From positions 1-28,983 of the IMG/VR virus record IMGVR_UViG_3300042381_000155: a stretch of DNA of 28,983 bases. The stretch is one strand, 5' to 3'. Made by a program: the position numbers and the translations under genes. This document shows, one piece after another, positions 1-28,983 of the stretch (positions are counted from its first letter, which is position 1; each line of letters starts with the position of its first letter). This stretch comes from a virus. The notes under the pieces are model-generated. The model worked only from the letters and a program-made list of their open reading frames with translations. It was not told where the DNA came from and did not search any database.

Positions 1-1816
1 CTTGCAACTCAATAGGCATCAATTGCGCTTCAGTCAATAACTTTTGCGCTTCAGCCTTATTCTGCTCTGCTTGTGTCGTTTGGACAGCAATCTGTGCCTG
101 AGCCAGTTGCATAGCCAATTGTTGTTGCATCTGAGCCGCTTGTTGAGCCTGTGGATCAGCCGTAGCCATCTTGTCTAGCATCTCAATCAACTCAAATCTG
201 TTTGACAGAGAAGAATTAGCCATGATGCCCTTCAAAATGATAGGCAAAACAGGAGTGTTAGGGCCAAGAGTCTGCAAAAGGGCAATGAACTGTTGTTGCT
301 CATGCTCTCTAGCAATGATACCGAGTGCTGCTGTAGGAATAAACTTCATGTCCACAGTAGGATAACGCTCGGGATCGAATTGCATATAGCGGTAAGCGGC
401 TTTGGTAATGAAGGGGATCATGAAATCCTCTTGGAAGTTCACCAAGGTACGCTTGTATTTCTTGATAATCGAGGCAGTAGCCATCGAAATACCGCCCTGA
501 CCCGCATCTCTGGAGACAGCAGTAACCATTCCCTGTGAGTCTAAAGTGCCTGTTGCCATCAAAAGCATACGTTCAAACTCTTTGGCAGTTGTAAGATTAG
601 AACCATCTGTATTGCCAAACTTGAACGGGAACAAAATCTCATTGGGATTGCCGTTTGTCAGGATAGCCTTGCCTGGCTTAACTTCAAACTTAGCACCACG
701 GGGGAGACGGGTAGCATCCATAGCCATCATTGGGCTAGTTGTCAGGGCTAGTGAATCTAAGTGTGAACGAACTTGGGCATCAATAGCCTTTTGTGAGTTG
801 TAAGCCTTCTCCACAGTGCCACGACCCAATAAGCGATTAGGAACTGTATCGTCCTGATAAGCAAGGATAGGTCTATCCTTCATCATGTATGGGTTCTTTT
901 CTGCTTTGAGAAGAGTCCCATCATTGGCGATAACGACAATAGCCTCAACCAGATCGGAGTACTCATCCTGAATACTGTCTTCAGGAAATAGGTCTTCTAC
1001 TTCGCCATTTTCTTCATTCTCTAGTTCTTCAAGGTACTCTCTAGGAACTAAACCATAGTAGGTCAAAAGTTTAACTTTATCGTCTTCGTACTGGGAGACT
1101 TCTTGGGTAGGCTCTAAGTCTGTATCCATCGAGTCAGTGCCGACCTTTACCTTGCGGTAGATGCCTTCTTCTTGACCTTTAACGATCTTGTGGATAGAGA
1201 CATACTTCTCGATAGCCACGCCCATACAGTCATCAATAGATGTTCCATTGGGGTCAAACAAGAAATTACGGGGGTTAACAGGAACAATCTTGACTGCAAT
1301 GCGGTCTTGTTCTACGACACCGATAGCCGCTTGTCCCATTTGACCAGGTATTGCCTGAGTAGCGGGAACAAAGACTTTCTCTGTTTTAACAACAATCTCA
1401 CCAATACCCGTGCCATAGATTTCAGCCAACAGTTCAATTTGGTCAATAGACTTTCGAATCTTATCGACTTTGAAGTCTTCCATCAGTTGTGCTTTGATGG
1501 CAGCAACGTCTAGGGGACTACCATTAACATCACGAATATCGTCTTGAATGTCAAAGAACTCACCCTGACCAAAGATGGCTTCCATGATCTCAGCATGGCG
1601 TGTCTCTACGGCTTGTTGGGTAGCGGGAGTAACAATACGGCTACGCTCTGAGTCTCTAGTCTTATCTTGGGCATCCCACTCACCATTGAAGATACGCTCA
1701 TACTCTAGCCAATCATCAAGGCAATTGACATCTCTCCAATCCCTCCATCTGTCACAATGGTTGACAACAAAGTTAACTATCTCTTTGTCTGAGTCGCTAG
1801 GTTCTTGGAATTCCAT
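1..1816 (-). CDS. Phage portal protein (3' end outside window)
   Basis: The minus-strand reading frame opens at the ATG at 1816-1814 and stays open to base 1, giving about 605 visible residues with no stop. The start lies only 2 nt after the terminase stop. The N-terminus begins MEFQEPSDSD and has a run of charged residues with WRDW. The middle contains PVNPRNFLFDPNG followed by an acidic segment rich in E and D, and the visible C-terminus is a Gln/Ala-rich helix (QAQQAAQMQQQLAMQLAQAQ). Size, composition and position directly after the large terminase match the long portal proteins of P22-like and other podoviruses. These form the dodecameric DNA channel at the capsid vertex and dock the terminase. 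The Gln-rich helix would suit the portal barrel. The function is inferred from family resemblance and synteny. Confidence 0.87.
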   Translation of the reverse strand, partial: MEFQEPSDSDKEIVNFVVNHCDRWRDWRDVNCLDDWLEYERIFNGEWDAQDKTRDSERSRIVTPATQQAVETRHAEIMEAIFGQGEFFDIQDDIRDVNGSPLDVAAIKAQLMEDFKVDKIRKSIDQIELLAEIYGTGIGEIVVKTEKVFVPATQAIPGQMGQAAIGVVEQDRIAVKIVPVNPRNFLFDPNGTSIDDCMGVAIEKYVSIHKIVKGQEEGIYRKVKVGTDSMDTDLEPTQEVSQYEDDKVKLLTYYGLVPREYLEELENEENGEVEDLFPEDSIQDEYSDLVEAIVVIANDGTLLKAEKNPYMMKDRPILAYQDDTVPNRLLGRGTVEKAYNSQKAIDAQVRSHLDSLALTTSPMMAMDATRLPRGAKFEVKPGKAILTNGNPNEILFPFKFGNTDGSNLTTAKEFERMLLMATGTLDSQGMVTAVSRDAGQGGISMATASIIKKYKRTLVNFQEDFMIPFITKAAYRYMQFDPERYPTVDMKFIPTAALGIIAREHEQQQFIALLQTLGPNTPVLPIILKGIMANSSLSNRFELIEMLDKMATADPQAQQAAQMQQQLAMQLAQAQIAVQTTQAEQNKAEAQKLLTEAQLMPIELQ

Positions 1817-1818
1817 TC

Positions 1819-3078
1819 TTATACCCCACTAATAATATCTACAGGTTGCCAATCCTCGCTGTCATCTTCTTCCATGTAAGATGTAACAGCCAGTTGGTCA
1901 ATGTAACTGAGGGAGTCAGGCAAGTCATCATGGACTCCTTGAGCAGGGAACAGGATTAACTGGTCTACAAACTCATCCCAATCTTCTTCCGAATTTAACA
2001 CAATTCTGCCATGCTCGAACCTACCTTGTAAAGCCCAGATGATTCTGTCTGCTTTTTTTCTATTCCCGTGGGTCAAATCTATGATGTGAGCATAGGTGTT
2101 GTTCTTTCGCATCAAGTCTGATAAGTAGGGCAAAACAGCGTTCTTTAACGCCCCCCTCTCTATCCCCACACTTAAAGGGCGGTAGTCCCGAATGGCAATC
2201 AGTATCTTAGAGGCAGTTTCTCGGATGTCCCAACGTCCGTGTTCAATCTTCTCAACAAACCACTTCCCATCGTCTGTAACCTTAACGATAGAGATAGCAG
2301 ACTCGTCCAGACGCTTCTTAGAGTTGGCGGCTTGTTTGGCAACTTCCTCGAACCCTGCAAGGTCAACAGCGATGTAATAGCTTCCATGTTCAGGCTTTAC
2401 CCCGTATTTGATCCACTCTTCCTTGAAGATGTCCGAACCCGCATTGGTGAAGGAAGCCATAAACTCTTGCTTGAAAGCGAAGGAACTCAGGGTCTTCTTA
2501 GCGGAATCTATCTCTGCTTGGTCAATCAAGGGATTATCAGCAGTAGTAAAGTGCCAACTCTTCCAATCAGGATCATCCTCTGACTCGCCTAGTTTGAAGG
2601 TGTCGTAGAACCAGTTGCGTCCCTTCGGAGTGCCGATAAAGAGTGCTCTACCCCGTTTATCAGACAAAGAGGCACGAATGACTTGTTCCCAAGCCTCTGG
2701 TTTGATGTCGGCCACCTCATCTAGTACGGCATAGGTCAATGAAACTCCACGGAGCGTATCAGGACGATCTGCACCACGAACGTATATCCTAGCTCCGTTT
2801 ATCAGGGTAATGTCTAAGTTGTTCACATGGGAGGATTGAATAACCTCTCTGCCAAGGTCTAGCAGTAAGTCCCAGACGATTTGCCTCGACTGTCCCATTG
2901 TTGGTGAAACATACAGTACAGCCGAACCAGGTGGGCACTTCAATCCCTCTATTAGCAAGGTAACGGCAGCCATCCTAGACTTACCGCACCGCCTACCAGC
3001 CGCAACAACTTTGAACCTCGTTTTGTCGGCAAAAACTTCTTGTTGCCACGGCAGTAAAGAGAAATTGAGATCAGCCAT
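1819..3078 (-). CDS. terL: Terminase large subunit (packaging ATPase/nuclease)
   Basis: A 419-residue protein with both domains expected of TerL, which pumps DNA into the prohead and cuts the concatemer. The ATPase domain shows a Walker A motif GRRCGKS at residues 28-34, a Walker B-type segment YAVLDEVAD with D120-E121, and a coupling-type GTPKG at about 149-153. The nuclease domain begins with IAVDLAG (D239), continues with VGIERG around residue 310, and ends with an acidic HDDLPDSLSY near residue 385. These are the usual RNase H-fold metal ligands. It overlaps the putative small subunit by 8 nt and is followed directly by the portal gene. The length is normal for the family and no key residue is missing. 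Confidence 0.96.
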   Translation of the reverse strand: MADLNFSLLPWQQEVFADKTRFKVVAAGRRCGKSRMAAVTLLIEGLKCPPGSAVLYVSPTMGQSRQIVWDLLLDLGREVIQSSHVNNLDITLINGARIYVRGADRPDTLRGVSLTYAVLDEVADIKPEAWEQVIRASLSDKRGRALFIGTPKGRNWFYDTFKLGESEDDPDWKSWHFTTADNPLIDQAEIDSAKKTLSSFAFKQEFMASFTNAGSDIFKEEWIKYGVKPEHGSYYIAVDLAGFEEVAKQAANSKKRLDESAISIVKVTDDGKWFVEKIEHGRWDIRETASKILIAIRDYRPLSVGIERGALKNAVLPYLSDLMRKNNTYAHIIDLTHGNRKKADRIIWALQGRFEHGRIVLNSEEDWDEFVDQLILFPAQGVHDDLPDSLSYIDQLAVTSYMEEDDSEDWQPVDIISGV

Positions 3079-3439
3079 ACTTTGCCTCTACGTCTTGGGG
3101 TTGTTCAGTATTCTCAACAATAACTGGTTCAGCACCAATCCCTGTTATGTTAATCGTCACTGCTGACCTTTGGGACTTGTCTTTTTCAAACAAAGAAACA
3201 GGAAGAGTCCTATCAAGACACATCTTCAAAGCAACCAACTGGTGAGGATGGTCATCATTAAGGGCTATCTCAATAACCTTCTGAGCCACATCCTTACCTC
3301 CACTCCTAATCATCAGCTCCTTAAGCTCCTTAAGACGTTGATGGTCTGTCTTAGGTAGTACAAGGGGTGGATTGTCAGCAAACCTCTGTATGGTCATCTT
3401 GACGCTTCCCTTTGGTCTTCCTCTTCCTCTTTTTTCCAT
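3071..3439 (-). CDS. Putative terminase small subunit
   Basis: A 122-residue protein encoded immediately upstream of, and overlapping by 8 nt, the large terminase. It starts MEKRGRGRPKGS, a basic AT-hook-like GRPKG, followed by a helical middle segment (LKELKELMIRSGGKDVAQKV) and a beta-type C-terminal section. The start is well supported by a near-perfect Shine-Dalgarno AAGGAGG 5-6 nt upstream of ATG. The position suggests the DNA-recognition subunit that selects the packaging start site. The sequence alone has no diagnostic motif, so the call rests on synteny and the basic N-terminus. An alternative is a small DNA-binding protein of unrelated role. Confidence 0.65.
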   Translation of the reverse strand: MEKRGRGRPKGSVKMTIQRFADNPPLVLPKTDHQRLKELKELMIRSGGKDVAQKVIEIALNDDHPHQLVALKMCLDRTLPVSLFEKDKSQRSAVTINITGIGAEPVIVENTEQPQDVEAKYG

Positions 3440-3521
3440 TTTGTCCTCCTTGGAATGGATTAGTTCATTTTAGCTTTTTCTGAGGGATGGTGGCTCCACA
3501 AATATCTACACACAGACGCTA

Positions 3522-3535
3522 CCCCCTCCCCCCCC
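3522..3535. repeat. Homopolymeric C tract (C5-T-C8)
   Basis: Five cytosines, one thymine and eight cytosines lie about 85 nt upstream of the putative small-terminase start. On the minus strand, the coding strand for packaging genes, this is an uninterrupted purine run of eight G, A, five G. No other tract of this kind was noticed in the window. A role as pac/cos determinant or as a structured purine strand is speculative. Confidence 0.6.
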
Positions 3536-3553
3536 TGTGTTTCCATACAGCAT

Positions 3554-3581
3554 AGGGTTTCTACCTAAGGGTTTCTACCTA
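3554..3581. repeat. Perfect 14-bp tandem direct repeat (AGGGTTTCTACCTA x2)
   Basis: Two identical 14-mers AGGGTTTCTACCTA abut at 3554-3567 and 3568-3581. A third copy with one change (AGGGTTTCTACTTA) lies at 3999-4012. The AGGGTTT core recurs in the same orientation at 3597, 4188, 4202 and 4224, all non-coding. The arrangement resembles iterons, the replication-initiator binding repeats. The repeat is seen directly; the role is inferred. Confidence 0.8.
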
Positions 3582-3588
3582 CTCGTTT

Positions 3589-3608
3589 ACCCTGTCAGGG
3601 TTTACCCT
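3589..3608. promoter_or_regulatory. Overlapping ACCCT/AGGGT inverted repeats
   Basis: ACCCT-GTC-AGGGT at 3589-3601 shares its right arm with AGGGT-TT-ACCCT at 3597-3608, making two back-to-back dyads in 20 bp. The second dyad belongs to the AGGG-TTTA-CCC family also present at 4188, 8082 and 10725. It is a candidate operator or initiator-binding site. No experimental support exists. Confidence 0.5.
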
Positions 3609-3615
3609 TGCCACG

Positions 3616-3634
3616 TTATGCGTTTTTTGCATAA
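3616..3634. repeat. 6-bp inverted repeat with T-rich loop
   Basis: TTATGC at 3616-3621 and GCATAA at 3629-3634 flank a 7-nt loop of G and six T. It could form a small cruciform or hairpin on either strand. It lies 87 nt downstream of the minus-strand gene ending at 3721. It lacks a U-run after the stem on that strand, so it is not a typical intrinsic terminator. Confidence 0.45.
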
Positions 3635-3720
3635 AGTGTGAAAGAGGGCGATGCACCTTTTTGGGTAGTCTTATCTTTCTAAGTGTTAACCCTATCCTAT
3701 CCATCCCTTAGTGTTTACCC

Positions 3721-3948
3721 TTACCTTTGATCCTCTGTTTGGGGCTGTTGTTTATCTGCGACAATATTTAAAATACTCATGTCCATATCTGGGCGAAACC
3801 CTTGATTGTGGGCGTAGTGGTATAAATCCAACACATTCTCAAACCCTCTGCATATATTGCCTTTACCCGCTGAAAGCAAGATGATCCTCTCTGGGTCTGT
3901 CAATGTCCTTTGGAAATATCGGGTGTTAGGTTTTGAGGGTCTGCCCAT
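3721..3948 (-). CDS. Small basic protein of unknown function (GRP N-terminus)
   Basis: A 75-residue protein starting MGRPSKPNTRYFQ, with an AT-hook-like GRP at residues 2-4 and a central helical segment ending GNICRGFENVLDLYHYAHNQ. It is not confidently recognised. Short phage proteins of this pattern with a basic N-terminus are usually taken to be DNA-binding. It is a monocistronic minus-strand gene isolated between two repeat-rich non-coding stretches, the right one with DnaA boxes. A regulator or origin-binding protein for these repeats is therefore an attractive but unproven guess. A weak GGTGA lies about 10 nt before the ATG. Confidence 0.7.
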   Translation of the reverse strand: MGRPSKPNTRYFQRTLTDPERIILLSAGKGNICRGFENVLDLYHYAHNQGFRPDMDMSILNIVADKQQPQTEDQR

Positions 3949-4116
3949 TGTTTTTTCACCAATTTATTGAATTTAAATAATTGTAAACCATTGTTTTAAG
4001 GGTTTCTACTTATTTTAATAAAAGGCTCAGGAAGGCCATTTTTAGCCTCTCAGAGCGTCTCAAGCTGTTGCCCATACTTTCCCCTGAAAAAAAGTTGTTC
4101 ACACCAGTAGTTATAG

Positions 4117-4125
4117 TTATCCACA
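4117..4125 (+). promoter_or_regulatory. DnaA box TTATCCACA
   Basis: An exact match to the high-affinity DnaA box consensus TTATCCACA, in non-coding DNA. A related TTGTTCACA (one mismatch to TTATNCACA) lies 13 nt upstream at 4095-4103, and an inverted perfect box lies 27 nt downstream. Confidence 0.6.
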
Positions 4126-4152
4126 TTTTCACTCTTATATAAGACCAAAGCC

Positions 4153-4161
4153 TGTGAATAA
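4153..4161 (-). promoter_or_regulatory. DnaA box TTATTCACA (reverse strand)
   Basis: Plus-strand TGTGAATAA reads TTATTCACA on the minus strand, an exact match to TTATNCACA. It faces the box at 4117-4125 across 27 bp of AT-rich DNA containing TATATAAG. The pair supports an origin or DnaA-responsive regulatory region. Confidence 0.55.
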
Positions 4162-4187
4162 CTGGTACTGCATGGGGTATAAGCATT

Positions 4188-4198
4188 AGGGTTTACCC
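4188..4198. promoter_or_regulatory. AGGGTTTACCC dyad plus adjacent AGGGTTT half-sites
   Basis: AGGG-TTTA-CCC at 4188-4198 is followed at 4202 and 4224 by two same-direction AGGGTTT half-sites. It is one of four AGGG(N0-1)TTTA(N0-1)CCC dyads in the window (others at 3597, 8083 and 10726), all at or near non-coding gene starts. It sits about 120 nt upstream of the first gene of the plus-strand small-gene operon. Operator or iteron function is inferred. Confidence 0.45.
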
Positions 4199-4314
4199 GT
4201 AAGGGTTTAAAGTTGTTAAACATAGGGTTTACACCTAGTGTTTTTTGTTTTTTGTTTGGTAATATACCTTTACTGACCTAGCAGTTTCTAGGGGTTTAAA
4301 TAGGCGTAAATATC

Positions 4315-4557
4315 ATGCATTGTGGAAAAACTTACTGGTCAATTCAGATTGACACTTTCAACCTTCAAACGAAAACACCAAAAGGTGAATTCACCCCTCT
4401 TCGCAGAAAACTACAGTTAGACTTAAAAACTGCACTTAAGAATAAAACCTCTTATGCAACAGAAAAAGCGGCAATCCAAGCACTTGGCAAATTGCCAGAA
4501 GACTTGAAATCTGTTTCTTACATTGCGGAAACAACACCAATTCACGGCATTTTCTAA
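4315..4557 (+). CDS. Hypothetical protein, first gene of the small-gene operon
   Basis: An 80-residue protein beginning MHCGKTYWSIQIDTF, basic in the middle (LRRKLQLDLKTALKNK), with no recognisable domain. The ATG is preceded by AAATAGGCGT, and the same 10-mer precedes the next gene at 4644, supporting this start. It is followed after 8 nt by an intrinsic terminator, so its transcript may be partly separated from the downstream operon. Function unknown. Confidence 0.65.
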   Translation: MHCGKTYWSIQIDTFNLQTKTPKGEFTPLRRKLQLDLKTALKNKTSYATEKAAIQALGKLPEDLKSVSYIAETTPIHGIF

Positions 4558-4565
4558 AATAGGGT

Positions 4566-4595
4566 AAGCCATAGGGTTTGTCCTTATGGCTTTTT
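4566..4595 (+). terminator. Rho-independent terminator after 4315-4557
   Basis: An 8-bp perfect stem, AAGCCATA at 4566-4573 with TATGGCTT at 4585-4592, can be extended by two G-C pairs in the loop. It ends in five T residues (4591-4595). It sits just after the stop at 4557 and would attenuate or end transcription before the gene at 4644. Confidence 0.7.
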
Positions 4596-4643
4596 ATTCT
4601 TTTAATCCGATAATCAATTTACTTTCAACAAATAGGCGTCATT

Positions 4644-4859
4644 ATGAAATATACAAAAGCTGTCGATGTCTGGGCATTGTCTCAAGATCAGCGCAAACAA
4701 TTACAAATTGGACAATGGGTCTTGGCGGGTTCTGCCAAGGGTCAATGGCTTGGACAAAAAGCCTCGGGTTCTGACGTTGCCGCTTGGCATCACAAAGGCA
4801 TCAAAGGATGGAAGGCCAAAGTGTCAACCCTTCGAGCCTATGCAAAGAATTGGGGCTAA
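4644..4859 (+). CDS. Hypothetical protein, Trp-rich
   Basis: A 71-residue protein rich in tryptophan (seven) and lysine, starting MKYTKAVDVWALSQDQRK and containing IGQWVLAG and GQWLGQK. This could be a small SH3-like or DNA-binding beta fold, but no family is recognised. The start is supported by AAATAGGCGT 5 nt upstream, a leader word shared with the gene at 4315. Its stop is 3 nt before the next ATG. An overlapping frame at 4666-4866 is less likely because it lacks its own ribosome-binding site. Confidence 0.65.
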   Translation: MKYTKAVDVWALSQDQRKQLQIGQWVLAGSAKGQWLGQKASGSDVAAWHHKGIKGWKAKVSTLRAYAKNWG

Positions 4860-4862
4860 GCC

Positions 4863-5114
4863 ATGAGATCAAAAACAATAATAGCCTCAACTTATGGGAT
4901 TGACCAATCCGAAATTGAAAATTATCGTTATCAATCCACACGGACAAAACAACCTATTTACTCCATTGGTGAGTATTATTTTTCTTGCGGTAAAAGAAAA
5001 CCTACAGATGACGTAGGCCATGAATGGTGTATTGACATTGACCAATTTTGGGCTGAACAAAACAAAACAATCCTTTGGTCTGCAAAATTTAAAACCTCAA
5101 AAGAGGGCGTTTAA
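4863..5114 (+). CDS. Hypothetical protein
   Basis: An 83-residue protein, MRSKTIIASTYGIDQSEIEN onward, rich in Tyr, Trp and Cys, with a C-terminal WCIDIDQFWAEQ segment. No domain is recognised. It follows the previous stop by 3 nt. Its own stop codon TAA is embedded in a GTTTAAAC palindrome at 5109-5116, directly before the next start. Confidence 0.65.
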   Translation: MRSKTIIASTYGIDQSEIENYRYQSTRTKQPIYSIGEYYFSCGKRKPTDDVGHEWCIDIDQFWAEQNKTILWSAKFKTSKEGV

Positions 5115-5119
5115 ACATC

Positions 5120-5377
5120 ATGCAAATTTATACATGGAAATATTTAGTCTGCTCAATGGCTATCACTGACCTTGCCGACCTAGAGATGAATGGATCAATC
5201 CCTGATGATTGGAAATTTACATTCAAAAAAGGCTCAACGCTTTACGATGAGGTGGGTTCAGCATGGCGAGAGAGATCAGAAAACACAGTCTATTTGTGCC
5301 ATAAAAATGCGCCCGACTCCAAACAGAGATGGGTTCACCCAGATACGATGATTGACGTTTATAAGGTATCACCATGA
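5120..5377 (+). CDS. Hypothetical protein
   Basis: An 85-residue protein, MQIYTWKYLVCSMAITDLAD onward, acidic overall, with a WRERSENTVYLCH segment. No recognised family. A GAGGG lies about 12 nt upstream of the ATG. The stop overlaps the next start in ATGA (5374-5377), indicating translational coupling to the small membrane peptide gene that follows. Confidence 0.65.
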   Translation: MQIYTWKYLVCSMAITDLADLEMNGSIPDDWKFTFKKGSTLYDEVGSAWRERSENTVYLCHKNAPDSKQRWVHPDTMIDVYKVSP

Positions 5378-5469
5378 AAAACACGATCTTGGACTACTTG
5401 ACGGCTATCGCCTTGGGGCTTGCCCTCTGTTGGGGTTTGATGGCTTATTTCGACATCTTGGTAAAGTGA
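5374..5469 (+). CDS. 31-aa single-pass membrane peptide
   Basis: ATG at 5374 (ATGA overlap with the previous stop) opens a 31-residue peptide, MKNTILDYLTAIALGLALCW onward, ending YFDILVK and TGA at 5469. Residues about 9-26 form one hydrophobic helix with a small-residue/Leu face (AIALGLALCWGLM). The size and membrane helix resemble phage micropeptides that inhibit or tune host membrane proteins, but nothing specific can be assigned. It is too short for standard ORF calling. The evidence is exact overlap chaining at both ends and the coherent membrane helix. Confidence 0.55.
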   Translation: MKNTILDYLTAIALGLALCWGLMAYFDILVK

Positions 5470-5543
5470 AATTTCAACGGGTAGGCTCACGGGTTGGGTC
5501 TATTCGGTGCAATGTCGCATCATTTAAAAGGTGTCAATCGTGA
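5466..5543 (+). CDS. Possible 25-aa basic micropeptide (GTG start)
   Basis: GTG at 5466 overlaps the preceding stop (GTGA) and opens a 25-residue basic peptide, starting VKFQRVGSRVGSIRC and ending FKRCQS, whose TGA overlaps the next likely GTG start (GTGA at 5540-5543). Both junctions fit the overlap chain of this operon. The peptide has no recognisable feature apart from its basic charge and two Cys. It could equally be a translated spacer with no function. Confidence 0.3.
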   Translation: MKFQRVGSRVGSIRCNVASFKRCQS

Positions 5544-6013
5544 ACAATCTATTAGCGCAAACTATTTGCCAAGCCTTCGATCAAAATCAATATCATTCAA
5601 AGTGTCTAAACACTGCCAAAGCCAACGCCCAATCCATGTTATCAGGGCGCACCCATTACGTTGACGATTCGACCTTGCGTTACTTTAATAGTCGCATTAC
5701 ATCGGCTCAACCTTCGACCTTTGGAATGTTTTTTCTTATAACTGAATCGGTGGGGAGAGAAAGTTATAACGGGAAACGTGGATTTAGAACTGTTCTCTTT
5801 GACATCAATGGACAAACTGTTTACCGCCCAAGCCTAGAGGAACTAGAAAACACTTCGATCAAAGCGCAGAAAACCTTTTACGCTTGGTTTGAGTCTTTTA
5901 ACCCTGAGACTTATTACAGTGAACAAATTAAACATGAAGTCATCAAGACCTACCGCAAATCTATTCGACTATCAGAGTGTTTAAACGCATTGAATGAGGC
6001 GGTTTCAGTATGA
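5540..6013 (+). CDS. Hypothetical protein (about 157 aa)
   Basis: This is the largest gene of the small-gene operon. The likely start is GTG at 5540, because AAAAGG at 5526-5531 lies 8 nt upstream and GTGA overlaps the preceding frame; an in-frame GTG at 5531 is the alternative. The protein has MLSGRTHYVDDSTLRYFNSR near the N-terminus, then a beta-rich GFRTVLFDINGQTVYRPSLE segment, and an all-helical C-terminus. It resembles unnamed proteins of other environmental phages in my recollection, but I know no function. The stop overlaps the next gene in ATGA. Confidence 0.7.
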   Translation: MNNLLAQTICQAFDQNQYHSKCLNTAKANAQSMLSGRTHYVDDSTLRYFNSRITSAQPSTFGMFFLITESVGRESYNGKRGFRTVLFDINGQTVYRPSLEELENTSIKAQKTFYAWFESFNPETYYSEQIKHEVIKTYRKSIRLSECLNALNEAVSV

Positions 6014-6252
6014 ACAAATACACAATCACTCACGGTTCAATCGCTTCAGTTCAATATGTGACCTTACCCGATGGGCAAAAGGTAATTGTGACCGATGCAA
6101 GGGATGGCTCAGAAATAGAATTGCCAAAACTACCCATAAAGGTTCAAGCATTTGTCAATCGTCAATTCGGCATTATCTTTGCGCTTCCTTACGACAGCCG
6201 ACAAATCTTTATTGATAATTCAATCCCATTTGATATAGAGGTGACAGAATGA
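6010..6252 (+). CDS. Hypothetical protein, beta-rich
   Basis: An 80-residue protein starting MNKYTITHGSIASVQYVTLP with alternating hydrophobic beta-strand pattern (GQKVIVTDARDGSEIELPKL). No family is recognised. ATGA overlaps join it to both neighbours, so it is translated as part of the chain. Small all-beta proteins in such operons are sometimes inhibitors, but this is not evidence of function. Confidence 0.65.
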   Translation: MNKYTITHGSIASVQYVTLPDGQKVIVTDARDGSEIELPKLPIKVQAFVNRQFGIIFALPYDSRQIFIDNSIPFDIEVTE

Positions 6253-6455
6253 GAAAACCCCCAAGCGGGTTCAAAGCCCGATCATTTGATGAGCGAATCT
6301 GTGATCTTGACCATTTGCAATTTACGCACAAGAAACGAGCCAAACGAGGGTTTTATTATTGGTCAGAGAAAAATCCAGACCAAATATTGCACGAGTTTCA
6401 TTTGTCAGACTTTGCCAAGTGCAGAGCGTTTAAACAACTTAGGATTCAATCATGA
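6249..6455 (+). CDS. Hypothetical basic protein
   Basis: A 68-residue, strongly basic and aromatic protein, MRKPPSGFKARSFDERICDL onward. ATGA overlaps occur at both ends (6249-6252, 6452-6455). A GTTTAAAC octamer at 6428-6435 lies in its last codons, 16 nt before the next start. Function unknown. Confidence 0.65.
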   Translation: MRKPPSGFKARSFDERICDLDHLQFTHKKRAKRGFYYWSEKNPDQILHEFHLSDFAKCRAFKQLRIQS

Positions 6456-6655
6456 CCAAACAAGATATACAAGAAATTGCAGAAAATGCTTTGCATGAGG
6501 CTTGCCGACACATTCAAGACGCTTTAGGGGTTAAGACTGGAGATAATGCCGCCTATTTTTTCAGCGGTGAAGCTGAAGACACCATCTATCAAATTTTTCG
6601 ACAATACATTGAAGATGAATTGATGATTAAAGCCTACGAAAACGAAAAGGATTAA
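6452..6655 (+). CDS. Hypothetical acidic helical protein
   Basis: A 67-residue acidic protein, MTKQDIQEIAENALHEACRH onward, predicted largely helical by pattern, ending MIKAYENEKD. The strong negative charge recalls nucleic-acid-mimic or anti-defence proteins, but charge alone is weak evidence. It is coupled by ATGA to the preceding gene; the next gene follows 3 nt after its stop. Confidence 0.65.
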   Translation: MTKQDIQEIAENALHEACRHIQDALGVKTGDNAAYFFSGEAEDTIYQIFRQYIEDELMIKAYENEKD

Positions 6656-6658
6656 ATT

Positions 6659-6835
6659 ATGACTTTTAGAACTTATCTCATTGAGTTTTACCCATATCCT
6701 GATTGTGTTCACGCTGAATATGACGAAACAAGCGCAGAATCTTTAGAGGATGCGGTGGCAGAACTTAAAAAGTATCACCCAGAAGCTGAGATTTTGAACA
6801 CCTACATACACACAGCGTGTTTAAACGATCTATGA
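6659..6835 (+). CDS. 58-aa hypothetical protein
   Basis: ATG at 6659, 3 nt after the previous stop, opens a 58-residue protein, MTFRTYLIEFYPYPDCVHAE onward. It has a beta-strand-like N-terminus, an acidic helix (SAESLEDAVAELKKYHPEAE) and ends HTACLNDL. The beta-alpha pattern and acidic helix suggest a small folded domain. Its stop overlaps a further tiny ATG frame (ATGA at 6832-6835). A GTTTAAAC octamer at 6819-6826 lies in its last codons. No function recognised. Confidence 0.6.
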   Translation: MTFRTYLIEFYPYPDCVHAEYDETSAESLEDAVAELKKYHPEAEILNTYIHTACLNDL

Positions 6836-6885
6836 TTTATGCTTGCATCGCTCTAATTCTGCGAATACTTGGCGGGAAACGCTAA
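6832..6885 (+). CDS. Possible 17-aa hydrophobic micropeptide
   Basis: ATGA overlap at 6832 opens a 17-codon frame reading MIYACIALILRILGGKR, hydrophobic with a basic tail, ending 8 nt before the operon terminator. The coupling and amphipathic composition are suggestive, but so short a frame can occur by chance. Confidence 0.3.
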   Translation: MIYACIALILRILGGKR

Positions 6886-6893
6886 ACCCTCAG

Positions 6894-6914
6894 ACCCTCT
6901 CAGGAGGGTTTTTT
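6894..6914 (+). terminator. Rho-independent terminator of the small-gene operon
   Basis: Stem ACCCTC at 6894-6899 and GAGGGT at 6904-6909 with a 4-nt loop TCAG, followed by an unbroken T run to 6914. An alternative pairing uses the upstream AACCCTC at 6885-6891. It lies between the end of the plus-strand operon and the convergent minus-strand gene ending at 6957. A nested inverted repeat (GGCGT/ACGCC around GGGC-AA-GCCC, 6922-6957) follows and may act on opposite-direction transcription. Confidence 0.8.
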
Positions 6915-6956
6915 CTTGTCTGGCGTAGGTTGGGATGGGCAAGCCCTTAAAAACGC

Positions 6957-7247
6957 CTAGAAAGGGCTATTAGAGCCTTTGGTGGGCATTTCCTCGCACA
7001 ATCTGCGAATGGTTTCGCTCAACGCATCTATCTGATCCATTTTAGCAATCGACCACGCCCGTTTTTGCCCATGCCATCCAAGCAAAGGATTTCTATGGCA
7101 ATCTACACACAAAGCGATGCAAGTGTATTGCAGACCTTGTTTGTAATGGTGGGCTTCGCTAGGTGGCGATGCTTCACAGACTGAACACGGCAAAGACTTG
7201 ACCCTTGCTAGGTGTAGCCTTTCCTTTGCGTTTAGTTTGTTGTTCAT
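6957..7247 (-). CDS. HNH nuclease, Ref-like zinc-binding family
   Basis: The ATG at 7247 is preferred because it overlaps the upstream stop in ATGA; a longer in-frame start at 7295 is less likely. The 96-residue product has a treble-clef HNH core: CSVC at residues 21-24, EAHH at 31-34, CVDCH at 47-51 and GWHGQKRAW at 57-65. This matches small phage HNH nucleases related to the recombination-enhancement (Ref) family. The Cys pairs should hold structural zinc and the histidines the catalytic metal. It ends the leftward operon that also holds a VRR-NUC-like protein, and a role in DNA recombination or processing is likely. Confidence 0.78.
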   Translation of the reverse strand: MNNKLNAKERLHLARVKSLPCSVCEASPPSEAHHYKQGLQYTCIALCVDCHRNPLLGWHGQKRAWSIAKMDQIDALSETIRRLCEEMPTKGSNSPF

Positions 7248-7567
7248 TGGGTGGCTTTTTGCTCGATACGGGCTGAGTATTGCTCTGTTCGCCACACCTC
7301 AATGCGGGCTTGTGCCGCAGTCATTAGCCATCTAAAACGCTCTTCCTTCTCCACGGCTTCCCTGATTCCCTCAAGTATTTCGATGTATTCAGGGTGGGCG
7401 TAGGCAAAGGTTTCTTGTTTTCCAAGAACTTCTGTCCCCGCTTGACTCGCCAGTTGAGCCTTGCGTGATTTTCTGAATTCCTCTAAAAACATCCTGTCAG
7501 ACTTCGCTTTGGCATAAAGTGGCGCAGTGTCAATCAGGTATTGGATGGCCTTGGTGGGTTCGTTCAT
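7244..7567 (-). CDS. Hypothetical helical protein
   Basis: A 107-residue, almost wholly helical protein, MNEPTKAIQYLIDTAPLYAK onward, ending in an amphipathic helix with LMTAAQARIEVWRTEQ. It resembles unnamed conserved proteins found near recombination genes in other phages, as far as I recall. The ribosome-binding site GGAGG lies inside the end of the upstream gene, with ATGA overlap at 7564-7567. It is followed by the HNH nuclease with another ATGA overlap, suggesting a functional pair. Confidence 0.72.
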   Translation of the reverse strand: MNEPTKAIQYLIDTAPLYAKAKSDRMFLEEFRKSRKAQLASQAGTEVLGKQETFAYAHPEYIEILEGIREAVEKEERFRWLMTAAQARIEVWRTEQYSARIEQKATQ

Positions 7568-7800
7568 ACATCCTCCATCTTATTTTTTAGATATTCCTTA
7601 TAGAGTAAAACCACTTCTTTTGCTGTCATCTTGTCAGGATATGCGTATTCACCATCGGTTATATAAACAGGGAATCCAAATTTCATTACTCCACTATCAC
7701 CCCATAAATCTACATAAAAAGCAGAATAATAAAACCGGCCTCTTTTTGTATAACCAATACTTTCCGCAACATCAGTTGCAGTAATACGTTTTTTTGTCAT
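7564..7800 (-). CDS. Hypothetical protein
   Basis: A 78-residue protein, MTKKRITATDVAESIGYTKR onward, aromatic-rich, ending KMEDV. The N-terminal ITATDVAESIGYTKRG could be a short helix-turn-helix, but this is weak. It has ATGA overlaps at both ends. The last codons and junction (GATGTATGA) copy those of the gene before it, so the Shine-Dalgarno of each downstream gene is encoded within the upstream C-terminus. Confidence 0.65.
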   Translation of the reverse strand: MTKKRITATDVAESIGYTKRGRFYYSAFYVDLWGDSGVMKFGFPVYITDGEYAYPDKMTAKEVVLLYKEYLKNKMEDV

Positions 7801-8030
7801 ACATCCTTAGTCTTGTAGTTGAGTTTGTGGTGCTGAAAACGCATTGCTGCTTCGCACTCCATCTCTTTAAACTGTTCGTCAGAGAATAGCCCTATGACAT
7901 TGCGACCCTCAAACCAAACTTCCCGAATGGACTCGTTATAGGTTGAGTCTTCGTCTGATTCATACTCATAAACTACTGTCACCACTTCGCTACCCGCACC
8001 TACTGTTGTGTCAAATTCCCATGTGTTCAT
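7797..8030 (-). CDS. Hypothetical acidic protein
   Basis: A 77-residue protein, MNTWEFDTTVGAGSEVVTVV onward, with an acidic YEYESDEDSTYNES segment. The pattern W-(E/D)-FDT-V-GAG-EVVTV is familiar from unnamed small phage proteins. Two adjacent ATGs exist; the second (8030) is chosen because GGAG at 8037-8040 is 6 nt from it. It is the first gene of a leftward operon whose upstream region holds the TGCAA/TAGGG promoter-operator module. Confidence 0.7.
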   Translation of the reverse strand: MNTWEFDTTVGAGSEVVTVVYEYESDEDSTYNESIREVWFEGRNVIGLFSDEQFKEMECEAAMRFQHHKLNYKTKDV

Positions 8031-8070
8031 CATTAACTCCTGTTTAAAATTAAATCTTACCTAATTGTTT

Positions 8071-8096
8071 GTGCAATACCATAGGGATTTACCCTA
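8071..8096 (-). promoter_or_regulatory. Promoter/operator module with AGGG-CCCT dyad
   Basis: The dyad TAGGG-ATTTA-CCCTA (8082-8096) lies 5 nt from GTGCAA (8071-8076), which reads TTGCAC on the minus strand and could be a -35 box. An AT-rich TAATTT about 18 nt further is a possible -10 before the gene at 8030. The same layout with the same 5-nt spacing recurs at 10714-10741. The dyad overlaps the stop codon of the upstream gene at 8089-8091. Regulation is inferred. Confidence 0.5.
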
Positions 8097-8355
8097 ATGT
8101 CTGAATCATTCGCAACGCGGCTTCAGGGTTGTCAATTCTGCACAAGGTACTTCCCGACCAGTTCTCAAAAAAGTCTGTTTGTAGCTTGGTAAACTTCTTT
8201 TTATGGTCTGTTTTGATCTCTACCAAAAAGGTGTGGTTTTTATACCCTACCAATAGGTCAACTGGCAAACCAATAATCCAAACGTAAGCACCCGCAGATC
8301 GCAAGGCACTCACTATTTGGTCTTGATTGGCATCTACCCTTGCGGCATATCTCAT
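8089..8355 (-). CDS. VRR-NUC-like PD-(D/E)XK nuclease
   Basis: An 88-residue protein with the compact fold pattern of VRR-NUC nucleases: an N-terminal helix (NQDQIVSALRSAGAYVWIIG), then PVDLLVG with D33, then HTFLVEIKTD with E46 and K48, then KLQTDFFENW. D33, E46 and K48 fit the D-(E)XK metal site. Stand-alone VRR-NUC proteins are common in phage replication/recombination modules and cut branched DNA. It is translationally coupled (ATGA at 8352-8355) to the preceding gene and ends the operon that contains the Mom-like gene. Confidence 0.75.
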   Translation of the reverse strand: MRYAARVDANQDQIVSALRSAGAYVWIIGLPVDLLVGYKNHTFLVEIKTDHKKKFTKLQTDFFENWSGSTLCRIDNPEAALRMIQTLG

Positions 8356-8558
8356 AAAAGTGTCCCATCTCTCATTTGTGCCATGTAAGCTCGAATTCGA
8401 TCTCTAGCACCAGTTCCATAGATTCGCTCTGCCCTTTCAAGTCTTGCTCTAATCAGGTCAGAATTACGGCTTGATTCCCAATTACGATACAGCTCTCTAG
8501 CCTCGGCTTGCTCTAGGATTACTCTATCGCCTTGAATGCTTCTTCTACTCCAAGTCAC
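8352..8558 (-). CDS. Hypothetical Arg-rich helical protein (GTG start)
   Basis: A 68-residue protein starting with GTG, VTWSRRSIQGDRVILEQAEA onward, very rich in Arg and Glu and predicted helical. The start overlaps the end of the 35-aa gene upstream by 14 nt in another frame. It resembles unnamed small proteins found next to recombination genes in other phages. Function unknown, though its charge pattern suits a nucleic-acid partner. Confidence 0.65.
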   Translation of the reverse strand: MTWSRRSIQGDRVILEQAEARELYRNWESSRNSDLIRARLERAERIYGTGARDRIRAYMAQMRDGTLL

Positions 8559-8652
8559 CAGTTAACTCCAATGCAATATTGATAAGACGTACGGGATATG
8601 GTACGCCTTCCTTAACTCTGTCCAACAGTCTCATAGCTTCAAAATAGTTCAT
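8545..8652 (-). CDS. 35-aa conserved-looking small protein
   Basis: ATG at 8652-8650 overlaps the Mom-like gene's stop (ATGA), and a TAG at 8547-8545 closes a 35-residue frame, MNYFEAMRLLDRVKEGVPYP onward, ending ALELTGDLE. The sequence is a tidy two-helix pattern (MRLLDRVKEG, then PVRLINIALELTGD). Similar tiny proteins occur in other phages to my recollection, without known role. It is missed by length cut-offs. Confidence 0.6.
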   Translation of the reverse strand: MNYFEAMRLLDRVKEGVPYPVRLINIALELTGDLE

Positions 8653-9305
8653 ACAAATAAAAGTTGTTGGGTTTTTACAGTTGTTCCAGAGTCATATCTC
8701 TGTGAGTCGCCTTTGGGATACGGCATAACTTCGTATTTCAGCTTAGATCGCATGACTTTTTTATCAGTCTTTGACCCGTGAAAGATGATGTAACGATGCT
8801 TCCTAGATCGTTCGACATAGTAAAAATCATCACCATGAAGCTCTTTTATCTCTGCCAAGGTCAAACCATCGCCAATGGTTTTGGCGTGTTTATGCTCTTG
8901 TCCTTTAATTGTCCAATCAATTCTGTTTGCTGATAAACCCGTATAAAGGAAATTGGTGGCTTGATAAACGTACCCGACATGACCTTTGCTTGTGTCGGCA
9001 AACGAAACCACAATCATTGGTTTTGGCAATAGTTTGATTGAGTTCGCAACAAGGAATGATGCTTCGTTTTTGTGGTTGTCCAACAAACAGACTCGGTTTA
9101 GTTCTAAAACTTTGTCTGAGTATTCTTTGCCACAGATTCCCATGCAAAGTGGTGGCGAGGCGGGAATCCCATAAGTTACTACGCCAACCAGAATGTCATC
9201 TTTGTAAAGCCCAAACGCAAACATTATTTGTGGCATCCGCTTGGCATAGTGTTTTTCAAGCAACCAAGGCTCAACTTCAAAGTTGTTTATTGGCAACACT
9301 TTCAT
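8649..9305 (-). CDS. Mom-like DNA-modification protein (GNAT-related)
   Basis: A 218-residue protein resembling the phage Mu Mom family, which modifies adenine in DNA to a methylcarbamoyl form and so blocks many restriction enzymes. Visible landmarks are VGVVTYGIPASPPL at residues 37-50, CGKEYSDKVLELNRVCL, NEASFLVANS, VVSFADTSKGHVGYVYQATN and ERSRKHRYIIF. This order is typical of Mom-like proteins recognised in environmental phages. The Shine-Dalgarno GAGGAAAA overlaps the end of the upstream gene, and both ends show ATGA overlaps. No Com-like translational activator is evident. The true modification of this phage's DNA is unknown. Confidence 0.8.
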   Translation of the reverse strand: MKVLPINNFEVEPWLLEKHYAKRMPQIMFAFGLYKDDILVGVVTYGIPASPPLCMGICGKEYSDKVLELNRVCLLDNHKNEASFLVANSIKLLPKPMIVVSFADTSKGHVGYVYQATNFLYTGLSANRIDWTIKGQEHKHAKTIGDGLTLAEIKELHGDDFYYVERSRKHRYIIFHGSKTDKKVMRSKLKYEVMPYPKGDSQRYDSGTTVKTQQLLFV

Positions 9306-10027
9306 GCGCTTTTCCTCAACTGAGCCATCTTTGCTAAAACTTCTAGCGGAATAGGTGCGGCTTTGAGGTCATCAGCTTTGATCTTTTCCAAAGCGGCATC
9401 AGGCTCATTCTTTGATGGAACTGTGAGCCTCACAATGTCTGCGGGGTTTGGTTTGACAACCCAATCTGCTTTGAATGCTTGCCAACCACGAACAACACAT
9501 TCTTCCAATGCTTTCTCAAGTGTCCAACCAATCTTTTGCGCTTCGCTTGAAATTGCATCAATAGCTCTTTGGGTTATCGGTGCTCTTTTGGCTTTCCTTA
9601 ATGTTTTGAATTCTTGCCAAACAGAATCAGAAACACCGATAGGTGGTGCAACGCTAGTTGCTTTCTTCTTTGTCTCTGTCTCTCCCTCTGTCTCTGTCTC
9701 TGTCTCTGGGATAGCAACTTGCTTGCGTTCTGCTAGCACTCCGCTAACAAGTATGAAAAAGTCGTTATCAATCAACGGCTTAACTCCATCTTGATATTCT
9801 TTTGGCGTGATATGCAATCGAAAGACTAGCTCATCTAGTGAGCCATCAAAAACACCATCTTTTGACTCACTTGCAAGCAACCAAAGCATTGGTGCTATCG
9901 CTTTGCTAGCAATAGGCAAGCGCATATAAGACCTATCGTTTAACAGGTCACGATGAAGTTTTATCCAAGGGGGGCAACGATCTTTGTAGTGCTGAAAGAT
10001 AGCCCAATTTTTTGGCTGTAAAAGCAT
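9302..10027 (-). CDS. Replication-initiator-like protein (winged helix)
   Basis: About 241 residues from ATG 10027; an upstream in-frame GTG at 10051 is an alternative. The N-terminal 80 residues contain PPWIKLHRDLLNDRSYMRLP and a following helical/winged-helix pattern typical of phage replisome organisers. A low-complexity ETETETEGETET linker follows, then a C-terminal helical domain (VWQEFKTLRKAKRAPITQRA, then WQAFKADWV) like those of DnaT/replication-O-type proteins. It most likely binds the origin or loads the helicase. No helicase gene was seen in the window, so it may act with host DnaB. Downstream coupling to the Mom-like gene is by ATGA. Confidence 0.65.
   Translation of the reverse strand: MLLQPKNWAIFQHYKDRCPPWIKLHRDLLNDRSYMRLPIASKAIAPMLWLLASESKDGVFDGSLDELVFRLHITPKEYQDGVKPLIDNDFFILVSGVLAERKQVAIPETETETEGETETKKKATSVAPPIGVSDSVWQEFKTLRKAKRAPITQRAIDAISSEAQKIGWTLEKALEECVVRGWQAFKADWVVKPNPADIVRLTVPSKNEPDAALEKIKADDLKAAPIPLEVLAKMAQLRKSA
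9671..9706. repeat. Hexanucleotide repeat in the initiator-like gene
   Basis: Six consecutive TGTCTC hexamers (one changed to TCCCTC), GAGACA on the coding strand, encode the Glu-Thr linker between the two domains. The unit length is a multiple of three, so slippage would lengthen or shorten the linker without frameshift. Confidence 0.85.
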
Positions 10028-10059
10028 AATTTTTTCCACTTTAAAAGCCACTTAAAAGC

Positions 10060-10079
10060 AAAAGAAACCTCGGCAGAGG
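10060..10079 (-). terminator. Weak hairpin terminator after the winged-helix gene
   Basis: On the minus strand CCTC-TGCC-GAGG (10079-10068) is followed by a T-rich run (TTTCTTTT to 10060). The stem is only 4 bp, so termination is probably weak. It separates the operon starting at 10689 from the initiator-like gene. Confidence 0.35.
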
Positions 10080-10144
10080 AGAAAGTGGGAACCCTTTTCA
10101 ATGCGCTCATGACTTCGCATCTAGCCGTGTTTCAAAACATTGTA

Positions 10145-10513
10145 TCAAATGAACTGATTATTGGTTATTGCATTTTTGTAATCTTGATTACCATTTAGTA
10201 ATCTTCTGGCTTGGGCGTTCATTACAGCGTACTCAGCCTTGGTAAAGATACCAACTGCGTTTCTGATGTCAAAGGGGTTTAGCAGATCACGAGGCTCTTC
10301 TACCTTTTTAACTTCAATCATGTGTGGTGCTAGGGTGTACTGAGAAACCCATGACCGACCCATCTTAATTTTCCCAATTTTTAGTTTCTTCTTGTAACTC
10401 ATCTTTGTGCAACAAGCTGCAATGGATAGTCTTGGTATGCCTGTTAAATCCTCTATTTGGTAGGAAGTAAGTGGGCCATTTTGCAATGCTCTGATAACTG
10501 CTTCTTGGGTCAT
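10145..10513 (-). CDS. Winged-helix DNA-binding protein
   Basis: A 122-residue protein whose N-terminal 60 residues form a helix-turn-helix: EAVIRALQNGPLTSYQIEDL, then TGIPRLSIAACCTKM and a basic wing (SYKKKLKIGKIKMGRSWVSQ). This matches MarR/ArsR-style winged helices in outline. The C-terminus (NPFDIRNAVGIFTKAEYAVM) is helical and lacks a recognised fold. It is the second gene of the leftward operon opposite the recombination operon, so it may regulate the shared 10690-10812 promoter region. That role is inference. Confidence 0.65.
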   Translation of the reverse strand: MTQEAVIRALQNGPLTSYQIEDLTGIPRLSIAACCTKMSYKKKLKIGKIKMGRSWVSQYTLAPHMIEVKKVEEPRDLLNPFDIRNAVGIFTKAEYAVMNAQARRLLNGNQDYKNAITNNQFI

Positions 10514-10689
10514 TTGTAAAGGTTCTCCAGATTGATTTTGCGGTTCAGGTGTAGTTCTAGTGTTCTGCCAATTAAAGCGGTCAAAGTAGCCTCTGTGTCC
10601 TCTGGTAAGTTGGTATAAGCGTCAGCCATTGTCTCTGCATAAGCAAGCAAGGTTTCAGCACATTGGAGTTCAATTTTTTCGATGTTCAT
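10510..10689 (-). CDS. Small hypothetical protein, first gene of leftward operon
   Basis: The start at ATG 10689 has AGGA about 8 nt upstream; a longer frame to 10719 runs into the regulatory dyad and is unlikely. The 59-residue acidic helical product begins MNIEKIELQCAETLLAYAET and has an acidic LPEDTEATLTALIGRTLELH segment. ATGA overlap couples it to the winged-helix gene. No function recognised. Confidence 0.65.
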   Translation of the reverse strand: MNIEKIELQCAETLLAYAETMADAYTNLPEDTEATLTALIGRTLELHLNRKINLENLYK

Positions 10690-10713
10690 GGTCAGAATCC
10701 TACTGTTGTTTTT

Positions 10714-10741
10714 ATGCAAAACAATAGGGGTTTATCCCTAT
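10714..10741. promoter_or_regulatory. Divergent promoter/operator module with ATAGGG-CCCTAT dyad
   Basis: A perfect dyad ATAGGG-GTTTAT-CCCTAT (10724-10741) lies 5 nt from ATGCAA (10714-10719), which reads TTGCAT on the minus strand. Allowing one inserted base, the stretch matches the module at 8071-8096 at about 22 of 26 positions. It sits between divergent genes (10689 leftward, 10813 rightward), where an operator could control both operons. TATAAA at 10741-10746 could serve as a rightward -10. Confidence 0.55.
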
Positions 10742-10812
10742 ATAAAAGGCTAAAAAGGTGTGGCACATTATGGGTGTGGGCAAACAGTAACCCACGTTTA
10801 ACAGGAGTAAAT

Positions 10813-11013
10813 ATGCCGATTCTTAATGGAAAAAAGGTTGTAGACCTAGAAGTAGATGGAGTAGATAGCAGAGACTTTCCAGACTTCTCTGATGCCTACT
10901 TTTCAGGTGGATGCTATGAAGATGGAACACCATTGACAGAAGATGAGTTGAACAAACTTACCGATCTGGCGGGTGATGTTCTGTGGACAATGGCTTATGA
11001 AAGTTTCCATTGA
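10813..11013 (+). CDS. Small acidic hypothetical protein
   Basis: Start ATG at 10813 with AGGAG at 10803-10807. The frame is open further upstream but that part overlaps the promoter region. The 66-residue product begins MPILNGKKVVDLEVDGVDSR and is strongly acidic. It is the first gene of the rightward replication/recombination operon. No function recognised. Confidence 0.72.
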   Translation: MPILNGKKVVDLEVDGVDSRDFPDFSDAYFSGGCYEDGTPLTEDELNKLTDLAGDVLWTMAYESFH

Positions 11014-11198
11014 AAAGCCTATTCCAAACCTATGTGTCAGAGTTCTCAGACATACACTACTGCCCTTATTGCTTGACAATCAAAGGGGATAAAATAGTTT
11101 GCTGCCAAGAAGCAGACTTTATCGAGTTCAAGGATTTATATCTTGAACAACAAAAAGATATTATTCAACAAGAGTTAAATGAAAATCAAAGGAGTTAA
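11010..11198 (+). CDS. Small Cys-rich protein, possible zinc ribbon (TTG start)
   Basis: The frame begins at TTG 11010, overlapping the previous stop in TTGA. The 62-residue product has HYCPYC at residues 16-21 and VCC at 30-32, a possible zinc knuckle, and a Gln/Glu-rich C-terminus. Similar 60-aa proteins are found in other environmental phages to my recollection. It directly precedes the annealing protein gene, whose Shine-Dalgarno lies in its last codons. Function unknown. Confidence 0.6.
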   Translation: MKSLFQTYVSEFSDIHYCPYCLTIKGDKIVCCQEADFIEFKDLYLEQQKDIIQQELNENQRS

Positions 11199-11199
11199 T

Positions 11200-11808
11200 A
11201 TGTCAATAGAAGCGTTACTGAAAAAAGATGTCAATTCTCATACAGAGAAGAAAAACAACCTGACCTACCTGTCATGGGCTTGGGCATGGGCAGAAGCCCT
11301 CAAAGCTGATCCTACCGCTACCTACAAAGTAGAGATGTTTGGCGACAAGTGTTTCATGGACATAAATGGTACGGCAATGGTGTTTGTTACCGCTACCATG
11401 TTTGGCAAACCAATGACTTGTCAATTGCCTGTGATGGACTACAGAAACAAGGCCATCCCAACTCCAGATGCGTTTGCGGTAAACACTGCCATCATGCGTT
11501 GTATGACCAAAGCCCTGGCACTACATGGACTCGGGCTATACATTTTTGCAGGTGAAGACTTGCCCGAAGAGGGCAGATCAGTAGTGATTACACCTACTCA
11601 AGGCGCACAAGATAACATTCCTCCAGAGGAACTACAGTACTTGCAAGAGATGGCAATAGAACTAATTGCTATGTGTGAGCAAGGTGACCCCAAGGCAGCT
11701 TGGGATAAGTTGGAAGGAGAGAACCTAGATTCTGAACAGAAAATAGCATTGTGGACACTCCTACCTAGTAAAGTGCGTTCAGCGTTAAAGAAAGCAAAGG
11801 AAATGTAA
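11200..11808 (+). CDS. Single-strand annealing protein (DUF1071/Rad52-like)
   Basis: A 202-residue protein from ATG 11200, chosen because GGAG at 11191-11194 is correctly spaced; an upstream ATG at 11179 is poorer. The N-terminal [20 protein letters not shown], then [20 protein letters not shown], and the [20 protein letters not shown] block are characteristic of DUF1071-type (Sak-like) phage annealing proteins of the Rad52 superfamily. They anneal complementary single strands during phage recombination and repair. The C-terminal half is helical. It forms a natural unit with the SSB-like gene that follows by a 1-nt TAATG overlap. Confidence 0.82.
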
Positions 11809-12059
11809 TGGAAAATAATCGACCAGAGCAAAGAAACAATAGTGGCGTTTTGTTTGCCAATGATAAGAAAGAAACTGATAAGCATCCCCATTACAAAGGG
11901 AATATTACTGTTGATGGCAAGGATTACTGGCTATCAGCATGGGTCAAGGAAGGAAAGTCAGGCAAATTCATGGGGTTAGCGGTATCTCCTAAAGAAGAGT
12001 ATCAGCCCAAACAAGCCCCTAAAAAGGCTAGTTTTGAAGACGAAGACCTGCCCTTCTAG
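11808..12059 (+). CDS. Small SSB-like protein with acidic DLPF tail
   Basis: An 83-residue protein with [20 protein letters not shown], then [20 protein letters not shown], a short OB-like beta pattern, a proline/lysine linker, and a C-terminus FEDEDLPF. The tail closely resembles the DDDIPF tip by which bacterial SSB recruits partner enzymes. Many phages carry such reduced ssDNA-binding proteins beside annealing proteins. Coupling to the annealing gene (TAATG at 11806-11810) supports joint action. It is much shorter than a full SSB, so the fold may be a minimal OB. Confidence 0.65.
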
Positions 12060-12068
12060 GAGAAACAA

Positions 12069-12263
12069 ATGTATTTTGCTATCAGTCCAAATTCTTATGT
12101 AGGACATGGAAAGTCACCATATCTTGCACTTGAAGATTTAAATGATGTAGACCATGAATCTCATTGTTTAACAGATGTTGTTTTTTACAGGGCACAAGAG
12201 ATCAATGTTACTTTGGAAGAGGTGCCAACAGTCGTAGTTGTAAAAACAACTAAAAAAAAGTAA
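12069..12263 (+). CDS. Hypothetical protein
   Basis: A 64-residue protein, MYFAISPNSYVGHGKSPYLA onward, ending in a basic KTTKKK. AGGAG at 12058-12062 precedes the ATG. No domain is recognised. It is followed by an 83-nt leader before the zinc-finger gene. Confidence 0.65.
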   Translation: MYFAISPNSYVGHGKSPYLALEDLNDVDHESHCLTDVVFYRAQEINVTLEEVPTVVVVKTTKKK

Positions 12264-12346
12264 ACTTTAATCGGGGTGAAAGCTGTTTTATACTTTTTGA
12301 AAGCTTGTAGACGAGCAGTCGTAGCCCCACCCAATAGGAGTTAAAA
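12264..12346 (+). other. 83-nt leader with hairpin potential before the zinc-finger gene
   Basis: This gap holds a direct repeat TGAAAGCT (12277-12284 and 12298-12305), a 4-bp hairpin ACGA-GCAG-TCGT (12311-12322), and a possible long-range GGGG/CCCC pairing (12273-12276 with 12325-12328) enclosing it. TTATACT near 12288 could be a -10 element. It ends with AGGAG (12336-12340) before the ATG. Its length exceeds the usual spacing in this otherwise dense operon, which suggests a promoter or structured RNA. No known riboswitch class is recognised. Confidence 0.4.
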
Positions 12347-12607
12347 ATGGATATTACAGTTGTGGCGATTAAAGATAACTTTTACGGCCCAAACAAAGGC
12401 AAGGGGGAGTTGTTTATAGAACCCGCTTCGCACCATAAGCGTGTTGTGCGTTCGACTGCCCAATGCCCTTGGCACAAAGAGATTTCTGAGAGCCTCTTGG
12501 CTGACCACTGCAAGGGAACATTTCATTGTCTTTCTTGTGGCGTTGAAGGGTTTTTAGTGGAAGGCACAAATGAGAGATTTCTTACTCTACAAAGAGAAGA
12601 TACATAA
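12347..12607 (+). CDS. Stand-alone CHC2-type (primase-like) zinc finger protein
   Basis: An 86-residue protein whose second half reads CPWHKE at residues 40-45, then CKGTFHCLSCGVEGF at 55-69. The Cys40, His43, Cys61, Cys64 set with FHCLSCG closely matches the zinc-binding domain at the N-terminus of DnaG-family primases. That domain reads template DNA. No TOPRIM/primase catalytic domain follows in this gene or elsewhere in the window. It may assist a primase encoded outside the window, act with the host primase, or have become a DNA sensor. The annotation as primase itself is not supported. Confidence 0.75.
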   Translation: MDITVVAIKDNFYGPNKGKGELFIEPASHHKRVVRSTAQCPWHKEISESLLADHCKGTFHCLSCGVEGFLVEGTNERFLTLQREDT

Positions 12608-12631
12608 CTTTTTAATTAATAGGAGTTAATA

Positions 12632-12964
12632 ATGAGCACATTTTTTGATAACATGAATGAGACAGTCAATAGATTCTTTGGCACTGAAGCGTTTAAACTG
12701 GTTAGAAAAGAAGACCCTACAACGAGCCATCAGGCGGCTCAAGCAGTAGATACTACCAAGCTAGAACAAATGGTCTACGAGGCCATTAAGAGCCATCCAG
12801 AGGGGTGTATATCAGACGAGATACTAGCGATGTATCCCAACTACCCATATTCCTCAATAACGGCAAGGTATCGTGCTTTGTTAGACAAAGGATTTATTGA
12901 AGTTTCGGGCGTCAAACGTGGCAAGTTTGGCAGAAATCAGAGGATTATGAGGGCTACAAAATGA
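12632..12964 (+). CDS. Winged-helix DNA-binding protein
   Basis: A 110-residue protein with DPTTSHQAAQAVDTTKLEQM, then a winged-helix pattern: EAIKSHPEGCISDEILAMYP, YSSITARYRALLDKGFIEVS, and a basic wing ending RNQRIMRATK. The TSHxAA plus winged-helix layout is familiar from unnamed phage early proteins. GGAG at 12623-12626 gives a good start. It probably binds DNA as a regulator or in replication. ATGA overlap couples it to the next gene. Confidence 0.72.
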   Translation: MSTFFDNMNETVNRFFGTEAFKLVRKEDPTTSHQAAQAVDTTKLEQMVYEAIKSHPEGCISDEILAMYPNYPYSSITARYRALLDKGFIEVSGVKRGKFGRNQRIMRATK

Positions 12965-13731
12965 CGCCCAACATAATGCAAGCCGTTAAGCATGTCTACA
13001 CCGAAGGCGACCCAATGGACTACACATGGGTCGACCTTGGTAAATTTGACATTATGAATAATGCTACCTATAACAAGGTAATGAACAATTTAAACGATTT
13101 GTTTCATTCAGACCCATCAGATTTAATGTTGCCATTTGAAAGCATGGGAATTGTTTATAAAGAAAATGACGTAATAGTTGCAACCACTATTGACCGAACA
13201 AAAGACGCTGTGATTGGCACTATTAGATCGGAAATTGGCGATATTGTTTCGATTATGAGTAATGGTAAGGAGGAGTTCATAAAACTTAATGAGATTTTAG
13301 GCTCTCCAGAAGAGTACATTGCTAAAATGTTTGGGAAAGATTACAAGCTAAAAACAGACAATCCAAATAGAGAAATCTTCTTGCATTGGTCTTTAGCGAT
13401 GAACTATCAGTATGCGGAATATATGCGTAAAGCAATGGATATGCACGAGAGAACCCGTGTTTACAAAGCATTGCCATCAGCATCCAACAGTAAGCGTATC
13501 CGCAGAAACAAGCAGCCATTGTTTGAGTGGAAGGTTATTGACGTTACTGCCAAACCAGCGACACACGACATTGTGGCTACTGGGAATGGTCGCAATAGCC
13601 CTAGACAACACAAAAGACGGGGACACTTCAGGCAATACAAGGATGGGCATAGAAGTTGGATACCTGAGTCCCTGGTCGGCAAAATAGAGTTCGGCTACAT
13701 CTATCACAGCTATACAACGGAGAGACATTGA
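12961..13731 (+). CDS. Hypothetical protein with conserved-looking C-terminus
   Basis: A 256-residue protein, MTPNIMQAVKHVYTEGDPMD onward. The C-terminal third, KQPLFEWKVIDVTAKPATHD and then SPRQHKRRGHFRQYKDGHRS, is His/Arg-rich and resembles the shared end of a widespread family of unnamed phage proteins. The N-terminal two thirds look helical with a beta stretch and no known motif. It lies at the end of the recombination/replication operon, coupled by ATGA upstream and TGATG downstream. Function unknown; nucleic-acid binding is possible from the basic C-terminus. Confidence 0.7.
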   Translation: MTPNIMQAVKHVYTEGDPMDYTWVDLGKFDIMNNATYNKVMNNLNDLFHSDPSDLMLPFESMGIVYKENDVIVATTIDRTKDAVIGTIRSEIGDIVSIMSNGKEEFIKLNEILGSPEEYIAKMFGKDYKLKTDNPNREIFLHWSLAMNYQYAEYMRKAMDMHERTRVYKALPSASNSKRIRRNKQPLFEWKVIDVTAKPATHDIVATGNGRNSPRQHKRRGHFRQYKDGHRSWIPESLVGKIEFGYIYHSYTTERH

Positions 13732-13916
13732 TGCTAGAAAAACCACCACATTCCAAGATTAGTTATCCATCTACCCCCATGAAAGACTTTAAATGGGAAT
13801 CAGGATCAGACGTTCAAACTCTGTGGAGAAAGCATGGTTGGATTCCTCCCTCAGAGAGTATGACCCCACCACCACCTCCAGAGAGGGTAGAAGTACCTTT
13901 GAGGAGGGTAAGATAA
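13731..13916 (+). CDS. Hypothetical Pro-rich small protein
   Basis: The ATG at 13731 overlaps the previous stop (TGATG) and has GGAG at 13719-13722; the TTG one codon earlier is not needed. The 61-residue product contains DVQTLWRKHGWIPPSE followed by TPPPPPERVEVPLRRVR. The WRKxGWxPPSE pattern is seen in other small phage proteins of unknown role. The next gene starts immediately after the stop (TAAATG). Confidence 0.65.
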   Translation: MLEKPPHSKISYPSTPMKDFKWESGSDVQTLWRKHGWIPPSESMTPPPPPERVEVPLRRVR

Positions 13917-14132
13917 ATGGGAATCATCAGGACATGGCTCAATGACCATGATTTCATTGATAGACCAGACCGAAACGAAGTGCTTGAAGAGGTTGCCAAG
14001 GAGTTCGACAAGATGAAAGCCTTTGGTGACACAGCACAGAGTTTCGCTGCCTTTGTGAGAGATATGAAAAGGTGTCCACCCTGTTTAAACAACTGCAATC
14101 AAGGTAGAGATTGCCCTGCTAGGATTTCTTAG
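13917..14132 (+). CDS. Hypothetical protein with C-terminal Cys cluster
   Basis: A 71-residue protein with a helical N-terminus and a terminal Cys motif, CPPC at residues 53-56, C60 and C66 in NNCNQGRDCPARIS. This could bind one zinc or an iron-sulphur ligand, though it is a compact tail seen in other unnamed phage proteins. It is the last gene of the rightward operon. Its stop overlaps the convergent endolysin stop by 4 nt, leaving no space for a terminator. It contains a GTTTAAAC octamer at 14083-14090. Confidence 0.68.
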   Translation: MGIIRTWLNDHDFIDRPDRNEVLEEVAKEFDKMKAFGDTAQSFAAFVRDMKRCPPCLNNCNQGRDCPARIS

Positions 14133-14722
14133 GTCAGAACTTCTATTGCATGGTTAATGTGTTTAATTCTGTCATCAAGACCAATAAAGCCGCCATTTAT
14201 CTTTTTGGTCATGGTTCTGTAGTCACGAGAATCAGCGTATTGGTTTAGCTTATGCGTATCCCAGAACCATCCCGCTGTGAGGGCAGCATACATTGGAGTA
14301 GCCACTAACTCGGGGTTCATAATGAGATCAACCCCTAGAGCCTTCCCTGCATGGAAATAATTAGCCGAGCCAGTTAGCTGGATACATCCTCTGCCAATAA
14401 AACGCCAGGCATCCCCAGAAGCCTCATCCCTGTTGCCCATACGATTCGAGTAAACGACTGTGGCGATGAGCTTTGGATTCCTAGCACACGCCTGAGCCTT
14501 GGCAGCATCAAACCTTTTAGGCCATAGTTTCTGTAAAGCCTCTGCACGATAGTTCAGGTTTTCGGTAAGCATCTTAAAGTTACCGCTTTCATGCCCACAT
14601 TGACCAATGAAAGCCGCTTTTCTAAGTGGATTCATAATGTCAAAACGCTCAAAAGTAGCATTTAGACCATCTAGCCACTCAGCACCAATGTGAAGTTGTT
14701 TAAGTTGCTCAAGACTTATCAT
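14129..14722 (-). CDS. GH19-family endolysin (lysozyme/chitinase-like)
   Basis: A 197-residue protein covering a complete glycoside hydrolase 19 lysin domain. The catalytic acid is expected at E45 in FIGQCGHESGNF (residues 38-49). Further landmarks are ALQKLWPKRF, WRFIGRGCIQLTGSANYFHA and MTKKINGGFIGLDDR. It would cleave the glycan strands of peptidoglycan at the end of infection. There is no signal peptide or SAR segment at the N-terminus (MISLEQLKQLH), so export should depend on a holin. It is the last gene of the lysis cassette and overlaps the Rz gene by 14 nt. Confidence 0.93.
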   Translation of the reverse strand: MISLEQLKQLHIGAEWLDGLNATFERFDIMNPLRKAAFIGQCGHESGNFKMLTENLNYRAEALQKLWPKRFDAAKAQACARNPKLIATVVYSNRMGNRDEASGDAWRFIGRGCIQLTGSANYFHAGKALGVDLIMNPELVATPMYAALTAGWFWDTHKLNQYADSRDYRTMTKKINGGFIGLDDRIKHINHAIEVLT

Positions 14723-15206
14723 TTAGCAGATTCCTTACATTCTCATATGCGTCCACACATGCATTCAATGCGGCAGTATTCTTATCCCCTTGGGCAACTA
14801 TTTCTGCGATGGCTTCGATGGTTGCTCTTTCGGCATCAGAAGGTTCATTAACCTGTCTGTCAGGTTCACGGGTTGCTTCTGTATTTGTGGGGGCAGAGGC
14901 GGTATTTGTGGGGGCTTGTACGTTACTGGTGGGGCAGAGGCGCAACTTGCCAGCACGATTGGCAACAGCAAGGGCAGAAGTCTTTTGATTGATAGCATTA
15001 TTAGCTTCCTGTAGTTTTAGAGATTGTTGATTAAGTTTCTCACCCATGTTTTGCTCGATTAGACGAGCTTCATCATTCTTTTTGGCAATGGCCATCTTCA
15101 TGTCATGGTCTCGATCTGCCCATCCGTAATGGTATCCACCTCGATATGTACCAAAAAGGGCAATTGATAAGCCTAACAATAGATAAGGCAGTGGTATTCC
15201 GAACAT
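14709..15206 (-). CDS. Rz: Rz-like i-spanin
   Basis: A 165-residue protein with an N-terminal signal anchor (PLPYLLLGLSIALFGTYRGG, residues 5-24) followed by a long Gln/Ala/Lys coiled coil to about residue 90, the layout of inner-membrane i-spanins. It overlaps the endolysin downstream. A lipoprotein gene (14798-14998) is encoded entirely inside it in another frame, the classical Rz/Rz1 arrangement. Together they fuse the inner and outer membranes after peptidoglycan degradation, which implies a Gram-negative host. Confidence 0.88.
   Translation of the reverse strand: MFGIPLPYLLLGLSIALFGTYRGGYHYGWADRDHDMKMAIAKKNDEARLIEQNMGEKLNQQSLKLQEANNAINQKTSALAVANRAGKLRLCPTSNVQAPTNTASAPTNTEATREPDRQVNEPSDAERATIEAIAEIVAQGDKNTAALNACVDAYENVRNLLNDKS
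14798..14998 (-). CDS. Rz1: Rz1-like o-spanin, nested within the Rz gene
   Basis: A 66-residue lipoprotein read in a different frame wholly inside the i-spanin gene. It has a signal peptide with lipobox LASC (Cys at residue 19), so the mature form of about 48 residues would be tethered to the outer membrane. A proline-rich stretch follows (PPVTYKPPQIPPLPP), as expected for o-spanins. The nesting is as in lambda Rz1. Function is inferred from lipobox, Pro-richness and position. Confidence 0.9.
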   Translation of the reverse strand: MLSIKRLLPLLLPIVLASCASAPPVTYKPPQIPPLPPQIQKQPVNLTDRLMNLLMPKEQPSKPSQK

Positions 15207-15709
15207 TATTCAGCCTCTTTTCTAGCTTGTGCTAATTCTTCACGCTCTTGGTCATCTTCTAAATGGTCAGGAGGGGTAGTGGGAGGAGGGCCAGGTGTCC
15301 AAGATTCATCCAACTCTGGATTCTTCCAAACAGGCATAGCACCAAAAGGTTGAGAAGGCAAACCATACGCAGATTGCGGATAGGACGAGTTAAAACCACC
15401 CTGAGAGCCTCCATAACCCATTGGTTGACACATTGGTTGCGTTGGGGGATTAAACGCCCTAGAAGCACTAGACATAGCCCGTTTGCCAATAACGCCACCA
15501 ATACCGCCCACGATTAGCAGAACAATGTCGTTCAGCATCTTGGTATAGGCTTGGTCAATCGGGGCCATACTTTTGATAGGCTGAGTAACAAAGGTCACAG
15601 AGTAGAGCAAAGCAGCAACAATAAACATAAGAATAAGTGTGACTGCAATCACGACAAACCCCCAAATCCTTACCTCTATCTCTTCAGTTGTTAGGTTTAA
15701 CTTCGTCAA
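15206..15709 (-). CDS. Two-helix membrane protein, holin candidate
   Basis: A 167-residue protein with TM1 at residues about 16-38 (FVVIAVTLILMFIVAALLYS), TM2 at about 63-77 (VLLIVGGIGGVIGKR), and a long proline/glycine-rich polar tail ending in charged residues. Location in the lysis cassette just upstream of the spanins, with a 1-nt TAATG overlap, makes it a candidate holin of the two-TM class. The tail of about 90 residues is longer than in typical holins, so a virion or membrane-anchor role is also possible. Confidence 0.6.
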   Translation of the reverse strand: MTKLNLTTEEIEVRIWGFVVIAVTLILMFIVAALLYSVTFVTQPIKSMAPIDQAYTKMLNDIVLLIVGGIGGVIGKRAMSSASRAFNPPTQPMCQPMGYGGSQGGFNSSYPQSAYGLPSQPFGAMPVWKNPELDESWTPGPPPTTPPDHLEDDQEREELAQARKEAE

Positions 15710-15875
15710 CTTTTTTCTCCAAGATTGGTGCTACTAAGTATTCAGGGCAAGTCTGAGTGAATTGGCATCTAGGTTTTTGACAAGGCTCGGCATGAAAGTT
15801 ATCTGGGTTCTGACAAAAATAGCGGTACTTTTCGTCACAGCCAGTTAACAGTAAAAGAAGCAGTAGGTATCTCAT
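15684..15875 (-). CDS. Small Cys-rich lipoprotein
   Basis: A 63-residue protein starting MRYLLLLLLLTGCDEKYRYF, with a signal peptide and lipobox LTGC (Cys13), then a short chain with Cys at 21, 32, 37 and 43 (CQKPRCQFTQTCPE) likely forming disulphides in the periplasm. Similar short phage lipoproteins in lysis regions are known without firm role; superinfection exclusion or spanin-like activity are options. It overlaps the holin-candidate gene by 26 nt and is coupled upstream by ATGA. Confidence 0.75.
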   Translation of the reverse strand: MRYLLLLLLLTGCDEKYRYFCQNPDNFHAEPCQKPRCQFTQTCPEYLVAPILEKKVDEVKPNN

Positions 15876-16042
15876 GCTTTGATGTCTACAGACTTAGCCC
15901 ATTGAGTCTTAATCTCTTGAACTCTCTGTTGTTGTTCAGCTTGTCTGGTTAGCTCTGCCAAACGCTTCATATTCTGTTGGTGGATCATCCTGTGAGCCTC
16001 TGACAACATTTGAGCATTCTGTTGGTAAGTGGTAATTTTCAT
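15872..16042 (-). CDS. 56-aa hypothetical Gln-rich helical protein
   Basis: The ATG at 16042 opens a 56-residue frame, MKITTYQQNAQMLSEAHRMI onward, closed by TGA at 15872 and overlapping neighbours on both sides in ATGA. It is a long Gln-rich helix (RLAELTRQAEQQQRVQEIKT) and is likely a coiled coil. Function unknown. It was found by following the gene-junction pattern. Confidence 0.62.
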   Translation of the reverse strand: MKITTYQQNAQMLSEAHRMIHQQNMKRLAELTRQAEQQQRVQEIKTQWAKSVDIKA

Positions 16043-16194
16043 TTCCCTAACCCAACCCTTCCAAGTAGAAGATTAACAATCCTGTCCGACAAATCGTCAG
16101 GCAAGAACTTTAAGAAGCCAAGAAACCATAACGCCACACACCCGTAAACGAATATCTTGAGGCATAGATCAAAGGTCTTCTGGTACTCATTCAC
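16039..16194 (-). CDS. 51-aa single-pass membrane protein (GTG start)
   Basis: GTG at 16194 overlaps the upstream stop (GTGA), and a TGA at 16039 overlaps the next ATG (ATGA), closing a 51-residue frame. The product, VNEYQKTFDLCLKIFVYGCV onward, has one hydrophobic helix at about residues 10-31 with flanking basic and acidic residues (FLKFLPDDLSDRI). In this lysis region it is a plausible holin, antiholin or pinholin. It fills what would otherwise be a gap of about 150 nt. Confidence 0.6.
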   Translation of the reverse strand: MNEYQKTFDLCLKIFVYGCVALWFLGFLKFLPDDLSDRIVNLLLGRVGLGK

Positions 16195-16685
16195 CGACCA
16201 CACCTTTTAGTGGTTTCACAAAACTCCATGAGTTCATAAATACCGACAAAAACCAAGAACAAAACAAAGAATGAGCCACCAATAATCATGGCTAACTCGT
16301 TCATCTCTTGCTCTTTTTGTTTAGCCTTCTTTTCTGCTTTCTCTAACGACCTAAGTTCTCTTGCATCGTCTATGTCCATCTGGTCTTGACGAGCTTTAAT
16401 CTTGTTCCAAACGTCAACCTTACCTGTCGTCATAAAGAGCATCTTTAGCTCTTCCTCAAACGCTCTAGCTTGCTCCAAAGCCATCTCAATCTGGAGAGCA
16501 GTTCCCATATTGGAACCTTTGCCCTTCTTAGCCTCAATCAATGCTTTAGTAGCGGTACTCTTGGCATCGAACATCTTGCCAATCATCGGGGCAAGAGAAC
16601 CTAAATCATTGGCGACCTTACTCGCCTTCTTAACCATCGAAATAGCTTGCTGAATACCCGCTAGTGCCGTTAGTGGATCAATCAT
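16191..16685 (-). CDS. Helical protein with C-terminal membrane segment
   Basis: The ATG at 16685 (ATGA overlap with the preceding gene, GGAGAAGG upstream) is preferred over 16700. The 164-residue product starts MIDPLTALAGIQQAISMVKK, continues as charged coiled-coil helices (RELRSLEKAEKKAKQKEQEM), and ends with a single TM segment (IIGGSFFVLFLVFVGIYELM) plus a short Cys/Arg-rich tail. The N-terminal DPLTA pattern recurs in unnamed proteins next to the lysis genes of marine and freshwater podoviruses. Membrane-associated lysis timing or virion function are both open. Confidence 0.7.
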   Translation of the reverse strand: MIDPLTALAGIQQAISMVKKASKVANDLGSLAPMIGKMFDAKSTATKALIEAKKGKGSNMGTALQIEMALEQARAFEEELKMLFMTTGKVDVWNKIKARQDQMDIDDARELRSLEKAEKKAKQKEQEMNELAMIIGGSFFVLFLVFVGIYELMEFCETTKRCGR

Positions 16686-16870
16686 TTCACCTTCTCCCAT
16701 TTGAGACAGATAACCCTTCGGTTATATACATCTCCAACCCAAGTCCATTTAATACATCGGTACTCTATGGTTGCCGCCTTTAGACGATCACGGAAAACAC
16801 CAAACAATAATATAGCTACAAAAAATGACAAAAATACTAATACATACCGCAGCGATAAGAGCTTCGGCAT
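16682..16870 (-). CDS. 62-aa membrane protein with WVGDVYNRRVICLKW motif
   Basis: Starts at ATG 16870, MPKLLSLRYVLVFLSFFVAI onward, with a TM segment at residues about 8-26. A conserved-looking soluble C-terminus follows, RCIKWTWVGDVYNRRVICLK. I recall similar C-termini in other environmental phages but no function. A second, shorter frame with its own TM segment overlaps it at 16788-16880. No other ATG exists for this frame. It is coupled to the next gene by ATGA. Confidence 0.6.
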   Translation of the reverse strand: MPKLLSLRYVLVFLSFFVAILLFGVFRDRLKAATIEYRCIKWTWVGDVYNRRVICLKWEKVK

Positions 16871-16880
16871 AGTCTCTCAT
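16788..16880 (-). CDS. Possible 30-aa membrane peptide overlapping 16682-16870
   Basis: ATG at 16880, 2 nt after the upstream stop, opens a 30-residue frame MRDYAEALIAAVCISIFVIF plus CSYIIVWCFP, ending TGA at 16788. It is almost entirely one hydrophobic helix with a polar N-terminus (MRDYAE). It overlaps the 62-aa gene in a different frame along most of that gene's TM region, so the same DNA would encode two membrane helices. It might be the true start gene of this pair. Translation of either or both is unverified. Confidence 0.45.
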   Translation of the reverse strand: MRDYAEALIAAVCISIFVIFCSYIIVWCFP

Positions 16881-16882
16881 TC

Positions 16883-19051
16883 TTAGTAAGAAAGCGGTAT
16901 TTTTGCTCTTGCCGCCTCCATCAATAAAGAATTTAAGCTACGAACGGCACGATTAGTTCCTTCTTCATCGCCCTTCTCTTGTGCCGCCATTGATCTGCCC
17001 ATTTCAGTTTTTAATTCAGCATTAAAAATTGCTTGACGTTGTTGGTCAATGGTTGTTGTTGGTTGAGGAGGTTGAGCAATTAATTCAGGTGGCAATTCAA
17101 TGTTTTGCTCAGAAGGCATGGCTGAAATTTCTGGTGGCAATTCAATATCAAAAGGCATTTCAGTAGGTTCTTGCACAGTTTGCTCTGTCGGAACAGAAAC
17201 AACACCACCAGTAACCAAAGGACGCAAATCATCAAGTGATGTAGCTGACAACATCATTGCACGACCCGCTTTTGTATCAAATACTGAACGAGAAAGAGCC
17301 TCTATAGCCCTATTGACAGGAACTGCCGCAATAGCCGCACCTGGCGCACCACCTACAGCCGCACCAACACCAACACGCAGACCTTGTGTCATAGCCTCAT
17401 CTAGTCCAGAACCAGCCGCTTGACGGGTCATAGAGCTTGTTAAGAAGCTATATTTGTTTAACAAGGTATCAAGGTTTTCGTCAACAAATGGTTGCAAGTT
17501 TGTTTTTCTTGATTGCAAGAATGTGGAAAACTTAATTGGATCAAATGCGCCAGTACCAACATCGGTTGCTTCTTTTCGAGCAGTATCAAAGGTAGCCGCA
17601 GCAACATCTTGTTTAATATCTGCTGGCAGAACTTTAGCAATCATCATTGATGCTCTCTTTGCACCTTCTTGCCCTGTAGATTCAGCAGAAACAATTCTAT
17701 TTACCAATTTAGAAATATCAGTTTTAAGTTCACCGGAATTGGGGTCTTTAATCATGGTCATTGCTAAATCAGCATCACGCAAAGGAATTACATTTCCTCT
17801 CCAATATGATCTAGCAGTTGAAAACGCATCAGAAACAGCTTGATTTTGAGTCAAAGACTGACCCCAATTTTCAATATCCCGATCCATTGCATCTAAGACT
17901 TCGTTTAAACGAGTTGTCTCTTTAGCACCAAATTTATTCTGTGCTTTTGCAACTTGCAAGGCATCAGTTAAACCTTCTCTTGCTTTGCGGATGTCATTAA
18001 AAGTAAAGTCTGTCGGGCCTTTAATCTCTGGAATAAATGGCCTTCCACTTTCGCTAACAATCAATCCAGCCTCTTGTTTAACTTCTTCTTTGCCAAGTTT
18101 TGAGCCAAAAGATGATAATTTAGCTTCCAAACTAGGTCGTTCAAGAACTTTAAATAAATCGCCATACTCTGAAATAACATTATTAACAGCGGTTTCAGTC
18201 TCAGTTGGTCGAATTTTTGAGAGTTCGTTCTGAGTAGCTAAAGTATCTAATTTTGAATATAAACGATTGCCTTCTTTTGTGGCACTTGTATAGTTTGTTG
18301 CAACAGCTTTAGCAATATTCTCACCCGCTTTACCAGAATATTCAACGCCACCAGTGATTGCTTTTTCTACAGTACCACCAGCTTTTTGAAGTTCTTTGGC
18401 ATTTTGTTTTAGACGATCTGCAACGCCACCAGCCCTTAATCTATTCATTGCTTCAGCCGCACGAGTAGCATCATCACCAGTAAAATCACCAAGTAGTTTT
18501 GGACTAATTCCAAGAGAAGCAGAAGCATTTTTTACTGCTTGAATGTTGCTCTTAAAATCAAAATTAGTTACCTTTTCTATTGGGCGACTAATAGCACCAA
18601 CAACAGCAGTTGCGCCACCACTCATCAAACCACCTTTTAAAGCCGCTTCTTGGCGACTTTCGCCCTCTTTAACTGGTTTTGTAATCCCTTCCCAAAGACC
18701 GCCAAACAAACCTTGCTTCAATATTTGAGCAACTTTTCCACCCGCACCAAACCAACCTAAAGTAGAGGCGGGAGCAGCAATGATTAGTTCGCCAACAATC
18801 TCACCTGCCGCACCAATTACTTTATTATCATAAGACAATCTATCTGGTTGTTTGGCAAGTTGTGCGTTAAATTTATCAAGTGTTTGCTGTTTTGTTAAAC
18901 CAGTCATAGTGCCGAGTTCAAGCACCGATTGCATGATTCCTTCAGCAAGTTCATTAGCTTTGTTAACTTTACCTTTTTCAAAGTCAGTCAGGTACTTCTG
19001 TTGCAGTTTATCTGCATCAGTCTTATTCTTCCACTGGTCAAACAATCCCAT
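16883..19051 (-). CDS. Large internal virion / ejection-type protein
   Basis: A 722-residue protein with an N-terminal charged helical part (MGLFDQWKNKTDADKLQQKY), glycine/alanine-rich hydrophobic stretches at about residues 80-150 (IVGELIIAAPASTLGWFGAG) and again near 560-590 (GVGAAVGGAPGAAIAAVPVN), and long helical regions between. This composition and its place among two similar large proteins match podovirus internal core or ejection proteins. Those leave the capsid with the DNA and build a conduit across the cell envelope. No lytic transglycosylase motif is evident. Contains GTTTAAAC at 17903-17910. Confidence 0.65.
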   Translation of the reverse strand: MGLFDQWKNKTDADKLQQKYLTDFEKGKVNKANELAEGIMQSVLELGTMTGLTKQQTLDKFNAQLAKQPDRLSYDNKVIGAAGEIVGELIIAAPASTLGWFGAGGKVAQILKQGLFGGLWEGITKPVKEGESRQEAALKGGLMSGGATAVVGAISRPIEKVTNFDFKSNIQAVKNASASLGISPKLLGDFTGDDATRAAEAMNRLRAGGVADRLKQNAKELQKAGGTVEKAITGGVEYSGKAGENIAKAVATNYTSATKEGNRLYSKLDTLATQNELSKIRPTETETAVNNVISEYGDLFKVLERPSLEAKLSSFGSKLGKEEVKQEAGLIVSESGRPFIPEIKGPTDFTFNDIRKAREGLTDALQVAKAQNKFGAKETTRLNEVLDAMDRDIENWGQSLTQNQAVSDAFSTARSYWRGNVIPLRDADLAMTMIKDPNSGELKTDISKLVNRIVSAESTGQEGAKRASMMIAKVLPADIKQDVAAATFDTARKEATDVGTGAFDPIKFSTFLQSRKTNLQPFVDENLDTLLNKYSFLTSSMTRQAAGSGLDEAMTQGLRVGVGAAVGGAPGAAIAAVPVNRAIEALSRSVFDTKAGRAMMLSATSLDDLRPLVTGGVVSVPTEQTVQEPTEMPFDIELPPEISAMPSEQNIELPPELIAQPPQPTTTIDQQRQAIFNAELKTEMGRSMAAQEKGDEEGTNRAVRSLNSLLMEAARAKIPLSY

Positions 19052-19062
19052 GACTTAGCCCC

Positions 19063-20421
19063 TTAAAGTTTGCCAGCATTACGCAAGGCTTGTTCGGCTT
19101 GTGATCGAGTAATAATTCTATTAAATTTTTCTTTTTGATACTCAATAGTACTATTTATCATTTGCTCTTTAGTCATTTTGCCAGTTGCAGTAACAGGTTT
19201 TGGACTTGGCTTAGTTTCAGCAGGTTTAGCAGAAGGCTCTTCTGGCTGTCTTTGCTGCTCTTGAGATTCAGGCGACTTTGGTGCTTCTGGTCTGCCTTGC
19301 GATTGCAAAGAACTCCTTTTTGCTAGAAGTTCTTTCTCAAGTTTTTTCTCTGTTCTTTGGAGTCCTTCAATTGCTCCAATCATCCTAGCTTGACTTAGGA
19401 ATGTTGTTGTACTTGCAATTTGATCTTTTGCACGTTCAGCATCACCCTCTGTTTGAGTGCCTTTTGCCATTAATAGAAGAGTATTAACCCTTTCTGTCAA
19501 AGCACGTTTAATTTCATCTTTCTTTACCTGAGAGCCTTGTTCTTTAAGTCCCAAAGCTGGAAGTACTGTCGCACCTAGTATGTCTAATGTGTTAGAAGTA
19601 GCGTCGTATACAACTTCCTTGTTAATTAAAGATTTTAAGAATGAATCTAATTCAGGGGCAGAATTTTCTAGCTTCGTTAAACTTGCTGCAATTTCGCCAA
19701 TCTCTTTTTGTGAACCAGCAGGTATATTTCCCGCTGTTGCTTGTTGAACTGTTGGCTTAGGAACAGTAGTCGCCCCACCTTCAGTAGTAGCACCCATTTC
19801 TTTATATGCCAATGGGAACGCTTTGGATGGGTCGGTGGCGGCTTGAGTAATCATCTGACCGCTTGCTTGGTCAAGATAACTGCGAGGCTTTGACAACATC
19901 TGTCCTGAAATATTAGCATTAGCCAATTCTGTAAGAGTAGGTTTCTCACCTTTCTGCAACTTAGTTTCAACAATTCTTAATGCCTGAATATAACGTTCAT
20001 CACCAGTAAGTTTTTCTGGTTGTAATGCTTTAAGAGTTTGTGCTTGGTTAAGTGCAATTTTTGACTGCGATTCAGCTAATGATTTAGCTTTTTCAATCAA
20101 CCCTACCGCAAACTCACCATCTCCAAGACTTGCGGCTTGTTTGGCTAGGGAAACAAAAGATTCTGGATCATTTAAGTCAAGCTGTTGCAGTAATTGATTA
20201 CGCTGAGACATTTTCTTCATTTGGGGGTCTTCTATGCCAAGAGCACCCGCAAAACCACGACCTAGTTGACCAACACTTGCCATTAAACTAGCTTGTGCCG
20301 CAGCACCAGGTGTTAGTTGTGCTAACTCATAGCCTTTTTTTAGGTCTTGTTGGTACTGTTGGCTCTGATACATTTCAGGAGTCATGCCAAACAAACCCGC
20401 TACGATATTTCTTTCTGCCAT
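19063..20421 (-). CDS. Internal virion protein, helical
   Basis: A 452-residue protein, MAERNIVAGLFGMTPEMYQS onward, Gln/Ala-rich and mainly helical, with a charged Pro/Glu/Lys-rich linker at about residues 375-415 and a short C-terminal helical domain. It is located between two similarly large Ala-rich genes, with spacing of 11 nt or less. It probably forms part of the internal/ejection complex of the virion. No enzyme motif was seen. Confidence 0.6.
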   Translation of the reverse strand: MAERNIVAGLFGMTPEMYQSQQYQQDLKKGYELAQLTPGAAAQASLMASVGQLGRGFAGALGIEDPQMKKMSQRNQLLQQLDLNDPESFVSLAKQAASLGDGEFAVGLIEKAKSLAESQSKIALNQAQTLKALQPEKLTGDERYIQALRIVETKLQKGEKPTLTELANANISGQMLSKPRSYLDQASGQMITQAATDPSKAFPLAYKEMGATTEGGATTVPKPTVQQATAGNIPAGSQKEIGEIAASLTKLENSAPELDSFLKSLINKEVVYDATSNTLDILGATVLPALGLKEQGSQVKKDEIKRALTERVNTLLLMAKGTQTEGDAERAKDQIASTTTFLSQARMIGAIEGLQRTEKKLEKELLAKRSSLQSQGRPEAPKSPESQEQQRQPEEPSAKPAETKPSPKPVTATGKMTKEQMINSTIEYQKEKFNRIITRSQAEQALRNAGKL

Positions 20422-20430
20422 GATAATTCC

Positions 20431-22359
20431 TTACGAAAATAGACCGCCAAACACATTACCAAGTGATTGACCAAACATAGCATTAGGATTACCTGCTGCT
20501 ATTAAACTTTGAGCACCAAGGCTTCTAGTTGCATCAGCACCAGTAGCCAAAGCAACACTTTGACCCGCACCCCTCAAGCCCAATTCACCCATTCTTGCAC
20601 CCGCAGCAGATGCTTGTTGACCAAGAGTAGAACCCATTTGCAATGGTTGTTGTGCCAATTGCTCCAAACCTTGAACCTGACCAAAAGCAGTCGTAAAAGG
20701 AGTGTAAGAGGCTTGTTGGCCGCCATAGTAGTTGCCCATAGTTTGTGCGCCTTGACCCAAAAGACTTGAACCAAACAAAACATCTCTCTGACCCAATTGT
20801 TGAGCATTAGCCGCTAACTCAGCCTCTTGTCTAGCACGAGCGTTGTACAAAGCCTGTAGTTCAGGAGTAGTAGCACCATAAGTACCACCTTGAGCAACAG
20901 AAAGACCACCACGACCTTGTTGTGTTAATTTGTTTTGCAGATTAGCTAACTCTAGCTCACGACCAGGTTGCAACAAAGCCATTTGTGAAGCAAGATAATC
21001 TTTAGCAACATCTTCTGGAGATTTAGCTAAATATTTATTTCCAAGATTAAACAAACTCTGTGCGCCTGTTTGCAGAGGAGCAAACTGTGCTTGTGCGCCT
21101 TCAGCTTGTACTAAACCAGACTCAGCCAACTTAACCAAACGATCTTGAGCATTCTTAGCTTCAGGACTTAGTGTGTATCCTGCGCTTGTCAGTTGACCTG
21201 TTACTGGATCGACTGCAAACTGTGAAGTGCCAAACCTTGTGGTCATGCCAATGGGTCTAAACTGAGCCGCAGTTTTAGCCGCAGCAGTCTCAGCATCAAT
21301 CCTCTGTTGAGCCGCAAGAGCCGCTTCCTTGGACTGTTGCATCTGAAGCAAACTACCCGCAGTGCCTAGTCCGCCAGAAAGCAGATTAGCAAGATTGTTT
21401 ACACCCAAACCAGTTGCTGCCGTACCTAAAAGTGAAGCACCCGCACCAAGACCCGACAATGTTGTACCAAGGCCAGCACCACCAAGTAAAGTGTTAGCAC
21501 CCAATAAACCGCCAGTTGTTAGTGCTGAAGTTCCAAGTCCTGCACCTGTACCTAAAGCACCCAGACCCGCAGTTCCCAAAGTAACTCCTGCACCTGGTGC
21601 GCCACCAAGACTTGCTAACCCTGATGAACCGCCAAGACCAGTAGTGCCAGCTGCTGTAATTCCTGTACCTGTACCCATTCCTGCAACAGCAGGAGCTACC
21701 GCACTTGTTACAGCAGGAGTTAGTAAACCCGCTGTACTTGCCGCACTAGGAGTACCCGCACCAATAGCTAGATCTTGAGCAGTTAATTGGGCAATTTGAG
21801 CCGCTGTTAAACCAGTAGAGCCAACAGTAGCATTAGCTAAAGCCGCATCAAAGGCTGGAATGCCTGAAGCAACGCCCTCACCTAAGAAAGCACCATTTCC
21901 TATCGCAGGAGCACCAGCCGCACCTGCATTTAATATGGTTGGCAAACCAAACAGTAGACCCGCACCTATTGCAAACTCTTTTAGACCGCTTTTAACTTCT
22001 TGTTGAGTGCCAGTTTGCTCTACTTCACCAGTAGGTGTGTATTGGGTATACGATCCACCTGCCTTGTTATCAGTGGCTTTGTAGGTAATAACATTCTCAA
22101 TACCACCAACTTGCTGATCTTCGCCTGATCCAGTTACTTGGTAAACAGGTTGAACAACGGTATCTCCAAGGGTAATAGTCTGTCCATTAGGAATAACAGC
22201 CGCAGCACGAGCCGCAACCTCACCCTCTGGTAAACCAACAGCCGTAGCCATCTGAGCAGGAGACACTCCATATTGCTCCATAGCCGCAACGATCTGAGCG
22301 TCACTCATGCCTGGATTAGCAAGCAAGAAATCTATAATTTGTTGACTGGTTACGGCCAT
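20431..22359 (-). CDS. Ala/Gly-rich internal virion protein
   Basis: A 642-residue protein. The N-terminal 60 residues form a helical UBA-like segment (QQIIDFLLANPGMSDAQIVA), followed by a beta region. A very Gly/Ala/Leu/Thr-rich low-complexity section covers roughly residues 135-340 (GLGTSALTTGGLLGANTLLG), and a helical C-terminus is rich in Gln and Gly. Long flexible Gly/Ala sections with a structured tail are typical of proteins packaged in the capsid and ejected with DNA. The assignment is by composition and order only. Confidence 0.6.
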   Translation of the reverse strand: MAVTSQQIIDFLLANPGMSDAQIVAAMEQYGVSPAQMATAVGLPEGEVAARAAAVIPNGQTITLGDTVVQPVYQVTGSGEDQQVGGIENVITYKATDNKAGGSYTQYTPTGEVEQTGTQQEVKSGLKEFAIGAGLLFGLPTILNAGAAGAPAIGNGAFLGEGVASGIPAFDAALANATVGSTGLTAAQIAQLTAQDLAIGAGTPSAASTAGLLTPAVTSAVAPAVAGMGTGTGITAAGTTGLGGSSGLASLGGAPGAGVTLGTAGLGALGTGAGLGTSALTTGGLLGANTLLGGAGLGTTLSGLGAGASLLGTAATGLGVNNLANLLSGGLGTAGSLLQMQQSKEAALAAQQRIDAETAAAKTAAQFRPIGMTTRFGTSQFAVDPVTGQLTSAGYTLSPEAKNAQDRLVKLAESGLVQAEGAQAQFAPLQTGAQSLFNLGNKYLAKSPEDVAKDYLASQMALLQPGRELELANLQNKLTQQGRGGLSVAQGGTYGATTPELQALYNARARQEAELAANAQQLGQRDVLFGSSLLGQGAQTMGNYYGGQQASYTPFTTAFGQVQGLEQLAQQPLQMGSTLGQQASAAGARMGELGLRGAGQSVALATGADATRSLGAQSLIAAGNPNAMFGQSLGNVFGGLFS

Positions 22360-22364
22360 GATGT

Positions 22365-22505
22365 TTACTCCGCTTCTTTAGGAACTTGCGCTTCAGCCTG
22401 TTCTTTTATTTTAAGAATCAGAGGCCATACGCCTGATTTGGCGGGCATCTCACCCAGCACGTTCAAGATAAATTGCACTTCGTTTGCGTCTAAATTCAGA
22501 TTCAT
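22365..22505 (-). CDS. 46-aa small protein
   Basis: ATG at 22505-22503 opens a 46-residue frame, MNLNLDANEVQFILNVLGEM onward, ending VPKEAE and TAA at 22365. It shows a clear amphipathic helix pair and is chained to the upstream gene by ATGA. Similar small proteins (N-LD-NEV-FIL-VLGELP) occur near structural genes of other phages to my recollection; function unknown. Confidence 0.65.
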   Translation of the reverse strand: MNLNLDANEVQFILNVLGEMPAKSGVWPLILKIKEQAEAQVPKEAE

Positions 22506-22798
22506 GTTGCACTCCAAGGCACGCCAGTAGCAGTAACAGGATTCTTCTGCAAAGCAATATTAGCCGTCAGAGCATCTTCTGTGGCTTGTTTATCAACACC
22601 ATTAGCCCACACCCAACCAAGCACAGTTTCTTGTGTCAGTTGGTCATAGGGAATCGTTGGTGTGCCATCAGCCCAAGAACAAGTAGAGTAGATAGAGGCT
22701 GTGTAGTCTCCATCTACTGCTGTGGCTTGCCAGTGGGCAGTGATTACAAAGCCGTTTGAGGTTTCACGCTCAAGTGTTGAGATAGTCCAGTTTGTCAT
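22502..22798 (-). CDS. Small beta-rich protein (tail-associated, unknown)
   Basis: ATG 22798 with GAGG about 9 nt upstream is preferred over the TTG at 22804. The 98-residue protein has TNWTISTLERETSNGFVITA, a beta-rich core, and LTQETVLGWVWANGVDKQAT. It ends with KNPVTATGVPW, a tail common in small phage proteins of the tail-fibre neighbourhood. Likely structural or chaperone-like, without firm function. Confidence 0.68.
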   Translation of the reverse strand: MTNWTISTLERETSNGFVITAHWQATAVDGDYTASIYSTCSWADGTPTIPYDQLTQETVLGWVWANGVDKQATEDALTANIALQKNPVTATGVPWSAT

Positions 22799-22800
22799 GT

Positions 22801-23049
22801 TCAAGCCTCAGTAGGGTTGTAAGGTTGTGGAGATGTCTGAGTCCAAGCGTATGTGGCAATGCTCAAGTAATAAGCCTCATCCAATACTGTTGATGCTTGT
22901 GGGTCATTGGGTACTAGAGTTGTACGCCAGTAAGTTGACGAGATGACAACGCCATCCTTGAGAACATCGGTAGTCTTGCGAACACCAATGCAACCATTAG
23001 GTTGAATGTCAAACTGAGAGATGTAAACGACTTCTGTGAATGTGGACAT
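22801..23049 (-). CDS. Hypothetical small structural protein
   Basis: An 82-residue beta-rich protein, MSTFTEVVYISQFDIQPNGC onward, lying between the tail fibre (upstream) and the small protein ending at 22502. The pattern QPNGCIGVRKTTDVLKDGVV suggests a short all-beta fold with possible virion role. No family is recognised. Confidence 0.62.
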   Translation of the reverse strand: MSTFTEVVYISQFDIQPNGCIGVRKTTDVLKDGVVISSTYWRTTLVPNDPQASTVLDEAYYLSIATYAWTQTSPQPYNPTEA

Positions 23050-23069
23050 GATTTTTCCTATGTTAAATA

Positions 23070-25793
23070 TTAGACTGTGTATGAAATACTAATCATTATT
23101 TCAGATGTGCCAGAAACAACATTTGATACTAAAACATATAAATCAGTTGTTGCGCTGTTTGTTGTATAAAGTTGAAATTGCAAATAAGTTGCGCCACTAC
23201 TTATAGCAACAGAGGAACTTACAGTAGATGCGTTTCTTCCAACACGATAAGTGTAAAAATTACCTTGAGAAAAATCAGCACTTGTAAATGGCAATCCTCT
23301 GATAAAGAGAGTATTTCCCGCAGTCATTCCTGTAGTTACTATTGCACTTAAATAAGCATTAACAGTAACTTGCCTACCTATTTTTGTATAGATGGATTTA
23401 ACGTTTGTATACGTCCCCGTATTACCACCGCTTGATGCGTCAGCAACTACAGGTGTCCAAGTCCCCTCCTCATAGTCATCTAGCGTATTAGCGTCTGATG
23501 ATGCTGATTGAGTTGCGGGGAATGTGATGCCAGCACCGCTTGTTGTGGGTGTAGCGTTTCCAACTGAAATTGAATTGACTGATTGAATGCCTCCAGCCGC
23601 AGGGAGTCTCATGCGTTCTGTAGGGCCAGAACCAGTTAAAAATGTTATATAAGAATTTGCTTGGTTTCCAGTTTGCAAAGAGCCGTAAGGATTACCAACA
23701 CCATCAATTCCTAATAAAACATCAAAGTAATTATTTGCCGTTACACCTACATTATTTAAGCGCAATCCGTTAATTTGATTTGCCGACAAAGTTGTTCCAG
23801 CAACATCAATTTTTCTAGCAGGTGACGTAGTGTTTATTCCTAGATTGCCTGATGCGTCTAGCAACAATGATGAAGCTGGTGCAGTTCCACTAAACTGAAC
23901 TGTATCCGTACTTCCCGCAGTTCCCGCACCTTTTACTCTAAATGTCCCAGCAGAATCAATTCTGACTCGCTCTGTTGCGCCCATGTAAAACCTAAGCGAT
24001 GCGGCAGAAGCGGAAGCATTGTTGGTAAACGCAGATTGAATCCATGTGTAATCACCAGTGCTTGCGCCAATTGCAAGACCTTGACCACCATCACTAGCAG
24101 ACGCAAGAATAGGTGCAACTAAATTACCAGAACTTGCTGGTGCGCCATCTCGAGTTCCTTGAACTTTTGCAACAGGCGAACTTGTACCAATACCCAACCC
24201 TGTTGAGGTAAGGGTCATTAACAGGCTTGAAGCCCCTGTGCCATTAAGCCAATTGAAAGTGCCTGTGTTGCTTGTTCCTCTATGAGCAAAATCTAAAGTA
24301 GGTGCGCCAGTTGCTTGCGTTGAGATTGCAGATGCTGCCGCACTTGTAGTTGGGCCAAGTCTAACTTCACCGCCACCATAACCAGAAATAGAACCAGTAA
24401 CTTGAGCACCACCAGTTAAGGTAGATACACCAGTTACTCCAAGAGTTGTAGATGCTGTTAAAGAAGTAAAAGCACCAGTAGTAGCTGTAGTAGCACCCAC
24501 AGTCATTCCATTAATTGTTCCACCTGTAAGTGTTGCACCGCTAGAAGCAAGTGTGTTCAGAGTGGCTGTAGAGGATGCACCAAGGGTTGTAAAGTTAGCC
24601 GCAGCAGGGGTCACATTACCAATGATGCCTTGGAATGATGTGCCTGTAGCTACACCCAAAACTGGAGTTACCAAAGTAGGTGATGTAGCTAGTACGTTGC
24701 TACCAGTTCCAGTATTGGTCACTGAGACTATGTTCTTACTAGCATCCAATGCTAGAGCAGTTGAGGCAGTTAAACCAGATAGTGTAGCTGTGCTAGATGC
24801 TGACAGAGTAGTGAATGCGCCTGTAGAAGCTGTAGTAGCCCCGACAGTCATTCCATTAACTGTGCCGCCCGTTAGAGTTGCTCCACTTGATGCAAGTGTA
24901 TTTAGCGTAGCCGTGGAAGAAGCACCTAAAGTAGTAAACGAACCAGCCGCAGGTGTTACATTGCCAATAATTCCCTGTAAAGATGTAGCAGTTGCCACAC
25001 CCAAAGTAGGTGTTACTAGCGTTGGCGAGTTTGACAACACTACATTGGTTGTTCCTGTGCTTGTCGTTACGCCCGTACCACCATTTGCTACACCTAAAGT
25101 TCCAGTGATGTCAGCAGTAGACAGGCTTACCGCATCCCAAGAAGCATTAGTTCCATCAGTCTGAAGGTATTTGCTTGCATTACCTGTTTGGCTAGGCAAA
25201 AGATTATTCAGACCACCAGCCGCTGTAGAAGCACCAGTTCCTCCGTCTGCTACCGCTAAGTCTGTAATACCCGTAATTGAGCCACCCGTGATTGACACGC
25301 TAGAAGATGTGATCGGGCCAGAAACACCCGCTGTTGCCGTTACAGCACCCGTCAAGGTGGATGTGCCTGTCACCGCTAGAGTCGTGCTTGCAGTGATTGC
25401 TTTAGCCGCTAAGGTAGTGTTATTGACTGTGGCAGTTCCTGTAGCCGCACCAAGGTTCACAGCAGTAGCCGCACCACCAAGATTCAAGGTAGTTGAGACA
25501 GTGTTAAATGCCGCTTGAGTAACCGCACCAACCAACGCACCCGCTAGAGTTGTTGTGCCAGATGCCGCTAGGGTTGTGAACGAACCTGTTGCGGGAGTAG
25601 TTGCGCCAACAGTTGCACCATCAATCGTACCGCCAGTAATTGCGGCAGCAGAGTTATCTGTCTTAGTCGCAACAGCAGTAGCAATGTTATTGAACTCGGT
25701 ATCAATCTCTGTACCTCGGACGACCTTGAGTGGATCACCAGGCGTGAGGTTGTCTTTAGTGGCGAAATTAGTGGATTTTGTGTAATTCGACAA
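23070..25793 (-). CDS. Tail fibre protein with NGGTG-type repeats
   Basis: A 907-residue protein. The N-terminal MSNYTKSTNFATKDNLTPGD, then GTEIDTEFNNIATAVATKTD, is typical of phage tail-fibre virion-attachment ends. The shaft has many short Ser/Thr/Gly/Ala repeats (GGTINGMTVGATT, VANGGTG), including a duplicated block of about 84 residues. The C-terminus begins near LDDYEEGTWTPVV and forms a beta-rich receptor-binding domain of about 130 residues. It should decide host range. No endosialidase or depolymerase motif was seen. Confidence 0.85.
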   Translation of the reverse strand: MSNYTKSTNFATKDNLTPGDPLKVVRGTEIDTEFNNIATAVATKTDNSAAAITGGTIDGATVGATTPATGSFTTLAASGTTTLAGALVGAVTQAAFNTVSTTLNLGGAATAVNLGAATGTATVNNTTLAAKAITASTTLAVTGTSTLTGAVTATAGVSGPITSSSVSITGGSITGITDLAVADGGTGASTAAGGLNNLLPSQTGNASKYLQTDGTNASWDAVSLSTADITGTLGVANGGTGVTTSTGTTNVVLSNSPTLVTPTLGVATATSLQGIIGNVTPAAGSFTTLGASSTATLNTLASSGATLTGGTVNGMTVGATTASTGAFTTLSASSTATLSGLTASTALALDASKNIVSVTNTGTGSNVLATSPTLVTPVLGVATGTSFQGIIGNVTPAAANFTTLGASSTATLNTLASSGATLTGGTINGMTVGATTATTGAFTSLTASTTLGVTGVSTLTGGAQVTGSISGYGGGEVRLGPTTSAAASAISTQATGAPTLDFAHRGTSNTGTFNWLNGTGASSLLMTLTSTGLGIGTSSPVAKVQGTRDGAPASSGNLVAPILASASDGGQGLAIGASTGDYTWIQSAFTNNASASAASLRFYMGATERVRIDSAGTFRVKGAGTAGSTDTVQFSGTAPASSLLLDASGNLGINTTSPARKIDVAGTTLSANQINGLRLNNVGVTANNYFDVLLGIDGVGNPYGSLQTGNQANSYITFLTGSGPTERMRLPAAGGIQSVNSISVGNATPTTSGAGITFPATQSASSDANTLDDYEEGTWTPVVADASSGGNTGTYTNVKSIYTKIGRQVTVNAYLSAIVTTGMTAGNTLFIRGLPFTSADFSQGNFYTYRVGRNASTVSSSVAISSGATYLQFQLYTTNSATTDLYVLVSNVVSGTSEIMISISYTV
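24432..25025. repeat. Duplicated shaft block in the tail fibre gene
   Basis: Two copies of an approximately 84-residue block, residues about 257-340 (24774-25025) and 371-454 (24432-24683), differ by a few substitutions. Both contain GIIGNVTPAA, LGASSTATLNTLASSGATLT and GMTVGATT. The copies are about 342 bp apart and differ mostly at third codon positions. This suggests an ancient duplication with selection, or recombination between shaft repeats. Confidence 0.8.
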
Positions 25794-25795
25794 GA

Positions 25796-26332
25796 TTATT
25801 CTCCTTGTGTCAGATAAGCTAGTAACATTTCTAATTCTTGCAGAGTTGCATAACCTTTTATGCGATTAGCTTTCCAAGAGATAATTTGAATGTTATCTGG
25901 TGTGTAACCTTTTGTTGAATCTATGCGGTCAATACTAGGACTATTTTCTCTAAATCCTGCGTTATTGAATTCTAGTTTCATACCAAATATTGGGCAACAC
26001 CCATCTTCAGGAAATATATTTTTAATATCTTCTACTGAAATGTTGTGTTCTCTATCTTTATTTTTTGCTCGTTGCTTTGAGGCATTGATAAGCATTTGCA
26101 ATCGATAAGTGTAATCTTTACGCCTATTTTTTTGATAACTTCTTTGATAGTCTAGCCTTAACTCAGGATTTTCTAGTCTACGCTTTGCTTGATAAGCAAC
26201 ATCACATGGGCGACATTTATATTGCAGTCCATCAGGAGATGCTTTGTTTTTTGTAAATGATGTAAATGGTTTCGGTTCTTTACAACTATTGCAAATCTTT
26301 GTTGATTGAACAAAATTAAGAACAGTACTCAT
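25796..26332 (-). CDS. HNH homing-type endonuclease
   Basis: A 178-residue protein with a Cys pair CNSC at residues 14-17 and CRPC at 40-43 (zinc), basic tail segments (KRRLENPELRLDYQ), and a C-terminal HNH core: FGMKLEFN, SPSIDRIDSTKGYTPDNIQI, SWKANRIKGYA. It lies between the hub gene (4-nt ATGA overlap) and the tail fibre (2-nt gap). Its AT-rich composition and lysine/isoleucine-rich codon use contrast with flanking structural genes, the usual mark of a transferred mobile endonuclease. Such enzymes cut intronless alleles and promote their own spread; the target site here is unknown. Confidence 0.8.
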   Translation of the reverse strand: MSTVLNFVQSTKICNSCKEPKPFTSFTKNKASPDGLQYKCRPCDVAYQAKRRLENPELRLDYQRSYQKNRRKDYTYRLQMLINASKQRAKNKDREHNISVEDIKNIFPEDGCCPIFGMKLEFNNAGFRENSPSIDRIDSTKGYTPDNIQIISWKANRIKGYATLQELEMLLAYLTQGE

Positions 26333-27873
26333 GATATTTTCCCGTTCTTAGATTGAATTTCAATCTTCTGAATTGACAGTTGAGTGCCGTTGATAGTGGT
26401 TTCGTAACCTGTTTGAACAATTTTACCCGCACCAGACGCATTTACATCTAGTGTCTTAATTAAGAGTCCACCTGAGTATTCTGCTACTCCGTACTCAGCA
26501 AGGCCGTACTCATAGTTTGCTTGTTCAGGAATAAAAGCATTGCCTGACAGATAGTTGGCAGCAAAGTCAAAGCCCCACTTGATCGTCACAAACTGGTCAG
26601 AGCCGCCAATAACGATGGCCTTGATTCGTTTGAGAATAGAAATCTGATTCTCATTACCAAGGTCTGCATGGTTGGTGAAGTAGCTCAATCGGTAAGTAGA
26701 AGTGTTATCTAAAAAACTTCCATACTTGCCAATAAAGCCTTGTTTGCCAATATACAAATCACCATTGCGTAGTGAGTACAAAGCTGTAGGCGTAATAGAG
26801 TCCCACTTGGTTACTCTAAAAGCACCATCTTGCAATTGCATCTTTGTATCGAAACAAAAGACTTGACCTGTAACTGGAAGAGTCAACAAGTAAAAAGCAT
26901 TCTTCTCTGAGTAAACAGACTTTAGATTAGCCAGAGTCTCTACTGCTAAAGAACTTATCAAATCGGAACGAACATTCTTAGATAAGTCTCTAAGTGGTGC
27001 AGACTTCTCTTGGATTGTCCTCATCAGAGAACGAACACCAGAATCCGACAAAAAGATCACATCAGTACCGATTGACTGAATAGTGTCCCTAGCAATACAT
27101 CCAATAGAGCCTACTGTGTCGCTTAGAACCAAGGATGCGGGAGTAGAAGCACCTGAGTAAACAAGAATCTGACGTTTACCAAAGATAAAAAAGAAATCAT
27201 TGTGAGCCGCTAGACCCATGATCTCATCAGCACCATTAGGCCATACTCTAGAAACATCTAAAGTGCCTGATGTACCACCACCCCATACATGACCCGCAAT
27301 CAGGTCTGAGAAGGTAATCGTAACCTTATCTGTAGATGTATTAGCCACCCACAAACGACCAAATGCTGAGATAGCAATGTTTGCTTGAGGAACAGTAGCC
27401 ACATAACCTGATTTCTCAGACACTCTGCGATAAGTAGTTGTACTTACTGCGGGGTCAAAGATGAGTGGATCGTGACCCGTTTGGAAGAAATAAGCGATGC
27501 CATTCAAAGATGCACATTGCCAATTACTTGCCGTAATGGTAGGGGCTGTTCCCCCACCACCATAGGTCAACTCAGTCACTGCGTTAGAAGTACCAAGTTT
27601 GAATAACTTGTTGTTTCCCGCAAACAGAACAGTCAAAGTGCCATCAGTTTGGACTAACTCATGGATAACACCCACATTGTTAGAGCCTAGGTTGCCTGAT
27701 GAAGCATTAACAAGTGTGTATCCCTTGCGTGCGCCAATACGACCAAATTGGTCAATTACGCAGTTAGAAGCAGTTAAAGCAAAGCCAGAAGATAAATCTA
27801 GGGGCGAGTCTTGCGTGTTCAGGCCATAGAAGCCTGGTGCGCTAATGCTTTGACTTTGTAGAGGAGCTGCCAT
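26329..27873 (-). CDS. Tail hub/nozzle-like structural protein (beta-rich)
   Basis: A 514-residue, almost wholly beta protein with several repeated FGRLWVANTS / FFFIFGKRQI / NGDLYIGKQG strand patterns, a layout like the beta-propeller hub proteins of P22-like tails. N-terminal SISAPGFYGLNTQDSPLDLS and ARKGYTL are familiar from podoviral structural proteins. It directly follows the tail adaptor gene, sharing one base. It probably forms the short tail tube or nozzle. Confidence 0.72.
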   Translation of the reverse strand: MAAPLQSQSISAPGFYGLNTQDSPLDLSSGFALTASNCVIDQFGRIGARKGYTLVNASSGNLGSNNVGVIHELVQTDGTLTVLFAGNNKLFKLGTSNAVTELTYGGGGTAPTITASNWQCASLNGIAYFFQTGHDPLIFDPAVSTTTYRRVSEKSGYVATVPQANIAISAFGRLWVANTSTDKVTITFSDLIAGHVWGGGTSGTLDVSRVWPNGADEIMGLAAHNDFFFIFGKRQILVYSGASTPASLVLSDTVGSIGCIARDTIQSIGTDVIFLSDSGVRSLMRTIQEKSAPLRDLSKNVRSDLISSLAVETLANLKSVYSEKNAFYLLTLPVTGQVFCFDTKMQLQDGAFRVTKWDSITPTALYSLRNGDLYIGKQGFIGKYGSFLDNTSTYRLSYFTNHADLGNENQISILKRIKAIVIGGSDQFVTIKWGFDFAANYLSGNAFIPEQANYEYGLAEYGVAEYSGGLLIKTLDVNASGAGKIVQTGYETTINGTQLSIQKIEIQSKNGKIS

Positions 27874-28517
27874 TAGACCGCCACAAAGTTATCTTCAGGG
27901 TAACGAGTGCTTTCCAATGCAATAGCGTCAGATAGCATTCCACGGAACAGAGCGTACGCTTCATTAGAAGCAGTGCCTCCATCCTCACCACGCTCAATTA
28001 AACCACGAGCATAGGCACTTTGAGTCACCAAATAGTCCAATACCTTGACTGAAGTGCCATCAGCAGACAAATTAGCCTGTGGGATGGTCAAATCAAACTT
28101 CAGTGTATAGACACCATCAGGAACAGGAAACAAGTCAACCTTTGTGTCGCCACTACCATCTACACCACTAAAGCAGAACTCTGAAGGAATAGACTGTGAA
28201 GGTGTACCAAAGTTGAGTTTGCGGTTCATATCCGCAACAGTGGTGTTATCTAAGGTAATAACACTTGTAGTGTTAATAGCATCATTGATACGAAACTTCT
28301 GACCCGCACCTGTCAAAGCGTATGAGCTTGTGCCACTGGTAGTGGTAACTGTAATTGTTTGTCCCAAGACATTCCAGTTATAGGAATCTTCAATCTGACG
28401 TTTAGCATCGTTGACAAACTTGCCAACCAATGCGGAATAAGTTGTTTCTGAGACTGTAGAAACATTAGTCTCACGCAATCGGGTGAGAACATCATTCACA
28501 AGTTGTAAGTAGGTCAT
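27873..28517 (-). CDS. Tail adaptor / head-completion protein
   Basis: A 214-residue protein beginning MTYLQLVNDVLTRLRETNVS, then KFVNDAKRQIEDSYNW, a helical start typical of short-tail adaptor proteins (T7 gp11-like or P22 gp4-like). The rest alternates beta strands (VDLFPVPDGVYTLKFDL) with a final helical section. The position between a small virion protein and the hub gene fits the ring that joins portal and tail. Confidence 0.78.
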   Translation of the reverse strand: MTYLQLVNDVLTRLRETNVSTVSETTYSALVGKFVNDAKRQIEDSYNWNVLGQTITVTTTSGTSSYALTGAGQKFRINDAINTTSVITLDNTTVADMNRKLNFGTPSQSIPSEFCFSGVDGSGDTKVDLFPVPDGVYTLKFDLTIPQANLSADGTSVKVLDYLVTQSAYARGLIERGEDGGTASNEAYALFRGMLSDAIALESTRYPEDNFVAV

Positions 28518-28849
28518 GTTCGTTGTGCTCCCTGAACCTCAAATGTTGCAATAAAACTAAAGCTACTAGCAGATTGAGTAGTAATTTGAATTCTATCGCC
28601 TTCTTCTAAAACGATATAAGCATTGCCATCAAACTGAAGATATTGCTTTGAAGTAAAGTCGTAGTTAGTAAGAATATCCAAGGTAGTAGCAGTGCTTGCG
28701 TCATACCATTGAACAGTAATGTGCTTAGTCGAACCGCCAGTGTTGTGAATGTACATCACAGTAAACTTGGCGTAATAACCCGTAGGAACTGTATAAACAG
28801 TTGTCAGCGTATTGGCTGTTGGGTTAATTCCGACTGATACTGGTCTCAC
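28514..28849 (-). CDS. Small beta-rich virion protein
   Basis: A 111-residue protein, MRPVSVGINPTANTLTTVYT onward, with an alternating beta pattern and GYYAKFTVMYIHNTGGSTKH. This resembles small phage decoration or tail-associated sandwich proteins. It overlaps its neighbours on both sides in ATGA. No precise role can be assigned. Confidence 0.68.
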   Translation of the reverse strand: MRPVSVGINPTANTLTTVYTVPTGYYAKFTVMYIHNTGGSTKHITVQWYDASTATTLDILTNYDFTSKQYLQFDGNAYIVLEEGDRIQITTQSASSFSFIATFEVQGAQRT

Positions 28850-28983
28850 TTCATATTCCTCTTAGAGATCGCTTTAGCCTTAGCTTTAGCGTCTTCCTTG
28901 GACGTTGCGCCCCAAGCTCTAAGAGAAAGTAAAAGTCGGGTAGGCTTTCCATCTTTCATCTCAGCGCCAGGCATATTGCCCAT
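28846..28983 (-). CDS. Short basic protein, possibly partial at window edge
   Basis: A 45-residue frame ending in TGA at 28846, overlapping the next gene in ATGA. It begins MGNMPGAEMKDGKPTRLLLS and ends KAISKRNMK. The first ATG coincides exactly with the last base of the window, so the gene could start there or extend beyond. The Lys/Ala-rich tail is helical. Position suggests the gene just after the capsid region, but function is unknown. Confidence 0.5.
   Translation of the reverse strand: MGNMPGAEMKDGKPTRLLLSLRAWGATSKEDAKAKAKAISKRNMK

Follow-up and report, generated by a model that had tools for sequence, protein, structure and literature searches.

Introduction

The account of start-associated sequences in Cluster K mycobacteriophages (SAS/ESAS) describes a short asymmetric sequence that precedes start codons by a few bases, almost always in one orientation and at non-structural genes (PMC3203893). 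The same sections of that report place an inverted repeat just upstream of about half of the SAS, with departures in the repeat that did not support RNA pairing (PMC3203893). Here we describe an operon of small genes in an uncultured freshwater phage that likewise carries a short sequence just before start codons. We lean towards reading it as a phage cargo operon, in which a short kept frame accommodates interchangeable sets of small genes on both sides of the micropeptide gene g5, and which probably serves to adapt the phage to its host. A text search of the literature, which cannot match sequences, found nothing on this operon.

Results

The window is the whole stretch of DNA analyzed, 28,983 nucleotides of IMG/VR record IMGVR_UViG_3300042381_000155. 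At 4315-6885 it holds eleven small plus-strand genes that form a genuine operon, opposite the terminase genes and with a terminator-like stem at the end (Table 1). The preliminary description had allowed for up to eleven genes, and eleven were upheld after an extra candidate at 5466-5543 (25 aa, GTG start) was dropped; this spacer is not a gene, because related loci either lack the GTG or have a reading frame that continues further, while the base pairs of its two hairpins are kept through sequence changes. The operon does run against the packaging genes, with TerL on the minus strand and TerS, which gave no family match, named by position only. The overlaps said to join most of the genes are real, but "mostly" has to be read as about half, because 5 of the 10 junctions among the eleven genes are 4-base ATGA overlaps. 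The strong terminator placed at the end is present as a stem-loop at 6892-6911, although its RNA fold reaches a z of only -1.3 against shuffles.

Table 1. Features of the operon and its surroundings in the window
Feature	Position	Strand	Description
Origin-like stretch with TTATCCACA box	4075-4163	.	Adjoins operon; itself accessory
Leader 1	4223-4316	+	Terminator-like stem and T-run, -10-like TAATAT, dyad, start-associated sequence from 4301
g1	4315-4557	+	80 aa; own unit between both leaders; relatives in L024 and L114
Leader 2	4566-4646	+	Stem-loop at 4566-4592 and promoter-like stretch; degenerate dyad; start-associated sequence at 4633
g2	4644-4859	+	71 aa; phrog_21585 (unknown function)
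g3	4863-5114	+	83 aa; rare cargo; 3 loci in IMG/VR scan
g4	5120-5377	+	85 aa, or 73 aa with start at 5156; highly conserved in the loci that have it
g5	5374-5469	+	31-aa hydrophobic micropeptide; near-universal gene of locus
Spacer	5466-5543	+	Folds as two RNA hairpins
g6	5540-6013	+	157 aa, GTG start; cargo; 6 loci in IMG/VR
g7	6010-6252	+	80 aa; cargo; 11/98 segments
g8	6249-6455	+	68 aa; basic cargo; family in 6/98 segments by gene caller
g9	6452-6655	+	67 aa; acidic cargo; 19/98 segments
g10	6659-6835	+	58 aa; acidic cargo; 24/98 segments
g11	6832-6885	+	17-aa hydrophobic, basic micropeptide at end of operon
Terminator-like stem-loop	6892-6911	+	Homology block from g11 to stem common to many relatives

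Several products are strongly charged, as first described (g9 and g10, -9 each; g2, +9; g8, +7; g1, +5), and the one or two membrane micropeptides correspond to g5 and g11, both hydrophobic and with a predicted membrane placement. Pfam and PHROGs returned no enzyme family among the ten window proteins g1-g10, in agreement with the absence of enzyme motifs noted before, and no known inhibitor or anti-defence family; g2 matched phrog_21585 at 3.7e-17. Predicted structures had a mean pLDDT of 44.5 for g4 and 46.8 for g6, and Foldseek with the low-confidence g6 model gave no match at E ≤0.001. Relatives of g6 occur in four cultured-phage records, at 40-45% over part of the protein; the "alnB" label of the g6 relative in MW202825 was set aside, as this record is marked UNVERIFIED_CONTAM.

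Relatives of the locus were taken from IMG/VR, giving 98 segments in total, 38 of them fetched by TerL alone; 80 of 270 relatives were kept for g5 and 80 of at least 600 for TerL. Variable gene content across related genomes, which had been proposed as a check, was strongly confirmed. The 38 TerL-fetched segments show 35 distinct gene contents, and among the 127 pairs whose TerL proteins share 98% identity or more, which include pairs with g5-only loci, a mean of 0.055 (5.5%) of the other families is common and 71% of pairs share none. Without g5, the Jaccard index of the cargo is 0.036, compared with 0.312 for the neighboring minus-strand genes (30 loci) and 0.562 for the terminase side (38 loci). 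All 98 segments together contain 80 multi-member families, g5 counted in, and 39 single genes. Gene order is kept, since only 5 of the 80 multi-member families are found on both sides of g5. Homology breaks often coincide with gene starts, and several homology blocks start or stop within genes.

A conserved core of g4, g8 and g10 was considered and rejected: it arose from loci fetched by g4, and the TerL-fetched set contains g4 in 0/38, g8 in 0/38 and g10 in 2/38 segments. Where present (27 loci), g4 has a median dN/dS of 0.05. By tblastn, g8-like DNA occurs in more of the g4-fetched loci, in which the gene caller took other frames or starts. Only g5 (97/98 segments) and g11 (near the operon end in 87/98) are kept, which is not the pattern of a conserved core module; strict conservation, named beforehand as evidence against a host-takeover or anti-defence locus, applies to g5 and almost to g11, neither of which had been singled out, whereas the remainder of the locus is variable. 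As in a cargo hotspot, the borders are kept, the content differs in close relatives and a minimal g5-only form exists.

In the TerL-fetched set g5 is present in 37 of 38 segments, and the next commonest family in at most 9. Four of these segments (L035, L058, L067 and L099) carry g5 as their only gene, as does L189 outside that set, and such minimal loci span 233-277 bases; L103, in turn, is a one-gene locus without g5. The pN/pS ratio of g5 is 0.31 in frame versus 0.90 and 1.79 in the other frames, and that of g11 is 0.23 versus 0.98 and 1.37. Judged by these ratios, g5 is under protein-level selection, and the same measure indicates that g11 is as well. The gene caller used here overlooked g5 in 11 of 67 segments containing it. 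No match to g5 was found in cultured phages; two 29-aa open reading frames of MW202825 that were translated proved not to be g5.

A leader profile built from 35 operon leaders, with the window excluded, gave two significant matches in the window, at 4223-4316 (E 8.7e-12) and 4572-4641 (E 1.8e-7), the third-best reaching only E 0.71. The first leader contains the dyad CCTAG-CAGTTT-CTAGG at 4277-4292. The stem-loop at 4566-4592, earlier described as a terminator of the first gene, is real, but it belongs to the second, promoter-like leader before g2, because the profile matches there; with this leader standing before g2, g1 resembles a separate unit. A sigma-70 promoter scan placed no site in either leader and, with 11 sites versus 11.4 in shuffles, showed no enrichment; for the window's own leader, the RNA fold did not surpass that of shuffled sequences (z 0.02). 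The start-associated sequence is TAGGYGTNA shortly 5' of ATG (consensus, AATAGGYGTNAA). It occurs in 142 sense and 3 antisense copies in 220 kb, compared with 36 in 1.59 Mb of other strands, and is about 28 times denser in the operon than in the remainder of the same contigs. Shortly before an ATG stand 129 of the 142 sense copies, and the motif is carried by only 120 of 664 called genes.

Functional matches were found in the cargo of relatives. One cargo family, present in 10/98 segments, has a representative that matches part of ArdcN, the N-domain of the ArdC anti-restriction protein (5.1e-7, which passes the Pfam cut-off); a known anti-defence family is found in this way among the relatives' cargo and not among the window's own genes. 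PADLOC gave one weak match among 84 representatives (SspB, 1.2e-4), which is not the content of a defence hotspot. One cargo member of the relatives matches the TreK model.

Discussion

The host-takeover or anti-defence role first proposed for the locus stands in part: the variable content and the ArdC-N-like cargo of relatives speak for it, whereas none of the ten window proteins searched resembles a known inhibitor, and clamp-like and further DNA-metabolism cargo occurs in relatives. Taken together, the comparisons support an accessory host-interaction locus. In the cargo operon that we favor, the kept frame comprises the leader, the start-associated sequence, g5 and usually the closing g11 and terminator. 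Early transcription may start from promoters in the leaders, and exchange could proceed by homologous recombination through the common leader, g5 and g11-terminator patches, perhaps with participation of the phage's own Sak annealing protein. The cargo products would adapt the phage to the host strain, through anti-restriction, other counter-defence or takeover, while g5 might act in the host membrane in all hosts.

It is tempting to speculate, more tentatively, that g5 and g11 are a new phage membrane micropeptide pair and themselves the purpose of the operon, with g5 needed in every host, g11 going with the downstream cargo and the leader serving as a plug-in site. In that case g5 might, for example, keep out superinfecting phages or disable a membrane-bound process of the host, and the standard leader and start-associated sequence would make almost any small gene expressible alongside g5 and g11.

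We consider it unlikely that the locus is an accessory replication and recombination operon, whose cargo would influence DNA synthesis, next to an origin-like element, and would not target host defence. A beta-clamp-like family does occur in 29/98 segments; it is DNA polymerase III beta according to Pfam and NCBIfam, for which reason the PHROGs name "RusA-like resolvase" was not adopted. Single-strand annealing (Sak) and O-like proteins are encoded elsewhere in the window, and the origin-like stretch adjoining the operon carries a TTATCCACA box, which we take to be the DnaA-box consensus. This stretch is 83% identical over 89 bases to Limnohabitans phage DC31; besides DC31, a search with 4050-4200 gave matches in 29 of the 201 other loci fetched, some of them one contig fetched twice, and the DnaA-box element had no exact match in the genome-contig collection. 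Limnohabitans or Rhodoferax strains are tentative host candidates. However, the minimal loci have no space for the origin-like stretch, most cargo families have no DNA-metabolism match, and such fast turnover would be unusual for replication genes.

Rather improbable, in our view, is a superinfection-exclusion or immunity locus, in which membrane-located g5 (and g11) block related phages and the leader dyad is the operator for a phage regulator. From phage to phage the dyad varies symmetrically, none of the 70 cells containing a G-U pair, and g5 is indeed the kept gene, but the dyad class is not visibly linked with the identity of the one HTH protein tested (17 loci, no statistic made), no exclusion protein family was matched, and most of the cargo would be left unexplained. 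Neutral mosaicism, in which functionless small genes come and go, would fit the extreme turnover and the g5-only loci, but is highly implausible given that the median dN/dS spans 0.035-0.284 across the twelve measured cargo families (two on at most four pairs), that gene order is kept and that the start signal recurs.

The leader, the start-associated sequence, g5 and g11 offer a landmark rule for finding candidate host-interaction genes in this lineage of uncultured freshwater phages, in which similarity to known inhibitors is seldom a guide. In g5 and g11 the locus also contains two very small kept peptides, of a size that gene callers can miss.

Among known systems, the early and anti-defence genes of archaeal viruses, in the part of the report devoted to them, are also dissimilar small genes under one common upstream sequence (PMC11065993); the promoter elements described there precede mostly single genes, whereas here a bacterial-phage leader is combined with a translation-start sequence, and the cargo is known by sequence only. 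Like the hotspots of P2-like phages and P4-like satellites, the locus is a place at which related phages differ genetically, but those hotspots, as that account presents them, hold anti-phage defence systems (PMC9122126), whereas PADLOC found next to none here, and small genes and kept micropeptides are found instead. The SPO1 host takeover module likewise clusters mostly small genes, in SPO1 with characteristic promoters and ribosome binding sites (PMC6873191), and the accessory genes of E. coli phages are variable small genes, some with counter-defence function according to the sections concerned (PMC12373910); early expression and growth inhibition were shown for SPO1 and the E. coli phage genes were assayed, while the present operon and its genes have been characterized from their DNA alone. 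The start signal itself is closest to the Cluster K SAS as portrayed in PMC3203893, being a short sequence just before start codons in one orientation (here 129/142 before ATG, 3 antisense), but the 13-base consensus there is GGGATAGGAGCCC, against AATAGGYGTNAA here, and in our phages the motif clusters in a single hypervariable operon.

Conserved micropeptides in an operon with exchangeable cargo

The strongest new point of this analysis is that two micropeptides, the products of g5 and g11, are kept around exchangeable operon genes, the cargo. The preliminary description had placed an operon of small genes opposite the packaging genes of this 28,983-base virus record, which was borne out with corrections: eleven genes (g1 to g11) lie on the + strand and TerL on the - strand, and the small gene preceding TerL was taken for TerS by its position. 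Net charges of the operon products range from -9 to +9, with g5 and g11 being hydrophobic. The facing - strand genes include, further on, an O-like replication protein and a Mom-like DNA modification protein; the latter, also found in many relatives fetched with g4, is likely an anti-restriction trait outside the operon.

Features of the operon and its surroundings in the window
Feature	Position	Strand	Details
TerL		-	
Origin-like stretch	4075-4163		TTATCCACA box and CTTATATAAG; non-coding counterpart in Limnohabitans phage DC31 at 83% identity
Operon	4315-6885	+	Eleven genes
g11	6832-6885	+	MIYACIALILRILGGKR
Terminator-like stem	6892-6911		Operon end
Endonuclease-like small protein	8089-8355	-	phrog_93, 5.9e-7; Pfam SduA_C 0.0076, below cut-off
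Mom-like DNA modification protein	8649-9305	-	PF25680, 1.2e-36

No close cultured phage was found, as all 1276 records matching TerL were below 60% identity (26-29% in the 20 cultured-phage matches listed). Relatives were represented by IMG/VR loci, retrieved with g4 (27 loci), TerL (80 retained from at least 600), g6 (6), g3 (3), g2 (11) and an alignment of g5 (80 retained from 270). From the pooled 202 sequences, including the window, we removed 77 without a border gene, one whose border genes lie on different strands, and 26 duplicates; the 98 distinct segments that remained each run between the left-flanking and the right-flanking gene of the operon. Since loci fetched with g4 or g5 cannot show the frequency of these genes, the 38 TerL-fetched segments, i.e., the nearest TerL relatives whose contigs happen to cover the operon, are given separately. 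A simple custom gene caller yielded 664 genes in the 98 segments, falling into 80 multi-member families and 39 single genes. One contig, IMGVR_UViG_3300043446_000617 (68,218 bases), contains TerL twice, with cargo differing between the copies (loci L082 and L084), as if two related genomes had been joined in assembly.

Gene turnover

The preliminary description had pointed to variable gene content among related genomes as a check, and such variation was found: the 38 TerL-fetched segments have 35 distinct gene contents, and the commonest families after g5 occur in at most nine of them. Even where TerL is at least 98% identical (127 pairs, including those with the window and g5-only loci), pairs have on average 5.5% of cargo families in common, and 71% of them have none. 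The mean Jaccard index of the cargo was 0.036 without g5 and 0.150 with it, whereas in the same genomes a 2.5-kb stretch of adjacent - strand genes gave 0.312 (30 loci) and one of 2.5 kb on the terminase side 0.562 (38 loci), which indicated that the neighbours are also variable but far less so. Four TerL-fetched loci (L035, L058, L067, L099) and one outside that set (L189) contain g5 and no other called gene within 233-277 bases. Five of the 80 multi-member families have members both before and after g5. Blocks of homology shared by the window and its relatives often start at gene starts, namely 5374 (g5), 6001-6010 (g7), 6238-6249 (g8), 6451-6452 (g9), 6656-6659 (g10) and 6832 (g11), or immediately upstream of g4 (5100-5115); some blocks start or stop within genes, e.g., at 5397, 5438, 6479 and 6648.

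The g5 product, 31 aa with a single hydrophobic stretch, is present in 97 of the 98 segments (37/38 TerL-fetched) according to a profile made with 56 of its sequences. The sole segment without it, L103 (4733-6915), has one short called ORF and almost none on the + strand, and may be a rearranged locus or a chimeric contig. D27 and L29 are invariant, F26 is conserved at 98%, and D7, L18, C19, G21 and K31 at 97%. Codon variation is highest at position 3 (entropy 1.45 versus 0.80 and 0.44), and the pooled pN/pS, with synonymous sites near saturation, was 0.31 in frame versus 0.90 and 1.79 in the two alternative frames. Neither g5 nor g4 had a match among 50,697 phage records, a search whose length limit g11 was too short to enter. 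More distant g5 copies, one on a Rhodoferax MAG contig and one at locus L028, show that g5 is not confined to the TerL lineage of the window.

By profile, g11 was found in 87/98 segments (31/38 TerL-fetched), L085 being scored as a miss yet having g11 by exact pattern; it was not found in the TerL-fetched loci holding g5 only. Its distance to the right border is 119-199 bases in 82 loci and 398-838 bases in five. In 85 of 87 copies the gene opens with ATGA or GTGA, permitting overlap with the preceding gene's stop. Its pN/pS was 0.23 versus 0.98 and 1.37 (56 sequences). A pattern scan gave 102 stretches with g11, 80 of which were made into loci. All 80 carry a lineage marker, and in 75 the right-border gene is no more than 500 bases away; each of the 47 loci in which over 3.3 kb precede g11 contains g5.

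Cargo families

The only window cargo with a clear family is g2 (phrog_21585, unknown function), with similar proteins in 27 phage records; g6 has partial relatives, 40-45% identical, in four, and a match to Pfam DUF7447 below the cut-off. Among cargo representatives of the relatives, with segment counts following our own clustering, single ones matched part of ArdC-N (family in 10/98), beta clamp (29/98), SprT-like (17/98; narrowly under the Pfam cut-off) and DUF7222, representatives of two families matched GP88 (13/98 and 10/98), and one of 84 matched TreK of Staphylococcus phage K-type viruses (6.4e-20). These matches make one kind of cargo anti-restriction-like and one replication-like. 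The earlier anti-defence or takeover reading is partly supported: its variable cargo is borne out, while anti-defence is only a candidate role for the window's own genes. Limnohabitans phage DC31 has g2-like and GP88-like genes near its own copy of the origin-like stretch, so that cargo and this stretch co-occur in an unrelated phage; a 27-base core of the stretch had no exact match in genome_contigs.

Leaders and hairpins

The motif TAGG[CT]GTNA was noticed first upstream of g1 and g2. In 220 kb of segments it occurs 142 times in sense, 129 of these shortly before an ATG, and three times in antisense, compared with 36 copies, three before an ATG, in 1.59 Mb of the same contigs' remaining strands; as it was defined on the same data, these strand and outside-segment contrasts are its test. 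Of the 664 genes, 120 have it upstream, among them 43 of the 98 first genes and 3 of the 81 non-first g5 copies, but none of the 210 genes that overlap the preceding gene or start within 3 bases of it; it thus marks some cassette starts, not all. The motif is absent from L028, a distant phage contig with g5, g4, g9-like, GP88-like and other cargo families.

Visual inspection of the stretches upstream of first genes shows a terminator-like stem carrying a T-run, a -10-like hexamer and an inverted repeat (dyad). In a general promoter scan, sites were no more numerous than in shuffles and none fell in the leaders, the stretches before g1 and g2, whose promoters are accordingly only putative. A dyad stem of at least 5 pairs occurs in 25 of 33 non-redundant leaders, drawn from 44 with the motif, versus 16.8% in shuffles. 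In 14 chosen examples, all 70 cells pair without a G-U pair, both partners change in four of the five pairs, and covariation is 0.97 versus 0.195; the count of both-side-changed pairs alone was no better than shuffles (264/500). As a dimer-bound DNA operator would look alike, and the window's leader as RNA folds no better than shuffles (z 0.02), we do not call the dyad an RNA hairpin. A profile from 35 leaders, the window left out, found two significant window sites, before g1 and between g1 and g2. The stem-loop after g1, previously described as its own terminator, is real but thus part of a second leader. It seems that g1 was inserted ahead of an earlier start of the operon.

The stretch 5466-5543 was rejected as a twelfth gene, being a spacer that folds into two hairpins. 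In seven sequences 99.1% of cells pair, G-U pairs are numerous, four pairs change on both sides, and covariation was 0.339 versus 0.203 in shuffles (reached by 0/500). Inter-cassette gaps in relatives, e.g., after g5 in L003, L022, L072 and L081, tend to out-fold shuffles (median z -2.3, 60% below -2, n = 50 non-redundant gaps). Judging from this folding, hairpins between cassettes may divide the operon mRNA.

Comparison with known systems

Related systems in the literature include start-associated sequences with inverted repeats nearby in Cluster K mycobacteriophages (PMC3203893), a promoter element common to early, partly anti-defence genes in archaeal viruses (PMC11065993), and, as known kinds of locus, the variable hotspots of P2/P4 (PMC9122126) and the host takeover module of SPO1 (PMC6873191). 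Compared with these, the window's locus belongs by sequence to none of the four systems and appears to work like a mixture of them.
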